From Planctomycetota bacterium (GTDB taxonomy: Bacteria; Planctomycetota; Phycisphaerae; Phycisphaerales; Phycisphaeraceae): a stretch of DNA of 64,000 nucleotides. Positions 1-64,000 of the stretch are shown here, piece after piece (position 1 is the first letter of the stretch; every line of letters begins with the position of its first letter). A model generated the notes under the pieces. That model ran no database searches. It was not told the origin of the DNA and saw only the letters and a program-made list of their open reading frames with translations. Where the stretch lies: positions 62,001 through 126,000 of the forward strand of contig JAJRRC010000022.1 of assembly GCA_024279865.1 (NCBI GenBank). The letters run 5' to 3'. Both the position numbers and the translations under genes were made by a program.

Positions 1-70
1 CCCTGAATGGCCAACCGCTTAAGTGACTGAACCGGCGGAGGGTTTGAGGATGTCACAGCATTCATCGTAC

Positions 71-1468
71 TCATCGACAGACTCCCACAAGCTCACGCAC
101 AGATTCCGATTCTTGCGGCAAATCCAACAACGGCATTCCAAAATCAGGCTTGGCCATACGCTGACCCAACACCCACCGGTAAACTTCCAAAACCTGTTTG
201 GCTTTGGCGTCCCAAGTAAAATATTTAAACACCCGTTGACGAGCGTGATGACGCATCGTCTCAAGACGCTCAGGAGAAGCCACCAACTGTTCAATAGCCT
301 TACGGAACCGAGCAATAATCTGGTCACGCGATCCTATCGGAATCGCAAAACCCGTTTGAGCAGATACCAACTCGCCCGGCCCACCATAGTCAATCACAAC
401 AGGAACCAAGCCCACCGCCATGGCTTCAAGAACCACCGCCCCGCCAAATTCGCGAATACTCGGAAACGCAAACACATCTGACTGCATCAACCGATCTTGC
501 AATTGATCATGAGCCACCCAGCCATCCATCTTCACGCCCGCGACAATGTCCAATTGACACGCCAACTCACGCAAAGATTGCTCCATCGGCCCTTCGCCAA
601 TGAGGTCCACCGTCACCTGACCCTGACGAATCAAAGGAGCCGCAGCCTCGAGCAACATGTCCGCACCCTTGTAAGGCACAAAACGACCCACGAACGCCAA
701 CTTCAACGGCAAAGAAATGGAACGATCCACAAAACGGGTAAACCGCTTGGGATCAACCGCGTTTTCAGGCACATACACACATTGAGCGCTGTAGCGATCA
801 GACATCTGCTCAAACGTCGCCCGCGAACCAATCATCATCGCAGACGCGAACTTCCGGGTCGCGCGATAGCCGGGCATAAACTTGTAAATCGACCGAACAT
901 AACTGAGCCATTCACGCTCTCGACGACGTGCCTGATCAAAACCCTTGGGCCAAGGCAACCCGCCATTGAGAGGCCCAAGCACAAACGGAACGCCAATGCG
1001 ATGCAATTTCTTGGCTAATAAGCTCGGTGTCGTTGGACTCAACGGTGTCAAACGATGCACCAGATCAAAACGCCCTGCCTTGAGGTCTGCTCCAAAACGT
1101 TTCCAGAGCTGACGCTCAAAGTAGTAATAACTCAAAGCATTGAACGCCATCAATGTCGTCCACCCCTTGCCATGCCCACCACGTATTTTATAGGCCAATT
1201 CACTGAGCGGGCCAGCCACTTTCTGGGAATCAATGGCTGTAAAATCTTGCCCCTCGATTAAACCTGCCTCGATAAAAGCGTCTCGATTGCGAATTTGGGT
1301 CACCACATGCGCCTCAGCAATCCCTGCAATGGCCCGGCTATGGGACCATCCCTCTAGAGGCACGCTGACCCATTGCGGGTTGGCGGCCTCGGCAATTAAC
1401 AAAACACGTGGCTTTGAACTCTCAGTTTCCATCCATTTTTCCTGAATTAGAGATTCATTCACGACCAC
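71..1468 (-). CDS. Glycosyltransferase family 4 (GT-B fold)
   Basis: The protein has 465 residues and the two-lobed architecture of a retaining GT4 glycosyltransferase. An N-terminal acceptor half is followed by a donor half containing LKLAFVGRFVPYKGADMLLE and, near residues 340-350, FAFPSIREFGGAVVLEAMA, the E-x7-E nucleotide-sugar region of the family. It would move a sugar from a nucleotide-sugar donor to a growing surface glycan at the cytoplasmic membrane face; donor and acceptor cannot be told from the sequence. A second Met (METESSKPRVLL) at residue 13 is an equally credible start. It runs divergently from the sulfotransferase gene with only 35 bp between the starts, so promoters must overlap. 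Family certain, substrate unknown. Confidence 0.88.
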   Translation of the reverse strand: MVVNESLIQEKWMETESSKPRVLLIAEAANPQWVSVPLEGWSHSRAIAGIAEAHVVTQIRNRDAFIEAGLIEGQDFTAIDSQKVAGPLSELAYKIRGGHGKGWTTLMAFNALSYYYFERQLWKRFGADLKAGRFDLVHRLTPLSPTTPSLLAKKLHRIGVPFVLGPLNGGLPWPKGFDQARRREREWLSYVRSIYKFMPGYRATRKFASAMMIGSRATFEQMSDRYSAQCVYVPENAVDPKRFTRFVDRSISLPLKLAFVGRFVPYKGADMLLEAAAPLIRQGQVTVDLIGEGPMEQSLRELACQLDIVAGVKMDGWVAHDQLQDRLMQSDVFAFPSIREFGGAVVLEAMAVGLVPVVIDYGGPGELVSAQTGFAIPIGSRDQIIARFRKAIEQLVASPERLETMRHHARQRVFKYFTWDAKAKQVLEVYRWVLGQRMAKPDFGMPLLDLPQESESVRELVGVCR

Positions 1469-1503
1469 TTTTGGCCGATAAAATCCCTTGGAGTCGTACG
1501 TCT

Positions 1504-2412
1504 ATGATTGAACAAATAAGCCAGACCCCTAAAACGGTGCCTGATTTTGTGATTGTGGGTGCCGCCAAGAGCGGAACATCCACGCTCTATCGTTATTTGG
1601 ACCTGCATCCACAAATCTGTTTTTCCCGTGAAAAAGAACCCTGTTTTTTTGACCGCCGAGCCACGTGGGACCGTGGATGGAACTGGTACGCTTCCTTGTT
1701 TGAACATGCTCAAAAAGGCCAACTTCTGGGTGAAGGTTCGACCAATTACACGTTCTGGCCTCATGTGCCTGATGCCCCGGCCCTCTTGGCTGAACATGCC
1801 CCCGATGCCAAACTCATCTACATGATGCGTCATCCGGTGGATCGAACTTACTCGCACTATTCCCATCGGTTTACCAAAGAACTGTTCCCTGGCAAACCGT
1901 TTGATCAAACCGTTGAAGAGTTTTCCCAGTCTGATCCGATGATTCTCGATTGCAGCCACTACATGCAACAAATCGAGCAATTCCTCTATCACTTCCAGCG
2001 AAAACAAATGCTGTTCCTGTTCATGGACGAGCTCATTGAAAACCCCACAAACCTCGTCAAAAAAGTATTGAACTTCCTCGAAGTTGATGACCAAATTGAC
2101 CTTGTCGCCCAAGGCGCGATTGTGGACAACAAAGGATCGCAACACCGTGACGGCAAATTGCGTTACTACACCACCGAACCCTTTCGCAACCATCCCATTA
2201 TTAGCAAGCTGGCTTATGCGTTGCCCAAATCATTTCGCACCGCAGGCTACAACCTTGTCATGCGTACGCCTTATGGCAAACGCATGCGTCAAGCCTTCAA
2301 CCCCATCCCGATGAGCCCCCAAGCACGCCAGCACTTTGTCGAACTCTTTCGAGCGGGTAACCAAGAACTCGAAAAGTTCCTCGATATCGACCTCTCCCAC
2401 TGGAACCAATAA
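1504..2412 (+). CDS. Sulfotransferase family protein (PAPS-dependent)
   Basis: A 302-residue cytosolic-type sulfotransferase. The 5'-phosphosulfate-binding loop is seen as VGAAKSGTSTLYRYL at residues 18-32, and the 3'-phosphate-binding segment as MMRHPVDRTYSHY near residue 110. KEPCFF follows the first strand, as in many bacterial polysaccharide and lipid sulfotransferases. It should move sulfate from PAPS to a carbohydrate or lipid hydroxyl. The open frame extends upstream to 1408, but that part overlaps the divergent glycosyltransferase gene, so the ATG at 1504 (MIEQISQ) is preferred. The neighbouring glycosyltransferase and NusG-like gene suggest that it decorates a surface polysaccharide. 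The substrate is inferred. Confidence 0.86.
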   Translation: MIEQISQTPKTVPDFVIVGAAKSGTSTLYRYLDLHPQICFSREKEPCFFDRRATWDRGWNWYASLFEHAQKGQLLGEGSTNYTFWPHVPDAPALLAEHAPDAKLIYMMRHPVDRTYSHYSHRFTKELFPGKPFDQTVEEFSQSDPMILDCSHYMQQIEQFLYHFQRKQMLFLFMDELIENPTNLVKKVLNFLEVDDQIDLVAQGAIVDNKGSQHRDGKLRYYTTEPFRNHPIISKLAYALPKSFRTAGYNLVMRTPYGKRMRQAFNPIPMSPQARQHFVELFRAGNQELEKFLDIDLSHWNQ

Positions 2413-2427
2413 TCACTCGGCCGTTCG

Positions 2428-2446
2428 GACGGGCTCCGCCCCCGTC
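2428..2446. terminator. Short GC-rich hairpin after the sulfotransferase gene
   Basis: GACGGG at 2428-2433 pairs with CCCGTC at 2441-2446, 16 bp after the stop codon. There is no clear T-tract immediately after, so assignment as an intrinsic terminator is tentative. The rest of the 2413-2548 gap shows nothing else. Confidence 0.3.
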
Positions 2447-2548
2447 AACTACACCCTTTTGCGGCGCAGCGATCTCCAACCTTCCCCCTCCACGATTTCC
2501 CCCAACCCACACACACAAAAAAACTCGAAGCCTTTGAAGCAGCTATAC

Positions 2549-3091
2549 TCAATCGAGAATTTCCAATATCGCCCCATCTATTTCGAGGCTGCATGCTTGT
2601 CCTAAAACTTCAACCCCCAGAACCAAACGGTGCATGTGGGATCGACTTTCAACCAGCCCACACATCCCCTCTAAAGGCCCACAACGAACACGCACACGAA
2701 CCCCCACCGCCAAATAGGGGTAAGGGTCCAACGGCAATTCGCTGATCAAAACTTGACGAATCACGTTGATCTCTTGCTCAATCTGCGTTTGATCCGTCAC
2801 TTCAATAATTTGTGCAATGCGGCGGGCTCGGTCCACTTCATACGCGTCTTCCCGTGAGCCATAAAGAAAAACATAGCCTGGGAACAGAGGCATCTGCACA
2901 CGCACCTTGCGATGGCCATGCAAACGAATCTGCTCGACCAAAGGCAAAAAACACTTCACCTCTCGGGCTTGCAGCGATTGAGCAACGACTTTTTCCTGAC
3001 GGCTTTTGGTGTGCAGCACAAACCACTGTTGAGCCACGCTTGGCATGGGGTCAAACACCAGTGCATCACAATCCATCATCAAAGGTCGCAA
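2549..3091 (-). CDS. NusG/RfaH-family transcription antitermination protein
   Basis: A 180-residue NusG paralogue. The NGN domain begins QQWFVLHTKSRQEKVVAQSL and includes the family signature PLFPGYVFLY around residue 70. A C-terminal KOW-like domain follows (GVRVRVRCGPLEGMCGLVES). NGN proteins bind the RNA polymerase clamp and suppress pausing; specialised paralogues (RfaH, LoaP, UpxY types) sit in polysaccharide loci and act on them. Nearby glycosyltransferase and sulfotransferase genes fit that role; the housekeeping nusG would normally lie with ribosomal-protein genes. The start at 3091 is TTG with GAGGG about eight bases upstream; ATGs at 3079 and 3076 are alternatives. Targets are unknown. 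Confidence 0.82.
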   Translation of the reverse strand: MRPLMMDCDALVFDPMPSVAQQWFVLHTKSRQEKVVAQSLQAREVKCFLPLVEQIRLHGHRKVRVQMPLFPGYVFLYGSREDAYEVDRARRIAQIIEVTDQTQIEQEINVIRQVLISELPLDPYPYLAVGVRVRVRCGPLEGMCGLVESRSHMHRLVLGVEVLGQACSLEIDGAILEILD

Positions 3092-3315
3092 CAGGGGGTC
3101 CCTCTCATCATCACATACAAAAACATGGCGTCCCTATAGAAGGATCTACCACTAAGATGACCAAAGGCAAACCAAGCACTCTGATTATCGAAAGTGCCAT
3201 GCTGTCTGTATCAGTTGTAGGGATTATGGGGAACTTTTGCTTTAAACGCTTGATCAAACATTACAAGCAAGGAGCGATTTCCTTGGGGCATTTTGTGTGC
3301 GCAGTTCCAAAACAA

Positions 3316-3343
3316 CACCCCCGGCCTTTGAAGGACGGGGGTG
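3316..3343 (-). terminator. Rho-independent terminator after the YSC84 lipoprotein gene
   Basis: CACCCCCG at 3316-3323 pairs perfectly with CGGGGGTG at 3336-3343. Read on the minus strand, the stem is followed by TTGTTTT, as expected for an intrinsic terminator of the gene whose stop codon is at 3438. The remainder of the 3092-3437 gap carries no gene that I can support. Confidence 0.6.
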
Positions 3344-3437
3344 CTGGTATTTTGAGTGATGCGCCATGCAGCCATCTCGGCCACACAAACGTAATGATCG
3401 CACCAAGCCTAAATTTTTAGAAAATCAAACGAATGGA

Positions 3438-3980
3438 TTATTTCGGTTGATAGCTGAACTTTTGTCCACCCACGGAAGCTTCATACATCAGGCCAGCTTC
3501 GTTCATGGTGAGGACCATCACGCCGTTGCTGTACTTGGCGTTGGCGCCGGCGCCAGATTTGATGGCGACGGCGGTGGCTTGAGCGCTGAATCGAAAATTG
3601 CCATGCTTGAAGTTATGCAGTGCCTGAGCGTTTTCAAACAACACAATTTCGGTATAAGCCTGTCCACCCAGTTGAAAGCCAATCGTGGCTTGGCTCAATG
3701 TGCAGTAACCTACGTCGATGCCGTTTTCGTAGAGAACACCCTTGCCATAAGCACCACCCACGCCGATCGCGCCTTTGCCCACAGAAGGGAAAACCGCGTA
3801 GCCTTTGGCTGCATTAAAAACACTGACCAAGGAAGGGTCATTGGATTTTGCATTGGCCAACGCCACGTCAGCTTCTTGAACAATGTTGGCTTTGCCTTCG
3901 GTGGAAGCTGGCGCGGTTGCACAACTTGCGAGGGTCAAAAAACCAACCAAACACATCAATCCCATGAGATAATTTTTCAT
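3438..3980 (-). CDS. YSC84/SYLF-domain lipoprotein
   Basis: A 180-residue lipoprotein. MKNYLMGLMCLVGFLTLASC is a lipoprotein signal with the lipobox Cys at residue 20. The mature part matches the SYLF (YSC84-related) domain: NAKGYAVFPSVGKGAIGVGG, then GYCTLSQATIGFQLGGQAY, a Tyr-rich C-terminal half and a KYSNGVMVLTMNEAGLMYEA segment. SYLF domains bind phosphoinositides in eukaryotes; bacterial members are envelope proteins of unclear function. The ATG at 3980 is chosen because AAGGAA lies just upstream and the signal peptide starts exactly there; the longer open frame adds 18 unlikely residues. A strong hairpin follows. Localisation in the periplasm or outer membrane is inferred. Confidence 0.83.
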   Translation of the reverse strand: MKNYLMGLMCLVGFLTLASCATAPASTEGKANIVQEADVALANAKSNDPSLVSVFNAAKGYAVFPSVGKGAIGVGGAYGKGVLYENGIDVGYCTLSQATIGFQLGGQAYTEIVLFENAQALHNFKHGNFRFSAQATAVAIKSGAGANAKYSNGVMVLTMNEAGLMYEASVGGQKFSYQPK

Positions 3981-4130
3981 CGTTATGTTCCTTTTACGAG
4001 GACTGCCTCCGAAAAATGAAAATTTCGAACGCAAAGCCTCTTTTTTAGTGATCTGAACCCCATGCTGTTGAACACGTATCCAACAGCTTCACCAACGCTG
4101 CTCTGCTAAGAGCAAAGCATCCTCTCCATT

Positions 4131-6065
<1,935 letters not shown>

Positions 6066-6098
6066 GGTGGTTACACCTTTTGAAATTAATGGATAGAC

Positions 6099-6184
6099 AA
6101 AAGGTTGTCAGGAACCTTTCGTTTCACTCTTTAATTACTTCAAAAAAGGTTCCTGACACCTTTTTTACCTTTGACACCTTTTTT
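6099..6184. repeat. Inverted and direct copies of a GGTNNTCAGGAACC motif
   Basis: AAAAGGTTGTCAGGAACCTTT (6099-6119, 21 bp) is followed, in inverted orientation, by an AAAGGTTCCTGACACCTTT copy at 6142-6166 and a partial direct copy (CCTTTGACACCTTTTTT) at 6168-6184. The first pair can fold into a long hairpin. It lies between tkt and an AT-rich accessory gene and may be the edge of a mobile or REP-like element; no transposase is present. Confidence 0.6.
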
Positions 6185-6208
6185 ATTCCCTGACCCCTGA
6201 CTCTACAT

Positions 6209-6634
6209 CTATTGCAGCATCGCTAATATTGCTGCAGAGACTATACCTAAGCCAAAAGTAAAATAATTTATATCTATCATTTTTTTTAATTTTAACCTAT
6301 ATTTTTCTTTTTTCTCTCGCTCCCCCTTTATATATGACTCGATAAGATTCGCATTTGAAGCATAAACCAACAATGTCGAAACAATTGCTGCTACAAATAA
6401 TATCATGGTCAAAATATAGAATCCGCTCGCTATACCTGTTCCGGACAATGGATTTTTAAAAACAATCACAAGTAAGCCGATTGCTGCGGACGAAAACGTA
6501 AAGATGGCCTTGTTTACCTCAAGACGAGACGTGATATAAGCAGATAGCATTACAGAGCCGTGGGCAATATTTTTCCCCTCTAACTCTTTTAGCAACCGTA
6601 CTTTTCTTTCTTCGTCTGTTTCAGGTTGTACCAT
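6209..6634 (-). CDS. Small three-helix membrane protein, unknown function
   Basis: A 141-residue protein that I do not recognise. A charged N-terminus (about residues 1-30) is followed by hydrophobic segments near residues 42-60 (FTFSSAAIGLLVIVF), 67-92 (GFYILTMILFVAAIVSTLLVYA) and 122-140 (YFTFGLGIVSAAILAML). A Lys/Glu-rich loop (KGEREKKEKYRLKLKK) lies between the second and third. The gene is clearly AT-richer than its neighbours and is preceded on its 3' side by repeat sequences, suggesting recent acquisition. The ATG at 6634 has no strong ribosome-binding site. Small membrane proteins of this shape occur in many accessory regions; no role is proposed. Confidence 0.6.
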   Translation of the reverse strand: MVQPETDEERKVRLLKELEGKNIAHGSVMLSAYITSRLEVNKAIFTFSSAAIGLLVIVFKNPLSGTGIASGFYILTMILFVAAIVSTLLVYASNANLIESYIKGEREKKEKYRLKLKKMIDINYFTFGLGIVSAAILAMLQ

Positions 6635-6693
6635 CTTGAAAACCTAATACTTAGAAGGAGCGGGACTTTATTCGCTGGCCTCACCTATCAAGG

Positions 6694-7899
6694 TTACCGA
6701 TCCACTTGTCCCATGACCACGTCGATGGAGCCGATGATGGCGGGGATGTCTGCCAAAAGTACGCCGCGACTGATTTCGTCGGTGACGGACAAGTTGCAGA
6801 AGGTCGCAGCACGGGCTTTGGCGCGGTATGGCATGGGGCCACCCTGGCTTTCGAGATAAAAGCCCAATACGCCGCGGGGGTTTTCGGTTTCGACGTAGAC
6901 TTCGCCTTCAGCAGGTTTGAAGTTACGGGGAAGCTTCAAGCGATAACTGTCGCTGTCGCTGTCATCTTTGAACTTGGCGATCGCTTGGCGGATGATGCTG
7001 ACGGACTGTTCCATCTCTTTCATGCGGACAATGTAGCGGTCCCAGCAGTCGCCGATCTCGCCCATTTCACCTTTGCCGACGATGACGTCGAAGTCGAACT
7101 CGGGGTATAGGCCGTAAGGCTTGTCACGACGGAGGTCATAAGGAATCCCGCTGCCACGGATGACCGGGCCGGTCAGAGCGTATCTGGTGCATTGATCTTT
7201 GGAGATCACGCCGACGTTGGCGGTTCGTTTGATGAAGATTTGGTTGTACGTTAAGAGGTCGTTGTACTCGGCGAGCTTGGGCTCGAAGTAGTCCAAAAAC
7301 TCGAGGATTTTATCGGGGCAGCCATCGGGAAGATCGTGCATTGAGCCGCCGATGGTGAAGAAGCTGTAGGTCAATCGAGCGCCACAGATCATTTCGAACA
7401 TATCGAGAATATATTCGCGTTCACGGAAGGCATAGAGGAACGGCGTAAAGGCGCCGAGGTCTAGGCCATAGGTTCCGAAACTCACGAGGTGAGAAGCGAT
7501 GCGGCAAAGCTCGCCGACGATGATGCGAATCAACTCCGCACGCCGAGATATCTCCAGACCAGCCAGTTGTTCCACCGCATGACACCAGGTCCAATTCTCG
7601 TTCATGGCAGCAAGGTAGTCCATGCGATCGGTATAAGGCGTGTACTGGTAATAGGCCACGTTCTCAGCGATCTTCTCCGCACTGCGATGTAGATAGCCGA
7701 TGTGAGGCACGGCTTCGAGGACCATTTCACCATCGGTGCGAAGGACGAGCCTTAACACACCATGGGTCGAGGGGTGTTGTGGCCCCATGTTGACGAGCAT
7801 TTCTTCAGTCTTAACGTCCACCTGCGCGCCGTTGGCGGGCAGGGGACCGTCGGGTTTCTGAAGGATGAATTCGGTCTGTATGGTATCGGTACTGGTCAT
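6694..7899 (-). CDS. nuoD: NADH-quinone oxidoreductase subunit D
   Basis: A 401-residue NuoD/49-kDa subunit of respiratory complex I, which forms part of the quinone-reduction site in the peripheral arm. LVNMGPQHPSTHGVLRLV near residue 35, HIGYLHRSAEKI near 70 and the YTDRMDYLAAM segment are family hallmarks. The C-terminal RAPSF-type segment appears as RAKARAATFCNLS, and the protein ends DVVMGQVDR as usual. The ATG at 7899 (MTSTDTIQ) is preferred to the longer frame, which runs into the divergent membrane-protein gene. No other nuo gene flanks it, which is unusual because nuoD normally sits in the nuoA-N operon or a nuoBCD block. Confidence 0.93.
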   Translation of the reverse strand: MTSTDTIQTEFILQKPDGPLPANGAQVDVKTEEMLVNMGPQHPSTHGVLRLVLRTDGEMVLEAVPHIGYLHRSAEKIAENVAYYQYTPYTDRMDYLAAMNENWTWCHAVEQLAGLEISRRAELIRIIVGELCRIASHLVSFGTYGLDLGAFTPFLYAFREREYILDMFEMICGARLTYSFFTIGGSMHDLPDGCPDKILEFLDYFEPKLAEYNDLLTYNQIFIKRTANVGVISKDQCTRYALTGPVIRGSGIPYDLRRDKPYGLYPEFDFDVIVGKGEMGEIGDCWDRYIVRMKEMEQSVSIIRQAIAKFKDDSDSDSYRLKLPRNFKPAEGEVYVETENPRGVLGFYLESQGGPMPYRAKARAATFCNLSVTDEISRGVLLADIPAIIGSIDVVMGQVDR

Positions 7900-7960
7900 G
7901 GTGATGTATTGTAGAGACCTTGGCCGAACTGGCAATTGTGCGTGGGGCTGTTTTATTGGG

Positions 7961-8725
7961 ATGATGCGTGTGAACCGTCATATCGAGTTTGCTCATTGGC
8001 TTCGTTGGCCGTTTGCCGTTGGCTGGGTCCTTATGCTGGTCCTTTGGTCAATGGTGCTGGCAACCCCGTTGTTCTTTGGCGAAGCAGATTTTCTATCATG
8101 GGTTATATGGGGGAGTTACGTTCTGATTTTGGTGATCAGTCCGTGGTTGTTTCTTTGGCCTCGGCGGCCGTGGTATCGCCGTCTCAGCGAGCAAAATCCG
8201 CTGCCTTGGCAAGCGTGGGCCATTGCGGGGGCTGCTTGTGGTTTTCTCAACACCAGTGTGCTGGAGATTGCCTTGGTACTTGGTGACATTCTGGTTCATG
8301 GGCCGACGATCAATCAGAGCCAACTCGCCCCGTTTCCGTTGGCCTCACGGCTGGCGGGTTCTGGCTTATTGGCGGTGGTCTGGGGAAGCATCTGGTCTAC
8401 TTGGTTTGACCAAGGGCGTTGTCTGAGTCGTTACTATCGCCTGCTCGCGGCCGTGCTCTTGGGTGGCATCTTTAGCTTGGTTATTTTTCTGGGGGCTCAA
8501 CAAATTGCTCAAGAAGCGTTAAATTCCACCCATCGCGTGGTCCCCGCTTTCATGGCAGCCCGCAGCACCATTGTGAGCATCATTCTCTGGGCCATGGGCA
8601 GTAGCACCTTGCTACTGTTTAGCGTGCGAGCGTGGTATCGATATCACCAGAACCATTGCTTGGCCTGTGGCTATGACCGCCGAGGGAGTTCTTCGCCCGC
8701 TTGCCCTGAATGTGGGGAAGAATAG
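7961..8725 (+). CDS. Multi-pass membrane protein with C-terminal zinc ribbon
   Basis: A 254-residue protein without a recognised family. About six hydrophobic segments occupy residues 10-225 (for example LRWPFAVGWVLMLVLWSMVL and LLAAVLLGGIFSLVIFLGA). The C-terminus is CLACGYDRRGSSSPACPECG, a two-CxxC zinc ribbon that is common at the ends of planctomycete membrane proteins. Its start region lies 62 bp from nuoD in divergent orientation. ATG at 7961 is chosen because the longer frame overlaps nuoD coding sequence; 7964 is also possible. The ribbon, on the inside or outside of the membrane, could bind metal or a partner. Function unknown. Confidence 0.68.
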   Translation: MMRVNRHIEFAHWLRWPFAVGWVLMLVLWSMVLATPLFFGEADFLSWVIWGSYVLILVISPWLFLWPRRPWYRRLSEQNPLPWQAWAIAGAACGFLNTSVLEIALVLGDILVHGPTINQSQLAPFPLASRLAGSGLLAVVWGSIWSTWFDQGRCLSRYYRLLAAVLLGGIFSLVIFLGAQQIAQEALNSTHRVVPAFMAARSTIVSIILWAMGSSTLLLFSVRAWYRYHQNHCLACGYDRRGSSSPACPECGEE

Positions 8726-9037
8726 CCACACAAAAAATACGAAAACACGAAAAATAAAAGAGTAAATCTTTGGCATGATCTTCATCTTTATGTTCAAAAG
8801 CGAACTCACCTGTCGCGTGTGGTAAGAATCCGACTCTTCGGCCCCGGGGGGACCTCAGAGTGCGGCGTTGTCCTCACGACAAATATCTCGACCTGATGAA
8901 CCTGTCACATTGCAAAAATACGTCATTTGGCTAATTCAAGCCCGTTGCCATGGGGCATGCCAACGAGACCTTCGTTGCCATTAAAATTTAATTCTTCGCG
9001 TTGTTTTTGTGCCTTTTTGTGTTTTTTGTGGCTATTC
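8720..9037. repeat. Inverted-repeat-bounded intergenic element, MITE-like
   Basis: The 8726-9111 gap has no gene. It is bounded by imperfect inverted repeats: GAATAGCCACACAAAAAA at 8720 and, inverted, TTTTTTGTGGCTATTC ending at 9037, each continued by A/C-rich (or T/G-rich) sequence for about 40 bp. A copy of the AATCCGAC hairpin family lies inside at 8811-8866. The left end overlaps the stop codon of the preceding gene. Size and shape suggest a non-autonomous element; no target duplication was seen. Confidence 0.45.
8811..8866 (+). repeat. AATCCGAC-type hairpin repeat, copy 1
   Basis: This 56-bp sequence is almost identical (four differences by eye) to 28962-29017. It contains AAGAATCCGACTCTTCGGCC followed by a G-rich centre and CTCAGAGTGCGGC. 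ACTCT and AGAGT form the stem. See the copies at 28962, 32894, 42004 and 49462. Confidence 0.75.
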
Positions 9038-9111
9038 TGATTTTTAAAAAATCGATGGCCTCCCGTTTTTTGCTGTACTTCGCCCTATGTATTGGCGTAA
9101 AATGAAAGCCA

Positions 9112-9948
9112 ATGCCTCATACTTTGCGAATTTTATTTCTGTTGCGACGTGTTCTTTTCACTGCCGTGGCAGTTTTAATGACGCTGACGGTGTGGCTTTT
9201 ATTGGCAGACATCCTCATGCGTCACCCCCTTGGCGCGTTCACACTGAAACACTTTAGTATTCAGCATGGCTTTTGGCCGATCTTGGATCATGGCTTTCGT
9301 GGCGCGATGGCGGTCTATCCTGAAACCCTCGCAGCCCACTGGGCTATCACGCTCCTAGGCTTGGGTATTTTTTGTCTCACGCAGTTTCTATTTCTCAATC
9401 CAACCATCGGCTGGCTTGATAGTTTGATCCATCGAACGCCGTTGCCCTCATCAAGCATTATCCTCGGCGCGTTTCCCATGGCCCTGCTCAGCGTCGGTGC
9501 GATGAGCATTGCCCTTGAAGCAGTGGACTTGTGGCAATGGCTCCCGGGCCCCACCTTTCGGGCCTATGGCTGTTTGTGGCTCTCCCCAACACTACTGCTT
9601 TGGTTTAGTCTATTGGTATCTTGGGCTGCTTGGAGTGTGTGGCTGCAACGTCGCCTCCGTCATGGGGATCATTACATGCACATGGCAAGCATGATCTATG
9701 CCTTGTTCGTGGTTGCAGGATTGGAAATTTTCGCTGGCGGGCTGATCCATCTCAAGCAAGTCGGCCTCACCTCAAGCTATTGGCACAGTGGCACGTACAC
9801 GGGATTGATTCTCGCGTCATCGGTTTTGTTATGGACCTTGGGACCGGGACTGATTTTGATCTACGCAGCAGGTCAATACTGCACCCGCCGCCGCGAGCTG
9901 ATCCACGCAGGCGATGCCATGGGCAAACAGTGGTTTGCGCCAATCTAA
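9112..9948 (+). CDS. Polytopic membrane protein, unknown function
   Basis: A 278-residue hydrophobic protein that matches no family I know. It has six or seven predicted transmembrane segments: residues 10-32, 78-95, 112-132, 148-170, 190-208 and 222-246 (WHSGTYTGLILASSVLLWTL). Short charged loops such as RRLRHGDHYMH and a C-terminal tail, CTRRRELIHAGDAMG, separate or follow them. The gene stands alone downstream of an inverted-repeat element. It shares composition and topology with the zinc-ribbon protein at 7961-8725 but lacks the ribbon, so the two may be distant paralogues; this is a guess from layout. The ATG at 9112 is the first in frame. Confidence 0.62.
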   Translation: MPHTLRILFLLRRVLFTAVAVLMTLTVWLLLADILMRHPLGAFTLKHFSIQHGFWPILDHGFRGAMAVYPETLAAHWAITLLGLGIFCLTQFLFLNPTIGWLDSLIHRTPLPSSSIILGAFPMALLSVGAMSIALEAVDLWQWLPGPTFRAYGCLWLSPTLLLWFSLLVSWAAWSVWLQRRLRHGDHYMHMASMIYALFVVAGLEIFAGGLIHLKQVGLTSSYWHSGTYTGLILASSVLLWTLGPGLILIYAAGQYCTRRRELIHAGDAMGKQWFAPI

Positions 9949-10039
9949 AGTTAATACCAATGCAAAATCAAAAAAACAGATTCTCGACAATTTTTTTCTA
10001 CCTTAAAAATACGCGCAAATAAACGGGGCTCCATAAACG

Positions 10040-10357
10040 ATGACGACCACAACCTTCGAATTTTCTATTCGACCGTACGAGATACCCCCTTGCTGCCAAA
10101 ATGCCCCAAGTACAACTGACCAACTCCCTGACAACGGAGACGATGTCACGCTATATCTAAAAATAGACGAAGACCATCGTAATCCTATTTATGCCAAAAT
10201 TATCTCGTCCGATCCACAGACCCGTATTTTTCAAGGCGAAATCAACAAAAGCAATCGACCTAGCAGGGATCATGCTGCACTGAAAAAAAAATTTACATTT
10301 AAGGAATGCCATATTTTTAGTTTTACCAAGGCAAACAACACAAGTGAGCCATCCTAA
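10040..10357 (+). CDS. Small hypothetical protein
   Basis: A 105-residue protein without recognised domains. It begins MTTTTFEFSIRPYEIPPCC and is predicted to be soluble, with alternating hydrophobic strands (DDVTLYLKIDEDHRNPIYAK) and a Lys-rich stretch ALKKKFTFKE near the C-terminus, which looks like a small beta-rich domain. It lacks an obvious ribosome-binding site and is AT-richer than the surrounding genes. It is isolated between two convergent units. The strand pattern and lack of in-frame interruptions favour a real gene, but it could be spurious. Confidence 0.45.
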   Translation: MTTTTFEFSIRPYEIPPCCQNAPSTTDQLPDNGDDVTLYLKIDEDHRNPIYAKIISSDPQTRIFQGEINKSNRPSRDHAALKKKFTFKECHIFSFTKANNTSEPS

Positions 10358-10405
10358 AGACAACCTCCCCTTGTCATGTACACCCACTTTTTTGTTTTTT
10401 TGTAG

Positions 10406-12784
10406 TTATCGCTTCTGGGCTTCAAAGGCACTTCCGGGGGCGGGGGTGCTTCTGGGGGTGGCTCGTTCATTGCAGCGTTTGGCGTCTTTGTCTGAAAGCT
10501 GCTTGGCGGGGTCGAGGTAGGCTTGCTCACTTAGGTGCAATGCTTGCTGATAGCTCGCTGCCGCGTCGGCATGACGACCCATTCGCCATAACAAATCCGC
10601 ATAAGCTAGCCTGTCTTGCAAACTATGGTGGTTGCGAAGCAAAATCTTGTGCCACATGGACGTGGCCAACGACCGACGGCCGGGCTGATTCAGTAGCTCC
10701 GCACCCCGCTCTTGAAGCTGAGCTTCAAGACGCATCAAAGACAATTCATCTAGGCCTGCCTTCTTCGCATCAGCCAAAACACCCAACGCCAATTTAAACC
10801 ACTGGCCTGCTTGACGCTGATTGCCCCGACGCTGATGGGCATACGCAATTTCCATACTCAACACCGTACGCCAACGCCAAAGGGTGGGATCGGTACGAAT
10901 GAAAAGACTCGCTTGCTTGAGGCCATCAAGAGCACCTTGGTAATTCTTTTGGCGCAACTGTTCGGCTGCTTGGCGCATTTGAGCCTGATGCCCTGCTATG
11001 GGCATGGCCGCCAGCCGTGTTGTCTGGACTGCCACAGCCAACATCGCCAAAGGCATGACCCACAACCACCCCGACGGCCTAGGAGGCTTTGAAGGGGTTA
11101 AAACCTTGGGCATGGTGCGGGTGTTGGCGGGACCTGCTGCGGCAATGCCGACCATGAACATGGCCATGGCCACAGCGCCTTCATGGAAAAAAGTCATTTC
11201 AATTTGAGCATGAATCAACAACACCGCCGCGGCAGCAAACAAACCCAACTGCATCGCCCGCTCGGTAAGCCAACCGGGACTACTCAACACACTCATCATC
11301 ACAATGAAACCAATCGTGCCAAGGATCAACCCCCCGATCCCTTCGGGGCTGAGCAGAGCTTCCCATTGAATCAGAAGTTGAGTTCCAAAAACCAACACCG
11401 CCAAAGTCAACGCCACCAAAACCGTTCCGTCAGCAATGCTGCCGGGCGATGTGGGGGGGGCATGATCAGGTTTGTTTATTTCTCTCTTTTGGGTTGTTTG
11501 ATCGGTTGTGTCTGGGGATTTTTTCTTCGGCACAACAGGCTGCAACCTTGCCGCGAGTTGTCCGCTACGCCATAACCAGATTAAAAGCAGCAAGGTCCAT
11601 GCAATACCACCAAGGCCCAGCATGACAATCTGATCGATAAAAACATTGTGCGTGCTGGTCACTTCTTCAGGATTGATTGGATTTTTGTATTGCGTATACG
11701 CTTGCTTAAAGCGGCCAGGCCCCACGCCGACTTTTTGCACCCAAGGCGAAGCGTCCTCCGCCACGCGAATGGCACCTTGCCAATAGTGATAGCGAAACAG
11801 CAAACTCTTTTCACCCTCCGGATTGCTTGCTGGCGGTGGACCCATCACCGCTCCACGCGCCCAGACCAAGGCAATCACGCCCACCATCATCAAGACCGCC
11901 AAGACTGAAAACGCATACTTAAAATATTTTGTTTTATGCACCGCCCACGCCAAGCCCAACAACAACACACCTGCCACCAAAGCAACGGCAGCCCCCTTGG
12001 AATGGGTCAAATACACACAAACCAACCCCCCCACCACCACCAACGCAGGCACCCACGCCCACGCTCGCCACCGGCGCATCACGTTGATCGTAATCACCGC
12101 GCCCAGCAAGCTCAGAGCAGCCATGATCGAACCAAACACATTGGACAAGCCAAACGAGCCCGTCACATCGGGAAACATCAGGCGGCGTTTGTACAAGACA
12201 TGTTGAGCGGACCCTTCAGACCAGCCGCGAGATTTTAAAATCGATGACTCATTTTCCAAGAACATCGAAACCGTCTGCGGGTGTTCGAGCCAAAGATACA
12301 TCAAACTTTTGACGGTCAGTGGAATGACCATCGCGCACAAGGCAGCCACGATATAGGGGCGAAGCTTCGCGTCTTCTGCCAGATGCCGCCCGGCCAGTCC
12401 CAAGCCAATCGCGCCAATCCAACTGCTCCCTTTTAAAAGATTGTCGATATGCACAGGCATGTGATACAAACACACCCCGATCCCCCCCAACGCCAACAGC
12501 GTAGAGAACCATGCAATCCGACGGCCAGCCAAATGGTGCAACGCCATCACCGCCGCCGCAAGCAACACGCTGAACACATTGAGCCAAACAGCCACATGGG
12601 GGCCTAGAATTGTCAGCGGGCTGGCAGCCTGTTCCGAACGCGGGTCCACATCCCAATACACCTGAGGCAAGATCGGAACCACCACGCCCAGCAAAACAAC
12701 CGCCAAGGTTCCCAGCATGGCCAGCAGCAATCCGTGATGCACCCATTTGGCGCACGTTTGTGTTTCTAACGCATTTGATGTCAT
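10406..12784 (-). CDS. O-antigen-ligase-like membrane protein with TPR C-terminus
   Basis: A 792-residue protein. The first roughly 560 residues contain a dozen transmembrane helices with the Wzy/WaaL-type large periplasmic loop, including YHYWQGAIRVAEDASPWVQK and GVGPGRFKQAYTQY, typical of PF04932 ligases. From about residue 620, TPR-like helical repeats follow (AEQLRQKNYQGALDGLKQAS; WRMGRHADAAASYQQALHLS). Members join or polymerise undecaprenyl-linked glycans in the outer leaflet. The ATG at 12784 is preferred, six codons inside the longest frame. The extreme C-terminus (RSTPAPGSAFEAQKR) is encoded by copies of the GC-rich 12-bp repeat, which may have altered the original end. It is probably co-transcribed with the gene at 12821. 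Confidence 0.76.
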   Translation of the reverse strand: MTSNALETQTCAKWVHHGLLLAMLGTLAVVLLGVVVPILPQVYWDVDPRSEQAASPLTILGPHVAVWLNVFSVLLAAAVMALHHLAGRRIAWFSTLLALGGIGVCLYHMPVHIDNLLKGSSWIGAIGLGLAGRHLAEDAKLRPYIVAALCAMVIPLTVKSLMYLWLEHPQTVSMFLENESSILKSRGWSEGSAQHVLYKRRLMFPDVTGSFGLSNVFGSIMAALSLLGAVITINVMRRWRAWAWVPALVVVGGLVCVYLTHSKGAAVALVAGVLLLGLAWAVHKTKYFKYAFSVLAVLMMVGVIALVWARGAVMGPPPASNPEGEKSLLFRYHYWQGAIRVAEDASPWVQKVGVGPGRFKQAYTQYKNPINPEEVTSTHNVFIDQIVMLGLGGIAWTLLLLIWLWRSGQLAARLQPVVPKKKSPDTTDQTTQKREINKPDHAPPTSPGSIADGTVLVALTLAVLVFGTQLLIQWEALLSPEGIGGLILGTIGFIVMMSVLSSPGWLTERAMQLGLFAAAAVLLIHAQIEMTFFHEGAVAMAMFMVGIAAAGPANTRTMPKVLTPSKPPRPSGWLWVMPLAMLAVAVQTTRLAAMPIAGHQAQMRQAAEQLRQKNYQGALDGLKQASLFIRTDPTLWRWRTVLSMEIAYAHQRRGNQRQAGQWFKLALGVLADAKKAGLDELSLMRLEAQLQERGAELLNQPGRRSLATSMWHKILLRNHHSLQDRLAYADLLWRMGRHADAAASYQQALHLSEQAYLDPAKQLSDKDAKRCNERATPRSTPAPGSAFEAQKR
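10428..10461. repeat. GC-rich 12-bp minisatellite in the 3' end of the ligase-like gene
   Basis: On the coding strand, CCCCCAGAAGCA and CCCCCGGAAGTG units flank CCCCCG and encode RSTPAPGSA. They belong to the same family as 28895, 29505, 41896, 45771, 62504 and 63685. Confidence 0.7.
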
Positions 12785-12820
12785 AAGGAACAAATCGGCC
12801 AAACCCGCATGGAATCACCA

Positions 12821-13465
12821 CTAATGAGGCTTGCCGACGGAGAGGGTCGCATTGAGCAATTCGGAGATTTGAGGCAAATCTTTCTGGCGGTTGAAACTGA
12901 GGAACTGAGGCTTCTGTTCTTCTTCCCAATGCAAAAAAGTTTTGCCGATGCCTGGATAGTCTGCCATTTGAGAGGGACCGCCCAAGCCTCGACCAATGGC
13001 CTGGTCCACCACAATACGGGCCGTCCGAACACGCCACGCTGAGGGAAGCGGTTCAATTTGGCCTGTTAAATCGCCCATGGCCCATTTGGCCATGATGCCT
13101 GCCTGGTCTTGACTGAGCCCTAGACAATTCAGTAGCACGATCAAATAATCCGTCGGGATCAACGGCATGTCCGCAGGCAACAAGACCACCAGATCTTCAG
13201 GCTCACCTTCAGCCAAAATCGCTTTGAGCCCATGCAACGGCCCCTGATGGGCCTGTTCATCACGAATAATTTTATCGAAAACTTCAGCCCCCGCAGGTAA
13301 CGGTTGATCCGGACCCAGACTCAGCCAACAGCCATCGGGATTGAGGTCTTTGTGACGTTCGATGAGCCACGGCAGAATGGGCTTCCCATCAATCTGCACC
13401 CGTAATTTGGATTGTCCAAAACGGCTACTGCGTCCACCGGCCAAAATGCAAAGATATGTTGCCAT
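12821..13465 (-). CDS. MobA-like NTP transferase (molybdenum cofactor guanylyltransferase family)
   Basis: A 214-residue nucleotidyltransferase of the MobA/IspD fold. The nucleotide-binding start CILAGGRSSRFGQSKLRVQI has the LxGGxSxRxGxxK signature. LVVLLPADMPLIPTDYL near residue 100 is the CD-type metal-binding motif, with Ala before the Asp. MobA adds GMP to molybdopterin; relatives act on other cofactors or sugars. No other molybdenum cofactor gene is nearby and similarity to classical MobA weakens after residue 130, so the family is firmer than the substrate. ATG at 13465 is used since the sequence begins directly with the signature there. The stop lies 36 bp before the ligase-like start, suggesting an operon. 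Confidence 0.68.
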   Translation of the reverse strand: MATYLCILAGGRSSRFGQSKLRVQIDGKPILPWLIERHKDLNPDGCWLSLGPDQPLPAGAEVFDKIIRDEQAHQGPLHGLKAILAEGEPEDLVVLLPADMPLIPTDYLIVLLNCLGLSQDQAGIMAKWAMGDLTGQIEPLPSAWRVRTARIVVDQAIGRGLGGPSQMADYPGIGKTFLHWEEEQKPQFLSFNRQKDLPQISELLNATLSVGKPH

Positions 13466-13565
13466 CGTACTTGCTACCAATTGTAAGTAATTTCGACGTT
13501 GTTTGTCACCCTCAAACTACAAGCAAATGCTATTTTTAATCCGGCCACACCCCCACGCATGGCAT

Positions 13566-13991
13566 TTAATCCAACGCTTCTCGAATCAACTTGATCAACG
13601 GCTCTGCCTCATCCGAGACCAATTGATCGGCAGGCCAAGTGATTCCCAGCCCCCCATCAGCGTCTTTGGGAATGATATGAAAATGCACATGGTCGACGGC
13701 TTGATGAGCCTCCGAACCGTTGTTTTGCAAAATGTTCCAAGCGTTGATCCCCGTGGCCTGCTTCACCGCACGGCTAAGCCTGGGCAAAACCCGCCCAATC
13801 TTGGCTGCCACATCCTCGGAAACTTCATCCAATGTTTGGTTATGCGTTTTAGGGATCACCAACGTATGACCGGCTGACAAAGGATTCACATCCAAAAAGG
13901 CCAACACGTCCTCATCTTCGTAAATCTTGTGGCAAGGAATTTGACCTGCTGCAATCTTGCAAAAAATACAATCGGGGTCCGATGCGACCAT
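13566..13991 (-). CDS. HIT family protein (nucleotide hydrolase/transferase)
   Basis: A 141-residue HINT-branch histidine-triad protein. CIFCKIAAGQIPCHKIYEDE begins the domain and HVHFHIIP at residues 101-108 is the catalytic triad, with the middle His as nucleophile on AMP derivatives. DPDCIFC resembles the zinc-binding pair seen in bacterial HINT proteins. Such proteins hydrolyse adenosine phosphoramidates and aminoacyl-AMP. ATG at 13991 fits the family length; the longer frame adds ten hydrophobic residues. It starts 31 bp after the trpA stop and is probably in the same transcript, without an evident functional link. Confidence 0.9.
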   Translation of the reverse strand: MVASDPDCIFCKIAAGQIPCHKIYEDEDVLAFLDVNPLSAGHTLVIPKTHNQTLDEVSEDVAAKIGRVLPRLSRAVKQATGINAWNILQNNGSEAHQAVDHVHFHIIPKDADGGLGITWPADQLVSDEAEPLIKLIREALD

Positions 13992-14022
13992 GACGACAAC
14001 TCCTAATTTAGATAAAATCACA

Positions 14023-14826
14023 TTAGCGTTTTAATCCCGTGGCTAATTCCTGCATGAACGAGCCCAAGTGAGAAACCACCGCATCAGAACCCTGCTCACG
14101 CACGTCGGCAATTCGACGCACCAACGCAGAACCCACAATCGCAGCATCGGCCGCCGCCACCACGTCGCTCACCTGCTGGGCCGTCGAAACACCAAACCCC
14201 ACCGTGATGGGTAAATCAGTGGCCTGACGCAAAACCTCAATCCGGTCCGTCAAGTCCGGTGGAAGTGATGCTTGTTCACCCGTGATCCCCGCTCGAGCCA
14301 GCAAATACACAAAACCACTGCTGGCGGCAGCAATCTGCTCGGCCCGCTTGGGAGGGGTCGTCGGTGCAATGAGAAAACTCAGGATTGCACCATTTTTCTG
14401 CACAAGGTCCCGAGCTTTATCAGATTCTTCTAAGGGCAAGTCTGGAAAAATAAACCCATCAATCCCAGCCCCCACCGCGTCGGCAATGAACGCTTCATCG
14501 CCCAAACGATGCACAATGGAATAGCTCACCATGGCAACAAGGCCAATCTCTAACTGCTCCCGTACATCCGCGACCGATTGAAGGATGTCAACGACGTTAA
14601 GCCCTTGATCCAGCACGTAACTCATCGAAGCCTGAATCACCGGGCCGTCGGCAATGGGATCGGAAAAGGGAAATCCCAATTCACAGATCGACGCGCCAGC
14701 CTCTTGGGCTGCCAGCAGCAACTTGCCAGAGGTTTTTAAATCAGGGTCCCCCATCGTCAGATAAGGCATCAGAGCTTTGGCGTTGTCTTTCGCCAAACGG
14801 GTAAAAATAGCATCAATACGATTCAT
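14023..14826 (-). CDS. trpA: Tryptophan synthase alpha chain
   Basis: A 267-residue TIM-barrel subunit that splits indole-3-glycerol phosphate into indole and glyceraldehyde 3-phosphate, passing indole to TrpB. ELGFPFSDPIADGP carries Glu49 and Asp60, the catalytic pair at the positions found in Escherichia coli. The loop FIFPDLPLEES and the phosphate-binding VGFGVS and AAIVGSALV segments are present. The gene starts MNRIDAIFTRL with ATG at 14826. trpB and the other trp genes do not adjoin; the downstream gene encodes a HIT protein. The upstream gap is a repeat element, so the promoter may lie in or near it. Confidence 0.95.
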   Translation of the reverse strand: MNRIDAIFTRLAKDNAKALMPYLTMGDPDLKTSGKLLLAAQEAGASICELGFPFSDPIADGPVIQASMSYVLDQGLNVVDILQSVADVREQLEIGLVAMVSYSIVHRLGDEAFIADAVGAGIDGFIFPDLPLEESDKARDLVQKNGAILSFLIAPTTPPKRAEQIAAASSGFVYLLARAGITGEQASLPPDLTDRIEVLRQATDLPITVGFGVSTAQQVSDVVAAADAAIVGSALVRRIADVREQGSDAVVSHLGSFMQELATGLKR

Positions 14827-14849
14827 CTAAATCAATCTTTTAAGAAACT

Positions 14850-15010
14850 CTCAGCAATCAGCAATCAGCTGTCAGTCATCAGTAAGAAAAAAACAAAATA
14901 CAATGATGCACATCATATCATTTCTATTTTTATCCATAACTTTCAGGCATGGTACGACTGATTTTGGGGGTCTTTTTTCTGACTGAAAGCTGATGGCTGA
15001 TAGCTGAAAA
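14850..15010. repeat. Heptamer-array element with inverted arms
   Basis: The gap between trpA and the next gene is filled by two degenerate heptamer arrays in opposite orientation. The left arm (14850-14886) contains CAGCAATCAGCAATCAGCTG; the right arm (14976-15010) contains CTGAAAGCTGATGGCTGATA. About 90 bp of unrelated AT-rich sequence lie between. On one strand, the unit reads RCTGAYN. The element may be a mobile repeat or a folded RNA. Confidence 0.7.
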
Positions 15011-15012
15011 CT

Positions 15013-15993
15013 TTAAAATGAAGCTCGCCAATTCAAGGCAAACATACCACTTAACAACAAACCAAAACCGCCTGCGATTTCGATTTCCATGCCTGACATG
15101 GACAGCTCCATCGCAGAAGGTCCCAACAGCCAAACCCCCACAAACCCAAAGATCGGCAACAGCGTGAGCAACCCCGGATTCCGCCGATTGACCGAAGCCA
15201 ACCCCACGCACCCAGGCAACAACATCGCGAACCCCAATCCAAACCACAACGAAGCGAGCAACCATAAATTAAAAATCAAACTAATCGGGACCACCATCAA
15301 GTCCCCCCGCCCCGCCAAATTCGCGGCCGCCCGATGACCCTGCCAACGATTCAACAATGCCAGCGTCATGATCATCGATGCTGCATGAAACAACGGCAAG
15401 TCCTGAGGCATCACTCCAAACGGCATTTTAATCCCCCCCCACGCAGAGGGAATAAACGCCACTGCCACGAGAATGCTGATAAACAAATCCCCGGTCATCC
15501 GAAGATGACGCACCGCCAAGGCCCCCTGCCAAAAGATCGGCCAACCCGCAGAGATCAACATCCAACCCACCAGAACCATTTCAATGAGCCACGGATACGT
15601 GAGCGACCGAGGCCCCACCACGCCACCTGCTAAAAAAGGGGATAGATAGTGCAACAGCATCGCGGGCAATCCACAGACAATGGCCGTCGCAAAACGTGAC
15701 TTGTATTCATGGATCGTCTTTTGGCGCAAAGTATCTAAATCAGCTTCAGGCTGATAGATATTGCCCGCCCGGTCACGGATTTCTAGGCCAAACTGTCGAG
15801 CCACCGAAGCAGCCCCGTCAACTTGTTCTTCGGTGAGAGCTTGGGCGTTTTGGCTTAACTGGGCGCACTGACCGGCAGGGTCCACGCTGTTTTCGAAGCC
15901 CGCTTGATGCCAGGCCGTTGAAAGCGATCTCGCCAAGCGTGGGTCGGTCAGGCCGTCGAGAACCAGATGTGTGATAGCGGGTTGATCAGACAT
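15013..15993 (-). CDS. P-type-ATPase-like membrane protein lacking catalytic domains
   Basis: A 326-residue protein. The N-terminal 80 residues resemble a degenerate heavy-metal-associated domain. From residue 95 comes RQKTIHEYKSRFATAIVCGL and then SAGWPIFWQGALAVRHLRM followed by TGDLFISILVAVAFIPSAWG; this pattern (helix, GWPIF..GA..., then a short loop and helix) is that of transmembrane helices 1-4 of copper/zinc P1B-type ATPases. The CPx metal motif, DKTG phosphorylation site and nucleotide-binding domain are absent and the C-terminus is hydrophobic (five or six further helices). It could be a membrane sensor or a relict. Its start overlaps the metH stop by 8 bp, implying translational coupling. 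Function unknown. Confidence 0.62.
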   Translation of the reverse strand: MSDQPAITHLVLDGLTDPRLARSLSTAWHQAGFENSVDPAGQCAQLSQNAQALTEEQVDGAASVARQFGLEIRDRAGNIYQPEADLDTLRQKTIHEYKSRFATAIVCGLPAMLLHYLSPFLAGGVVGPRSLTYPWLIEMVLVGWMLISAGWPIFWQGALAVRHLRMTGDLFISILVAVAFIPSAWGGIKMPFGVMPQDLPLFHAASMIMTLALLNRWQGHRAAANLAGRGDLMVVPISLIFNLWLLASLWFGLGFAMLLPGCVGLASVNRRNPGLLTLLPIFGFVGVWLLGPSAMELSMSGMEIEIAGGFGLLLSGMFALNWRASF

Positions 15994-18900
15994 TGAAATA
16001 CTTGGCTTGTGGGTGATGGACGATAATCGCGCTGGTGGATTGTTCGGGATCAATCTGCCAATTTTCGGTCAAGACACAACCGATGCGTTCGGGCTTGAGT
16101 AGGCGGAACAATTTATCTTGATCGCTCATCTCCGGGCAAGCGGGATAGCCAAAGCTGTAACGGCTACCTTGGTAATTCTGGGTAAAGAGTTTGCGAACTT
16201 CGGGGGAATCGTTGCCGTCAATTCCCAGTTCTTGGCGAATACGTTTGTGCCACAGTTCAGCAAGAGCTTCAGCCGCCTCGACCCCGAAGCCATGGAGGTA
16301 GAGATACTCTTGGTATTCGTCAGCCTTGAAAAGCTCTGCTGTTTTCTTGCTTACGGTTTGTCCCATGGTCACACAGGACAGGGCAATCACATCCTTGCGA
16401 TCTGACCGGAAAAAGCTGCTAATGCACAAGCTCTGTCTGTCTTCTTGGCGTGGAAAGGAAAAACGCTCAATGGGTTTGTCATGATCTTCAGGATCAAAAA
16501 CAATGAGATCATCGCCTTGGCTTTGGCAGGGATAGTAGCCGTAAACCACGCTTGGGAGCAGGAGTTTTTCTTCTTTGCACTGGCGAGCGATGCGGTCAAA
16601 AACGGGGTCCACTTTGTCTTGGATCATCGTTGCATAATCCGCATCGGAGAGCTTGCCTTTTTTGAACTGCCACTGGCCTCGGTACAGAGCGGTTCGGTTG
16701 ATATAGTTATAAATCTCAGAGAGGTCCACATTCTCCACCAAGCGATCCCCCCAGAATGGTGGTTCTGGAATATCGACTTTTTCAATGACAAGGGGCTTGG
16801 CTGCTTTTTTCGGCGGGGTGGTCTTCGCGGCCGCCTCGGCGCGTTTGGCGAGGCGGGTTTCGATTTCTTCTTCAAGAAAATCCAATTCGCCCGAGGCAAG
16901 GATGTTCATCACGCGTAAGCCTTCAAACGCATCTTTGCCGTGGTAGGTTCGCCCGCCAGTTTCTGCATAGATCGCTCGCAGGTGACTGTCACAATAGTGC
17001 CGAGATAAAGCTGCACCGCCTAGGAGCATGGGCACGTCAACGCCTTGGGAGACGAGTTCTTTGAGATTGTCTTCCATGATGTTCACGGATTTGACCAACA
17101 GGCCTGACAGCCCGATGGCATCAGCCTGAGTTTCACGCCATTTGTCGAGGATGGCATTGATGGGTTGTTTGATGCCGATGTTAAAAACGGTGAAGCCGTT
17201 GTTGGTGAGAATAATATCCACCAAGTTTTTACCGATGTCGTGCACGTCCCCTTTGACGGTGGCGAGGACGATGGAGCCTTTGCTTTGGCTCTCACTTTTG
17301 GGCATGTGCGGTTCAAGGTGCGCGACGGCCATTTTCATGACCTCCGCTGACTGAAGTACAAACGGCAACTGCATTTGACCTGAACCAAACAACTGCCCCA
17401 CCACCTTCATACCTTCGAGCAGATGGTCATTGATAATTTCCAGTGGGCTATACGTTTTCATCGCCTCGGCAAGTGTGTCGGCAATGCCTTTTTTCTCGCC
17501 ATCAATAATATGCTGCTGCAAACGTTCCTCGGTCGAAAGTTCTGCCAAGTCTTGGGTTTGGGTTTGAGCCGCCGCATCATCAGGGAACAGCTCAATAAAG
17601 GTGGACAAGGGGTCAGGCAACGATTCGGATCGGCGGTCGTAGATCAAATCCAACGCAGCATTCCATTGTGCTTCATCAATTTTGCGTTTGGGCAAAATTT
17701 TGGTGACATGGACGATTGCGCCGGTCATGCCTGCTTCGACGAGTTCAAAGAGGAACACGCTATTGAGTACTTGGCGTGCTACGGGCTTGAGGCCGAAGCT
17801 GACATTGGAGAGGCCGCAGGTGATTTGGCTATCGGGGAACGCTGCTGCGATGAGCTTGGTCCCCTCAATGGTTTCCAATGCAGAGCGACGGTCCATTTCC
17901 ATGCCTGTGGAAATGGGTAGGACCAAGGGGTCGAACATGATGTCTGCTGGGGCAAGTCCATGGGCTTGCGTTGCCAATTTGAACATACGCGAAGCAATGC
18001 TGATTTTTCGATCAGCGGTGCGTGCCATGGCCTCTTGGGGATCTTCATCAATACAACCCAGCACGAGGCCTGCATTGTACGTTTTGGCCAATTGGCACAT
18101 CTGGGCAAATTTATCTTCGCCATCTTCGAGGTTCGCCGAGTTGATTAGGCATTTACCGGGCGCTGCTTTGAGGCCTGCTTCAATGGTCTTAATCTGGGTC
18201 GAGTCGAGCATCAACGGCGCGTTGACCTGGCGGACGAGTCGGGAGACAAACTCGGTCATGTCCTGAGCGTTGTCTCGGCCAGCATAGTCGACATTCACAT
18301 CAATGACATGAGAGCCTTCTCGCATCTGTTGGCGAGCGATGCTGATCATTTCGTCCCAGTTTTCTTCTTCGAGCAAGCGTTTGAACAAGCGACTACCTGA
18401 CGCATTGGTGCGTTCGCCGACGTTAAGGATCGAGGCATCTTGACGGTATTCGGTCACGCTGTAGAGACTGGTACAGCCGGGCTTGACGGTTTTTTTATCA
18501 GTCGAGGCGGACGGTTGGCCTTGGAGTTTTTCGACGACTGCTTTGAGATGTTGGGGGGTGGTTCCGCAGCAACCGCCAACGATCTGCACGCCGTCGCGTT
18601 GGGCACAGGCTGCCACTGCGTCGCCGAAGGGTGTGGGCTCCAGTGGATACACCGTCTGGCCGTCGATCAACGCAGGCAAGCCCGCATTGGGCAGCACACT
18701 GATCGCTTTGGGCCAGTGCTTAGAAAGCCATTGCACGTGCTGGGCCATTTCGGTCGGGCCCGTCGCACAGTTAAGGCCAAGGCTGAGAATCGGGTACGCC
18801 TCGAGTGCCATGGCGGCCGCGGCAATTTCCGTGCCCAGCAACATGGTCCCCGTGGTTTCGATGGTCACTTGAGCCATGATGGGAATGTCCCCATCCTGAT

Positions 18901-19462
18901 CCAGCATCGCAGGCGATAGGCCACGATCCACCAAGGCTTGGAGACAAGCATTGATCGCACATTTTACTTGCAGCAAATCTTGAGAAGTTTCAATCAGAAG
19001 CACATCAGCCCCGCCATCGATGAGCCCGCCTGCCTGAAGGCAATACGAATCACTCATCGTCTGCCAGTCGGTATTGCCAAGGGTGATGAGCTTGGTCCCA
19101 GGCCCCATCGACCCAATCACAAAACGTGGCTTGTCAGGCGTCGCATGTTTGTCACAGGCTTTGCGAGCCACCTGAGCAGCGAGCTGATTAAGTTCATAAC
19201 ACCGGTCTTGCAACTCAAATTCCTGCAACACATGGCTCGCAGCCCCAAAAGAATCCGTTTCCACCTCATCACAACCGACCGCCAAGAAAGATTCGTGAAT
19301 CGCCTGGATATCGTCTGGCCGCGTCAGAAGCAAGACTTCCGTGCAGTTTTCTTTGCCTAGATAATCCTTTTCCAAGTCCAGTTCCAGCTTATGAATAGCC
19401 GTCCCCATCGCACCATCAAGGATCAAGACACGCTGTTTTAGTTGTTCGACAAAAAGACTCAT
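15986..19462 (-). CDS. metH: Cobalamin-dependent methionine synthase
   Basis: A 1158-residue, full-length four-module enzyme that methylates homocysteine with methyltetrahydrofolate through cob(I)alamin. Residues 1-320 form the homocysteine domain (LDGAMGTAIHKL, GLNCATGP and VGGCCGTTPQHL, the zinc Cys triad). Residues 350-610 are the pterin-binding barrel (NVGERTNASGSRLFKRL). The B12 module has the cap helix and GDVHDIGKNLVDIIL near residue 740, where His is the lower cobalt ligand. The C-terminal S-adenosylmethionine activation domain ends with YSFGYPACPE and HHPQAKYFNV. ATG at 19462 is preferred over 19489. No cobalamin riboswitch was recognised upstream. The P-type-ATPase-like gene overlaps its stop. 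Confidence 0.96.
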   Translation of the reverse strand: MSLFVEQLKQRVLILDGAMGTAIHKLELDLEKDYLGKENCTEVLLLTRPDDIQAIHESFLAVGCDEVETDSFGAASHVLQEFELQDRCYELNQLAAQVARKACDKHATPDKPRFVIGSMGPGTKLITLGNTDWQTMSDSYCLQAGGLIDGGADVLLIETSQDLLQVKCAINACLQALVDRGLSPAMLDQDGDIPIMAQVTIETTGTMLLGTEIAAAAMALEAYPILSLGLNCATGPTEMAQHVQWLSKHWPKAISVLPNAGLPALIDGQTVYPLEPTPFGDAVAACAQRDGVQIVGGCCGTTPQHLKAVVEKLQGQPSASTDKKTVKPGCTSLYSVTEYRQDASILNVGERTNASGSRLFKRLLEEENWDEMISIARQQMREGSHVIDVNVDYAGRDNAQDMTEFVSRLVRQVNAPLMLDSTQIKTIEAGLKAAPGKCLINSANLEDGEDKFAQMCQLAKTYNAGLVLGCIDEDPQEAMARTADRKISIASRMFKLATQAHGLAPADIMFDPLVLPISTGMEMDRRSALETIEGTKLIAAAFPDSQITCGLSNVSFGLKPVARQVLNSVFLFELVEAGMTGAIVHVTKILPKRKIDEAQWNAALDLIYDRRSESLPDPLSTFIELFPDDAAAQTQTQDLAELSTEERLQQHIIDGEKKGIADTLAEAMKTYSPLEIINDHLLEGMKVVGQLFGSGQMQLPFVLQSAEVMKMAVAHLEPHMPKSESQSKGSIVLATVKGDVHDIGKNLVDIILTNNGFTVFNIGIKQPINAILDKWRETQADAIGLSGLLVKSVNIMEDNLKELVSQGVDVPMLLGGAALSRHYCDSHLRAIYAETGGRTYHGKDAFEGLRVMNILASGELDFLEEEIETRLAKRAEAAAKTTPPKKAAKPLVIEKVDIPEPPFWGDRLVENVDLSEIYNYINRTALYRGQWQFKKGKLSDADYATMIQDKVDPVFDRIARQCKEEKLLLPSVVYGYYPCQSQGDDLIVFDPEDHDKPIERFSFPRQEDRQSLCISSFFRSDRKDVIALSCVTMGQTVSKKTAELFKADEYQEYLYLHGFGVEAAEALAELWHKRIRQELGIDGNDSPEVRKLFTQNYQGSRYSFGYPACPEMSDQDKLFRLLKPERIGCVLTENWQIDPEQSTSAIIVHHPQAKYFNV

Positions 19463-19548
19463 GGGGATTACCACCACTCCAAAGGACAATTCATAATCAA
19501 AAGACTCAGGGGGGAATCATACGCCTTGCGTATTTTTGTTGCGCGACG

Positions 19549-19565
19549 AGACTTTTATAAAGTCT
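19549..19565. promoter_or_regulatory. Inverted repeat upstream of metH
   Basis: AGACTTT-TAT-AAAGTCT is a perfect 7-bp inverted repeat about 90 bp upstream of the metH start, with a TTGACA (minus strand) partly overlapping it. It may be an operator; no regulator can be assigned from the sequence. Confidence 0.35.
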
Positions 19566-19631
19566 TGTCAATTCAGTCTCCGCGAATCACAAAACACGCG
19601 AATTTTAAATATGAGGGGTATCATATCCGAG

Positions 19632-19808
19632 TTGTCAGCGATCAGCTATCAACGATCCGTAAGAAAGAATGCTAAAAACAATCAGTCAAGCCATGCCATG
19701 CCTAAAGCCATACCCAAAATCATGGATCAAAATGGAATTGGTATGATAGCAGTCATCGTTTTTGATTTTCGTTTCTTACTCATCGCTAACAGCTGATCGC
19801 TGATAGCT
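19632..19808. repeat. Heptamer-array element with inverted arms, between metH and uppP
   Basis: GTCAGCGATCAGCTATCAAC (19634) and, inverted, TCGCTAACAGCTGATCGCTG (19784) form the arms. About 110 bp lie between. The right arm ends 22 bp before the uppP start, so it must lie in or next to the uppP promoter or leader. The arrangement matches 14850-15010 and 29706-29832. The remainder of the 19463-19830 gap holds only the metH upstream region. Confidence 0.7.
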
Positions 19809-19830
19809 TAAAAAAAACAGGCCTCTGCAT

Positions 19831-20667
19831 ATGGACTGGTGGCAAGCTGTGATTCTGGGGATCGTTGAAGGGTTGACCGAATATTTACCGGTCAGCTCGA
19901 CGGGCCATCTGATCCTCACCGCATGGCTGATGGGTCTGGGGTCAGATGCGGCCAAATGGGAAGCAGCCTTCTCCTTTAACATCGTCATCCAGATCGGCGC
20001 AATTGCTGCGGTGCTGGGACTGTACCGCGTCCGCATCATGCAAATGCTTCGAGGCATCGTCGGCAAGGATGAACTAGGTAAACGCCTGGCGATCAATCTG
20101 ATCGTCGCGTTTTTGCCCGCCGCAGCGCTCGGCCCACTGCTCAAAGGACATATCCATGCCTACCTCAACGGCCCGTGGCCGGTGGTGGGCGCGCTCTTTG
20201 TCGGGGCATGGCTCATGCTTGTCTGTGGGAATCGCAACTCGCCGGGCAAACGGGATATCCATCACATCACTTGGCGAATTGCGTTACTCATCGGGTTTGG
20301 ACAATGTGTGGCAATGTGGCCTGGCACGAGCCGGTCGATGATGACCATTGTCACGGCCATGCTCTTGGGGATCGGCGCCAAAGACTCCGCTGAGTTTAGT
20401 TTTTTGCTGGGGTTGATCACCCTTACCGCTGCCACCAGCTATGAAATGCTCACCGAAGGGCACACCATTTTTACCCAGTTCGGCATCATGCCCATCGTCA
20501 TCGGCATCTTCACCGCCACCATCTGCGCGGCCGTCGCGGTCAAATGGTTTGTCAACTTTTTGACCAAATATGGCCTTGCACCGTTTGGCTGGTACAGACT
20601 GGTTCTCGCTTGCGTGGTGGGTGCGTTGCTCTTGCTGAACGTCTTTACGGTTCCAGCAGCACTTTAA
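19831..20667 (+). CDS. uppP: Undecaprenyl-diphosphatase
   Basis: A 278-residue UppP/BacA membrane enzyme that dephosphorylates undecaprenyl diphosphate to recycle the lipid carrier for peptidoglycan and surface glycans. The active-site motifs are visible: EGLTEYLPVSSTGHL at residues 15-29 (E/Q-rich box with the SSTGH catalytic segment) and PGTSRS near residue 166. Eight transmembrane segments are predicted. A start ATG at 19831 begins MDWWQAVILGIV, the usual family start. Its 3' end overlaps the convergent dehydrogenase by 23 bp. Resistance to bacitracin is a known overexpression effect of the family. Confidence 0.95.
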   Translation: MDWWQAVILGIVEGLTEYLPVSSTGHLILTAWLMGLGSDAAKWEAAFSFNIVIQIGAIAAVLGLYRVRIMQMLRGIVGKDELGKRLAINLIVAFLPAAALGPLLKGHIHAYLNGPWPVVGALFVGAWLMLVCGNRNSPGKRDIHHITWRIALLIGFGQCVAMWPGTSRSMMTIVTAMLLGIGAKDSAEFSFLLGLITLTAATSYEMLTEGHTIFTQFGIMPIVIGIFTATICAAVAVKWFVNFLTKYGLAPFGWYRLVLACVVGALLLLNVFTVPAAL

Positions 20668-21619
20668 GCACGCCCGGCTGCTTGGCGGTTTGCAGAGCGG
20701 CAACCCCGTCAGTGAGCTTCATCCGCCGACTGATCAAACTCAACACGTCCACCTTCTGAGCCGCCAACGCATCGAGCGCCTCAGGGAACGGCCCACAACG
20801 GCTCCCAATCACCTGAATCTCATTGATGACCAACGGTGACAAATCAACCGGACCGATGGGGTGATTGCCTGAAACGGTCGTCTTCAAAACAATCGTGCCT
20901 TTGGGACGCACCATCTGCATGGCCGTGGTCAAACCATCCGCCCGTCCGGTACAGTCCACGACAATATCCTGATCCCCTCGAAGCCCCACATCATTTAAGA
21001 GCCGGTTTTTCACACCCCATTTTTCGCACAGTTCGAGTTTTTCCGGATGCTTGCCCACAAGCCGCACGGTGGCGTTTAATTCAGTCAAAACTTGAGCACA
21101 CAACAAACCCAGCCGACCATCTCCCAGTACCGTTACAAAGGGACGTCCCTCGACGGTTAATTGACGGAGCACTTGATAGGCTGCGGCCAAGGGTTCGACA
21201 AAGACTGCATGGTCATCGTCCACCGAGTCGGGAACTTCTAAGAGGTTTTGCACGGGCAAGGTGAACAAATCTGCAAAGCAGCCGTCACGGTTGAGAATGC
21301 CCAGCACGGTTCGGTCGCGACAATGTTCGCTTAGACCGCGTTGACACATATCACATTGGCCACAGACACAGTTGATCGAGCCAACCACGCGTTTGCCGAT
21401 CCATGCTTTATCTTTGGCGCGTCCGACTGCCATGACTTCGCCGACAAACTCGTGGCCGAGCGTGCCTGTCATGTTCATGTAGCCTTGGCAAAGTTCGAGG
21501 TCTGTTGCGCAAACGCCCATGCGTCGCGGACGAATCAAGGCTTCACCCGGAGGCGGGCTTGCCTCGGGATGGCGTTCATCAAGAGAAATATTTTGGCCGT
21601 CAAGGACAAGTGCTCGCAA
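20645..21619 (-). CDS. Zinc-dependent medium-chain alcohol/polyol dehydrogenase
   Basis: A 324-residue MDR enzyme. The catalytic-zinc region has GVCATDLELCQGYMNMTG followed by GTLGHEFVGEV, and the structural zinc is bound by CVCGQCDMCQRGLSEHC (four Cys). The nucleotide-binding part contains VLGDGRLGLLCAQ, a GxGxxG-like turn, and the domain is followed by QVIGSRCGPF. It resembles threonine/sorbitol or glucose dehydrogenases, oxidising a secondary alcohol with NAD(P). The substrate is not predictable. It is convergent with uppP (23-bp overlap) and divergent from nadK, whose upstream extension overlaps this gene. ATG at 21619 gives the expected start. Confidence 0.86.
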   Translation of the reverse strand: MRALVLDGQNISLDERHPEASPPPGEALIRPRRMGVCATDLELCQGYMNMTGTLGHEFVGEVMAVGRAKDKAWIGKRVVGSINCVCGQCDMCQRGLSEHCRDRTVLGILNRDGCFADLFTLPVQNLLEVPDSVDDDHAVFVEPLAAAYQVLRQLTVEGRPFVTVLGDGRLGLLCAQVLTELNATVRLVGKHPEKLELCEKWGVKNRLLNDVGLRGDQDIVVDCTGRADGLTTAMQMVRPKGTIVLKTTVSGNHPIGPVDLSPLVINEIQVIGSRCGPFPEALDALAAQKVDVLSLISRRMKLTDGVAALQTAKQPGVLKVLLEP

Positions 21620-21706
21620 TTTGGGGGCTCCCTAATTCAGAGTCAATCGATCACTGCGATGATTATCGGCCAAGATACTACATCACTGCAGCTCATTCAT
21701 GATATT

Positions 21707-22639
21707 ATGGTGACCCAGATGACCAAACCATTACCCAAGCCAAAGATATTACTTCTAGCGAATACCTGTATGCCTCAGGTGGCTGAGGCCTTGGAGCGAT
21801 TTCGTCCGTGGCTCCAGCAGCGAGCGACAATTGTCGCAGAGCCTGTATTCAAAGAGCTTACGGCTGAAAAGGTGAAGCAATTACCCAAGGCAGACATGGC
21901 CATGGTTTTTGGCGGTGATGGCACGTTGCTATCGCAAGCCCGTCAAATTGTCGACTTGGATTTGCCGTTGTTGGGCATTAACTTTGGCAAGCTGGGCTTC
22001 CTCGCGGAATTTCGCATTGCAGATATCAAGATGTACTGGGATCAGATTGCATCGGGGACCTGCCCGATTAGCCCTCGATTGATGTTGGGCATTTCGGTCT
22101 ATGATGCGGACGTCCCTTTGTGGGCGAATCATGCTTCTGAAAAATTCACGCCTCAATTACAGACCGTGGCCCTCAATGACGCGGTCATTACCGCGGGTCC
22201 TCCGTTTCGCATGATTGACTTGGAATTGGCAATTGACCCAGGACCAGGCGAATCTCATATCACCAAATTTTCTGCCGACGGCGTGATCATCTCCACCCCC
22301 AGTGGGTCCACCGCCTACAATCTCTCTGCTGGCGGCCCGATTGTCAGCCCAGGCATTGATGCGGTTTGCATCACCCCGCTCTGCCCACACACCTTGGCGT
22401 TTCGGCCCATTGTCGTCAATGCCAATTCAGATGTTTGGGTTCGGGTCAGTCGGACCAATGAAAAAGGGACCGCATTGGTCATTGATGGCCAGCAATCCAT
22501 TGAAATCCAAACCGGCCAGCAATTACTCATTCGGCGTTACGAACATGCGGTCAAACTAGTCCAGAACCCGCAGATTGATTACTGGCAGATTCTTGCTCGT
22601 AAATTGCGATGGGCCGCCCGCCCTCGTCGAGAAGGCTAG
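21707..22639 (+). CDS. nadK: NAD kinase
   Basis: A 310-residue NAD(+) kinase that makes NADP(+). FGGDGTLLSQARQIV carries the GGDG motif (near residue 65), LNDAVITAG gives the NE/D-type motif and SADGVIISTPSGSTAYNLSA contains the conserved diacylglycerol-kinase-like GSTAY turn and active-site Asp. The frame stays open to 21341, but the upstream part overlaps the divergent dehydrogenase; the preferred start is the ATG at 21707 (MVTQMTKPLP), with 21719 as an alternative. It appears to be a single-gene unit and is the housekeeping source of NADP here. Confidence 0.93.
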   Translation: MVTQMTKPLPKPKILLLANTCMPQVAEALERFRPWLQQRATIVAEPVFKELTAEKVKQLPKADMAMVFGGDGTLLSQARQIVDLDLPLLGINFGKLGFLAEFRIADIKMYWDQIASGTCPISPRLMLGISVYDADVPLWANHASEKFTPQLQTVALNDAVITAGPPFRMIDLELAIDPGPGESHITKFSADGVIISTPSGSTAYNLSAGGPIVSPGIDAVCITPLCPHTLAFRPIVVNANSDVWVRVSRTNEKGTALVIDGQQSIEIQTGQQLLIRRYEHAVKLVQNPQIDYWQILARKLRWAARPRREG

Positions 22640-22657
22640 AGCTGACACTGCGTTCAT

Positions 22658-23077
22658 TTATTTAAAATGAGCGTAAAGCATCATCCCTGAACCGAGGTTA
22701 AATTCCAGCTTTTTACTGCGAGAAACCGCAACGGGAAAATTAAACGAGCCATTGGGAATACTGTTTTTGTAGAGCATCATCCGAATGTGAAATTTGGTGT
22801 GTTCCATCTCGTGTTCAATCACCTTAATCGAGCCGGTGAGCCGCATTTTCCCACCATCGGACCGAATAAACTTGTTGATACGGACCAACGCGGTACTGGC
22901 CGAGTTCACCTGGGTCTTGATGCTTTGGCCGTCCTCTAGCTGGAACGTCATTTGCACATACCCACCCACCGGCTTGGAAACTCTTTGAATCTGGGCATCC
23001 GCTTCTTTGGGTTTACAGCCTGAAGCCAGCGCAATCACCGCCATCATTACCAATAAGCCAATCCATTTCTGCATCAT
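22658..23077 (-). CDS. Small lipoprotein, unknown function
   Basis: A 139-residue lipoprotein. The signal MMQKWIGLLVMMAVIALASG ends at Cys21 (lipobox ASGC). The mature part has no family I recognise. It is beta-rich, with a conserved-looking centre TFQLEDGQSIKTQVNSASTA and a C-terminus LEFNLGSGMMLYAHF. AAGGAAC precedes the start; both ATGs at 23077 and 23074 are possible, the second having the better spacing. It is convergent with nadK and divergent from purL. It probably sits in the periplasmic face of a membrane; function unknown. Confidence 0.65.
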   Translation of the reverse strand: MMQKWIGLLVMMAVIALASGCKPKEADAQIQRVSKPVGGYVQMTFQLEDGQSIKTQVNSASTALVRINKFIRSDGGKMRLTGSIKVIEHEMEHTKFHIRMMLYKNSIPNGSFNFPVAVSRSKKLEFNLGSGMMLYAHFK

Positions 23078-23226
23078 ATTGTTCCTTCAACCAATCTTTT
23101 TGGGTCTATCTCAACTATAAAATCCCATCGGCAGACTCGAAATCCATCTCCACCTAGAAGATCGCTACAAGGCCGATTTATCCTGCGGATTTTGCGCCAG
23201 ACCGCACAGGCCTTATCATCCTCCCC

Positions 23227-26200
23227 ATGACCCAAGCCCCTACCTCTATCGCTACAAATCATGTTTTCCGTGTGGAAGTCCGACCTGCCCCCGGAGAACC
23301 CGACACACTGGCCCATCCGCACACAGAAGCAGTCCACAACCAGTTCGGCTCCCAAGCGGTCCTTCAGGCCACGCAAATCTTCCTCATCGAAGCGCCACTG
23401 GCTGAGCAGACCCTCCTGCGCATCGCTGGGGAACTGCTCGCAGACCCCGTCGGACAACAGTTTTCCATCGGCACGGCAGACATTGAACCTGATGCGAAAA
23501 CCATAGAAGTCCATTACAAGACAGGGGTTATGGACCCAGTTGCCCTTTCCGCCCGCGCCGCCATCGGGGAAATGCTCAGTGAAGGGGAATCCTTGGACCT
23601 CGCCAAGATTCAAGTGCGAACTGCCGTGCGTTATGACATCCGCCACACCGAAGCAGATGCCGCGACCCTTGAACAGTTTGCTCGCCAAACCCTCGCCAAC
23701 ACCGTCATTCAGGAAATTTACACCGAGCCTTACCATCCCGCTGAATTTGCCACAGGCTCGCCTTACACGCTACATCTGACCCATGTGCCAATCCGAAACC
23801 TCGATGATGCTGCTTTGCAACGCCTCTCCCGTGAGGGCCATCTGTTTTTAAGTCTTGAAGAAATGCAGGCCATCCAGACCTACTACCAAGACCTCCAACG
23901 CGAACCCACCGATGTCGAACTCGAAACACTCGCCCAAACCTGGTCCGAACACTGCGTTCACAAAACGCTCAAAGCAACCATCCACTACCCCCCCCTACCC
24001 AATGATGCCATCGACTTCACCACCCGGCCAGGCCACGATATCAATGACGACGGCTCAATCACCATTCACAACCTGCTCAAAAGCACCATCGCTGCTGCCA
24101 CCAAAAAACTTATGAACGAATGCGGCCTAGACCAATGGTGTGTCAGCGTCTTCGTCGATAACGCTGGCATCGTCCGCTTTGATGACCAAGACGGAATCAC
24201 CCTCAAAGTCGAAACACACAACCACCCCAGCGCCATCGAACCCTACGGCGGCGCAGCCACCGGCATCGGCGGGTGTATCCGGGACACCATGGGAACCGGA
24301 CTTGCCGGCAAACCCATCGCCAATACCAATGTCTTCTGTGTCGCCCATCCAGACCAAAACGCCCAAACACTCCCCAACGGCGTGATCCATCCCAAACGAG
24401 TCCTACAACAAGTCGTCGGCGGCGTGCGAGACTATGGCAACCGAATGGGAATCCCCACCGTCAACGGGGCTGTCTGGTTCGATGACAATTACCTCGGCAA
24501 CCCCTTGGTCTTCGCAGGTAGCGTTGGAATCATCCCACTGGACAAATGCTTCGGTGACGCCCAGCCAGGCGACCGAATCATCGCCCTCGGTGGACGCACC
24601 GGACGCGACGGCATCCATGGCGCGACCTTCTCCAGTGCTGAACTGACCGACTCCCACGCAGACGAATTTAGCCACGCTGTCCAAATCGGTAACGCCATCA
24701 CCGAAAAGAAAACTCTCGATGTCATCCTCAAAGCACGCGATGCTGCACAAGGCTGTCTCTTCAGCGCCATCACCGACTGCGGCGCAGGTGGATTCTCCAG
24801 CGCTGTCGGCGAAATGGGCGAAAAAGTAGGAGCCAAAGTCACCCTCGACACCGCCCCCCTCAAATACCAAGGACTCAGCTATACCCATATCTGGATCTCC
24901 GAAGCCCAAGAACGCATGGTCCTCTCCGTCCCACCACAAAACGTGGCTGCCATCCAAGCTCTCTGCGATGCTGAAGATGTCGAACTGTCCGACCTCGGCG
25001 AGTTCGGCATCACAGACGACCAACAAAAACCGCAACTTATCCTCACCTATCAAAACACCGAGGTCGGCAAACTTGCCATGGAACTGCTCCACGACGGCAT
25101 CCCCATGCCAACCCGCAAAGCAATCTCCACCACCCCCGGAAAGTCCCCCCGGAAGCTTGCCTCTGGAAATACTGCCAGCAACTTGAATGCTTCAAACACG
25201 CCGCTGGACCAACAGCTCAAAACACTGCTCTCACATCCAAACATCGCTTCCAAACATTGGATCATTCGACAATATGACCACGAAGTCCAAGGCGGTTCGG
25301 TCGTCAAACCACTCACCGGCCCAAACCAAGACGGTCCCTCCGATGCAGCAGTCCTGCGACCCAAACTCGATAGCGACAAAGGCATCGCCCTAGGCTGCGG
25401 CCTCCAGACAGGCATGGAACATGACGCCTACTGGATGACCCTCGCCGCCATCGATGAAGCAGTCCGCAATGTCATCTGCGTCGGGGCTGACCCCTCACGC
25501 ATCGCCATCTTGGATAACTTCTGCTGGCCCGGCTGTGATGATCCCACAAACCTCGGCTCACTCGTCCGAGCGGCTGAAGCCTGCTACGACGGAGCCCTTG
25601 CTTACAAAACCCCCTTCGTCTCAGGTAAAGATTCACTGAACAACCAGTTCACCACCGATGACGGCCAACGCATTGAAATCCCACCCACCCTGCTCATCAC
25701 GGCCATGGGAATCGTCGAAGATGCCAAGCTCGCTCGCACCATGGATGCCAAAGCCTCAGGCAACCTCCTGCTCGTCATCGGCAACACCACCAGTGCCATG
25801 GGTGGGTCACACTATCTCATGACCCACAACGACGCTGCCTGCGACCCGTCACTGCCCCAAACAGATCTCCACGACGGTCCAGCCAACGCAGCCTTCGTCG
25901 CAGGACTTATCCACCACAGCCTCATCACCTCGGCCCACGATTGTTCCGACGGCGGACTCCTGGTCGCAGCAGCGGAAATGGCCTTCGCCGGCAACCTCGG
26001 CCTAGACCTAGCCCCCGCAACCGCCCCGACCTTGGGCAATGACAACGCTGGCCTCAGCGACACCGCTCTGTGCTTTAGTGAAACACCGAGCCGTTACCTT
26101 GTCGAAGTCCATCCGGATCAACTTGACACGGTCATCCGATTGCTCAAAGACAAGCAAATCCCCTTCGGCGAAGTCGGACGATTCACCGATCAACACCAAC

Positions 26201-26334
26201 GGCTCACCGTCCGCTCTGCCCAAGCAGGACAAATCCTAGACGTTGCCCTCGATGACCTCAAAGCAACCTGGAAAAAACCCCTAGACTGGTACCCCCCCCC
26301 GGAAGTTTCTCAAGGGAATACCAAAAGCGCTTGA
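23227..26334 (+). CDS. purL: Phosphoribosylformylglycinamidine synthase, PurS-PurL type
   Basis: A 1035-residue subunit that converts FGAR to FGAM in purine synthesis. An N-terminal PurS-like region (about residues 1-180, VEVRPAPGEPD, and a second strand-helix repeat near VRTAVRYDI) precedes the two tandem PurM-like halves. The first half has TLAQTWSEHCVHKTL and LKVETHNHPSAIEPYGGAAT; the second has FVSGKDSLNNQF, AHDCSDGGLLVAAAEMAF and a C-terminal ATP-domain. There is no glutamine amidotransferase domain; a separate PurQ must exist elsewhere. The linker between the halves (residues about 636-648) and the extreme C-terminus (YPPPEVSQG) contain the GC-rich minisatellite. ATG at 23227 follows the promoter-like TATAAA of the preceding gap. 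Confidence 0.93.
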   Translation: MTQAPTSIATNHVFRVEVRPAPGEPDTLAHPHTEAVHNQFGSQAVLQATQIFLIEAPLAEQTLLRIAGELLADPVGQQFSIGTADIEPDAKTIEVHYKTGVMDPVALSARAAIGEMLSEGESLDLAKIQVRTAVRYDIRHTEADAATLEQFARQTLANTVIQEIYTEPYHPAEFATGSPYTLHLTHVPIRNLDDAALQRLSREGHLFLSLEEMQAIQTYYQDLQREPTDVELETLAQTWSEHCVHKTLKATIHYPPLPNDAIDFTTRPGHDINDDGSITIHNLLKSTIAAATKKLMNECGLDQWCVSVFVDNAGIVRFDDQDGITLKVETHNHPSAIEPYGGAATGIGGCIRDTMGTGLAGKPIANTNVFCVAHPDQNAQTLPNGVIHPKRVLQQVVGGVRDYGNRMGIPTVNGAVWFDDNYLGNPLVFAGSVGIIPLDKCFGDAQPGDRIIALGGRTGRDGIHGATFSSAELTDSHADEFSHAVQIGNAITEKKTLDVILKARDAAQGCLFSAITDCGAGGFSSAVGEMGEKVGAKVTLDTAPLKYQGLSYTHIWISEAQERMVLSVPPQNVAAIQALCDAEDVELSDLGEFGITDDQQKPQLILTYQNTEVGKLAMELLHDGIPMPTRKAISTTPGKSPRKLASGNTASNLNASNTPLDQQLKTLLSHPNIASKHWIIRQYDHEVQGGSVVKPLTGPNQDGPSDAAVLRPKLDSDKGIALGCGLQTGMEHDAYWMTLAAIDEAVRNVICVGADPSRIAILDNFCWPGCDDPTNLGSLVRAAEACYDGALAYKTPFVSGKDSLNNQFTTDDGQRIEIPPTLLITAMGIVEDAKLARTMDAKASGNLLLVIGNTTSAMGGSHYLMTHNDAACDPSLPQTDLHDGPANAAFVAGLIHHSLITSAHDCSDGGLLVAAAEMAFAGNLGLDLAPATAPTLGNDNAGLSDTALCFSETPSRYLVEVHPDQLDTVIRLLKDKQIPFGEVGRFTDQHQRLTVRSAQAGQILDVALDDLKATWKKPLDWYPPPEVSQGNTKSA
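25132..25166 (+). repeat. GC-rich minisatellite in the purL linker
   Basis: CCCCCGGAAAGT and CCCCCCGGAAGC units encode PGKSPRKL between the two PurL halves. The frame is kept by the 12-bp length. Family described at 28895. Confidence 0.6.
26292..26310 (+). repeat. GC-rich minisatellite at the purL 3' end
   Basis: CCCCCCCCCGGAAGTTTC lies 10 codons before the purL stop and encodes PPPEVS. It matches the unit of the intergenic copies. Confidence 0.55.
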
Positions 26335-26421
26335 AATATTTTTTAGGCAACGCATTTAGATTCTCCAGAGCACTTTGCCTCATTTCTTGCCGCCTTTGAT
26401 TAGGTGGGTCATTTGAAAAGC

Positions 26422-26448
26422 AGCCGCACGCATACTGCGTGCGTGTCC
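26422..26448 (-). repeat. GCACGC-type palindrome, copy 1
   Basis: Read on the minus strand, the sequence is GGACACGCACGCAGTATGCG (20 bp shown) continuing TGCGGCT. GCACGC and GCGTGC form the stem around AGTAT. It is a member of the family at 29736, 31326, 36936 and 44023. It sits between purL and the next gene, in the 26335-26614 gap. Confidence 0.7.
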
Positions 26449-26573
26449 GGGGTGCAGCAATCAATAATGCAAAGTACTCGAACGCAGGGCAAACGCATCT
26501 GCTCGCCAACGTTTTGGGATCGCAGGTATACTGACAGCGACCTTCAGTCTTAAAACAAAAGTTTTTGCACGTC

Positions 26574-26612
26574 TTCTCTTACTGATCGCTGATAGCTAAC
26601 AGCTGATAGCTC
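26574..26612 (+). repeat. Heptamer array abutting the YkgJ-type start codon
   Basis: TACTGATCGCTGATAGCTAA continues AGCTGATAGCTC and ends two bases before the ATG at 26615. No Shine-Dalgarno is present between the array and the start, so the array forms the likely 5' leader. It is one of several such arrays directly in front of start codons. Confidence 0.7.
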
Positions 26613-26614
26613 AA

Positions 26615-27781
26615 ATGAATCTATCCATCCTTGAAAACCAGCGGTTCACCTGCCACAACTGTGGCAACTGTTGCAAGCATTGGCACGTCCAGCTCATTGA
26701 CGATGAGCCTCAAAAAATTGCCAACTTCGCACCCAAATCAGACGTGCTGCTCACCCACCAAGGCAACACCTACCTCAAACATCGCCCCAACGGCGACTGT
26801 ATTTTTCTCAATCCTGAAAACGGCCTCTGCCTCCTGCACGAACAGTTCGGCGAAGAGGCAAAGCCGCTCGGCTGCCAACTATTCCCCTTCCGACTCACCC
26901 GCACCCTCAACGACCAAGTCACCGTCATGGGACGCTATGACTGTCCCAGCGTCCGTCAAAACAAAGGCGAACCACTCAACGAAGCAGCCCTCCGCAAACT
27001 CGCCTCAAGCGTCCTTGCCGATGCAGCCCCTCTCACCGAGCAACAGGTTTGCCAACTGGATACGGACCAACTTCAGGCCGTCACAGAGTTTTTAGCAACC
27101 TTGTTGCCGAGCCTTGGCAATCTCCAATCCCAAGCGGTTTTTCTGCATCTATTTTGTGATTGGCTTTCGCATCAGGAAATTGCAGACCTCGACCGCTTAT
27201 CCCTTGGAGAAGCCTATCAACCGCTCAAGCAGCACACCGAAATTTTCATCGCCCAAGCCACAGCCCAATCCCTTCGATCAGCAGATCGCTTTGCGTATCG
27301 CAGTTTGTTGGCCATGTACTTGCGACGTGACGAGGACATTCTCGACAAACGGGTGAATCGCTTTAAGCGAATGACGGCCATTGTCAGTTTCGCCCGTGGC
27401 AGCAAAAAAATCTCCCCCGCCCACCTCGGCACGGTCCACGCAGCCCACACCACTGCTGCGTCAAAGCTCTTTCAAACGCCCACCGCACCCTTGACAGACC
27501 AGACGGCATTCACGGATTTAATTCGCATGCGTCTACAAACGCTTCAATTTTTTGGCTCGGTGAATTTAGGGTTGGACATGCTCGATGGGTTGCGTTCATT
27601 GGCCTTGCTTTACCCGTTGTACATTGGTGCGATGGGTCTATTTAGCAATGCAGACGATGCGTTGGGCGCGATTGACCACGCCTATGGCCAAGCCCCCACC
27701 TTGCGTACCAAAACCGCCCGCCGCTTCGAACGCCAACTGCTCAACCCCGAAGTCTTCGTGAAGCTGGTCGTGAGTGTGTGA
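26615..27781 (+). CDS. YkgJ-family CxxCxxCC protein
   Basis: A 388-residue protein with the FliB/YkgJ metal-binding signature at the N-terminus: FTCHNCGNCCKHW has Cys13, Cys16, Cys19 and Cys20. Further conserved cysteines appear in CIFLNP, CLLH, CQLFPF and CPSVRQ up to residue 115, which fits an Fe-S or zinc cluster domain. The remaining 270 residues are helical with no recognised domain. PF03692 proteins include flagellin methylases but most are of unknown function. ATG at 26615 comes right after a heptamer repeat, without a ribosome-binding site. It is followed by a small hairpin (27792-27808). Confidence 0.8.
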   Translation: MNLSILENQRFTCHNCGNCCKHWHVQLIDDEPQKIANFAPKSDVLLTHQGNTYLKHRPNGDCIFLNPENGLCLLHEQFGEEAKPLGCQLFPFRLTRTLNDQVTVMGRYDCPSVRQNKGEPLNEAALRKLASSVLADAAPLTEQQVCQLDTDQLQAVTEFLATLLPSLGNLQSQAVFLHLFCDWLSHQEIADLDRLSLGEAYQPLKQHTEIFIAQATAQSLRSADRFAYRSLLAMYLRRDEDILDKRVNRFKRMTAIVSFARGSKKISPAHLGTVHAAHTTAASKLFQTPTAPLTDQTAFTDLIRMRLQTLQFFGSVNLGLDMLDGLRSLALLYPLYIGAMGLFSNADDALGAIDHAYGQAPTLRTKTARRFERQLLNPEVFVKLVVSV

Positions 27782-27791
27782 ATAAAAAAAC

Positions 27792-27808
27792 TTGACCAAA
27801 CAGGTCAA
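27792..27808 (+). terminator. Weak hairpin downstream of the YkgJ-type gene
   Basis: TTGACC (27792-27797) pairs with GGTCAA (27803-27808), with an A-rich upstream and AT-rich downstream sequence. It lies 10 bases after the stop. A 6-bp stem and a poor T-tract make termination only plausible. The gap to 27979 shows no other feature. Confidence 0.35.
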
Positions 27809-27979
27809 ATATCTATCTTGAAATTATTTGACGAAAAAAAACGCCATCACTCTAAACAAATAACTACAAAATGCTCGCGTCTATTTTTTTCATCCTCACT
27901 TTGGACGTAGAATACATCTAAACTCATCACAGAGTTTTTTGTAACAAAGACCAAAACCCACTCCACAAGGATTCATCCC

Positions 27980-28894
27980 ATGCGTCACTTCTCTTTACGG
28001 CAAATGACAACGGTTCTCTTAACCATTACCCTCACCGCCTCTATCGGGCTGGGACAACACCATGACCTTGATGATGTGGAAATTCAGACCCTCAAAGCAG
28101 CGGACAATATTTATATGCTCACCGGACAGGGTGGCAACATGGGGATTTGTGTGGGAAAAGATGGCGTACTACTCATCGACAATCAATTTGCACCGCTCAC
28201 GGAAAAGATCACGGCTTCGATTGCGGCGGTGAGTGACCAGAAAATCCGCTTTCTCATCAACACCCACTGGCACTTTGACCATACCGGCGGCAATGAAAAC
28301 TTCGGCAAAACAGGGGCTGTTATCGTTGCCCATCAAAACGTGCGACAACGATTGAGCCGTGACCAGTTCATTGCTTTTTTTGATAAAGCAGTCCCCGCCA
28401 CCAAGGCCATCGGACTGCCTATTGTCACCTTTACCCAGGACCTGACGTTTCATCTAAACAATGAAGAAATCTATGTCTACCATCCCCCCCATGCCCACAC
28501 CGATGGGGATGCCATCGTTCATTTTAAAACGTCCAATGTGATCCACACAGGCGATCTGTATTTTGCGGGCATGTATCCTTTTTTTGATGCGGGGGCTGGC
28601 GGAACCATCACGGGCATTATTGACGGCATCGACCATATCCTAGACCGCATCAATGACAAAACCCAAGTGATCCCAGGCCATGGCCCGCTTTCGAATAAGG
28701 TTGAACTTACAGCCTATCGCAACATGCTCAACACGATCTACAGCAAAGTGGCCTTGCTCATCAAAGAAGGTAAAACGCTCAAAGAAATCCAAGCAGCAAA
28801 ACCCACCCAGGCCTTTGATGAAAAATGGGGCAAAGGACTTCTTTCGCCTGACCAATTTGTCCAAATCGTCCATACGGACCTGACCAAGAAATAA
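27980..28894 (+). CDS. Exported metallo-beta-lactamase-fold hydrolase
   Basis: A 304-residue protein with an N-terminal signal peptide (MRHFSLRQMTTVLLTITLTA, cleavage likely after SIGLGQ). The MBL metal motif is NTHWHFDHTGGN at residues 94-105 (His96, His98, Asp100, His101), followed by HAHTDGDAIVHF with the third-metal His, HTGDLYF and PGHGPL. This is the zinc-dinuclear arrangement of the MBL superfamily B3/quinoprotein-relay-like branch. It is periplasmic; the substrate is unknown and a beta-lactamase role should not be assumed. It stands alone, and its 3' flank carries GC-rich and hairpin repeats starting one base after the stop. Confidence 0.87.
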   Translation: MRHFSLRQMTTVLLTITLTASIGLGQHHDLDDVEIQTLKAADNIYMLTGQGGNMGICVGKDGVLLIDNQFAPLTEKITASIAAVSDQKIRFLINTHWHFDHTGGNENFGKTGAVIVAHQNVRQRLSRDQFIAFFDKAVPATKAIGLPIVTFTQDLTFHLNNEEIYVYHPPHAHTDGDAIVHFKTSNVIHTGDLYFAGMYPFFDAGAGGTITGIIDGIDHILDRINDKTQVIPGHGPLSNKVELTAYRNMLNTIYSKVALLIKEGKTLKEIQAAKPTQAFDEKWGKGLLSPDQFVQIVHTDLTKK

Positions 28895-28936
28895 TCCCCC
28901 CCGGAAGTTTCCCCAGAAGTTTCCCCAGGTTTCTCT
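28895..28936 (+). repeat. GC-rich 12-bp minisatellite, intergenic reference copy
   Basis: Three 12-bp units in tandem: CCCCGGAAGTTT, CCCCAGAAGTTT and CCCCAGGTTTCT. The array starts just after the stop codon at 28894. It shows the unit length clearly outside a gene, so the period is not imposed by codons. Confidence 0.75.
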
Positions 28937-28961
28937 ATCCCTAGAGCATGATAAATCCCCG

Positions 28962-29017
28962 TGTCGCGTCTGGAAAGAATCTGACTCTTCGGCCCCGGGG
29001 GGACCTCAGAGTACGGC
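28962..29017 (+). repeat. AATCCGAC-type hairpin repeat, copy 2
   Basis: TGTCGCGTCTGGAAAGAATC begins a 56-bp copy with four differences from 8811-8866. Beyond it, at 29029-29052, is half of a palindrome copy (CATACTTGCTTACGGCT), and the following 13 bp (CAAAATGCGCTAG) end in the stop codon of the PLD-like gene. Confidence 0.75.
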
Positions 29018-29077
29018 TTACAAAAGAGTCACCAGCATACTTGCTTACGGCTAATTGACTGCCTTTTACAAAATGCG

Positions 29078-29677
29078 CTAGGCCAGTAGCTGCGGTTCTT
29101 CCAGGGGTGCGGGGCAGATATCCGTGCGGCCACAGTCTTCACAGCGATGGCCTTCCCATAGCCGATTGAATTGCTCCAGAATGCCATCAATGAGATTGGC
29201 GTCGTCGGTCCAGATGCCCCATTCGATATTGCGACGGCGAGGCGATTTCGCACCAAGTCCTGCCCCGGTCATGTTGGCGGACCCGAGATACATGACCTCC
29301 GCATCGACGATGACTGATTTGGCGTGGAGGCGAGGACATCGCCGAACGATTAAATTCTCTGGTAAGGATCGTCTCAACGCAGTGAGTGCTGCAGCACTGG
29401 GAACACCTGCATGGAGCAAACGAATTTCGATGCCCCGCTCAGCGAGACGGACCAAGTGGGTGATGATCGAATCGGCCTTGCCCCGACGACCACGGCTTGC
29501 GGAGGAACTTCCGGGGGCGCTTCCGGGGGCGGGGGTGGGGGTGAGCATGGCTTTGAGGTCGGCGGTGGTGATGTCCAGACTGGTTTTGGCTTTGAGCATT
29601 CCGCCGAGGACCACTCGCTGAAAATGTTCTTCGTCAATGATCAATTCAACGGGTGATTTTTCGGGAAAAAGGGGCAT
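29078..29677 (-). CDS. Phospholipase D-like protein with single HKD motif
   Basis: A 199-residue protein. The HKD motif is RLHAKSVIVDAEVMYLGSAN (His118, Lys120, Asp125, then the conserved GSAN) and there is one such motif, as in bacterial PLD-nuclease-like proteins that dimerise. The C-terminus has a small CEDCGRTDIC zinc-type pair. Residues 47-63 (TPAPGSAPGSSSASR) are encoded by the GC-rich minisatellite and lie before the catalytic core. Start at 29677 (MPLFPEKSPV) is chosen because the upstream frame runs through repeats. Function: phosphodiesterase on phospholipid or nucleic acid, not decided. Confidence 0.74.
   Translation of the reverse strand: MPLFPEKSPVELIIDEEHFQRVVLGGMLKAKTSLDITTADLKAMLTPTPAPGSAPGSSSASRGRRGKADSIITHLVRLAERGIEIRLLHAGVPSAAALTALRRSLPENLIVRRCPRLHAKSVIVDAEVMYLGSANMTGAGLGAKSPRRRNIEWGIWTDDANLIDGILEQFNRLWEGHRCEDCGRTDICPAPLEEPQLLA
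29505..29543 (-). repeat. GC-rich minisatellite inside the PLD-like gene
   Basis: On the coding strand the sequence reads CCCCCGGAAGCG then CCCCCGGAAGTT, encoding PGSA and PGSS repeats. The insertion lies between the N-terminal segment and the HKD domain and preserves the frame. Confidence 0.75.
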
Positions 29678-29705
29678 CACCCAATTATACCCCTCAGCAT
29701 TTTTT

Positions 29706-29832
29706 AAGCGATCAGTTATCAGCAAGAGTATAGATCGGACGCGCAAGCAAGTATGCTTGCGGCTATTTTTCAAGCGACCTGTTTTCGTTTTCTTCATCTT
29801 ACTGACAACTGATCGCTGATTGCTGATCGCTT
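29706..29832. repeat. Composite element: inverted heptamer arrays around a palindrome
   Basis: Left arm GCGATCAGTTATCAGCAAGA (29708-29727); centre GGACGCGCAAGCAAGTATGC continuing TTGCGGCTATTTTT (29737-29770); right arm CTTACTGACAACTGATCGCT continuing GATTGCTGATCGC (29797-29831). This is the clearest complete copy in the window and shows that the heptamer and palindrome families can be parts of one element. Confidence 0.75.
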
Positions 29833-29896
29833 TAAAAAATTGACAAACCTTGGGCACAGACTAACGTAAACAGTTCCCATTTTGAAAGGTTTTTTT

Positions 29897-31285
29897 GTGG
29901 ATGCTCCCCATATTATTCTGATTCATGCAGACCAACACCGCTATGATTGCGTGGGTGTGAATGGTCACAAACTAGTTCAAACGCCCAATTTAGACCGCTT
30001 AGCCAACGAAGGCGTGAATTTTTCACATGCGTTTACCCCGACACCGATCTGCTCGCCAGCCCGCGCGTCATTGATGACCAGTCAATGGCCCAGCCAGCAT
30101 GGGTGTTTGTCAATTACCCATACGGAGATTTACAAGCCAGGCAACGGTGATTTGCCCAAGTTCAGCCACAGCCTCAAAGAGGCGGGCTATCAGTTGGGTT
30201 ATGTCGCCAAGTATCATCAGGAGTTCGAAGGTACGCCTTTGGATTTTGGGTTTGATGAATTTCATCCTGAAAGTGAATACGGCCCATGGCGTAAAGCCCA
30301 AGGCCTTCCTCCGCGTCCCCACAAGAACAAATGGTTCGGCGAGTTGGACCCTGATGCCACTGCAAACCAAACCCGCCTCGGCTGGGGCGCGACTTGCATG
30401 ATGGACATGATGGATCGGTTTAGTCAGACGGACAAGCCGATGTTTTTGCGATGGGACCCGACCGAGCCCCATTTGCCGAACATTGTGCCTGAGCCTTATT
30501 TTTCGATGTACGATTCGAAGGACATTGAGCCTTGGCCGAGTTATGAAGACACGCTTGCGGGCAAGCCTTACATTCAAAGCCAGCAGCGTCGAACGTGGGA
30601 AGTGGACCAGTGGAATTGGCCTGATGACTGGGCTCCAATGGTCAGTCGGTATTTGGGCGACATTAGTTTGCTGGACGCTCAGGTCGGCCGCCTGCTGGAC
30701 AAACTTGATGAGCTGGGCATGGCCGACAACACGCTGATTATCTACACGGCAGATCATGGCGATTTGTGTGGCGGCCATGGCATGATCGACAAGCATTTTG
30801 TGATGTATGACGATGTCATGCGCATCCCGATGATGATGCGTTGGCCTGAAAAATTCAAACACGCAAGTACATGCGAAGCGTTTGTGAGTCATGAGCTGGA
30901 TATTGCAGCGACGATCTGCGATGCTGCGGGTTGTGCGATTCCCCAAACGTTTGAGGGACGGAGTTTGTTGCCTGTGGTCGGGGGCGATGACCCCAATCCG
31001 CCTCAAGAAGTTTTCGGCATGTGGCATGGCGGACAGTTCGGCTCCTATTGCCAACGCATGGTTCGAACACGTCAATGGAAATACATCTGGAACCCCACCG
31101 CAGAAGATGAACTCTACAATATCGATACCGATCCGGGCGAACTGCTCAATGTCGCCTGTGATGAAGCCAATGCGTCTGTATTGAAAGACCTTCGCGGCCG
31201 TTTGGTGCAATGGATGGACGACATCGACGATCAACTTCTCAATCCTTGGACCCAACGCCAACTCGAACGGGGACTCACCTATTAG
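29897..31285 (+). CDS. Sulfatase (formylglycine, Cys-type)
   Basis: A 462-residue arylsulfatase-like hydrolase of the alkaline-phosphatase superfamily. IILIHADQHRYD supplies the first metal-binding Asp, and CSPARASLMTSQWPSQHG (residues 52-69) contains the C-x-P-x-R motif whose Cys52 is converted to formylglycine. TADHGDLCGGHGM contributes the second metal-binding Asp and His. It probably removes sulfate from a glycan; no signal peptide is seen, so it may be intracellular or exported by another route. The TTG at 29882 is open, but GTG at 29897 has GAAAGG eight bases upstream and is preferred. A second sulfatase follows. Confidence 0.9.
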   Translation: MDAPHIILIHADQHRYDCVGVNGHKLVQTPNLDRLANEGVNFSHAFTPTPICSPARASLMTSQWPSQHGCLSITHTEIYKPGNGDLPKFSHSLKEAGYQLGYVAKYHQEFEGTPLDFGFDEFHPESEYGPWRKAQGLPPRPHKNKWFGELDPDATANQTRLGWGATCMMDMMDRFSQTDKPMFLRWDPTEPHLPNIVPEPYFSMYDSKDIEPWPSYEDTLAGKPYIQSQQRRTWEVDQWNWPDDWAPMVSRYLGDISLLDAQVGRLLDKLDELGMADNTLIIYTADHGDLCGGHGMIDKHFVMYDDVMRIPMMMRWPEKFKHASTCEAFVSHELDIAATICDAAGCAIPQTFEGRSLLPVVGGDDPNPPQEVFGMWHGGQFGSYCQRMVRTRQWKYIWNPTAEDELYNIDTDPGELLNVACDEANASVLKDLRGRLVQWMDDIDDQLLNPWTQRQLERGLTY

Positions 31286-31325
31286 TACAATTTATGTAAA
31301 TTATCTCTATTTGTATTCAAAGGAG

Positions 31326-31360
31326 TCGGACGCGCACGCAAGTATGCGTGCGGCTATTTT
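31326..31360 (+). repeat. GCACGC-type palindrome, copy between the sulfatase genes
   Basis: GGACGCGCACGCAAGTATGC continues GTGCGGCTATTTTC. Stem GCACGC/GCGTGC replaces GCAAGC/GCTTGC of 29736: compensatory changes in both arms. It is in the gap between the sulfatase genes (31286-31409). Confidence 0.75.
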
Positions 31361-31409
31361 CAAACGAAACAAACCATCGGGGGTCTCTTTCTAAGACTGA
31401 CAAAAAACC

Positions 31410-32846
31410 ATGAACAAACCCAATGTCCTTATTTTTATGACCGATCAACAGCGTGGTGACACGGTACGAACCCAGTCGCCTGCCTTGATGCCTCATGTTG
31501 AAAAGTTTCAAAAAGAAGGTGTTCTCTTTTCCCAAGTCCATTGCCCATCGCCCCATTGCTGTCCGGCGCGAGCCACGTTTTTCACGGGTATACAGCCAAG
31601 CGAACATGGCGTGTGGCATAACGTCAATGTCAGCAACGCCATCACCCGTGGCCTTGCTGACAACGTGGTGACATGGAGTGAAGACCTCAAGCAAAACGGT
31701 TATCAACTCTACTTTTCAGGCAAATGGCATATCAGTTCCCGTGAACTGCCTAGCAATCGCGGCTGGGAAGCAGCCGTCGGCGAGTTCGACCCAGACACGC
31801 TTAATTCTTATGGCATGTGGGACACCTATGACAAACTCAAAGAACGTCCTGAAAATTATCAACGCAAACCCGGCGAAATTATCCGCAAGGGCTATCCCGA
31901 CTATGTCCACTTCGGCACACGCGAAAACCCCTTCGGCGACACCGGCGTTGTCCGAGCTGGTCAACAACGACTTGAACAACTTGCGGACACGACCGACCCG
32001 TGGATGCTTTATGTCGGAACACTTGGGCCACATGATCCCTACTTTGTACCACAACGATTTCTGGACATGTACAAATTGGGAGACATTGAATTGCCGACCA
32101 ATTTTCAAGATGATTTTTCAAATCGACCCAATCTCTATGAACGCACCCGGTCGATGTTTGACCAATTGACCGAAGACGAACATAGAGAAGCGATCCGCCA
32201 CTACTTGGCCTTTTGCACCTATGAAGACTGGCTGTTTGGGGAACTTCTCTCCACGCTTGAAAAAACAGGCCAAGCAGAAAACACTTTGGTGATCTATCTT
32301 TCAGATCATGGCGATTACATGGGCGAACATGGCCTCTGGTGCAAGGGATTGCCTTGCTTCAAAAGCGCGTATCACGTCCCCTGTATCGCACGCTGGCCTA
32401 AACATATCGAACAACCCGGACGGGTGGTGGACAACTTCATTGGCCTTGATGATTTCGGCCCGACGTTCTTGGAACTAGCCGGCATTAAAACCGATCGGCA
32501 CTTCTCAGGCCAAAGCCTCGTTCCCTTCTTCAAAAACCAACAACCCACCCAATGGCGTGATGCTTACTACACCCAAAGCAACGGCAACGAGTTGTATGGC
32601 ATTCAACGCAGTGTCACCACCACCGACTTCAAACTCGTCTACAACGGCTTTGACTATGACGAACTGTACGACCTGCGCAACGATCCCGATGAAATGAACA
32701 ATGTCATCAAAGACCCCGCCCACGCCGCAGTCATCAAAGAACTCTATATCAAACTATGGTCTTTCGCCAAAGAAAATAACGACACCTGTATCAACCCTTA
32801 TATCATGGTCGGGCTCGCTGAGTATGGGCCGGGGGTGGGTGAGTAA
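31410..32846 (+). CDS. Sulfatase (formylglycine, Cys-type)
   Basis: A 478-residue sulfatase with NVLIFMTDQQRGDT at the N-terminus and CCPARATFFTGIQPSEHG (Cys50 modified to formylglycine in the C-x-P-x-R motif). YLSDHGDYMGEHGLWCKG gives the metal-binding Asp/His and the C-terminal part has the usual ELYDLRNDPDEMNN. It resembles exo-acting glycan sulfatases. The neighbouring sulfatase at 29897 is a different subtype, so they may act in sequence on one polysaccharide; this is inferred from their position. No formylglycine-generating enzyme gene occurs in the window. No signal peptide was seen. Confidence 0.9.
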   Translation: MNKPNVLIFMTDQQRGDTVRTQSPALMPHVEKFQKEGVLFSQVHCPSPHCCPARATFFTGIQPSEHGVWHNVNVSNAITRGLADNVVTWSEDLKQNGYQLYFSGKWHISSRELPSNRGWEAAVGEFDPDTLNSYGMWDTYDKLKERPENYQRKPGEIIRKGYPDYVHFGTRENPFGDTGVVRAGQQRLEQLADTTDPWMLYVGTLGPHDPYFVPQRFLDMYKLGDIELPTNFQDDFSNRPNLYERTRSMFDQLTEDEHREAIRHYLAFCTYEDWLFGELLSTLEKTGQAENTLVIYLSDHGDYMGEHGLWCKGLPCFKSAYHVPCIARWPKHIEQPGRVVDNFIGLDDFGPTFLELAGIKTDRHFSGQSLVPFFKNQQPTQWRDAYYTQSNGNELYGIQRSVTTTDFKLVYNGFDYDELYDLRNDPDEMNNVIKDPAHAAVIKELYIKLWSFAKENNDTCINPYIMVGLAEYGPGVGE

Positions 32847-32893
32847 ATTTTGTTTTTGATCATGGCTCTCTATGTGGGTTCAAAAGAACCGTC

Positions 32894-32934
32894 TTGGGGG
32901 AATCCGACCCTTCAGTAGACTTCAGGGTTCGGCC
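32894..32934 (+). repeat. AATCCGAC-type hairpin repeat, copy 3
   Basis: TTGGGGGAATCCGACCCTTC continues AGTAGACTTCAGGGTTCGGC. CCGACCCTTCAG pairs with CTTCAGGGTTCGG (one bulge). The first 20 bp match the start of the copy in murC (42004). About 47 bp further comes CAAAATGCGCTAG, whose CTA is the stop codon of the GH57 gene. Confidence 0.72.
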
Positions 32935-32988
32935 TTGTGATAGCTGCAAAGCTATCGCTGGATTTATGAAGCTTTAATGCAAAATGCG

Positions 32989-34698
32989 CTAGCTCTGCAT
33001 GCGCCACCAATTTAGATCAATCTCGGGGAAGATAATGTCGTGGATCTCTGCGTCTTTGACTTCAAAACATTCGACCTCGTTGAGCTTGCCGAGGTAAGCC
33101 GAGTCTGCTGCGAGCTTTTCTGAAAGATCAATAAGCGTTTCAAAACGTGAGACGTGCTGCATGAAACGTTTGATGCCATAGTCGATGGCTTGCCCGCGGG
33201 TGATGATGAACGGCCAATCACTGGCTTGGAGCAGAAATAGCTCGCGGCCGGCCTTTTTCAATAGCTCTGCAATGGGTTCGTTCGTCTGCCAAGGCAGGTC
33301 CAGCGTGGCCTTGCCGAAGTTGGTTTCACAACGGTATTCAATATCCCACATCCAATTGACCTTGTCGTTGGTCCAGACGCGGTGGTCCCCTTCTTCACCC
33401 CAGGAACCTTCGGGCATGGAGATCACTTTGTCTGAAGGACGACTTTGAAGCATGCCTTGGGCCGTTTGGAGATCCACGTTGGGATCGCTGTTCAAGGTCA
33501 TAATAACATCACGGAGAAAGCCCGGCCCCTCGAACCACCAATGACCGAAAAGCTCTGCGTCAAAGGTCGCCACGACCTGTCCATGACGGCCAGTCTGTTG
33601 ATGGTATTGATGCAGACGGCCGCGAACCATATCACAAAAATGTTGTGCGTGGCTATAGACTGCTGCGTCAATATCGTCGGGGTAGTAGAGATCTTTGTCG
33701 CCGAGGTCGACCTTGGGACCGGTGATTTTCCAGTAGCGTAAACCACGCTTGGCGCCCCAGGCTTTGTGAAATTCGAGATAGGGACTGCTGCCGGGATAAC
33801 CGATGGAGCCGGACCAGACTTGTTCGCAGACATCGGGATCACGGGCAAAAACACTGAGGCGGCCGAGGCCTGTGCCGTCGCTGTTGACGAGGTGGGGTTC
33901 ATGGACGCTATGCCAACCACGGTTGGGGTATTTGCGTCCTTCATCCCAGTCGATTTTCCACCACTGGCCATCGTTGAAGATTTGTTCGCTGTGGGATTTT
34001 TCGACGAGATGGTTTTCCACGAAGAAGTGGTTGATCGATTCGTCTGCAATGAGATGTTCGAGCCCGATGCGGCCGTCTTTGTCGGACCAGCCAATGGGAC
34101 AATTCCACTGTCCTCCCGGACGGTAGGCACATTCAGGCAGCCACATTCCTGTGGGTTTGAAGCCGAGGATTCGCTCAGAGCTTGCCATGCCCGCTCGGAG
34201 TTGGGCTCGGATGGAGGCATCTTCATAGAGCAGTGGCAAATAAGCGTGCGTGGCGGTGGAGGTGAGTATCTGGATATGTCCATCGCGCGCATGCTGAGCA
34301 AAGGCGCCGGGGATGTCCTGCTTAATGGTTTGGAATTGCTCTGCCAATTTGCTGTAGACCTCAATCCATCGCTTGGCGAGGAAGGCCATGTGGCCGCTAT
34401 TGAGCTTTTCAAATTCAGCAAGGTCTTGCTCAGCCCGTTCGACCCGGTCCCCAAGGTAGCGGGCAAACCCCTCTTTGAAATGGTCATGGTCAAGCTGTTC
34501 GAGCAAAACCGGGGTCAAGCCCAGTGTAATTTGTGGCGAAACGCCATATAAAACACAATGGCCCACCATATCGAGAATGGGGAGATAGGTCTCTGCCGCG
34601 GCCTCGTAGAGCCAATCTTCGCCATGAGGCCAAACCCCGTGGCGTAAAACATAAGGCAAGTGACCATGTAAAACGAAGGTAAAGCTTCCAATAGACAT
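32989..34698 (-). CDS. GH57 1,4-alpha-glucan branching-type enzyme
   Basis: A 569-residue GH57 enzyme. It starts MSIGSFTFVLHGHLPYVLRH, whose HGHLP is family motif 1; the nucleophile Glu is near residue 189 in GMWLPECAY, and the acid Asp near residue 378 in TFDAELFGHWWFEG. The DUF1957-type C-terminal helical domain follows, including FIITRGQAIDYGIKRF. It would transfer alpha-1,4 glucan segments to make alpha-1,6 branches in glycogen, or hydrolyse alpha-glucans. ATG at 34698 is the chosen start; the longer frame lacks the family start. Divergent tsaB is 68 bp away. The stop codon falls inside a repeat shared with the PLD-like gene. Confidence 0.88.
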   Translation of the reverse strand: MSIGSFTFVLHGHLPYVLRHGVWPHGEDWLYEAAAETYLPILDMVGHCVLYGVSPQITLGLTPVLLEQLDHDHFKEGFARYLGDRVERAEQDLAEFEKLNSGHMAFLAKRWIEVYSKLAEQFQTIKQDIPGAFAQHARDGHIQILTSTATHAYLPLLYEDASIRAQLRAGMASSERILGFKPTGMWLPECAYRPGGQWNCPIGWSDKDGRIGLEHLIADESINHFFVENHLVEKSHSEQIFNDGQWWKIDWDEGRKYPNRGWHSVHEPHLVNSDGTGLGRLSVFARDPDVCEQVWSGSIGYPGSSPYLEFHKAWGAKRGLRYWKITGPKVDLGDKDLYYPDDIDAAVYSHAQHFCDMVRGRLHQYHQQTGRHGQVVATFDAELFGHWWFEGPGFLRDVIMTLNSDPNVDLQTAQGMLQSRPSDKVISMPEGSWGEEGDHRVWTNDKVNWMWDIEYRCETNFGKATLDLPWQTNEPIAELLKKAGRELFLLQASDWPFIITRGQAIDYGIKRFMQHVSRFETLIDLSEKLAADSAYLGKLNEVECFEVKDAEIHDIIFPEIDLNWWRMQS

Positions 34699-34766
34699 GG
34701 TCACCAGTTTACCGTAAATAGACCCCAAACGCGCAAATAGTTTGCTTCTAGCTAGAATACCCTTCT

Positions 34767-35417
34767 ATGAGTTTTAAGGAATACAACCTGGCGATTGAAA
34801 CGTCCAGCCGCCAAGGCTCGGTCGCATTGGGATGTGGAGACACACTTTTGGCGATTTGGGAGCTACCGCCTCCTGCGCGTCATCGGGTGGACTTGTTGCC
34901 TACTATCGCGGACCTCTGCTCTGAACATGACTTACGTGCAATAGACCTCAAAGAACTGTATGTCAGTATTGGGCCGGGGTCTTTTACGGGCCTTCGGATC
35001 GCGGTCACGACCGTCAAAGTGATTGCCCAGATGACTGGCTCCAAAATCGTGGCGGTTCCGACGCTTGACGCGGTGGCGGAGGCTTCTGGCCCGTTGGACC
35101 AGCCGTTGGTTGTTTGCCGCAACCGCAAGCGGGAGACGGTCTACTGTGGTCGGTATCGTCATGAGGCGGGTCGATGGGAGTTAACGGACGAACCTGACAT
35201 TCGCACGAACGATCAGTTGGCGGAACTTTCTGTCGGTGCGGTCGTTCTTGATGAAGATGCCAAGGTCGATGCGGGGTCGGCCTGGAAATGTGGCCGTCGG
35301 ATGGCCAGTGAACAACAATGGACTGAGCCTTTGGCGTTGAGTCCGCTTTATGCCCGCGAACCAGAGGCGGTTACACTCTGGGAAGAAAACAAACACAAAC
35401 GAGCAACCCATTCATGA
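34767..35417 (+). CDS. tsaB: tRNA threonylcarbamoyladenosine biosynthesis protein TsaB
   Basis: A 216-residue ASKHA-fold protein that partners TsaD in making t6A37 on tRNAs. YNLAIETSSRQGSVALG is the first phosphate-binding loop and VSIGPGSFTGLRIAVTTVK near residue 70 is the family signature. The C-terminal half is short and weakly conserved, as in many TsaB proteins. A promoter-like TAGAAT sits at 34755. Its stop overlaps the der start by 4 bp (ATGA), so the two are translationally coupled. Confidence 0.9.
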   Translation: MSFKEYNLAIETSSRQGSVALGCGDTLLAIWELPPPARHRVDLLPTIADLCSEHDLRAIDLKELYVSIGPGSFTGLRIAVTTVKVIAQMTGSKIVAVPTLDAVAEASGPLDQPLVVCRNRKRETVYCGRYRHEAGRWELTDEPDIRTNDQLAELSVGAVVLDEDAKVDAGSAWKCGRRMASEQQWTEPLALSPLYAREPEAVTLWEENKHKRATHS

Positions 35418-36856
35418 AACGCCCCAACATTGCCATCATCGGACGCCCCAACGTCGGAAAATCCAGCCTGTTCAACCTCCTCGCCAGGCGACGGATCAGT
35501 ATTGTCGATCCCACCGCAGGCGTGACACGTGATCGACTGACCACAGAAATTCAGCTACCCGACGGCCCATGCGTACAGATCATGGACACCGGCGGCTATG
35601 GCGTTGAAGACGTTCATAACCTCACCGCCGAGATCGAACGCCACATTGCCGTGGCCGTGGCAGAAGCGGACCTAGTCCTCTTTGTCGTCGATGCCCAGAC
35701 AGGCATTGTCCCACTGGACGAACAGGTCGCCCGCCTGCTCCGCAGTAGTAACACTGGCAAGACCAAAGTTCTATTGGTCTGCAACAAAGTCGACGGCGAA
35801 GATCTCGAACACCATGCCTATGAAGCCTCAAGCCTTGGCTTTGGGAACCCGGTGATGATCTCGGCCACCACCAAATACAAACGCAATGCCTTTCTCGAAG
35901 CGATCCGTGACGCCATTGATCTTGATGTCATCAAAGATGCCGAAGGCTTGTCCCATGTCACCGATGCGGGCATGCTCTTGGCGCTCGTCGGCAAACGAAA
36001 CGCCGGCAAAAGTACCCTCACCAACGCAATTGCCAATGAAGAACGTGTCATCGTCAGCGATAAAGAAGGCACCACCCGCGATAGCGTCGATGTCAGGCTC
36101 ACCATCAAAGACCGCGCCTTCACCCTCATCGATACCGCAGGCGTTCGTAAACACAAAAGCATTAAAAGTGATATCGAGTTTTACAGCCATCACCGCAGCC
36201 TTCGCGCCATTCGCCGAGCGGATGTGACCTTGTTCATCATCGATGCTTCGGTTCCCATCAGCCAAGTCGACAAACAACTCGGCAACGAAATCCTCAAACA
36301 CCACAAACCCGTTGTGCTGGTGGTCAACAAATGGGACTTGGCGGAAAAAAACTACACCAAAGAAGAATACGCGGAGTATCTGGACAAGGCCATGAAAGGC
36401 TTGGACTTTGCACCCCTGGCCTTCCTCAGCGCCAAAAACAAGCAAGGCCTCAAAGATGTCATGGCCATGGCGTTTAACCTGCATCAGCAAGCGCAACACC
36501 GTGTCACCACCGGCCAGCTCAACCGCATCACCCAAGGCATTCTCGAACAACGCCTCCCCCCTGCCACCCAAGGCAAACGCTTACGCGTCTTTTATGTCAC
36601 ACAACTGGACATCTGCCCACCCACCATCGGCCTGTTCGTCAATCACCCCGACCTCTGCGATCCCAACTACGAACGCTTCTTAATCAACCGCTACCGAGAT
36701 GAACTGCCCTACTCCGAAGTTCCCATCAAACTCGTCATCCGCGAACGCCGCAAAACTTCGCTCGATACCCCCTTGGATGAACGCAAACGAACGCCCAAAA
36801 AATCTAAAGATGATGATGACAAACCAGATACGTTCAGTGATGAATATGATGATTGA
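35414..36856 (+). CDS. der: Ribosome-associated GTPase Der (EngA)
   Basis: A 480-residue protein with two tandem GTPase domains and a C-terminal KH-like domain; it assists 50S ribosomal subunit assembly. Domain 1 has GRPNVGKSSLFN and DTGGYG (residues 8-60); domain 2 has GKRNAGKSTLTNAI and DTAGVR near residue 195-240 and NKWD for guanine recognition near 305. The KH-like part contains FVNHPDLCDPNYERFLINRY. A low-complexity acidic tail (DDDDKPDTFSDEYDD) ends the protein. It follows tsaB by a 4-bp overlap. Confidence 0.95.
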   Translation: MKRPNIAIIGRPNVGKSSLFNLLARRRISIVDPTAGVTRDRLTTEIQLPDGPCVQIMDTGGYGVEDVHNLTAEIERHIAVAVAEADLVLFVVDAQTGIVPLDEQVARLLRSSNTGKTKVLLVCNKVDGEDLEHHAYEASSLGFGNPVMISATTKYKRNAFLEAIRDAIDLDVIKDAEGLSHVTDAGMLLALVGKRNAGKSTLTNAIANEERVIVSDKEGTTRDSVDVRLTIKDRAFTLIDTAGVRKHKSIKSDIEFYSHHRSLRAIRRADVTLFIIDASVPISQVDKQLGNEILKHHKPVVLVVNKWDLAEKNYTKEEYAEYLDKAMKGLDFAPLAFLSAKNKQGLKDVMAMAFNLHQQAQHRVTTGQLNRITQGILEQRLPPATQGKRLRVFYVTQLDICPPTIGLFVNHPDLCDPNYERFLINRYRDELPYSEVPIKLVIRERRKTSLDTPLDERKRTPKKSKDDDDKPDTFSDEYDD

Positions 36857-36935
36857 ATATTTGTAACACAATCGCCATACAAAACCCCACCTGCTAGTGC
36901 ATTTCAAATCCATCTGTAGTGTTCTCTGTATTTTG

Positions 36936-36990
36936 GCAGACGCGCAAGCAAGTATGCTTGCGGCTAAAACAACACCGAAGAATCGGATTC
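36936..36990. repeat. Palindrome plus partial AATCCGAC-type repeat after der
   Basis: GCAGACGCGCAAGCAAGTAT continues GCTTGCGGCT (palindrome family, stem GCAAGC/GCTTGC). A few bases on, AGAATCGGATTCTTTGCAAA (36974) is a partial inverted copy of the second family. Found in the der-pilT gap. Confidence 0.6.
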
Positions 36991-37024
36991 TTTGCAAACA
37001 CAATCTATTATGGATTGATCTCGC

Positions 37025-38086
37025 TTACGCAGCCAACATTCGTTCGAGCTTATCAGGGTAAGCTGCTTGGGCGACTGCGTCTTCGCGGGTAATCATGCCG
37101 TTGAAATACAAGGTGGCAATGGCATTGTCCAGCGTTACCATTCCCAACGCCCGGTTGGTTTCAATCACATTGGGAATCTCAAACGCCCGATTCTCGCGGA
37201 TTAAATTTCGAACCGCTGGCGTGCAAAGCATGACCTCGACGGCAGGCACCATGCCCGATTGATCCAAACGACGAAACAACGTTTGGCTCACCACCGCTTG
37301 GAGCGTATTGGCGAGCATCGAACGAATCTGGTTCTGTTGATCCGCGGGATACATATCCACCACCCGCTCGACAGTTTGGGACGCATTGACCGTATGCAGC
37401 GTGGAAAAAACCAAGTGGCCTGTCTCTGCTGCGGTAATGGCAGCAGAAGTGGTTTCAAGGTCTCGCATTTCGCCCACTAGAATAATGTCTGGGTCCTGAC
37501 GCAACACATGACGCAAGCCCGATGCAAAGCCCGGTACATCCTCGCCCAGCTCTCGCTGTTCAATGATGCACTTGTCACTTTTTAATTTGTATTCCACCGG
37601 GTCTTCTAACGTAATAATGTGCTTGGCGTCACGCTGATTGATTTTTTGAATCATGCCCGCCAGTGTCGTGGATTTACCTGACCCGGTATCGCCTGTCACC
37701 AAAACCAATCCGCGAGGCAGACAGGTCAACTGGCCCACAATTTCAGGCAAATTCAGTGTCTCAAATGCCGGAATGGTTTCTTTGATCGCTCGCATAGCAA
37801 TGGCAATGGTTTGACGCTGCTTGTGAGCATTCACACGAAAACGCGCGAGGCCGAGGATTTCATACGAAAAATCAACATCCTGAACTTCTTCAAAATGAGC
37901 CTGATGCTTGACGGATGCCATTTGCAACAATGCGTCCTGACAATCCTGTTCGGTCAGAATCGGAAATTCCAATGCCGTCATCACCGTCGCCAAACGCATC
38001 ATCGGCTGATGGCCCGCCACCAGATGTAAATCTGATGCACCTGCCTTCACCATCGCTTCGGTCACAGCCTGTAAATTCATCGTCAT
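37025..38086 (-). CDS. pilT: Twitching motility ATPase PilT
   Basis: A 353-residue hexameric retraction ATPase of type IV pili. An N-terminal PAS-like domain (ASDLHLVAGHQPMMRL) precedes the RecA-like domain: Walker A GDTGSGKSTTLAG near residue 130, the Asp box ITLEDPVEY, AIRAED-type VGEMRD in the Walker B region (DIILVGEMRDLETT) and the His box STLHT. The start at 38086 (MTMNLQ) is preferred over the longer frame; 38080 is also possible. It fits the pseudopilin gene at 58085 but no other pilus gene is adjacent. It is divergent from rdgB across a 300-bp gap. Confidence 0.92.
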   Translation of the reverse strand: MTMNLQAVTEAMVKAGASDLHLVAGHQPMMRLATVMTALEFPILTEQDCQDALLQMASVKHQAHFEEVQDVDFSYEILGLARFRVNAHKQRQTIAIAMRAIKETIPAFETLNLPEIVGQLTCLPRGLVLVTGDTGSGKSTTLAGMIQKINQRDAKHIITLEDPVEYKLKSDKCIIEQRELGEDVPGFASGLRHVLRQDPDIILVGEMRDLETTSAAITAAETGHLVFSTLHTVNASQTVERVVDMYPADQQNQIRSMLANTLQAVVSQTLFRRLDQSGMVPAVEVMLCTPAVRNLIRENRAFEIPNVIETNRALGMVTLDNAIATLYFNGMITREDAVAQAAYPDKLERMLAA

Positions 38087-38247
38087 AGACAAAACGCTCC
38101 ACCACGCACCTGACGCACGTTGTACTTCCTGAATCGTCAATACAACCAAACAGATTGACCCCGATCCACCCCTGCCCCACGATGGAGGAATGATCTATCG
38201 CGACACAAGCCCTACAACCGTCACAAACAGCCTTGAATTTGAATTTG

Positions 38248-38277
38248 TTCAGGATTTTCAATCCTAAAAATCCTGAA
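38248..38277. promoter_or_regulatory. Hairpin in the pilT-rdgB intergenic region
   Basis: TTCAGGATTTT (38248-38258) pairs with AAAAATCCTGAA (38266-38277). Both neighbours are divergent, so it is not an obvious terminator; it could be an operator or a terminator of a small unannotated transcript. The 38087-38387 gap otherwise holds only the heptamer array. Confidence 0.3.
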
Positions 38278-38333
38278 AAGCAAAAACAAAAAAACTTCGA
38301 AAGGTTTCCTCCATTGGGTTTTGAGCTTACCAT

Positions 38334-38382
38334 CCTCTCTGACTGACAACTGACGACTGACTACTTATAAAACTGATCGCTT
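38334..38382 (+). repeat. Heptamer array abutting the rdgB start
   Basis: CTCTCTGACTGACAACTGAC continues GACTGACTAC and, after a gap, AACTGATCGCTTATAAA, ending five bases before the rdgB ATG. There is no ribosome-binding site between the array and the start codon. Confidence 0.68.
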
Positions 38383-38387
38383 ATAAA

Positions 38388-39008
38388 ATGAACACCATCC
38401 TTTTAGCCACGTCCAACGCCCACAAGCTTGCAGAAATTCTTGCAGTCATCCAAGACCCGGACCTACAAATCACCACGCTCGCCCAAGCAGGAATCGATCT
38501 CCCTGAGCCCGTGGAAGATCAACCCACCTTTGAAGGCAACGCCATCCTCAAGGCCACCTACTACGCTCAAGCGTCAAGCCTCCCCTGCTTTGCCGACGAC
38601 AGCGGCCTCGAAGTCGATGCCCTCGACGGCCAGCCAGGTGTCTACAGCGCCCGCTACAGCGGCCAAACCGGTTCACGTGAAGTCGTCGATCAAGCCAACA
38701 ATCAAAAATTGCTTCAAGAACTCGGCAACCGTCCTCCCGAACAACGGACCGCCCGGTTTGTGTGTGCCATGGCCTTCTGCCAACCCGACCCCACAATCAA
38801 ACCCATCGTCGTGCGAGGCACCATCGAAGGACAAATCCTCACCGCGCCCCGAGGCCAAAACGGTTTTGGGTATGACCCCCTCTTTTTTGTGCCCGACCTT
38901 GGCAAGACCACTGCCGAACTTTCCCCCGACCACAAAAACAAAATCAGCCACCGAGGCCAAGCCGCCCGCCTCATCTGGAAAAAAATGAAAGCCCAAGGCT
39001 GGTCGTAA
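38388..39008 (+). CDS. rdgB: Non-canonical purine NTP pyrophosphatase (RdgB/HAM1 family)
   Basis: A 206-residue enzyme that hydrolyses dITP, dXTP and XTP to monophosphates and so keeps them out of nucleic acids. LLATSNAHKLAEI is the N-terminal substrate loop and FADDSGLEVDALDGQPGVYS near residues 68-87 has the catalytic Asp. GQNGFGYDPLFF and SHRGQAARL complete the family features. ATG at 38388 comes immediately after the heptamer array. Single gene, not clustered with nucleotide genes. Confidence 0.94.
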   Translation: MNTILLATSNAHKLAEILAVIQDPDLQITTLAQAGIDLPEPVEDQPTFEGNAILKATYYAQASSLPCFADDSGLEVDALDGQPGVYSARYSGQTGSREVVDQANNQKLLQELGNRPPEQRTARFVCAMAFCQPDPTIKPIVVRGTIEGQILTAPRGQNGFGYDPLFFVPDLGKTTAELSPDHKNKISHRGQAARLIWKKMKAQGWS

Positions 39009-39101
39009 AATAGCGTTCGTTCATCGCCACCGATTCTCCCTCTTTCATCTGCGTAATCTACGGTTTTTTTATCCTTACAAACCTCAAGCCGCGAGCGGTC
39101 T

Positions 39102-40847
39102 TTACCGGCGATCTGCCAAATCGTCCTTGAACTCAATGCCATTGCGATCCAGCAAGGTTCCCATGGCCTGATACAACGAGCCAATGGCGATGTTGTAATC
39201 GACAATGGCTTGCAGCTCTCGGATTTCCGTTTGAGCGAGGGCTTCTTGACGACGCAATTTCAAGTCCAAAAATTCGGGCGTTAACGCAGCACCAGCTTCC
39301 TCTTGAGCTTCTAACGCACGGAGATTCTCCGCAGCAGCGCGACGAGAAGCTCGCTCTGCGCCGATGACCCGATAAGCAGTGATGATCGCTCGCAAAGCAT
39401 CCTTCACTTCCAAAACCACCAACTGGGCGGTGTTCTGATAGTTGACGACCGAGGCGCTGCGTTCAACTTGTCGTTGACGATACAAAGCTTTGGCAGCCCG
39501 GTTGCCCAGAGGCATTTCAAATTGAGCACTGATGAGATAGTCAATTAACTTGGATTCGCCTTGGATATTAACCGCGTCATCGGCCCTGGGACCCACCCCG
39601 TTAAAACGCATCGAAGCAGATAAATTGAGCAACGGCAATTGCTGATTGTCCGCAACTTGCTGACGAATCGCAGCATCATCAATTTCCATCAAGGCGCGGC
39701 GTAAGGAAGGACGATTCTTTAACGCAGTGGTAATCGCATCGAGCAAACTAAACTGCAACGGCGCGTCAATGGGATCGTCCAAAGGCACAATCATCGTTTC
39801 ATCTGAAACGGAGAACTCTTTGTCATTCATCAAACGCTTGAGACTGTCGGAGGCGCTGCGGACTGCATTTTGGGCACGGATGACCTCGGCTCGTCTGGCC
39901 TCGACAAAACTGTTGGCCTCGGTGATGACCGCAGGAGACGCGTCAAGCACCGCGCGTTTTTCAATCTGGTCGCGGTCTTTCATGGTGCGCTGCAACAAAC
40001 GCTGTTGAATCAGCAAACGTTGACGGGAAAAAGATAAATTCCAATAGGCGGTTTCCGCGTTTTGACAGGCATCAATAAGTTGCTGGCGAAGGTCTTGGAC
40101 ATTTTCGCGACGAGCGTTGACCGCCAATTCGATCTGCGCACGGTTGACGGCTGTGCCAAAGTTCCGCAAAAGAGGCTGCTGCACATTGAGTAGCAAGCTG
40201 GAGGTGTGGTAATTGTTAAGCGTAAAAAAAGTCGCACTTCGTTCAATACGCGTGATGTTTTGCTGAAGGGTCACTTGGCCGCCGGTGGTCAAGGGCTTTC
40301 GAATACCCACGTTGATTGTCGTTGTTTCAGAATTATTGGGGCTTAAGGCTGAACCCGTGGCCGAGGCGACCGGCGGCTGGGCTGCATCGATTTTCTGCCA
40401 ATCCACATTGGCAAAAAATGTGGCATCAAAGACCGCCTGTGCTTGGGTAATCAGTGTATCGTCAACTGCGGGAACCAATCGGGCGATTTTCAACGTGAGG
40501 TTGTTGGCCAGTGTGCTGTGAACAACTTTTTGAAGTGACATGGACACGGTGGGCGTATGGTCTTGGCCTAGCAGATCAGGGCCATAGTCTGGATGATCTT
40601 CTTTGTAGGCAGTGGGTCCACTGACATAATCGAGTTCAATGCGTCGCGAGTCGGTCAATTTTTCTTCGACGGAACTGATTGGTCTTGAAACTGCGATGGT
40701 TTTGCTGGCATTGAGTTGGACATGGTTTTGATGGGCAGAAAGGAGTCGTTGCCGTAAATCTTTTTCAAGCGTTTGTTCCAGAGGGCTCGCACAACTCACA
40801 AGGACAAGACAACCCACCGCAACGATACTGGTTTGGAGCTTAATCAT
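39102..40847 (-). CDS. TolC-family outer-membrane efflux lipoprotein
   Basis: A 581-residue protein with a lipoprotein signal (MIKLQTSIVAVGCLVLVSCA, Cys19) and two OEP (TolC) repeats of long coiled-coil helices: residues about 120-330 and 340-560, for example ARRENVQDLRQQLIDACQNA. Members form trimeric outer-membrane channels for RND or ABC export. No inner-membrane or periplasmic partner adjoins. ATG at 40847 is used since it begins the signal peptide. It is divergent from murC with only 37 bp between starts. Confidence 0.85.
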   Translation of the reverse strand: MIKLQTSIVAVGCLVLVSCASPLEQTLEKDLRQRLLSAHQNHVQLNASKTIAVSRPISSVEEKLTDSRRIELDYVSGPTAYKEDHPDYGPDLLGQDHTPTVSMSLQKVVHSTLANNLTLKIARLVPAVDDTLITQAQAVFDATFFANVDWQKIDAAQPPVASATGSALSPNNSETTTINVGIRKPLTTGGQVTLQQNITRIERSATFFTLNNYHTSSLLLNVQQPLLRNFGTAVNRAQIELAVNARRENVQDLRQQLIDACQNAETAYWNLSFSRQRLLIQQRLLQRTMKDRDQIEKRAVLDASPAVITEANSFVEARRAEVIRAQNAVRSASDSLKRLMNDKEFSVSDETMIVPLDDPIDAPLQFSLLDAITTALKNRPSLRRALMEIDDAAIRQQVADNQQLPLLNLSASMRFNGVGPRADDAVNIQGESKLIDYLISAQFEMPLGNRAAKALYRQRQVERSASVVNYQNTAQLVVLEVKDALRAIITAYRVIGAERASRRAAAENLRALEAQEEAGAALTPEFLDLKLRRQEALAQTEIRELQAIVDYNIAIGSLYQAMGTLLDRNGIEFKDDLADRR

Positions 40848-40884
40848 GGCTTCTATTGTATCTTGATCCGATAGGATCGCTACA

Positions 40885-42534
40885 ATGACTGCCATGTCAC
40901 TTGTGAATCACATTCCCACGGTGCCTGACCTGGCATCCAAACAGCTCTACTTCGTGGGTATTGGCGGGTGCGGGATGTCCGGCCTCGCCAGACTCGCCCG
41001 GACGTATGGCGCTTCGTGCAGCGGCAGTGATTATCAAGCCAGTGAAACCACCGAATCACTCGTGGCAGAAGGCTTTGCGGTGAGCCTTGTCCAAACAGCG
41101 GACGATTTACCAGACCCATGTGATTATCTGGTGATCTCTGCTGCGATTACCCCGGAGCATCCTCAATATCGTGAAGCACAACGTCGCAATATTCCCGTCC
41201 TGAAATACGCCCAGCTATTGGGCAGCCTCATGATCGGCCGCAAGGGTGTCGCCATCGCAGGAACCCATGGCAAAAGCACCACCACCAGCATGCTCAGCTA
41301 CCTCTTAATCAAAGCAGGACTGGACCCCAGCTTCATCGTCGGAGCCACCTGTCAATCCATCGGCGGTGGTAGCCGCGTGGGCCAGAGCGACCTCCTAATC
41401 GCTGAAGCCTGTGAATACGACCGATCCTTCCACCATTTTCATCCCACCCTGGGAACGATTCTCAACGTCGAAGAAGACCACCTCGATATTTATGACAACC
41501 TCGAAGCAGTCGTCGAAAGCTTTGCGATCTTTGCACGCCAATTGCCCGATGACGGCTACCTCTTAATCAACCATGACATGCCCCACCGCCTAGCGATCAC
41601 CGCAGGACTCAACTGTGAAATCCAAACGGTCGGCTTTGCCCCCCAAGCAGACTGGCAAGTCCAAGTCGAACAAGCCACGGACGAACCTGCCTGTGCGTGG
41701 GTCAGCCTGCGCCACGACGGCCAACACGTTGCTCGCTGGATCAATCCCATGCCCGGCGAACACATGGCCTCCAACGCGGCAGTGGCAGCGATCCTGACAC
41801 ATCGGCTGGGCGCGGACTGGGACACCATTGAAACCTTGCTACCCACGTTTGGCGGGCTGGACCGACGGATGCAAATGCTGGGAACCAGATATCTTGCCCC
41901 CGGAAGCGCCCCCGGTAGTTCCCCCGGTAGTTCCCCCAAAAGCGTCCCCGGAAGTTCTGGGGGAAATGGTCCAAATAATGCGGATCACACGTCTGATCGT
42001 ACATTGGGGGAATCCGACCCTTTGGCCTCAGAAGGCCAAAGGGTTCAGAATTGTGATCCCGGCAAAACCGGGAAAAATACGAAAATCCAATCTGGAACTT
42101 CCGGGGGGGTTTTGGTGGTGGATGATTATGGGCATCACCCCACGGAGGTTGATACGACGCTGCGGGCGTTGCGTAGATATTATCAGCCCACTCGGTTGAT
42201 TTGTATTTTTCAGCCTCATCAACATAGCCGCACCCGTTTTTTGATGGATCAGTTTGCCACGAGTTTTTCGGAGGCCGATTTGATTATTGTGCCTGAGATT
42301 TACTTTGTGCGTGACAGTGAAAACGAACGTCACACCGTCAGTGCAGCGGACTTGGTGGATCGGCTAAGGCATCAGGGCAAACAGGCGATGCACTTGTACC
42401 CTTTTATTGCCATTATCGAACAGCTTGAACTGATCGCCCGTGACGGCGATTTAATTGTGACCATGGGCGCGGGCGACGTTTGGCAGATCGCCCACCAATT
42501 TCTCAATCCTTCTGCCCCGATGGAGAATCTGTAA
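40885..42534 (+). CDS. murC: UDP-N-acetylmuramate--L-alanine ligase with repeat-encoded insertion
   Basis: A 549-residue Mur ligase that adds L-Ala to UDP-MurNAc in the cytoplasm. The N-terminal domain has FVGIGGCGMSGLARL; AGTHGKSTTTSML (residues 125-137) binds ATP; EACEYDRSFHHFHPT and NVEEDHLDIYD are the metal and substrate loops; DDYGHHPTEVD (413-423) starts the C-terminal domain. About 70 residues (338-408), between MQMLGTRYL and VLVVDDYGHHP, are extra and encoded by repeats. The family usually has about 460-490 residues. The essential nature of murC implies that the insertion is tolerated or removed; no stop or frameshift occurs. The stop overlaps the DUF1805 start by one base (TAATG). 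Confidence 0.92.
   Translation: MTAMSLVNHIPTVPDLASKQLYFVGIGGCGMSGLARLARTYGASCSGSDYQASETTESLVAEGFAVSLVQTADDLPDPCDYLVISAAITPEHPQYREAQRRNIPVLKYAQLLGSLMIGRKGVAIAGTHGKSTTTSMLSYLLIKAGLDPSFIVGATCQSIGGGSRVGQSDLLIAEACEYDRSFHHFHPTLGTILNVEEDHLDIYDNLEAVVESFAIFARQLPDDGYLLINHDMPHRLAITAGLNCEIQTVGFAPQADWQVQVEQATDEPACAWVSLRHDGQHVARWINPMPGEHMASNAAVAAILTHRLGADWDTIETLLPTFGGLDRRMQMLGTRYLAPGSAPGSSPGSSPKSVPGSSGGNGPNNADHTSDRTLGESDPLASEGQRVQNCDPGKTGKNTKIQSGTSGGVLVVDDYGHHPTEVDTTLRALRRYYQPTRLICIFQPHQHSRTRFLMDQFATSFSEADLIIVPEIYFVRDSENERHTVSAADLVDRLRHQGKQAMHLYPFIAIIEQLELIARDGDLIVTMGAGDVWQIAHQFLNPSAPMENL
41896..42111 (+). repeat. Composite repeat insertion in murC
   Basis: Left part (41896-41965): 12-bp units CCCGGAAGCGCC, CCCGGTAGTTCC (twice), CCCAAAAGCGTC and CCCGGAAGTTCT. 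Middle (42004-42050): copy 4 of the AATCCGAC hairpin, with CCCTTTGGCCT pairing with AGGCCAAAGGG. Right end (42094-42110): inverted GGAACTTCCGGGGGG. The insertion is therefore bounded by inverted copies of the GC-rich core. It has about 72 codons and keeps the reading frame. Confidence 0.8.
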
Positions 42535-42815
42535 TGGCGAAATGTCTTATTGGTGACCTAGAATTTGAATACCATCACATCAAAACCACCAAATCTGATT
42601 TGCTGTTAATCATTGGGAACCAAGGTTTTTTAGGTTGTGGTTATTTTGATATTGAGACCGCCAACAAGCTCGAAGAGGCTGTGGCCGTGGTCACAGGCGT
42701 TCAGACATGGGAGCAAATGCTCGATAAGCCCGTGGTGCGTCTTAGCGAAGCCGCCAAGACGCTGGGCATCACCGAAGGGATGTCTGGACGTGATGCGCTC
42801 AAGCGGATGGTGTAA
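42534..42815 (+). CDS. DUF1805 (YunC-like) protein
   Basis: A 93-residue protein of the DUF1805/YunC family: LLLIIGNQGFLGCGYFDIETANKL fits the core, including the conserved GCGY, and the following helix is EEAVAVVTGV. The C-terminal 25 residues (LSEAAKTLGITEGMSGRDAL) form a helix-turn-like segment. The family is uncharacterised. The start overlaps the murC stop by one base, so it is probably translated by reinitiation. Confidence 0.8.
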   Translation: MAKCLIGDLEFEYHHIKTTKSDLLLIIGNQGFLGCGYFDIETANKLEEAVAVVTGVQTWEQMLDKPVVRLSEAAKTLGITEGMSGRDALKRMV

Positions 42816-42816
42816 A

Positions 42817-42841
42817 AGACGCAGGCAACATGCGTGCAGCT
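42817..42841 (+). repeat. Diverged palindrome copy
   Basis: AAGACGCAGGCAACATGCGT continues GCAGC. It resembles the GSACGCGCAMGCAAGTATGC family but the stem is imperfect. It is right after the DUF1805 stop. Confidence 0.4.
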
Positions 42842-42898
42842 CGAAGGTGATTGACAAAAATTTTGACAACCTTGTTTCCCCTCCGGTACGATGCAAGT

Positions 42899-43885
42899 GT
42901 GCCAAACCACCATTACATTAAAGACCTGACGGCTGCTCAATTCCTTGATGGCGTTTATGCCATCCAAAATTGCCAGCTAGGACAAACCCGCACGGGTAAA
43001 CCTTTTCTCAAGGGCCTTATTGCTGATAAGACCGGCCGCACACCTGCGCGGATGTGGAATATCACCGATGAGATTTTTGCACAATTGCCGACTGATGGCT
43101 TTGTCTGGATTGAAGGACAGACTCAACCTTATCAGGGACAGATGCAAATCATCATTCAGCAAATTAGTCCCGTCAATCCGTCACCGGATGATCTAGCGAG
43201 ACTGTTGCCGACAACGGAGCGGGACATTGCAGAGATGTTCGAGCAGCTCACGACCATCGTGGACTCCTTTGAACACCCTGCGGTCAAAGCTTTGGCGCAA
43301 GCGTATCTGGGCGATGACGTTTTGATGGAACGTTTTCGCATGGCACCGGCAGCAATGACGCTGCACCATGCGTTTCTGGGCGGGCTGTTAGAGCATACGC
43401 TGACGCTGCTGCATCTAGCGGAATCCATCTTGCCACACTATCCCCAGATCAACCGGGACATTGTGCTATTGGGACTGTTCGTGCATGACTTGGGTAAGAC
43501 CGTTGAGCTTTCCTGGGAACAGGGATTTAGCTATACCGATGAAGGTCAACTCGTCGGCCACATCGGGCGAGGCCTCGTCTGGGTCAACGACAAAGCCAAG
43601 CAATGCCAAGAGCAAGGACACCCCATCCCAGCCCCGATTCTCAACGTGATCGAACACATCATCGTGTCCCATCATGGCGTGCCTGAGTATGGCGCGTTGA
43701 AAATCCCTGCCACCCCTGAAGCGATTCTCGTGTCACACATTGATAACCTCGATGCCAAGATGCAGATGGCCATCGCAGCCACCCGCAGTGAAGCCGCTCA
43801 AGGCGGCATCGCCAGCGGAAACTTCACGGAAAAAATCTGGGCTTTGGATACACGGATGTACAAGCCTGATCCGACGAAGTTGTAG
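42899..43885 (+). CDS. YhaM-like 3'-5' exoribonuclease (OB fold + HD domain)
   Basis: A 328-residue protein. Residues 1-100 look like an OB-fold nucleic-acid-binding domain (RTPARMWNITDEIFA and VWIEGQTQPYQGQMQI). From about 145 an HD domain follows: MTLHHAFLGGLLEHTLTLLH and LLGLFVHDLGKT with the HD metal ligands, then HIIVSHHG. YhaM is a divalent-metal exoribonuclease. The frame opens at TTG 42851, but GTG at 42899 (VPNHHYIKDL) gives a better-fitting start; there is no clear ribosome-binding site for either. It follows the DUF1805 gene by 83 bp, with a diverged palindrome copy in between. Confidence 0.83.
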   Translation: MPNHHYIKDLTAAQFLDGVYAIQNCQLGQTRTGKPFLKGLIADKTGRTPARMWNITDEIFAQLPTDGFVWIEGQTQPYQGQMQIIIQQISPVNPSPDDLARLLPTTERDIAEMFEQLTTIVDSFEHPAVKALAQAYLGDDVLMERFRMAPAAMTLHHAFLGGLLEHTLTLLHLAESILPHYPQINRDIVLLGLFVHDLGKTVELSWEQGFSYTDEGQLVGHIGRGLVWVNDKAKQCQEQGHPIPAPILNVIEHIIVSHHGVPEYGALKIPATPEAILVSHIDNLDAKMQMAIAATRSEAAQGGIASGNFTEKIWALDTRMYKPDPTKL

Positions 43886-44022
43886 CGAGCTTTGGCGGGG
43901 AGGTTTCTTTTTGATAGCGTGTGTGGATCGACTCGAACATTTTCAATGTTCTGATTGTTGATGGGCTGAGGGTGTACCCCGCCGCCCCTGTGCGGGGAGG
44001 AGAATCCGGGGGGACCGGGGGA

Positions 44023-44153
44023 GCAGACGCGCCCCCGGGGGCGCAGTTTGCGTGCAGCTACTTTTTAAGCGTCCCAGCAAATCAAAAACAAAACGGATTC
44101 ATGCAAGACCCTCTCTCTGCTTACTGACAACTGATAGCTGACTGCTGATAACT
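44023..44153. repeat. Diverged palindrome followed by a heptamer array
   Basis: GCAGACGCGCCCCCGGGGGC continues GCAGTTTGCGTGCAGCTACTTTTTAAGCG (44023-44072), a palindrome-family copy with a GC-rich insertion. The array CTTACTGACAACTGATAGCT continues GACTGCTGATAACTTC (44119-44153). The order (palindrome, then array) matches 29736-29832. It fills the gap 43886-44218 apart from the terminator. Confidence 0.6.
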
Positions 44154-44157
44154 TCTA

Positions 44158-44195
44158 AAAAAAAGCCCCGTGCTGATAAGCAGCACAGGGCTTTT
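44158..44195 (-). terminator. Rho-independent terminator of atpD
   Basis: Read on the minus strand, AAAAGCCCTGTGCTG pairs with CAGCACGGGGCTTTT around CTTAT, followed by a run of T. It begins 24 bases after the atpD stop. Strong stem and T-tract. This means that no atpC is co-transcribed downstream. Confidence 0.9.
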
Positions 44196-44218
44196 GATTT
44201 TGAATGGGAGGCTGAGAT

Positions 44219-45682
<1,464 letters not shown>

Positions 45683-45770
45683 CTAAAGCGAGTACTATTT
45701 CTAAGTAAGATTACCTGAGTTAAAAATAAGGTCGGTAAGGATAATGGATTCAGCTGGCAGACGCAAAACA

Positions 45771-45844
45771 CACCCCCGGAAGTTTCCCTTGGTCTAGCCT
45801 TCCCCCCCCCGGAAATCTCCCGAAAATTCTCCCAAAGTGCCTCT
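45771..45844. repeat. GC-rich minisatellite between atpD and the lipoprotein gene
   Basis: Units include CCCCCGGAAGTTT, CCCGGAAATCTC, CCGAAAATTCTC and CCAAAGTGCCTC; the last three are 12 bp each. It lies in the atpD upstream region, and ends 8 bp before the stop of the lipoprotein gene. Confidence 0.65.
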
Positions 45845-45851
45845 GAGCGTT

Positions 45852-46631
45852 TTATTGAACTTTCACCAAGAAGGAGGGCTGCTGGCGAAGCACCTTGCCC
45901 CCGGATTTTTCCACCACGGTGCGGCCGTTGTAAAGGTTGTAGGGATAACGCTCTTGTAACTGCAAAATCGCAGGCGAATACGTGTCCCCCACACGCAGCC
46001 GCTGGGTCCAAGCCTGCTCGTAGCTATAAATCCCAATCGTCACCATCGAACGATGGGGGCCATGATAAAAAAAGGCTTTTTCCCCGTCATTGCGAAAAAC
46101 AACGGCTGCTTCTTCAGCTTTTTTACGAAAATCCTTGCCTATTAAATCATCGTAGACCGCCACCTGAAGCGTCCACAAGCCCTGCTGGCGATAGCGTTTT
46201 AAATTCATATTCGAATCGGCCACGCCAATCGAAGCTGCGATAATTTTAGCATCCGGGAAGGTCAGCAAAGACTGGCGTAAATCATTTTGTACCATTGCTG
46301 TCGCAGGATTGCTGTACTTCCCGCGACACAGCAAGGCCCCTCTCGCACGATCTGCCACCCACAAATCGGGAATGTTTTTTTTCCGTTGAAGTTTTTTGAG
46401 TTGTTTGCGCGCCTGCTTGGCGGTATCAAAGGAAGCTAGGCGAATGGTCCAGTATTCCTCGGCCACAGGCTGGCTTAATCGTGCAGTCTTTGAAGACCGA
46501 CCCGTCGAAACATTCCCATAAGATCGACCAAACTCCCCCCAAGTATCCTTGACCACACGCTCCTGATAGCACCCTCCGACTAGACCTAGGGCCAGGACAA
46601 GCAAAATCAGTGATCGCAAAGGGCTAAACAT
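45852..46631 (-). CDS. Lipoprotein with SPOR-like repeats
   Basis: A 259-residue lipoprotein (MFSPLRSLILLVLALGLVGG, lipobox Cys21). The mature part has two segments that resemble the start of a SPOR strand-helix unit: EEYWTIRLASFDTAKQARKQ and GLWTLQVAVYDDLIGKDFRK. SPOR domains bind denuded peptidoglycan glycans at the septum, but the match is weak and the identification tentative. The ATG at 46631 begins the signal peptide. It lies in the same orientation as atpD, 184 bp upstream, with a minisatellite between; it is divergent from the ArsR-methyltransferase gene. Confidence 0.65.
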   Translation of the reverse strand: MFSPLRSLILLVLALGLVGGCYQERVVKDTWGEFGRSYGNVSTGRSSKTARLSQPVAEEYWTIRLASFDTAKQARKQLKKLQRKKNIPDLWVADRARGALLCRGKYSNPATAMVQNDLRQSLLTFPDAKIIAASIGVADSNMNLKRYRQQGLWTLQVAVYDDLIGKDFRKKAEEAAVVFRNDGEKAFFYHGPHRSMVTIGIYSYEQAWTQRLRVGDTYSPAILQLQERYPYNLYNGRTVVEKSGGKVLRQQPSFLVKVQ

Positions 46632-46704
46632 GGTTGAATGGTCCCTGCCGGCTGGCAACGATCCTGATTTTAACCGACTGTCCCATGGCCTGCTTCAGAA
46701 CGGG

Positions 46705-46745
46705 TTGACAACCGGAAAGAATCCCCATATCCTTTAATCCGGATT
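46705..46745 (+). promoter_or_regulatory. Sigma70-type promoter and candidate operator of the ArsR-methyltransferase gene
   Basis: TTGACA (46705-46710) and TATCCT (46728-46733) are separated by 17 bp. The perfect palindrome AATCCGGATT at 46736-46745 overlaps the expected start of transcription, six bases before the ATG at 46751. It is a good site for autoregulation by the ArsR domain. The assignment of the operator is inferred. Confidence 0.55.
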
Positions 46746-46750
46746 TTAAG

Positions 46751-47713
46751 ATGGAGCAACCTATCCCCACCGCAAACGGATCATCTTTGGCCCTGCTAAG
46801 CTCGATGGACAGCCTTGCTGATGGTACGCGCTTGCGTTTGATGAGGCTGCTTGAGCGTCAGGAACTCAATGTCATGGACTTGTGTGACATTCTTCAATTG
46901 CCTCAATCGACGGTAAGCCGTCATCTTAAAATTCTTAGTGCTGAAAAGTGGTGTTACAGCCAACGACAGGGAACCAACAACCTCTACCGCATGGTACTGG
47001 ATGAACTCAAGCCCGCGATGCGGAAGCTTTGGCTGCTCACCCGAGAACAAACCGAAGCCTGGCCCACCCTTCGCCAAGATGAGCTTCGCTTCGAAGCGAG
47101 GCTCGCTCAAAAGCAATCAGACTCCCACGCATTTTTTGAAAGTGCCGCTGGCCAATGGGATCGTTTGCGTCAAGAGCTTTATGGCGTAGCCTTTGAGTCC
47201 CAAGCTCAAATTGCCCTGCTCCCCCGCCACTGGGTCATTGCAGACCTCGGCTGTGGAACCGGGACCACCACTGCCTCCCTGGCTTGCCATGTTCAACAGA
47301 TCATCGGCATCGACCAGTCCGAGGCCATGCTCAATGCAGCCCGCCAACGCACCGCAGACCTCAGCAACGTCCAACTGCGTCGTGGTGATTTACAAGCCAT
47401 CCCCATTGATGACGACAGCTGTGATGCAGCCATCTTAACTTTGGTCTTAACCTACCTTGCCGACCCCTTGCCGGTGCTGCGTGAAACAGCCCGCATCCTC
47501 AAGCCCGGCGGCCGGATTGTCGTCACCGATCTTCTACTACATGACCAAGATGATTTTCGTCGCCAAATGGGCCAACAGTCCATGGGCTTTACAACCGATC
47601 AAATTCAACAACTATTCCAGGCAGCAGGCCTTGTGCATTGCCATGTCGGGGAGTTACCACCCCAACACCAGGCCAAAGGACCTGCTCTCTTTTTAGCCCG
47701 TGCATCGAAGTAA
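46751..47713 (+). CDS. ArsR-family regulator fused to SAM-dependent methyltransferase
   Basis: A 320-residue fusion. Residues 15-95 form an ArsR winged helix: DLCDILQLPQSTVSRHLKIL is the DNA-binding helix pair, and no metal-binding Cys pair of the arsenic type is seen. From residue 130 a Rossmann methyltransferase follows, with ADLGCGTGTTTASLA (motif I) and ARILKPGGRIVVTDLLL (post-motif). The protein could sense S-adenosylmethionine or S-adenosylhomocysteine directly. Next to ahcY (136 bp, same strand), a role in the SAM cycle is likely; related ArsR proteins (SahR) control ahcY in other bacteria. The start has a very short leader. Confidence 0.85.
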   Translation: MEQPIPTANGSSLALLSSMDSLADGTRLRLMRLLERQELNVMDLCDILQLPQSTVSRHLKILSAEKWCYSQRQGTNNLYRMVLDELKPAMRKLWLLTREQTEAWPTLRQDELRFEARLAQKQSDSHAFFESAAGQWDRLRQELYGVAFESQAQIALLPRHWVIADLGCGTGTTTASLACHVQQIIGIDQSEAMLNAARQRTADLSNVQLRRGDLQAIPIDDDSCDAAILTLVLTYLADPLPVLRETARILKPGGRIVVTDLLLHDQDDFRRQMGQQSMGFTTDQIQQLFQAAGLVHCHVGELPPQHQAKGPALFLARASK

Positions 47714-47789
47714 TCAGCAAGAGAAGACCTGCTGAAATGTAAAGAAATAACACAACCACAAGCCGTCAGCATTCCGTTATCCGTTTTCT

Positions 47790-47827
47790 TCTCTTACTGA
47801 TAACTGAAAACTGATGGCTGATAGCTT
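47790..47827 (+). repeat. Heptamer array upstream of ahcY
   Basis: CTCTTACTGATAACTGAAAA continues CTGATGGCTGATAGC, ending 21 bases before the ahcY start; AAGGAA lies between. The array is therefore likely to be within the ahcY leader or promoter. No SAH riboswitch was recognised. Confidence 0.68.
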
Positions 47828-47848
47828 CTTTTTTAAGGAACCTTCAAC

Positions 47849-49312
47849 ATGACCGCAAACGCAACTGAACTAAACTTTAAAGTCAAAGATATGTCTTTGG
47901 CTGACTGGGGACGCAAGGAAATTCTTCTTGCCCAGCAGGAAATGCCAGGCCTCATGTCCGTCCGCGAAGAATACCGCGAAGCCCAACCACTGGCGGGCCT
48001 TCGCATCATGGGCAGTCTGCACATGACCATCCAGACGGCAGTCCTTCTGGAAACCCTTGTTGTTCTGGGAGCTGACGTTCGTTGGGCTTCATGCAACATT
48101 TTCAGCACCCAGGACCATGCCGCCGCTGCCGTGGCTGTCGGCCCCAACGGAACCATCGATAATCCCCAAGGCATTCCTGTCTTTGCGTGGAAAAATGAAT
48201 CACTCGAAGAATATTGGTGGTGCACCGATCAAGCGCTCGACTTCGGCAACGGCGACGGCCCACACCAAATCGTCGACGACGGCGGCGATGCGACCATGAT
48301 GATCCTCGAAGGCGCTACCTACGAAGCCCAAGGCTCCGTCCCCACGCCTGCGGCAGATGCCCCCGAAGACATGGCTGAACTACTCAAATGCCTCGCTCGC
48401 ATCCACCAAACACAGCCCACCCGCTGGACCCAGGCAGCTCAAACCTGTCAAGGTATCTCCGAAGAAACCACCACAGGCGTTCATCGTCTCTACCAACTCG
48501 AACGCGATGGCAAACTTCTCTTCCCAGCCATCAACGTCAACGACAGCGTCACCAAAAGTAAATTCGACAACCTCTATGGCTGTCGCCACTCTCTCATCGA
48601 CGGCCTCAACCGTGCGACCGATGTCATGATGAGCGGCAAAATCGCAGTCGTCCTCGGCTACGGCGACGTGGGCAAAGGTTGTGCCCAATCCCTACGTGGC
48701 CAAGGCGCTCGCGTGATCATCACCGAAATCGATCCCATCTGTGCTCTGCAAGCTGCCATGGAAGGCTACGAAGTCACCACCCTTGAAGACGCGGTCGCAG
48801 AAGCGGACATCTTCGTCACCACCACGGGTAACTTCAATGTCATTGACATCCATGCCATGCGAAAGATGAAAGACAAAGCCATCGTCGGCAACATCGGTCA
48901 CTTCGACAATGAAATCGACATGGCCTCCCTGCATCAGATGGAAGCCAAGGGTGAAGTGGTTCGCACCAACATCAAGCCTCAGTACGACATGTGGACGTTC
49001 AAAGATACGGGCCGCGCGATTTTGATCCTTGCTGAAGGTCGTCTGCTCAACCTTGGTTGTGCAACGGGCCACCCCAGCTTTGTCATGTCCAACAGCTTCA
49101 CCAACCAGACCATCGCCCAGATTGAATTGGCTCAGAACCCTGAAAAATATGAAAACAAAGTCTACGTTCTGCCCAAGATTCTTGACGAAAAGGTCGCCCG
49201 ATTGCATCTCGATCAGCTTGGCGTCAAACTCTCCAAGCTCACCAAAACCCAGGCAGACTACCTCGACATTCCCGTCGATGGTCCTTACAAGCCTGAACAC
49301 TATCGCTATTAA
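47849..49312 (+). CDS. ahcY: Adenosylhomocysteinase
   Basis: A 487-residue NAD-dependent enzyme that splits S-adenosylhomocysteine to adenosine and homocysteine, relieving inhibition of methyltransferases. [20 protein letters not shown] (residues 269-288) is the NAD-binding site, STQDHAAAA-type segment [14 protein letters not shown] is near 90, and the C-terminus ends [10 protein letters not shown], as usual. ATG at 47849 has AAGGAA nine bases upstream. Homocysteine made here feeds MetH, encoded at 15986-19462. The transcript ends at a strong terminator. Confidence 0.97.
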
Positions 49313-49321
49313 AACACGCTT

Positions 49322-49404
49322 GGCGTGAAAACTATTTCACGCTCCGCGGATCAAATTGCAGAAGGGCTGGGTATCTATCGTGATACCCAGCCCTTTGTTT
49401 TTTT
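49322..49404 (+). terminator. Tandem hairpins and Rho-independent terminator of ahcY
   Basis: A first hairpin, GGCGTGAAA-ACTAT-TTTCACGCT (49322-49344), is followed by AGGGCTGGGTATC (49363) pairing with GATACCCAGCCCTT and a run of eight T. The second is a canonical terminator. Confidence 0.9.
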
Positions 49405-49508
49405 TAGTGATCAGCTTTCAGTCAGAAAAATCAAAGAAAGCGTTTTTTTAGAGCATCAAAAAGCCGAACGCGGAGGTCTTCCGAAGCATCGGATTCTTTC
49501 CAAATGCG
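49405..49508. repeat. Heptamer array and inverted AATCCGAC-type copy 5
   Basis: GTGATCAGCTTTCAGTCAGA (49406) is a short heptamer array. On the minus strand, 49508-49462 reads TTGGAAAGAATCCGATGCTT and continues CGGAAGACCTCCGCGTTCGGC, clearly related to 28962-29017. The rest of the 49313-49552 gap is unremarkable. Confidence 0.6.
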
Positions 49509-49552
49509 ACCGTTGGATTTTGAACGCTCTAGAACGTTCAACCCTGCTGCAT

Positions 49553-50197
49553 TTACTTGGGAACTTTTTCCCAGTCCTTGAGGAAGCGTTCAATTCCCAA
49601 ATCCGTCAAGGGGTGATTGTAAAGCAGCGAGATGACATCTAGGCCCATGGTGGCAATGTCTGCGCCGAGCAAAGCGCAATCCAAGACATGTTGGGGATCA
49701 CGCACCGATGCCACGATGATTTGAGTGTCGTAGCCGTACTGGTTATAAATGGTTTTGATCTGTGAAACGATGTCGATGCCGTCATGACCAATTGCATCGA
49801 GACGGCCGATGAACGGGCTGACATAGGTGGCGTTGCATTTGGCAGCGAGCAACGCTTGAGCTGCAGAAAACACAGTCGTCACATTGGTCGGAATTCCCAT
49901 GGCTTCGAGTTCTTTGACCGCGATCAATCCTTCTTTCATCAGAGGAACTTTGATGACCACGTTGTCGCCAATTTTGACAAGTTTTTTGGCTTCCGCGACG
50001 ATTTCCTCTGCCTTGAGGCTGATACATTCGAGACTGACCGGGCCATCAACCATCGCACAAATTTCTTTGTACAGTTCGAGAAACGGCCGTCCTGTGCTAG
50101 CCACATGCGACGGGTTGGTCGTCACGCCATCAAGTATTCCCAATCGTTGTGCTTGTTCGATCTGCTCAACATGAGCACTGTCCAGAAAAAATCGCAT
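49553..50197 (-). CDS. Transaldolase, small (TalC/MipB-like) type
   Basis: A 214-residue TIM-barrel enzyme of the small transaldolase/fructose-6-phosphate-aldolase family. MRFFLDSAHVEQI and GVTTNPS are the N-terminal signatures; Lys83 in NVVIKVPLMKEG is the Schiff-base lysine; TVFSAAQALLAAKCNATYVS and SPFIGRLDAIGHDG follow. It interconverts sugar phosphates in the pentose phosphate pathway. Substrate preference (transaldolase or F6P aldolase) cannot be fixed. It lies 82 bp after the dehydrogenase cluster in the same direction and may be its last gene. Confidence 0.93.
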   Translation of the reverse strand: MRFFLDSAHVEQIEQAQRLGILDGVTTNPSHVASTGRPFLELYKEICAMVDGPVSLECISLKAEEIVAEAKKLVKIGDNVVIKVPLMKEGLIAVKELEAMGIPTNVTTVFSAAQALLAAKCNATYVSPFIGRLDAIGHDGIDIVSQIKTIYNQYGYDTQIIVASVRDPQHVLDCALLGADIATMGLDVISLLYNHPLTDLGIERFLKDWEKVPK

Positions 50198-50279
50198 GGC
50201 GAGGCCTCCTCAATAAAAAATATTTGTTTCTCGATCACGAGGCTTGATTGTACCGCATGCCACACCGTACAACCTTTGA

Positions 50280-51281
50280 TCAACGCCAATCAAAGACAAT
50301 GCCCAAGCTAAACGGCTTGCCCGTGTGCAGTAGGTCATAGCCCTTTAAAAGATCATCTGCCTTGAAACGATGGGTAATCAATGGAGCAACCTTCAACCGC
50401 CGACGACGAATGTTCGTCATCGTCTCAAGGCGATCTTGACTATCCGTTCCACAAGTGGTCTTCACCGTTAGCTCTTTGAACTTAATCTCATCGAGGTCAA
50501 TGGCACATTTTTCTTTGTTAAAATATTGGGCTTGGAGCAGAATTGTGCCTTGGGATTTCATCTGCTGAACCATGCGATCCGTCGTCGGCGCATGGCCCAC
50601 CGAATCATAAAGATAATCAAACCCGCCTGGCGCGATAGCCTTGAGTTTGTCTTCCAATTCGGGGGCATTACTAGAAAACGCGTGAGGCAAAATCGTCTGC
50701 GCCAAAGCCAGACTCTCTGGATCAATATCCAAAATCACAGGCGTTACCCCTCGCAACATCGCCAACTGAGCTGCACAATTGCCGATGATCCCCCCGCCGA
50801 TGATAGCCATCGTTTGATGAGGCTTGGGATCTAAAAATCGAATGCCACGATTGGCAACTTCCGTAATCATCAGGAAAGAAAGATTCTCTAATTCCTTCCA
50901 ACTGGGCATCGTCGTATCAATTAAATCGTATCCTGACCCATGACCCACCGAATACCCCACATGCGCACCCCACATGCTGTGGATCGGCTCCTCCCATTCC
51001 CCTTGAAAACCATACACAATATCGCCTCGCTGAAACTGGCTCACCCGTTCACCACAATGCTCCACCACGCCAATGCGGTGGTACCCAGGCACACAAGGAA
51101 ACTGAGTCCCGGCATGTTTGCCCCGCAAAGTCCAACGTTCGGTTCCCGGCGAAATCGCTGTCACCAACGTCTTCACCGAAATATCTTCAGGCCCAGGTTG
51201 AGGCAACGTTAATTCTTGAACTTCATACGTATCGACATTGGTAAAGACAACGGCTTTGGTTTTCAATTTTTTTACTTTCAC
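50280..51281 (-). CDS. Medium-chain zinc-type dehydrogenase, lacking structural-zinc loop
   Basis: A 333-residue MDR. The catalytic region shows ISPGTERWTLRGKHAGTQ and PCVPGYHRIGVVEH, a Rossmann turn IIGGGIIGNCAAQLA, and no structural Cys quartet. The ATP-less cofactor fold points to NAD(P). The long hydrophobic insert SVGHGSGYDLIDTTMPSW replaces the structural-zinc loop. GTG at 51281 is selected; TTG at 51296 and 51266 are other options (the upstream stop lies at 51298, so the gene begins within a few bases of its neighbour). It is the third gene of a likely operon with the reductase and another dehydrogenase. Substrate unknown. Confidence 0.78.
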   Translation of the reverse strand: MKVKKLKTKAVVFTNVDTYEVQELTLPQPGPEDISVKTLVTAISPGTERWTLRGKHAGTQFPCVPGYHRIGVVEHCGERVSQFQRGDIVYGFQGEWEEPIHSMWGAHVGYSVGHGSGYDLIDTTMPSWKELENLSFLMITEVANRGIRFLDPKPHQTMAIIGGGIIGNCAAQLAMLRGVTPVILDIDPESLALAQTILPHAFSSNAPELEDKLKAIAPGGFDYLYDSVGHAPTTDRMVQQMKSQGTILLQAQYFNKEKCAIDLDEIKFKELTVKTTCGTDSQDRLETMTNIRRRRLKVAPLITHRFKADDLLKGYDLLHTGKPFSLGIVFDWR

Positions 51282-51297
51282 AAAATTAAACTTCAAA

Positions 51298-52125
51298 TTA
51301 CTCTGCTACAAATCCCAATTCTTTGGCAATGGCATCAGCGCTATAAATCGAAGCCTGCTCATTGCCCTCTTGGGCAAAATAGCTCAAGTCCACCTCATCG
51401 CCCCACCATTGCCGCAGCACCTTGGCCGTCGGGCCAGCGATCCATGCCTTGGGACTCACCGCATTAAGAATACGAACCCCGGGCTTCAATTCTGCTTCTA
51501 AAGCCAATACAAAAGCCTTCACCGCCTGGCTTCTTGACAATAGAGTCACCCCCCCCGCAGCCCATTCGCCCAGATCACATGGCTGCACCTTGGCTGGTGG
51601 ATTTTCATCCGGATACACCGCTGCCAAACGTAGATTCACCACGTCAATCTCCGGCATCTTGCGATGTAAATACCGAGTCACTTCTTCCATCAAATACTTG
51701 GAAACGCCGTAGCCATCACGGTCGAGACATGGATGTTCATCATCCATGGGCAATGTCAATGGCCGAAAGAAAACGCTTTGCATTCCCACGGCAGCAATGG
51801 AACTGGCATTGACAAACTTGCGGCAACCTCGCCCCATCAAATACTGCATCAAACATCGCGTCCCTCCAACGTTTACGGGAATCCCATCGCGTTCAATATC
51901 ACCCGTGCCAGTCACTGCCGCAAGGTGAACCAGCCCGTCAATCTGATGGGCATTGAGCTGTTGCAAATCTTCAAGCGATGCAAAATTCCCTTGGTAATGC
52001 GTTTGATTGGCTGAGACAGCAAGAGGCTGACGCCCCATGCTCACGACGTGATTACGTTGCGAAAGATCCGCAAGCATCACAGAACCAAGAAAACCACTGG
52101 CACCGGTAAGTAAAATTGTTGACAT
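51298..52125 (-). CDS. NAD-dependent epimerase/dehydratase-family (extended SDR) protein
   Basis: A 275-residue extended short-chain dehydrogenase. TGASGFLG (residues 7-14) is the Rossmann glycine motif and Y139-G-V-S-K143 the catalytic YxxxK with Ser108-109 in NASSIAAVG. It resembles sugar-nucleotide epimerases or reductases but is shorter than UDP-glucose epimerase. Two MDR genes flank it in the same orientation with gaps of 16 and 37 bp. A role in oxidation-reduction of one sugar or cyclitol is a fair inference from context, not from sequence. Confidence 0.85.
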   Translation of the reverse strand: MSTILLTGASGFLGSVMLADLSQRNHVVSMGRQPLAVSANQTHYQGNFASLEDLQQLNAHQIDGLVHLAAVTGTGDIERDGIPVNVGGTRCLMQYLMGRGCRKFVNASSIAAVGMQSVFFRPLTLPMDDEHPCLDRDGYGVSKYLMEEVTRYLHRKMPEIDVVNLRLAAVYPDENPPAKVQPCDLGEWAAGGVTLLSRSQAVKAFVLALEAELKPGVRILNAVSPKAWIAGPTAKVLRQWWGDEVDLSYFAQEGNEQASIYSADAIAKELGFVAE

Positions 52126-52162
52126 GACTAAAATCCGTTCATTGAAAATTTAAAAAGATGAT

Positions 52163-53164
52163 TCAGGACCAGTGAAGAGTCACACCCACGACATCTTTGT
52201 CGCCATGGTTAATTTGTTCGTACATTTTGGGCGCATCGGCGGCTTCAATATGATGGGTAATCGTTTTTTCCCAAGGCAAAATGCCGCGAGCCATATGCTT
52301 TAGGACTGTCCTGCGGCAAGGAATGTATCCATCATCACAGGGGTAAAACGTTTGTAACTGTTTCACATGCGCAATCATAGGCGAATAGTGAATGGGGGCC
52401 TCGCCGTAGTTCCCCTGCCATACAAATTTGCCCCGCTCTCGGCACAATGCAATTGCTTTGTCCACCATCGCAGGAATGCCGGTGCATTCAAAAACCACAT
52501 CGGCACCACCGGGGCTCGCCGCCTCCACCGCCACTTGAACATCTTCTTGGTCGCTATGAATAAGAACAGACGCGCCAAAGGCCTTGGCCATCTCCAACTG
52601 TCGGTCCTGCACATCCACGGCAATCACATGACACCCGCGCAATGCGGCCGCGCCGATCACGCCCAAACCGATAAGCCCAGAGCCATGAACCACCACACAC
52701 TGCCCCATCTTGGGCTCAGCCATATCCACGCCATGAAAACCCACCGCAGGCATGACGAACATGCTGGCTGTTTCCATTGAGACACCTTTGGGCAATATGT
52801 CTAGGCCATGAGTCCCACCGACTTTGGTAATCACATGCGAACAATGTGTGCCCGAAGCAGGGCTCACAGAAGTCCCGTCAGTCAAACTTATCTTCCCATT
52901 GCCTCGAACGTAAACTTTGTCGCCAGGCTTGACCCCCCAAACAGCTTCGCCCACAGACTCAACGATACCTGTCCCCATATAACCGGTCACAATCGGAAAG
53001 GGACCCCAGGAAATTTTATTGCGAATCAACGCAAACTCCGTCCCGATACTCACCCCCGAATACACCGTTTTAACCAGAACATCATCGGGCTCCAGCTCCG
53101 GTAAAAGGACCGGCTGAATCGAAAACTGCATCAATTGATCACAAACCAAAGCGGTTGCCTGCAT
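52163..53164 (-). CDS. Medium-chain zinc-type dehydrogenase
   Basis: A 333-residue MDR enzyme beginning MQATALVCDQLMQF. The substrate half contains TGYMGTGIVESVGEAVWGVK; the nucleotide-binding half has VVHGSGLIGLGVIGAAALRG, with Asp in the following VDVQDRQ suggesting NAD. The structural-zinc cysteines are missing. AGGAG seven bases before the ATG at 53164 supports that start over the longer frame. First gene of the presumed operon 53164-50280 (and perhaps the transaldolase). The divergent AraC gene is 115 bp away and may control it. Confidence 0.84.
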   Translation of the reverse strand: MQATALVCDQLMQFSIQPVLLPELEPDDVLVKTVYSGVSIGTEFALIRNKISWGPFPIVTGYMGTGIVESVGEAVWGVKPGDKVYVRGNGKISLTDGTSVSPASGTHCSHVITKVGGTHGLDILPKGVSMETASMFVMPAVGFHGVDMAEPKMGQCVVVHGSGLIGLGVIGAAALRGCHVIAVDVQDRQLEMAKAFGASVLIHSDQEDVQVAVEAASPGGADVVFECTGIPAMVDKAIALCRERGKFVWQGNYGEAPIHYSPMIAHVKQLQTFYPCDDGYIPCRRTVLKHMARGILPWEKTITHHIEAADAPKMYEQINHGDKDVVGVTLHWS

Positions 53165-53278
53165 GGAAATACTCCTATTCAATCATCTTTCTATTTATTG
53201 CACATAGTGACATACTAGAATTATAAAAAAACATTTCAATGGTTGTTTTTGAGAATAATATCGTCTAAAATGATATAC

Positions 53279-54187
53279 ATGAACCCTTCGCCGCCGCATT
53301 GGCTTCAGATGATCTCGCCTTGCCCGAGCTTTCCACCAGCAGGATATTCCACCAAAAGCCTCTGCAATGGGAACCGGACACCCAAGAACTGGGTCGAGCC
53401 AAAACGCGTCATTTATGATCACGAAATCATGCTCTTTCGGCAAGGAACCTATCGAACCCAAATCGAAGACGAAGTTTTTCATTCCCCCCAAAACAGCTTC
53501 ATCATCATCCCACCAAACCGTTGGCACATCAGTTCCAATATGGACAAAGGCTATATCCATTACGCACATTTCGATTGGCAGTACAGACAGCCCCATCCTG
53601 ACACACCTGTGATGACTTTTTTCCCCGCACGCCCACAACGTCATTGTCTTCGACCTGCACCGAACATGATCCCCAAGAGAATTTTTCACGGGCCGATCCG
53701 GTCGCCCGCAGCAGTTTATGATTTAGCGGAAAAACTAAGCTTGATGCTGTGCAGTGACAACGCGCACAAACAACTGGCCTCACGTGGCGTTTTGCTGGAA
53801 CTGCTCATCCACCTGCTAGACCCTCAACCCCACCAAGAGACCCATCAGCCACGTCAAAAAGAACTCGCCCATGCAGTCCGAAATCTTTTAGATCAAACAA
53901 TGTCACAGCCCAAACAGAGTCTTTCAATTCGAACGCTGCTTGAAAATCTTGGCCAAAGCTATGAACACCTTGCCCGGGTCTTTCGCCAGCAGTATGGCCT
54001 CACGCCCATGGGATACATCCAGTCCATTCGCATTGAACGCGCCAAACATTTATTACAACACACCGAAATGAAAGTCTTGGCAATCGCAGAAGCTGTCGGC
54101 TATCAAGACGCAGCCTACTTCACCCAACTTTTCAAACGACACACCCATTTAAGCCCAGGTAAATTCCGCCAACGGTTTCAAACCTAA
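53279..54187 (+). CDS. AraC-family transcription regulator
   Basis: A 302-residue regulator. The N-terminal half is a cupin-like ligand-binding domain (HEIMLFRQGTYRTQ and NSFIIIPPNRWHI with a possible His ligand). The C-terminal 100 residues hold the two HTH motifs: LLENLGQSYEHLARVFRQQY and VLAIAEAVGYQDAAYFTQLF, then HTHLSPGKFRQRF. The ATG at 53279 is chosen; 53270 and an upstream TTG are possible. Divergent from the dehydrogenase operon, which is its probable target. The effector is probably a sugar, inferred from the family and neighbours. Confidence 0.88.
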   Translation: MNPSPPHWLQMISPCPSFPPAGYSTKSLCNGNRTPKNWVEPKRVIYDHEIMLFRQGTYRTQIEDEVFHSPQNSFIIIPPNRWHISSNMDKGYIHYAHFDWQYRQPHPDTPVMTFFPARPQRHCLRPAPNMIPKRIFHGPIRSPAAVYDLAEKLSLMLCSDNAHKQLASRGVLLELLIHLLDPQPHQETHQPRQKELAHAVRNLLDQTMSQPKQSLSIRTLLENLGQSYEHLARVFRQQYGLTPMGYIQSIRIERAKHLLQHTEMKVLAIAEAVGYQDAAYFTQLFKRHTHLSPGKFRQRFQT

Positions 54188-54204
54188 CCATACCGCAGCC
54201 ACCA

Positions 54205-54942
54205 CTACCAAATTTTTAATGTTTCCAGTTGTTCAACTGCCTGATGAGGCCAACCCTTGTTCGCCATTGGGCTGGCAGGTGAAGGATGCAAAATACGCCC
54301 AAAACGAACGTCGTGCGGACAGCTTGCCAACGCTTTCTTCGCTTGTGTTTCAGCAAAAACGCCAATCCCAATCACCCAACGGGGTTCGAGAATTTTTACC
54401 AATTTGGCCAAATGTGCATTGCACACATCGAACAACGGGCCAGCCTCCCCAGCGGGCAATTGATTGGGCGTTCGGTTGCGGCCGGACTCTTCCATAAACG
54501 CCAATGGACAATAGTTCACCACAAAATGATCTTTAAAAAACGCTTTGGCGGTTCCAAATTGTTCCCCAAACATGCCCCACAGCCGTCGGCCGCTGACTTC
54601 ACTTCGAGAGCATTCAAACCCCTCCACAGGCCGCTTGGGATGCACGGACGGAGGTTTGCCAATCTTGGCCACCGAAGCGTCAATTTTCAACCAATCCACC
54701 ACAGCAGCGATTTCGCCAAAGGGGACCCCCGTCTGCGCCATACCGAAGGGACCTGGGTTCATCCCTAAAAACAAGACTTTTTTAGAAGAGGCGGCATAGC
54801 GTTCTAAATAAATTTTATGTGATTCCCACGCATACGCCAGCGGGTTGTAAACATAGTGTACCGGATCAGCAAAGGCCATCTGATCGGTCACATCCCGCAA
54901 CGCCACGGCAGCCTGCACAACATCATCAGCAAGGTTTGACAT
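54205..54942 (-). CDS. SMUG1-type uracil-DNA glycosylase
   Basis: A 245-residue single-strand-selective uracil-DNA glycosylase. LFLGMNPGPFGMAQTGVPFG (residues 57-76) is the SMUG1 active-site loop, including the Asn that binds uracil and the PF01 signature. The second motif is HPSPASPMANKGW near residue 222, which matches the SMUG1 insertion-loop box. It excises uracil and oxidised pyrimidines to begin base-excision repair. SMUG1 is rare in bacteria but known in a few lineages. The longer open frame extends into a direct repeat and is rejected; MSNLADDV at 54942 starts the domain. Convergent with the AraC gene. Confidence 0.9.
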   Translation of the reverse strand: MSNLADDVVQAAVALRDVTDQMAFADPVHYVYNPLAYAWESHKIYLERYAASSKKVLFLGMNPGPFGMAQTGVPFGEIAAVVDWLKIDASVAKIGKPPSVHPKRPVEGFECSRSEVSGRRLWGMFGEQFGTAKAFFKDHFVVNYCPLAFMEESGRNRTPNQLPAGEAGPLFDVCNAHLAKLVKILEPRWVIGIGVFAETQAKKALASCPHDVRFGRILHPSPASPMANKGWPHQAVEQLETLKIW

Positions 54943-54971
54943 AGGCGTATCATACGCTTTTATCGCTTCTG

Positions 54972-55075
54972 GCCAATCGGTTAATTGGTTCTTCAAAAAA
55001 AACGGGATACCAGAGACACCAGGAAAAAACACGAGAAAAACAAGTATACTGACGTCAAAGTTCATCACACGCTCT
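54972..55075. repeat. Long direct repeat, left copy (upstream of the sialidase-like gene)
   Basis: GCCAATCGGTTAATTGGTTC begins this approximately 104-bp sequence, which ends TTCATCACACGCTCT. The right copy is at 56449-56576. Both contain GACACCA(A/G)G and ACGAGAAAAACAAG. Confidence 0.75.
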
Positions 55076-55098
55076 GTTTTTTTGGGAAAAGCAACATC

Positions 55099-56340
55099 AT
55101 GAACGATCCTCGGAATATTAAGAACGGTTTTTTGATTCCCTCTGAGGGATATTGCGATCAGCCTTATGTGGTAAAGACACCAGACGGTGCATGGTTGTGC
55201 GTGATGACCACGGGTCGTGGAATTGAAGGTGCGAAGGGGCAACACATTGTGTCCACCCGTAGCCGTGACCATGGCAGGACGTGGTCACGGCTGGTAGATA
55301 TTGAGCCTGCGGATGGTCCCGAAGCGTCGTGGGCGATGCCGGTGATAACGCCGACGGGTCGTGTTTATGTTTTCTACACTTACAATGCGGAGAATCGCCG
55401 CAAGGTTATTGCTGAGTACGAAGGAGGGCTTTGCGGGCGTGTTGACTCACTTGGTGAATACGCGTTTAAGTTTTCCGATGACGGCGGGCTGTCATGGTCA
55501 CATGATCGATACTTCATTCCCGTGCGCGAGATGGCCATTGATCGTCACAATGCGTATGGAGGCCGCGTGAAATTTTTCTGGGGAGTTGGAAAACCCATTG
55601 TCCATGATGGCACCGCGTTCTTTGGTTTTTCGAAGGTGGGTGGCTTTGGGGGGGAAGGCTTTTTTACATCGTCCCAAGCCTGTTTCATGCGAAGTGACAA
55701 TATCCTCACCGAGCCTGATCCGCAGAAAATCAAATGGGAAACCTTGCCGCAAGGCGACCACGGCCTACAGTCTCCCGACGGACCCGTTGCCGAGGAGCCG
55801 TCTCTCACGGCACTGAGCGACGGCTCTCTTTTCTGTACTTACCGTACGGTTGCCGGACACCCCTGTCACGCCTACTCGCGCGACAGCGGCGATACCTGGA
55901 CAGACCCGCAGTTCATGACCTGTTACCCCGGTGCAACGGCATTAAACAATCCTCGCGGACCCAACTTCGTGCGAAAACTCGAAAACGGACCCTACGCAGG
56001 CAGATACATCTACTGGTTCTACAATCACAACGGGCGAGGATACGAAGATGGAAGTCGGAATCCCGCATGGCTTCTCGGCGGTGTCGAACGGGACTCACCA
56101 GCAGGCAAGGTGATTCATTGGGGGCAGCCGGAAGTTGTCCTGTACGCCGACGAGTGGAAAACACACATCGGCTACCCGGACTTTATTGAGGAGGGAAGCC
56201 AGCTCTTCATCACAGAAACCCAGAAAAGCGAAGCACGCGTTCACAAAATCCCCGATAGGCTTTTGCGACGCCTGTGGGAAACACTCGCATCTGGACCGAA
56301 CGAAAATCCCACAAACGAATCCGCGACAAAAGCTGTTTGA
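55099..56340 (+). CDS. Sialidase/BNR-repeat-like exo-glycosidase
   Basis: A 413-residue six-bladed beta-propeller-type protein. Three Asp boxes (S-x-D-x-G-x-x-W) are seen: SRDHGRTW near residue 54, SDDGGLSW near 118 and SRDSGDTW near 258. An N-terminal GYCDQPYVVKTPDGAWLCV resembles the strand that carries the catalytic Arg in sialidases, but the full arginine triad cannot be verified by eye. No signal peptide. ATG at 55099 is chosen, 23 bp after the left direct repeat; the longer frame lies in the repeat. Its stop codon lies inside a 66-bp inverted repeat. It may act on sialylated or related glycans. Confidence 0.77.
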   Translation: MNDPRNIKNGFLIPSEGYCDQPYVVKTPDGAWLCVMTTGRGIEGAKGQHIVSTRSRDHGRTWSRLVDIEPADGPEASWAMPVITPTGRVYVFYTYNAENRRKVIAEYEGGLCGRVDSLGEYAFKFSDDGGLSWSHDRYFIPVREMAIDRHNAYGGRVKFFWGVGKPIVHDGTAFFGFSKVGGFGGEGFFTSSQACFMRSDNILTEPDPQKIKWETLPQGDHGLQSPDGPVAEEPSLTALSDGSLFCTYRTVAGHPCHAYSRDSGDTWTDPQFMTCYPGATALNNPRGPNFVRKLENGPYAGRYIYWFYNHNGRGYEDGSRNPAWLLGGVERDSPAGKVIHWGQPEVVLYADEWKTHIGYPDFIEEGSQLFITETQKSEARVHKIPDRLLRRLWETLASGPNENPTNESATKAV

Positions 56341-56400
56341 ACGCTTCAAACAAGTAGCCACATACACAAGCGAGCAGAAAAATTCAATCGTGATTGGTAT
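56335..56400. repeat. 66-bp inverted repeat, left copy
   Basis: Matches 61824-61889 in inverted orientation with about 8 differences in 66 bp. The outer end is the hairpin GTTTGAA-CGC-TTCAAAC. It overlaps the stop codon of the sialidase-like gene. Confidence 0.8.
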
Positions 56401-56448
56401 AAAAAAGTACGCAGAACAGCCACATGCACAAGCCTGCAATCCAGGCCT

Positions 56449-56576
56449 GCCAATCGGTCAATTGGTTCTTCAAAAAAACGTACTGCGATTCATGATACGC
56501 AAACGTGATACCAAAGACACCAAGGCAAAATACGAGAAAAACAAGGATGCAAGCGTAAAAGTGCATCACACGCTCT
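56449..56576. repeat. Long direct repeat, right copy
   Basis: GCCAATCGGTCAATTGGTTC begins this copy of 54972-55075, with about 24 extra bases near 56485 (TACTGCGATTCATGATACGC). Its end, CGCTCTA, supplies the stop codon of the GntR gene. Confidence 0.75.
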
Positions 56577-57753
56577 AATCGTTTCTGGTTTGAGGGGGCG
56601 CGATGGTTTGGCCTTGCACTTTTTGCATGGGCAGTTCAAGGACTTCGCCCCGAAGGCCATCTTCCCTGTGTGTGATTGCAAAAAATACGTTTTTAGCAAT
56701 CAAGCGAGCGTCCGGCCGCATCACCGAAATCTGCTTACCCAACGCCGCCACCACGCGTTCATTGGGACTGTCAAAACAAACCAACGAAACATCTTCTGGA
56801 ATAGACAGATCATGAAGCTGGCATCGCGTTGCCAATAAATTGACAGCCGCATTGAAGGTGCAAATCCAAGCCGTAATCTGTGTGGGATCAAGCGAAGGCT
56901 TTTCTATTTTATTGGTATAGCAAACAATCCCCTGTGGGTGAATCGGATGATTCAGCTCACTATGGGCATCAATAAACCCCATCAGTGATTGGCTAAAATC
57001 ACGATGATCCATGGAGTGATAAATAATTCCCACATGCCGATGCCCCATGCGAATAAACTGCTTGACTGCTTCACAAGCAGTTTGACGCAAAGCATCACAA
57101 AGATTCATCGCCAACGGAACAATAAACTTAGGCCCCGTCAAAATAATACGAACGCCCTGACTTGCTAGCTTGTTTAAATTCAATATCAAAGAGGTTTCAC
57201 GCGGGTCCATCGCCAGCACAGCCGTCTGGCCATCGGGTTCAATTTGAATCTCATCTGTGGGATGGCGTACTTCAATCGCCAAATCAAGTTCTTTGCCAAG
57301 CGAAGTAATTGCCTGCAAAACGCGAGAGGAATAAAACCCATCGGCCGTATCATCCCATGAGGCCAAAATAACGACCAGTCGCTTGATTTTCACAGACTTG
57401 CCCAACGGCGGAGAAACCGCGGGGGAAAGTGACACCCCGCGAGACAAATCAGGCGATGCCTCTGCCGAAGCGGGAAATTCACAGACAAAGCTGCCTTGGC
57501 CTCGCTGTCGCTTGATGTAGCCTTGTTCTTCGAGGTCTGCCATGGCACGCCGAATGGTATTACGGCTAGCGTTGTGCCTTACCACCAATTCACCCTCGGT
57601 GAAATACCGCTCGCCGGGCTTAAGACCCGCCTTTGTCAGATCCGCGAGGATTTTGTTGCGAACCGTGATATACAGCAACTGGCTGGGTTTTTGGCCAATT
57701 ACCTCGCCAGCCGCGGTACGGGATACAGATTGCTTAATCATCGTCCTACTCAC
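56575..57753 (-). CDS. GntR-family regulator with periplasmic-binding-protein-like domain
   Basis: A 392-residue regulator. Residues 25-95 hold a GntR winged helix (GELVVRHNASRNTIRRAMAD and GYIKRQRGQGSFVCEF). A linker rich in Ser/Pro follows, and then from about 120 a LacI-like sugar-binding domain: RLVVILASWDDTADGFYSSR, MGHRHVGIIYHSMDHRDFSQ. The GTG at 57753 has AAAGGG eight bases upstream and is preferred to the ATG at 57741. Divergent from the pseudopilin gene, so it probably controls that and the DUF4838 gene. Ligand probably a sugar (inferred). Confidence 0.87.
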   Translation of the reverse strand: MSRTMIKQSVSRTAAGEVIGQKPSQLLYITVRNKILADLTKAGLKPGERYFTEGELVVRHNASRNTIRRAMADLEEQGYIKRQRGQGSFVCEFPASAEASPDLSRGVSLSPAVSPPLGKSVKIKRLVVILASWDDTADGFYSSRVLQAITSLGKELDLAIEVRHPTDEIQIEPDGQTAVLAMDPRETSLILNLNKLASQGVRIILTGPKFIVPLAMNLCDALRQTACEAVKQFIRMGHRHVGIIYHSMDHRDFSQSLMGFIDAHSELNHPIHPQGIVCYTNKIEKPSLDPTQITAWICTFNAAVNLLATRCQLHDLSIPEDVSLVCFDSPNERVVAALGKQISVMRPDARLIAKNVFFAITHREDGLRGEVLELPMQKVQGQTIAPPQTRND

Positions 57754-57940
57754 AAAAAGAACCCTTTCAAATAGGCCGCAAAAGCAACCACCCCACTCGG
57801 GCCAACATGCCGACCATTGTAGCTACCACATTCTAGCATCTGAACCGACAAAGTAAATACAAATAAAGAACAACTTAGACCTCGCCCCCCAAAACAGCGA
57901 CCAACACCAACTATAAATCAATTAAAAATAGCAAGTTAAG

Positions 57941-57998
57941 AATATTTTAAAAATATACTACAATAATGATTGACTAGAGCATTTGGCATGATTATACT
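57941..57998 (+). promoter_or_regulatory. Sigma70-type promoter with AT-rich palindrome, pseudopilin gene
   Basis: TTGACT (57970-57975) and TATACT (57993-57998) are 17 bp apart. AATATTTTAAAAATAT (57941-57956) immediately upstream is almost perfectly palindromic and could be an UP element or a GntR operator. The 57754-58084 gap is otherwise AT-rich with no gene. Confidence 0.6.
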
Positions 57999-58084
57999 TT
58001 AAGTGTTCTTGATTTGGCCCGACAATGTTGTTTACTCGTACCGCTTCGCACATTCTCTATGTAGATAAAAATGGAGACCATCAC

Positions 58085-58831
58085 ATGCAGCACCTCTCAA
58101 ACGGCCACGCGAAATCACGCCAAGGCTTCACACTAATCGAGCTTCTGGTTGTCATATCAATTATCTCGATGCTTATCGCCATCCTGCTTCCTGCACTGGC
58201 CAGCGCCAGAGAAGCCTCCCAAGCGATCCTCTGCGGAACCAACCTCAAACAAATTGGGATCGCCTCAGCACAATACAACAATGACAACCACGGCCTATAC
58301 CCACAGCACTGGGGGGCAAGCCGCTGGTCGTGGCCCGGTGGAAGCACCGCATGGGACGGCTTTCTGGCTGATTACATGGGCTGGGGAGGACCCGGTTCGG
58401 TCCCCGGATTCTCAGAAGTCTTCCATTGCCCCACCGACAGGGATTACAACGCCAATGGGAATATCACCCACAAAAGCATCGCCAACAACGGACCCAAATC
58501 CTATGGCTACAACTTCATGCAGTTTTCCAGCAATCCCAATACCAATGGCTTTCGAGCTGGCGGCCAAGCCCTCACCGTCCAAAACGTTCGGCGACCCACC
58601 GAAGTCATCGTCATTGCAGATAGCAACGGCGGCAACATTACCTACACCTTTACAAGTTTCTACGCGACCCTATATGTCGAAGGACGTCACAACGGCGGAA
58701 AACTCAACCCCATCACCAACAAAATAGATACCGGAACCACCAACGCCCTCTTTGCCGACTCACACGTTGCCCGGTTCAAATCAACCTTCATCGATCAAAA
58801 CAGAACCCAATTCTGGCTGGCAGATCGCTGA
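58085..58831 (+). CDS. Planctomycete-type pseudopilin (prepilin N-terminal methylation domain)
   Basis: A 248-residue protein. [20 protein letters not shown] (residues 13-32) is a type IV prepilin N-terminus with cleavage after Gly15 and Phe as the methylated residue, then [13 protein letters not shown]. The C-terminal region contains [13 protein letters not shown], the H-x9-D-G-like part of the DUF1559-type family, and [15 protein letters not shown]. Cell-surface pseudopilins of this kind are abundant in Planctomycetota. ATG at 58085 has GGAG eight bases before; the longer frame is rejected. Upstream promoter visible. It may assemble with the PilT or type II secretion system, and sits beside glycan-degradation genes. 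Confidence 0.9.
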
Positions 58832-58986
58832 TAAGACCGCCCCAGTGCCAGCCAATAATCCAGCCGTCAAATCATCAAAATAGATCACGCCTAGTTGCAG
58901 TGAACAATGCCATCGCAGTGATCCTCTGTGTCGCATTTCGGAACTGAGTTCACCACACTTATAGTCTATATCCAAGGAATCATCCC

Positions 58987-61803
58987 ATGAAGTATCTGGT
59001 AATATTGATAGCGGTGGCTTTTCTGACAACAGAAAGTATGTTGGAGGCCCAAGTAGTGGCCTTGGTTAAAGACGGGAAACCTCTTTTTGAGATTCTCTAC
59101 CCAGCCAACTCAGCACCATCTGGAGCTCGGATTTATCAACACAATCAGCCTAAAACCGGAAAAATCCTTGCAGGCATTCTCGCTGACTACATAGAGAAAA
59201 GCGTCGGCCAACGCCCCGGGGTGATTGCCGACGGGACCCCACGCCAAACGGGTCTGGCGATCCACTGTGGCATGACCGCCTATGCCCGGGGGCTTGGACT
59301 ACCTCTGGGCACCTTTGATAGTGATGAATTCGTCATTGCGTTCCCGGATCGTCACAACATCGTCATTGCCGGCAAATATCAAGACGGCATCGAATGGGGC
59401 ACTTATGAATTTCTGGAGCGGTATTTCGGCGTTCGTTGGCTCTTCGGAGGTGAACTGGGCGAACATGTTCCGACACATATCAATCTGAACATTCCCACAG
59501 AACAGGTTCGGGAGAAGCCTGTTTTTTTGAGTCGCGCGATTTCCTTTAACAACAGTCGTAAAGAATTAACCCAATGGGCCAAACGCCATCGCATTCGCAG
59601 GCGCCTTCCATTTAGCCACAATCTGGGCGTACTTTTGGCACCTCGAAAATACTTTGATACAAACCCTGAATTTTACCCCGTCTTGAACGGCCAGCGTATC
59701 AAACCCGCAAGCCTGATCGCCTGGCAGCCGTGCTTCACCGCACCGGGGATTGCTCAGAAGGCGGCTGCGAACATCATCCAATATTTCAAGACCCACCCAG
59801 ATACATTTTCCTATTCTCTTGGTCTCAATGACAACGGTGGACACTGCGAATGTGATGCCTGCCTGGAAGTAGATGGCGATACCATCAACGCCATTGGCAG
59901 GCCAGATCGCAGTCGCAGTTATTATCGTTTTTGTACTGAAGTGGCAGATCGGGTCACTGCTGCGTTACCTGGCCGTCCATTGAAAATCGGCGTGATCGCC
60001 TATGCCAATGCGGTGGACTTTCCAGAGGGTGAGCAGATCAGCCCGAACATTGTGCCATATTTAACCACCGATGGCATGCGTTGGCTCGACAGAGGCATTG
60101 CCTCATACGAGCAGGACCAGCTCAAGCGTTGGAAGAATGCGGTTCACGAGGTGGGAGTCTACGATTACATTTACGGCGGCCTCTATGCGTTGCCACGAAT
60201 CTACTTCCACCACATGTCAAACTACCTTCGCACCTACCAGTCGCTGGGGGTAAAACATTATTATGCCGAAGCCTATATCCACAAGAACTTCTATGAGGGA
60301 CCGAAGTATTATCTGGCGATGAAGCTACTTTGGAACCCGGATCGTTCCCCAGACCAGATTCTCAAGGATTGGTATGAATCTGCGGTTGGGCCTGAGGCTG
60401 CCTCGAGTGTTGAAGCCTATTTCGGTTTATGGGAAGACTTCTGGACACATCGTATTCCCAAGGGGACATGGTTTAACAAGTCCAAAAGCAAAACCTATCT
60501 CAACTATATTTCCACCGGCTATTACGATGACATCGAAAATGCGGATTTTGTCAAAATGGAGGTATTGCTTCGCAAGGCCTTTGAGCAGGCCGACAGCGAT
60601 CCTGGCCGCGAGCGGATCACGCTTTGGCTTGACGGGTTGTTAAAGTCCAAAGCCATCGTCATGTCCCGTAAAAAGTACCAACACATCAATTCACCTGCGT
60701 TTGAGTCTGCGGTGGACCGTGTTGTATTCAGCGATGACTTCCATGCATCCGTCAAATTCGGGAACGATGCTCCCAAAGCCACTTGGGGCACATGGAAGAA
60801 CCAGGCCAGTTTCGCCACATTTTCACTGGACCCGAAGTTCGGACACAAAGCCCCCGGCAGCCTCTTGATTGACAAGTCCGGCGACCGCCATCAGCCCACC
60901 CCCGCCAATGCGGTGTTTATGCGTCAAATACCCGTAAAACCAGGCACTTCATGTCGCCTGACCGTCTGGGTCCATACGCAGGACATTGATCCGAAAACCG
61001 ATCCGAAATCAAAAGTCAAAATGACCGTCCGCTGGCGTGAAAAAGACCTGCGAACGTGGGTTTATTATTCAGGGCTGGCCTTTGAAAAATCTTTGGCGAT
61101 CAAAACCGATGGCTTATGGCAAAAGCTGGAAATGATCGTTCCTGTGCCTGACTTGAAAAATATCCATTACGCAACCATTCTCCTCGCAAGCGATGCCCGA
61201 GGCGGCAAGATTCACTTTGATGATTTCGAAATGACCGAGGTCAAAGACAACACGTCCATCTCCCAACGAAACCAATTGATGGACCAGATCGAAGCAAAAC
61301 TCAAAAGCGGTGAAATAACCAACCTCGCTCCGCATCATAGCTTTGAAAATATTTCCGAATTAAAGCAGACAGGCTACTCCGTCTGGCCTCCGAAGATTCG
61401 CCCCAGTGCCACGCTCAAAAAAGACGCCAGCAGCGATGGGGACCAATGCGTTGAATTCAAGAATGTTCCCGTGGCTGGCAGTATCAATCGGTTTTTCCAC
61501 AAGGTAAACCCGGGTGAAAAATATTATGTCGCCATCGATGCTCAAAGGGTGCAAGGCAGTCGCTATTCGCTAAGCATCGGCTGGCGGGACACGAAAAGCT
61601 TTTTCCCCAAGGACTCCCCGCACAGAAGGTCTTTCCAACCGGGGCTGACCCAAGACAGTCAATGGCAGACGATCCGCGCAATTGTCACCGTTCCGCCCAA
61701 CGCGGCGGTCCTTGTTTTTGCAGCTTCGGTACAACCATCGCCAGGTGACAATGATGTCGTCCTTTTCGATAACTTCCGGGTATGTCGGCTAAAAGAAGAA
61801 TAG
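58987..61803 (+). CDS. DUF4838 glycoside-hydrolase-like protein with C-terminal carbohydrate-binding modules
   Basis: A 938-residue exported protein. A signal peptide (MKYLVILIAVAFLTTESM, cut after EA) is followed by a GH20/GH67-like beta region, containing GKYQDGIEWGTYEFLERYFG and RWLFGGELGEHVP, and then the DUF4838 domain with SLGLNDNGGHCECDAC near residue 278 and IGVIAYANAVDFPEGEQISP. Two jelly-roll-like domains (about 580-760 and 780-938) resemble carbohydrate-binding modules. AAGGA precedes the ATG at 58987. It lies downstream of the pseudopilin and GntR genes. Probably acts on complex glycans or uronic acids; the activity has not been tested. Confidence 0.85.
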   Translation: MKYLVILIAVAFLTTESMLEAQVVALVKDGKPLFEILYPANSAPSGARIYQHNQPKTGKILAGILADYIEKSVGQRPGVIADGTPRQTGLAIHCGMTAYARGLGLPLGTFDSDEFVIAFPDRHNIVIAGKYQDGIEWGTYEFLERYFGVRWLFGGELGEHVPTHINLNIPTEQVREKPVFLSRAISFNNSRKELTQWAKRHRIRRRLPFSHNLGVLLAPRKYFDTNPEFYPVLNGQRIKPASLIAWQPCFTAPGIAQKAAANIIQYFKTHPDTFSYSLGLNDNGGHCECDACLEVDGDTINAIGRPDRSRSYYRFCTEVADRVTAALPGRPLKIGVIAYANAVDFPEGEQISPNIVPYLTTDGMRWLDRGIASYEQDQLKRWKNAVHEVGVYDYIYGGLYALPRIYFHHMSNYLRTYQSLGVKHYYAEAYIHKNFYEGPKYYLAMKLLWNPDRSPDQILKDWYESAVGPEAASSVEAYFGLWEDFWTHRIPKGTWFNKSKSKTYLNYISTGYYDDIENADFVKMEVLLRKAFEQADSDPGRERITLWLDGLLKSKAIVMSRKKYQHINSPAFESAVDRVVFSDDFHASVKFGNDAPKATWGTWKNQASFATFSLDPKFGHKAPGSLLIDKSGDRHQPTPANAVFMRQIPVKPGTSCRLTVWVHTQDIDPKTDPKSKVKMTVRWREKDLRTWVYYSGLAFEKSLAIKTDGLWQKLEMIVPVPDLKNIHYATILLASDARGGKIHFDDFEMTEVKDNTSISQRNQLMDQIEAKLKSGEITNLAPHHSFENISELKQTGYSVWPPKIRPSATLKKDASSDGDQCVEFKNVPVAGSINRFFHKVNPGEKYYVAIDAQRVQGSRYSLSIGWRDTKSFFPKDSPHRRSFQPGLTQDSQWQTIRAIVTVPPNAAVLVFAASVQPSPGDNDVVLFDNFRVCRLKEE

Positions 61804-61823
61804 GCCTCAAATAATATCCAAAT

Positions 61824-61889
61824 ATACCAATCGCGATTGAGTTTTTCCGATCACTTGTGTACGTGGCTGCTTGTTTGAAGCGTTCAAAC
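61824..61889. repeat. 66-bp inverted repeat, right copy
   Basis: ATACCAATCGCGATTGAGTT starts this copy, ending with the hairpin GTTTGAA-GCG-TTCAAAC. It pairs with 56335-56400 and lies 20 bp after the DUF4838 stop. The remaining 61890-62082 sequence has no gene. Confidence 0.8.
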
Positions 61890-62082
61890 GACTTTCCTCG
61901 CGGGACTTTTCATACCCGATGGATATACTTGAAACATGGAGAATCTGACATGACTGTTGTTAATCGTCACATCCGTTCGTATTCCTTTATTCTACAATAC
62001 GTTGTAGTGTTTTTTTGAATAGTTAACGGGACAGTAGTGACTCGAAAACAATAAGCATTAGAAAGCAACGAAAACCGGGCAC

Positions 62083-62117
62083 GGTTGCGACCATGCAATC
62101 ATTACATGATCGCAACC
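62083..62117 (-). terminator. Hairpin downstream of the reductase operon
   Basis: GGTTGCGACCATG (62083-62095) pairs with CATGATCGCAACC (62105-62117) around a 9-base loop. It lies 34 bp after the reductase stop on the minus strand. There is no strong T-tract, so terminator function is probable, not certain. Confidence 0.5.
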
Positions 62118-62150
62118 CCCGGCCCCCGGCCCCTAGACCTTCACTTCAAC

Positions 62151-63833
62151 TCAATACACATCACGCTGATACCGACCGGTTTTTTGTAGTTCATCAATGT
62201 AATTCTTCGTGGCCTGCTCATCGAGACCGCCCTCTTGAGAAACAACCTGATGCAACGCTTGATCCACGTCCCGCCCCATCTGGCGTGCATCACCACAAAC
62301 ATACAAATGAGCACCTTGTTCGAGCCAGTGCCATAACGGCGTAGCCTGTTCGAGCATGCGGTGTTGAACGTAAATCTTTTCTTTTTGATCGCGTGAAAAA
62401 GCAACGTCCAGCCGAGTCAATACATTTTTTTCTTGGTATTGAAGCAATTCACGTTCATACAAAAAATCCGTCTCACGTCGCTGATCCCCAAAGAAAAGCC
62501 AATTCCCCCCCCCGGAAGTTTTGGATACGTCTCCCCCGGCCCCCCCGGTTCCCCTGACTCCCCTGACTCCCCTGACTCCGGGGGGGCCGGGGGGCGTTTC
62601 CAAGGTCGATCTTTCCTGTAAAAAGGCACGAAAAGGTGCAATGCCTGTCCCGGCTCCGATCATGATGACCCCTGCGATTGGATCTCTTGGCAAGGCAAAG
62701 TTGTGAGCCTTCTGTACAAAAACTTTCACCGCTTCTCCGGGTTCAATCCGACGGGTCAAATAGTTCGAGGCCACCCCTTGCCGCTGGCGACCGCCGGATT
62801 CATAACACACCACGCCCACCGTGAGATGAACCTCTTGCGGATACACCTTGGGCGAAGACGCAATGGAATACAAACGTGGCTGAAGCATTGGCAAAATTGC
62901 AAGCAAAGTCTCCACCTCCGGACGGACAGCAGGATAGCGTTCGAGTAAATCCAAAAGCTCCATCTCAGCCAAAGCCTCGTCATCTTCTGCCAAGGCTTGG
63001 AGTTCTGCCTTGACCGAAGCATCGGTCGCATGTTGAGCAAGCAAAGTGACCACATCCTCCTCCAATGCAGTGACCATGCAATGACAACGCAAAACTTCTT
63101 CCAGCAACATTGGTTCATTGCCAAAAGACACTTGCATCTGAGCGTCAAGGTCTAGTTGCTCCAAAATTTGAGAGATCAGCAGGGGATCATTTTGCGGACA
63201 AACGCCCAAGCTGTCGCCTGCTTCGTAGACTAGCCCGCTGTCCGCCAAGTCCAAAGCGACGAATCGGGTGTCCTTGGCAGAACCTTTGCCATTGAGTTTT
63301 TTAACGGTTAATAAGGGAGCGTCAAATAGCTGTGGTCCGTTGTCCTTGAGAACCTTTGCCGATTCAATTTCGCTTTCATCCAAAGCGGGTGCATTTTCTT
63401 TCACCATTTTTTTAAGTGCTTTGGAAGTTTCGGTTCCGCCGGGAGCGCATCGGGTCAAACTTTTTTCGGTCCCCTCAGCAATCGCCGCCGCATAGGTTTC
63501 GCATTGATACCCACATGCCCCACAATCCAACTGCGCCATGGCAGCCATCATCTGCAAGGAGACCGTTCGATCCTTGGCCAGTTCCAATCGCTCGGCCAAT
63601 TCCAATGAACCATCATGCCAAGGATGCGATTCTTCCTCAGGGGGGGCCTCTAAAACAGCAGTCCCTCCCAAATGGTCGGAGGTCATTCCGGGGGCTATTC
63701 CGGGGGCTATTCCGGGGGCACTTCCGGGGGCACTTCCGGGGGGGGGGATGAGGCCGGCAAAGAAGCCGTTGAGCCAAGCTCTTTGCTGGGGGTCAAATGG
63801 AGCGGATTCGGGAATGATTGGAGATTGCATCAC
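62151..63833 (-). CDS. Sulfite/nitrite reductase flavoprotein-like subunit with N-terminal Fe-S domain
   Basis: A 560-residue CysJ-related reductase without the flavodoxin domain. Instead, residues 95-135 form a [4Fe-4S]-type domain (LDCGACGYQCETY and CAPGG; Cys104, 107, 111 and 129). An FAD-binding domain (YSIASSPKVYPQEVHLTVGV, with RLYS near residue 318) and a ferredoxin-NADP-reductase nucleotide domain (MIGAGTGIAPFRAFLQE and FFGDQRRETDFLY) follow. The C-terminus ends GRYQRDVY, as in CysJ. Two repeat-encoded insertions break it: residues 31-50 (PGSA/PGIA units) and about 409-444 (GVR repeats). It probably supplies electrons to the reductase encoded just upstream (10-bp gap). Confidence 0.84.
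   Translation of the reverse strand: MMQSPIIPESAPFDPQQRAWLNGFFAGLIPPPGSAPGSAPGIAPGIAPGMTSDHLGGTAVLEAPPEEESHPWHDGSLELAERLELAKDRTVSLQMMAAMAQLDCGACGYQCETYAAAIAEGTEKSLTRCAPGGTETSKALKKMVKENAPALDESEIESAKVLKDNGPQLFDAPLLTVKKLNGKGSAKDTRFVALDLADSGLVYEAGDSLGVCPQNDPLLISQILEQLDLDAQMQVSFGNEPMLLEEVLRCHCMVTALEEDVVTLLAQHATDASVKAELQALAEDDEALAEMELLDLLERYPAVRPEVETLLAILPMLQPRLYSIASSPKVYPQEVHLTVGVVCYESGGRQRQGVASNYLTRRIEPGEAVKVFVQKAHNFALPRDPIAGVIMIGAGTGIAPFRAFLQERSTLETPPGPPGVRGVRGVRGTGGAGGDVSKTSGGGNWLFFGDQRRETDFLYERELLQYQEKNVLTRLDVAFSRDQKEKIYVQHRMLEQATPLWHWLEQGAHLYVCGDARQMGRDVDQALHQVVSQEGGLDEQATKNYIDELQKTGRYQRDVY
62504..62597 (-). repeat. GC-rich and 9-bp repeat insertion, reductase domain loop
   Basis: On the coding strand, GGAGTCAGG is repeated three times (encoding GVR), flanked by G/C-rich stretches giving GPPG and GGAGG and by a CCCCCGGAAG-family edge. 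The encoded loop is collagen-like (Gly-x-y). It lies between the FAD and NADP binding halves. Confidence 0.7.
63685..63749 (-). repeat. 12-bp minisatellite in the reductase N-terminus
   Basis: Five units of 12 bp (CCCCCGGAAGTG twice, CCCCCGGAATAG twice and CCCCCGGAATGA) encode PGSA, PGSA, PGIA, PGIA and PGM. It is the longest perfect in-frame array of the family. Confidence 0.8.
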
Positions 63834-63843
63834 AATCTTTCTT

Positions 63844-64000
63844 TTAAGATAAAACCAGTTCAGTCAGTTTGCTCGATGAGAATAAAGTTTGAAGTTCTTC
63901 GTCCGTCTGTCGGGCTGTCAATTCGTAAAAAGTTTCATTGGCATCGTGGCGATGCTCGTGATAGGTCTGCAACATTTGCTCGAGAACTTGGGGCAACTGG
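63844..64000 (-). CDS. C-terminus of sulfite/nitrite reductase hemoprotein (partial)
   Basis: The last 51 residues of a gene that continues past the window edge: LPQVLEQMLQTYHEHRHDAN followed by ETFYELTARQTDEELQTLFS. This C-terminal helix pair (ET/DETFxEFxxR) is typical of siroheme-dependent assimilatory nitrite or sulfite reductases of the NirA/CysI family. The short gap to the flavoprotein gene supports an operon in which it receives electrons from that subunit. Substrate cannot be decided from this tail. Confidence 0.65.
   Translation of the reverse strand, partial: QLPQVLEQMLQTYHEHRHDANETFYELTARQTDEELQTLFSSSKLTELVLS

Follow-up and report, generated by a model that had tools for sequence, protein, structure and literature searches.

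The open reading frame that follows the methionine synthase gene metH in the window, the 64,000-nucleotide stretch of DNA analysed here, belongs to a conserved, undescribed protein family that resembles P1B-type ATPases stripped of their engine. The coupling of soluble A, P and N domains to a membrane domain is what defines P-type ATPases, and a family that keeps the membrane domain without the engine offers a natural test of the membrane domain acting alone. The protein, called the stub below, is read, with a probability of about one half, as a pseudo-P1B-ATPase that does not pump and has been retained as a membrane receptor or scaffold; if true, it would be a bacterial example of a transporter that turned into a pseudo-transporter. 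It is proposed more tentatively that the stub is a stand-alone eight-helix P-type membrane domain, cleanly rid of the two cytoplasmic insertions, that has acquired a novel role independent of ATP (as a receptor, regulator or channel). To our knowledge, this would be the first engine-less P-type family, and the open-access literature searched contained no account of P-type ATPases of which only the membrane domain is left. The interest lies in the stub protein family and not in a link to vitamin B12. The features concerned are the following.

15013–15993, minus strand: stub, a gutted P1B-ATPase-like membrane protein (326 aa, ATG start; family alignment A2, 20 members)
15742–15984, minus strand: predicted HMA-like ferredoxin-fold domain, residues 4–84, no CxxC (model; VIA-align matches to GolB, PacS, ZntA and others, Z about 8)
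15304–15741, minus strand: helices MA, MB (kinked MB'), M1 and M2, residues 85–230 (sequence homology to P1B ATPases by hmmsearch, hhalign and the ATP7B match)
15016–15303, minus strand: predicted helices M3–M6, residues 231–326, joined straight to M2, with no A, P or N domain (structure only)
15986–15993, minus strand: 8 bp shared by the end of metH and the start of the stub (ATGTCTGA), the ATG lying within the metH codons Asn-Val-stop
15986–19462, minus strand: metH, cobalamin-dependent methionine synthase, 1158 aa (Pfam, NCBIfam)
14023–14826, minus strand: trpA, next gene downstream of the stub (Pfam, NCBIfam), found directly after metH in the relative G049
19831–20667, plus strand: bacA/uppP, divergent from metH (Pfam)

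Predicted structure and lost motifs

The Pfam scan with the window stub gave zero matches, and PDB and NCBIfam searches with this single sequence gave nothing useful; Pfam and NCBIfam scans with all 20 A2 members recognised no credible family. An NCBIfam match of the stub to a cobalt-precorrin methyltransferase was rejected as chance (E 0.16, 11 bits against a cut-off of 343). AlphaFold models were built from 12 sequences (pLDDT 79.8) and from 20 sequences (pLDDT 91.4, pTM 0.90). The N-terminal domain was modelled with a babbab ferredoxin-like fold, with VIA-align matches such as 4y2i (Z 8.8) and 1mwy (Z 8.4), and its HMA-like fold is confirmed by the predicted structure rather than by the sequence alone. 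The modelled helices comprise MA (86–121), MB (128–148), a kinked MB'-like helix (151–162), M1 (168–192), M2 (202–226), M3 (237–251), a broken M4 around P260, M5 (274–295) and M6 (303–323).

For the second model, the 12 best VIA-align matches were all P1B ATPases, with Z scores of 11.4–17.1, followed by a match with a Z of 8.8; these 12 spanned approximately residues 82–326, with chain positions up to the last helix. Against the Cu-ATPase 7r0g_A, 228 residues were superposed at 3.1 Å (model 82–326, chain 83–726), so that no fewer than 82 of the 99 C-terminal residues of the stub must lie in the superposition. The first model agreed with this, its list of matches being headed by 11 P1B ATPases. 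The best Foldseek match was ATP7B (E 7.3e-7), and several clean Foldseek alignments covered only about 137 columns (MA–M2). Eight membrane helices in the P1B arrangement MA, MB, M1–M6 are thus predicted. The original prediction, which had proposed a comparison of the predicted structure with P1B helices, saw in the protein the HMA-like and first transmembrane part of P1B ATPases; both parts were matched, and the extent was drawn too small, the model having all eight helices.

The same prediction had described a protein without phosphorylation or ATP domains, and this was borne out. The DKTG motif was found in 0/20 A2 members; the looser DKT, which is the string scored by the motif script, occurred once by chance near the N terminus, and the model leaves no room for a P domain between M4 and M5. 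GDGxN, of the N-domain hinge, was also found in 0/20. In place of an actuator domain, the model has an M2–M3 link of about 10 residues, and the two TGE strings present in A2 are chance occurrences outside M2–M3. CxxC was absent from all 20 members. M4 lacks CPC in the 20 A2 rows, which carry LPP, LPG, LPS, FPP, MPA, VPV or similar instead; judged by the model, the M4 proline of the stub probably corresponds to the CPC proline. The YN (M5) and MxxSS (M6) ligands, as defined in a passage of PMC9433437, were absent from the M5 and M6 columns of A2 read by eye. M158 of AfCopA, which according to the same passage acts jointly with the CPC cysteines in passing on copper, corresponds to a small residue, which in the window protein is G168, as read from the A2 and ATP7B alignments. 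The scaffold was kept, with the WP of the MB kink, R165 (19/20) and D169, R216 and P260 (20/20 each).

In the reading preferred here, the stub would descend from a Cu-type P1B ATPase, a descent established by sequence for HMA–M2. The actuator, phosphorylation and nucleotide-binding domains would have been lost, as demonstrated here, and so would the known metal-ligand motifs, as demonstrated for those tested. According to the structure prediction, the stub would retain the HMA-like domain and a complete eight-helix membrane domain, with the kinked MB' platform and the invariant M4 proline. Since the catalytic domains are absent, ATP pumping by the P-type cycle would not be expected, as follows from the mechanism of the family. 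Most likely, the HMA-like domain and the MB' platform would bind a protein partner or a small ligand and regulate it; in P1B ATPases, a passage of PMC9433437 presents the MB' platform as the proposed recruitment site of the CopZ chaperone.

The complete eight-helix transport domain of the model, the invariant M4 proline and several polar or charged residues conserved within the helices or close to them (such as Q156, D169, R216 and E305) would also suit a stripped P1B membrane domain that acts as a transporter or channel, for a non-metal or metal substrate and with passive or otherwise driven movement. This is an unlikely alternative, as CxxC, CPC and the M158 side chain are all missing and the stub has neither the A nor the P domain, which move the gates in P-type ATPases.

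Relationship to P1B ATPases

The A2 profile matched full-length P1B ATPases of relatives over MA–M2 (32 tested, best i-E 7e-11) and, in the PDB, ATP7B (E 1.9e-5). The hhalign score of MA–M2 against P1B ATPases was 54.1, and 30 column shuffles reached at most 22.5; the score of M3–M6 was 13.4, below the shuffled maximum of 15.8 and hence without signal. P1B homology of HMA–M2 is thus shown by sequence comparison. For M3–M6, homology is suggested by the structure alone, and the model may draw on what AlphaFold has learned of P1B folds. With no sequence similarity of M3–M6 to P1B ATPases, it could be argued that only HMA–M2 came from a P1B ATPase and that the last four helices are a different, fused module. 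This was judged improbable and ranks behind the transporter or channel, as the model puts M3–M6 where P1B ATPases have them, in the 7r0g_A superposition described above.

The P1B-1 Cu+-ATPases (AfCopA, LpCopA, ATP7B and HMA4) share with the stub an HMA-like N domain, the modelled MA/MB/M1–M6 arrangement, a kinked MB' with 'GWP', an Arg and an Asp before M1 and a Pro in M4; ATP7B also shares 'RWL.H' in M2. In contrast to these enzymes, of about 650–920 aa, the stub has about 326 aa, no A, P or N domain and no CxxC, CPC or M158 equivalent. Of the nearest analogies found in the literature, the inactive rhomboids (iRhoms) are similar in that a membrane enzyme fold outlives catalysis, although their fold is unrelated and their function has been studied. 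Apicomplexan guanylate cyclases contain a P4-ATPase-like domain, whose signatures are degenerate in PfGCbeta and for which a regulatory role is discussed in PMC6592433; they resemble the stub as a P-type ATPase membrane scaffold with degenerate signatures and differ in being eukaryotic, of the P4 class and fused to a cyclase, with the soluble domains kept.

Candidate intermediates were found in two P1B-like proteins of about 700 aa (L177, G668:C12, and L178, G676:C683), in which the A-domain region is much reduced and both CPC and GDGxND are missing. One of the two has FEKTGT in place of DKTGT, with Glu for the phosphorylated Asp, and the other keeps DKTGT. Against this pair, HMA–M2 of the stub gave an hhalign score of 82.5 (maximum of 20.1 in 20 shuffles), and M3–M6 gave 15.0, below the shuffled maximum of 19.7. 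They resemble the stub in the related HMA–M2 and in the loss of CPC and GDGxND, and differ from it in the retained P/N-domain region and, for G668, in a location away from the argD locus described below, its gene not being beside argD, HU or dnaK. The two proteins are possible intermediates towards the stub, and such A-domain-poor relatives in the same class may illustrate its origin.

Two full-size P1B-like proteins without DKTGT and CPC (L032, G195:C135, and L033, G280:C122) represent another degenerate P1B-like lineage in the phylum; the gene beside them presumably resembles tryptophan 2,3-dioxygenase. At L186:6769-7591 (G740:C5), an HMA-like ORF with CxxC was followed by a 175-aa ORF in another frame that covers MA–M2 only, and the pair is either another P1B truncation, shorter than the stub, or a single gene with a frameshift.

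An ATPase split between genes, with the A, P and N domains encoded elsewhere and acting in trans, is very unlikely. KdpFABC is a precedent for multi-subunit P-type systems; against a split ATPase here, all three matches of the TIGR01525 profile, with which partners were sought in the window genome, were near full length (1–559, 1–560 and 2–557 of 560), and no catalytic-domain gene was recognised among the annotated neighbours of the stub.

The metH locus

The metH gene is complete, with all five Pfam domains (S-methyl_trans, Pterin_bind, B12-binding_2, B12-binding and Met_synt_B12) and 1231 bits against TIGR02082 (cut-off 1010.85). The 8-bp overlap with the stub start was correctly reported in the original prediction (15986–15993). 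The stub ATG is contained in the end of the window metH, AAT GTC TGA, and the metH C-terminus reads ...KYFNV-stop in most relatives; the HMA motif of the window stub starts a few residues later than in most relatives in A2. Since the ATG lies inside these conserved last codons of metH, the overlap most plausibly arose incidentally when the stub was inserted behind metH. Translational coupling from metH to the stub would be suggested by the overlap, and no strong Shine-Dalgarno sequence was visible in the 27 nt before the stub ATG.

A role of the stub in the supply, sensing or retention of cobalt or cobalamin for MetH, along the lines of the original prediction, could draw on the overlap and on the ability in principle of a partial P-type pump to handle cobalt. 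This idea found no support and is highly improbable. By tblastn, metH was found in 0/16 other stub loci (5–19 kb each; the loci of G415, G436, G439 and G441, with 1.5-kb flanks, are outside this count). The stub was beside metH in 1/30 metH loci, that of the window itself, and flanked none of the other 29 (about 1.5 kb was covered on either side, save for one locus that had 358 bp downstream and a few that were shorter upstream). The metH-stub synteny that the original prediction proposed to look for is thus not conserved; of its two refuting observations, this one was made, and the other, a predicted structure unlike P1B helices, was not. In G049, trpA follows metH after about 240 bp with no stub between them, which suggests that the stub was inserted between metH and trpA in the window. 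The metal motifs tested are lost as well, and the sole NCBIfam 'cobalt' match is the chance-level one given above. The usual place of the stub being beside argD, its location behind metH is a rearrangement observed in a single lineage. The gene may have moved within the genome or have been regained, none of the 51 genomes searched in the taxonomic family sharing its genus. Co-expression of the stub with metH is probable in the window genome only. With the metH link known from a single lineage, operon position is a poor guide to the function of the stub.

Imperfect palindromic repeats with GCTGATAGC-type ends, at 14853–15010 and 19630–19812, flank the metH-stub pair; used as a query against the genome, 19625–19815 gave 17 matches including itself, the others short. 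These repeats are MITE-like and could have aided rearrangement. The divergent bacA-metH order is widespread in the taxonomic family, with bacA in the flanks of 23/30 metH loci (L114–L143).

Distribution, selection and the usual locus

Searches with the single window protein found homologues in 12/51 genomes of the taxonomic family, its own genome included, so that 39/51 were without a match and the protein family appears patchy. An alignment of the taxonomic-family homologues (A1) matched 22/301 genomes of the order, 21 with a stub and one (G341) with a full-length ATPase, and 7/392 genomes of the phylum, three of them via full-size P1B-like frames. With A2, 49/397 genomes of the class matched, with 5 stubs and 44 other P1B-like frames, and those inspected among the latter were mostly canonical P1B ATPases. 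The G032 member (L026), clipped by a contig end, is in A1 and was left out of A2. A contig scan gave zero loci with the single protein and 10 loci with the alignment, in Phycisphaeraceae/Planctomycetota MAGs that apparently duplicate genomes already counted.

The 20 aligned homologues are of similar length, with intact frames and no internal stops, and A2, whose members have 25–52% identity to the window protein, has eleven invariant columns. Purifying selection on the stub was shown in one genus, with dN/dS values of 0.10–0.33 (5 genes, 10 pairs). The loss of most of the ancestral protein and the other degenerate P1B-like genes in the phylum might point to an ATPase pseudogene in decay or to an error of assembly. 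This reading has a negligible chance of being correct, given these dN/dS values, the 20 intact homologues with their eleven invariant residues and the conserved locus.

At this usual locus, an argD-like class III aminotransferase gene was divergent from the stub in 10/10 testable f1 loci, and HU-like and dnaK genes were near the stub in 9/11 loci each, with one dnaK about 8 kb off. These conserved neighbours suggest no particular function. In the window genome and at two of the top three argD loci of genus g33, pdxA takes the place of the stub beside argD. Short ORFs between the stub and dnaK (clusters 4 and 11) were considered as partners and dropped, as they resemble antisense readings near the HU gene. 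In family f5 (L111 of G349 and L113 of G437), a protein with a weak squalene-hopene-cyclase-like match lies one ORF on from the stub, together with a 4HBT thioesterase; in G349, the stub follows ftsK.

Follow-up and report, generated by a model that had tools for sequence, protein, structure and literature searches.

The 64-kb stretch of DNA analysed here (the window) derives from a draft assembly (G000) of 3.42 Mb in 122 contigs. On its forward strand, at 40885-42534, it carries a murC gene that encodes a UDP-N-acetylmuramate--L-alanine ligase of 549 aa. This protein scores 396.4 bits against TIGR01082 (cut-off 335.1), contains the Pfam domains Mur_ligase, Mur_ligase_M and Mur_ligase_C, and has its closest named matches in the Phycisphaeraceae of the Planctomycetota. 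MurC is an essential cell-wall enzyme. Profile and similarity searches of its own genome detected one full MurC match together with two further, weaker Mur ligase matches that are adjacent and located on another contig. Thus, a second murC that could be the functional copy, which the first-pass annotation of this DNA had allowed for, was not detected in this genome.

An extra block in MurC

The distance between the conserved motifs GLDRRMQ and DDYGHHPTE is 82 residues in this protein versus 10-30, with a mode of 11, at 90 other MurC loci (a set in which a few genomes are counted twice), which bears out the earlier claim of an insert between two conserved MurC blocks. The size first given to this insert, 216 bp or 72 codons, needs a small correction as the spacing at these loci places the extra part at about 71 codons (41896-42108 on the forward strand, residues 338-408). 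These limits were chosen so that the residual spacing equals the modal 11, and the right edge is placed to a precision of about one codon. As had been noted, the reading frame is uninterrupted from 40885 to 42534. Alignment of 50 MurC sequences also indicates that the invariant residues of the enzyme, among them GTHGK, the RR of GLDRRM and DD..HHP, are kept. Solved MurC structures match both flanks and leave the block as the only unmatched part. An AlphaFold2 model built from the 50-sequence alignment has a mean pLDDT of 87 for MurC overall, while residues 341-400 average 28-51 per ten residues and are flanked by strands 330-336 and 408-414. Since the region of low pLDDT falls between two strands, the block is predicted to form a long disordered turn of the beta-hairpin that joins the middle and C-terminal domains. 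The MurC of a genome from another genus (G015, locus L013) has no such block even though this genome is rich in the repeat described below, so the insert is particular to the G000 lineage among those compared.

An assembly or binning error at murC deserves mention given that G000 is a 122-contig draft and that repeats are frequent sites of misassembly. However, the frame is open across the block, the flanks of murC match in the correct order, and its 12-bp repeat also lies in frame within numerous genes from several genomes that were assembled independently. We therefore regard such an error as extremely improbable.

Two dispersed repeat families

Read from 5' to 3', the insert opens with 12-bp units, continues with a spacer that holds a copy of a second repeat and with a third, small hairpin, and closes with an inverted unit. 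The left arm (41896-41955, forward strand) is an array of 12-bp units of what we term family A (GCCCCCGGAAGC, GCCCCCGGTAGT and others) that encodes the peptide APGSAPGSSPGSSPKSVPGS, with units located at 41896-41907, 41908-41919, 41920-41931 and 41944-41955. The right arm (42094-42109, reverse strand) is an inverted family A unit, GGAACTTCCGGGGGGG, which gives the insert its inverted ends. Both the GC-rich 12-bp units at the start and the inverted GC-rich core at the end had been recognized at first pass, and both are confirmed by these positions. No target-site duplication of 4 bp or more is seen at murC. Within the 64-kb window, CCCCCGGAAG occurs 12 times versus 0.20 expected, a count reached in 0 of 100 shuffles.

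Between the two arms lies a diverged copy of a second family, termed family B (42004-42060, forward strand; consensus GAATCCGACNCTTC..GNGTNCGGCGTTGTGAT), that was located with a covariance model. This model (R1) was built from 29 other copies, none derived from murC, and it scores the murC copy at 25.7 bits (E = 2e-4 in the window). Inside the copy is a perfect 12-bp hairpin with a 4-nt loop (42017-42044, forward strand) whose arms, ACCCTTTGGCCT and AGGCCAAAGGGT, occupy 42017-42028 and 42033-42044. The first-pass annotation had assigned this hairpin to a second dispersed family. The model supports that membership as well as the perfect pairing, but a hairpin with these exact arms is found nowhere else in a whole-genome search, and the dispersed family becomes apparent only through similarity searching and the model. 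Family B has at least 146 copies in the source genome (150 candidates scored), four copies in one relative and none in 24 other relatives sampled, and it has no match in Rfam. Additional copies in the window are located at 8820-8877, 28971-29028, 32894-32944 and 49452-49502. The murC insert is thus a composite of two separate dispersed repeat families. The early description of a nested composite in a functional gene holds up well, as both families have been identified and the single MurC has its motifs intact.

Family A is a dispersed 12-bp GC-rich unit with the consensus CCCCCGGAAGYN. A two-unit pattern, CCCCCGGAAGYNCCCCCGG, has 176 matches in the 3.4-Mb genome and none with a reversed control. 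Since each match represents two adjacent units, there are fewer than 176 arrays, with the first 100 matches grouping into about 60 arrays. G015 likewise has 176 matches to this pattern, and family A matches occur in 32 of 51 Phycisphaeraceae. In a sample of 246 genomes from across the phylum, a three-unit pattern is present in four, including three Phycisphaeraceae, and family A is almost missing from the phylum outside this bacterial family. Two further arrays in the window, both on the reverse strand and both within open reading frames, are located at 29506-29529 (peptide APGSAPGSS) and at 63719-63742 (in a 570-aa frame). A protein that by eye appears FliH-like has arrays after its conserved end both in G000 (L227) and in G049 (L267), which may be inherited or independent.

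The arrays are also polar. The left edge is sharp and lies at a run of C, with identity to the unit dropping to 0.28 one unit upstream (background 0.25), while the right edge fades through identities of 0.52 and 0.40 past the last recognised unit. This pattern is independent of gene strand and is seen in G000, G015 and G049. Inverted pairs of units less than 200 bp apart are convergent in 16 cases and divergent in one, and some arrays have no recognisable right arm. A search of left flanks for a target motif found only mild C richness. The simplest reading of these edges is that arrays grow from the C-run end as older units decay. Another palindrome lies between family A arms within a gene at 9112-9200 of locus L236. 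This third palindrome, GCACGCTTACAGCGTGC, occupies 9148-9164 of that locus and is also found at L035, L048, L183, L190 and L217.

Short GC-rich units with inverted pairs, together with two Y1 transposase matches in G000 and the known occurrence of REPs within genes (PMC3733652), raise the question of whether a RAYT (Y1) transposase mobilises family A as a REP-type element. However, Y1 matches occur in 46 of the 51 Phycisphaeraceae genomes regardless of array number, one genome of 98% completeness (G045) has 28 pattern matches and no Y1, and the GTAG or CGTC tag is missing from the unit consensus. A RAYT-driven origin is consequently quite unlikely, and Y1/RAYT was dropped as the candidate mover for want of any correlation with array number.

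Repeats within coding sequences

We classified 134 arrays in 392 kb of sequence surrounding arrays, at loci that were chosen because they contain them. This sample comprises 84 coding, 22 noncoding and 28 ambiguous arrays, with coding status taken from open frames, which GC-rich repeats favour, rather than from annotation. All six frames of the family A unit are free of stop codons, and arrays within genes use both strands and all six frames. Use of these frames is uneven (TSGG 23, APGS 20, PPEV 16, LPGA 16, HFRG 7 and PRK 2; chi-square p = 4e-4). In particular, the Arg-bearing frames PRK and HFRG account for nine of the 84 coding arrays versus an expected one third (p = 2e-6) and for none of 26 arrays in a second genome. 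Within genes, 85 of 88 unit spacings are divisible by three, as compared with 41 of 56 elsewhere (p = 5e-5). Avoidance of Arg frames and multiple-of-three spacing are both expected only with translation of the repeats. Beyond a stop codon, nine family A units at locus L053 (also L253, 2474-2573) have 11-bp spacing as compared to 12 bp in genes.

These frame statistics bear on how the murC block is tolerated, for which a protein loop, RNA processing and intein-like removal had all been suggested at first pass. The predicted RNA fold of the block has an energy of -100 kcal/mol (z = -4.8 versus shuffled sequence), and such strong structure in an essential gene might be taken to mean that the block never reaches the working protein, being lost by RNA splicing, ribosome bypass over the hairpins or protein splicing. 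Evidence against removal is that no Rfam intron family occurs at or near the insert, where the single match is to an unrelated family at 16.9 bits (cut-off 55). In addition, Pfam detects only the three Mur ligase domains and no intein (Hint) domain, and the 71-residue block is mostly predicted to be disordered. A length of 71 codons is too short for an intein. Furthermore, if the block were removed there would be no need for multiple-of-three spacing or avoidance of Arg frames in genes. Intein, intron and bypass were set aside on this domain, Rfam and frame evidence, and we consider removal highly unlikely. The protein loop is the one suggested route that is supported, as it is favoured by the disordered turn in the AlphaFold2 model and by the frame bias and spacing in genes.

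A different objection is that these loops arose locally by slippage as Pro-Gly-Ser linkers that were selected as such, with no dispersed element involved. Tandem 12-bp units, low-complexity peptides and unit numbers that differ among loci would all fit such an origin. Nevertheless, the same 12-mer occurs in every one of the six frames and on either strand, and intergenic copies exist as well, so the shared entity is the DNA and not the peptide, and its sharp left and decaying right edges are found whatever the strand of the gene. We judge local slippage to be unlikely.

Hosts of in-frame arrays that could be named with NCBIfam include valine--tRNA ligase (valS), RadA, MiaB, Mfd (partial on its locus), HypD, an asparagine-synthase-like protein, a chorismate-using enzyme and a DnaK/HscA-like chaperone. 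In ValRS the in-frame excess is located between positions 594 and 598 of the solved chain, and an aminotransferase has about 20 extra residues at its array relative to a solved structure. For the DnaK/HscA-like protein no solved structure matched at the strict threshold chosen. One gene is available in filled and unfilled form in two species of one genus, reading MEEVYPR-TPGSAPGSAPGSSAGS...-RELYL in G049 (in full, MEEVYPR-TPGSAPGSAPGSSAGSPPASAPGSARVEESIV-RELYL) and MEEVYPR-GEAGSE-RELYL in G001, a pair too diverged for reading a target-site duplication. IMPDH and a third locus were rejected as filled and unfilled pairs as their alignments were too poor.

A model for the murC insert and its relation to known elements

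We propose that the murC insert is translated repeat DNA that has survived where the peptide it encodes is a flexible surface loop, a reading to which we assign a probability of roughly 0.85. In this model selfish or neutral repeat DNA would have been incorporated into the coding sequence of murC when a family A element, bounded by inverted ends, inserted at a beta-hairpin turn on the MurC surface. The array would then have lengthened by 12-bp steps, and a family B palindrome would subsequently have inserted into the loop made by family A. From the sequence the block is presumed to be transcribed and translated, with its peptide probably disordered and outside of the folded MurC domains. Such a block would be tolerated because family A has no stop in six frames, because its length keeps the frame and because the encoded peptide (Ala-Pro-Gly-Ser and similar) is flexible. 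The order of insertion, A before B, draws on placement. Of 27 family B copies examined, 21 are noncoding, three coding and three ambiguous, a contrast with family A that is indicative as the two samples were drawn differently. Since B is mostly intergenic and A mostly coding, a B copy in murC fits with the A loop having been a safe place, which points to an earlier A loop that then offered B a harmless location. More tentatively, and with appreciably less confidence than an even chance, family A may represent a separate kind of small mobile DNA, able to start arrays at new sites and to extend them from one end by stop-free 12-bp increments that preserve the frame. Genes would then be as open to colonisation as spacers, and the arrays could afterwards receive other repeats.

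The closest parallel is with the Rickettsia palindromic elements (RPE; Ogata et al. 2000, 2002), which are in-frame repeats in unrelated genes (PMC10969869, PMC3733652) of about 150 bp that encode a conserved peptide (PMC10969869). Like RPE, family A is dispersed, occurs in frame in unrelated and probably functional genes, and appears to be tolerated as extra peptide. Compared by description, it differs from RPE in being a 12-bp tandem unit in polar arrays from another phylum, and it has no single conserved peptide because the unit is read in all six frames. REP elements and their inverted dimers carry GTAG or CGTC tags, are in some cases located in coding genes such as uvrA, and have been reported from Planctomycetes as well (PMC3733652). 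Family A resembles intragenic REPs in being short, in having inverted dimers and in having some copies in coding genes. Unlike REPs, CCCCCGGAAGYN has neither tag (GGTAGT occurs in variant units only), and family A forms tandem 12-bp arrays that have no link to a RAYT gene across the family. Family A is also small and dispersed with inverted ends as are MITEs, but no target-site duplication was seen at murC, no matching transposase was found, and its body is a tandem array of variable length. Coding palindromes of nematomorph mitochondria are likewise inverted repeats kept in protein-coding genes (PMC6649704), but these are long perfect inverted repeats in animal mitochondria with no 12-bp unit family. 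A literature search with little reach into subscription journals found no paper that describes the family A unit, and this 12-bp tandem, six-frame, polar family of the Phycisphaeraceae seems to represent a variant not described before.

If this model is correct, then repeat DNA continually supplies conserved enzymes of one bacterial family with new disordered loops. The scale involved, with 84 coding arrays in 392 kb and heavy loads in two genera, would allow the rules of tolerance to be measured with respect to fold position, frame and length. A series of filled and unfilled sites would also provide natural material for studying how essential proteins accept inserted peptides, and the apparent polar growth of 12-bp arrays offers an opening for studies of the spread of such DNA. 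Additional in-gene repeat families are hinted at by open reading frames of G015 (L277 and L293) that contain other repeated peptides, GCHTAGRRVLCA-like and HAAGY-like.
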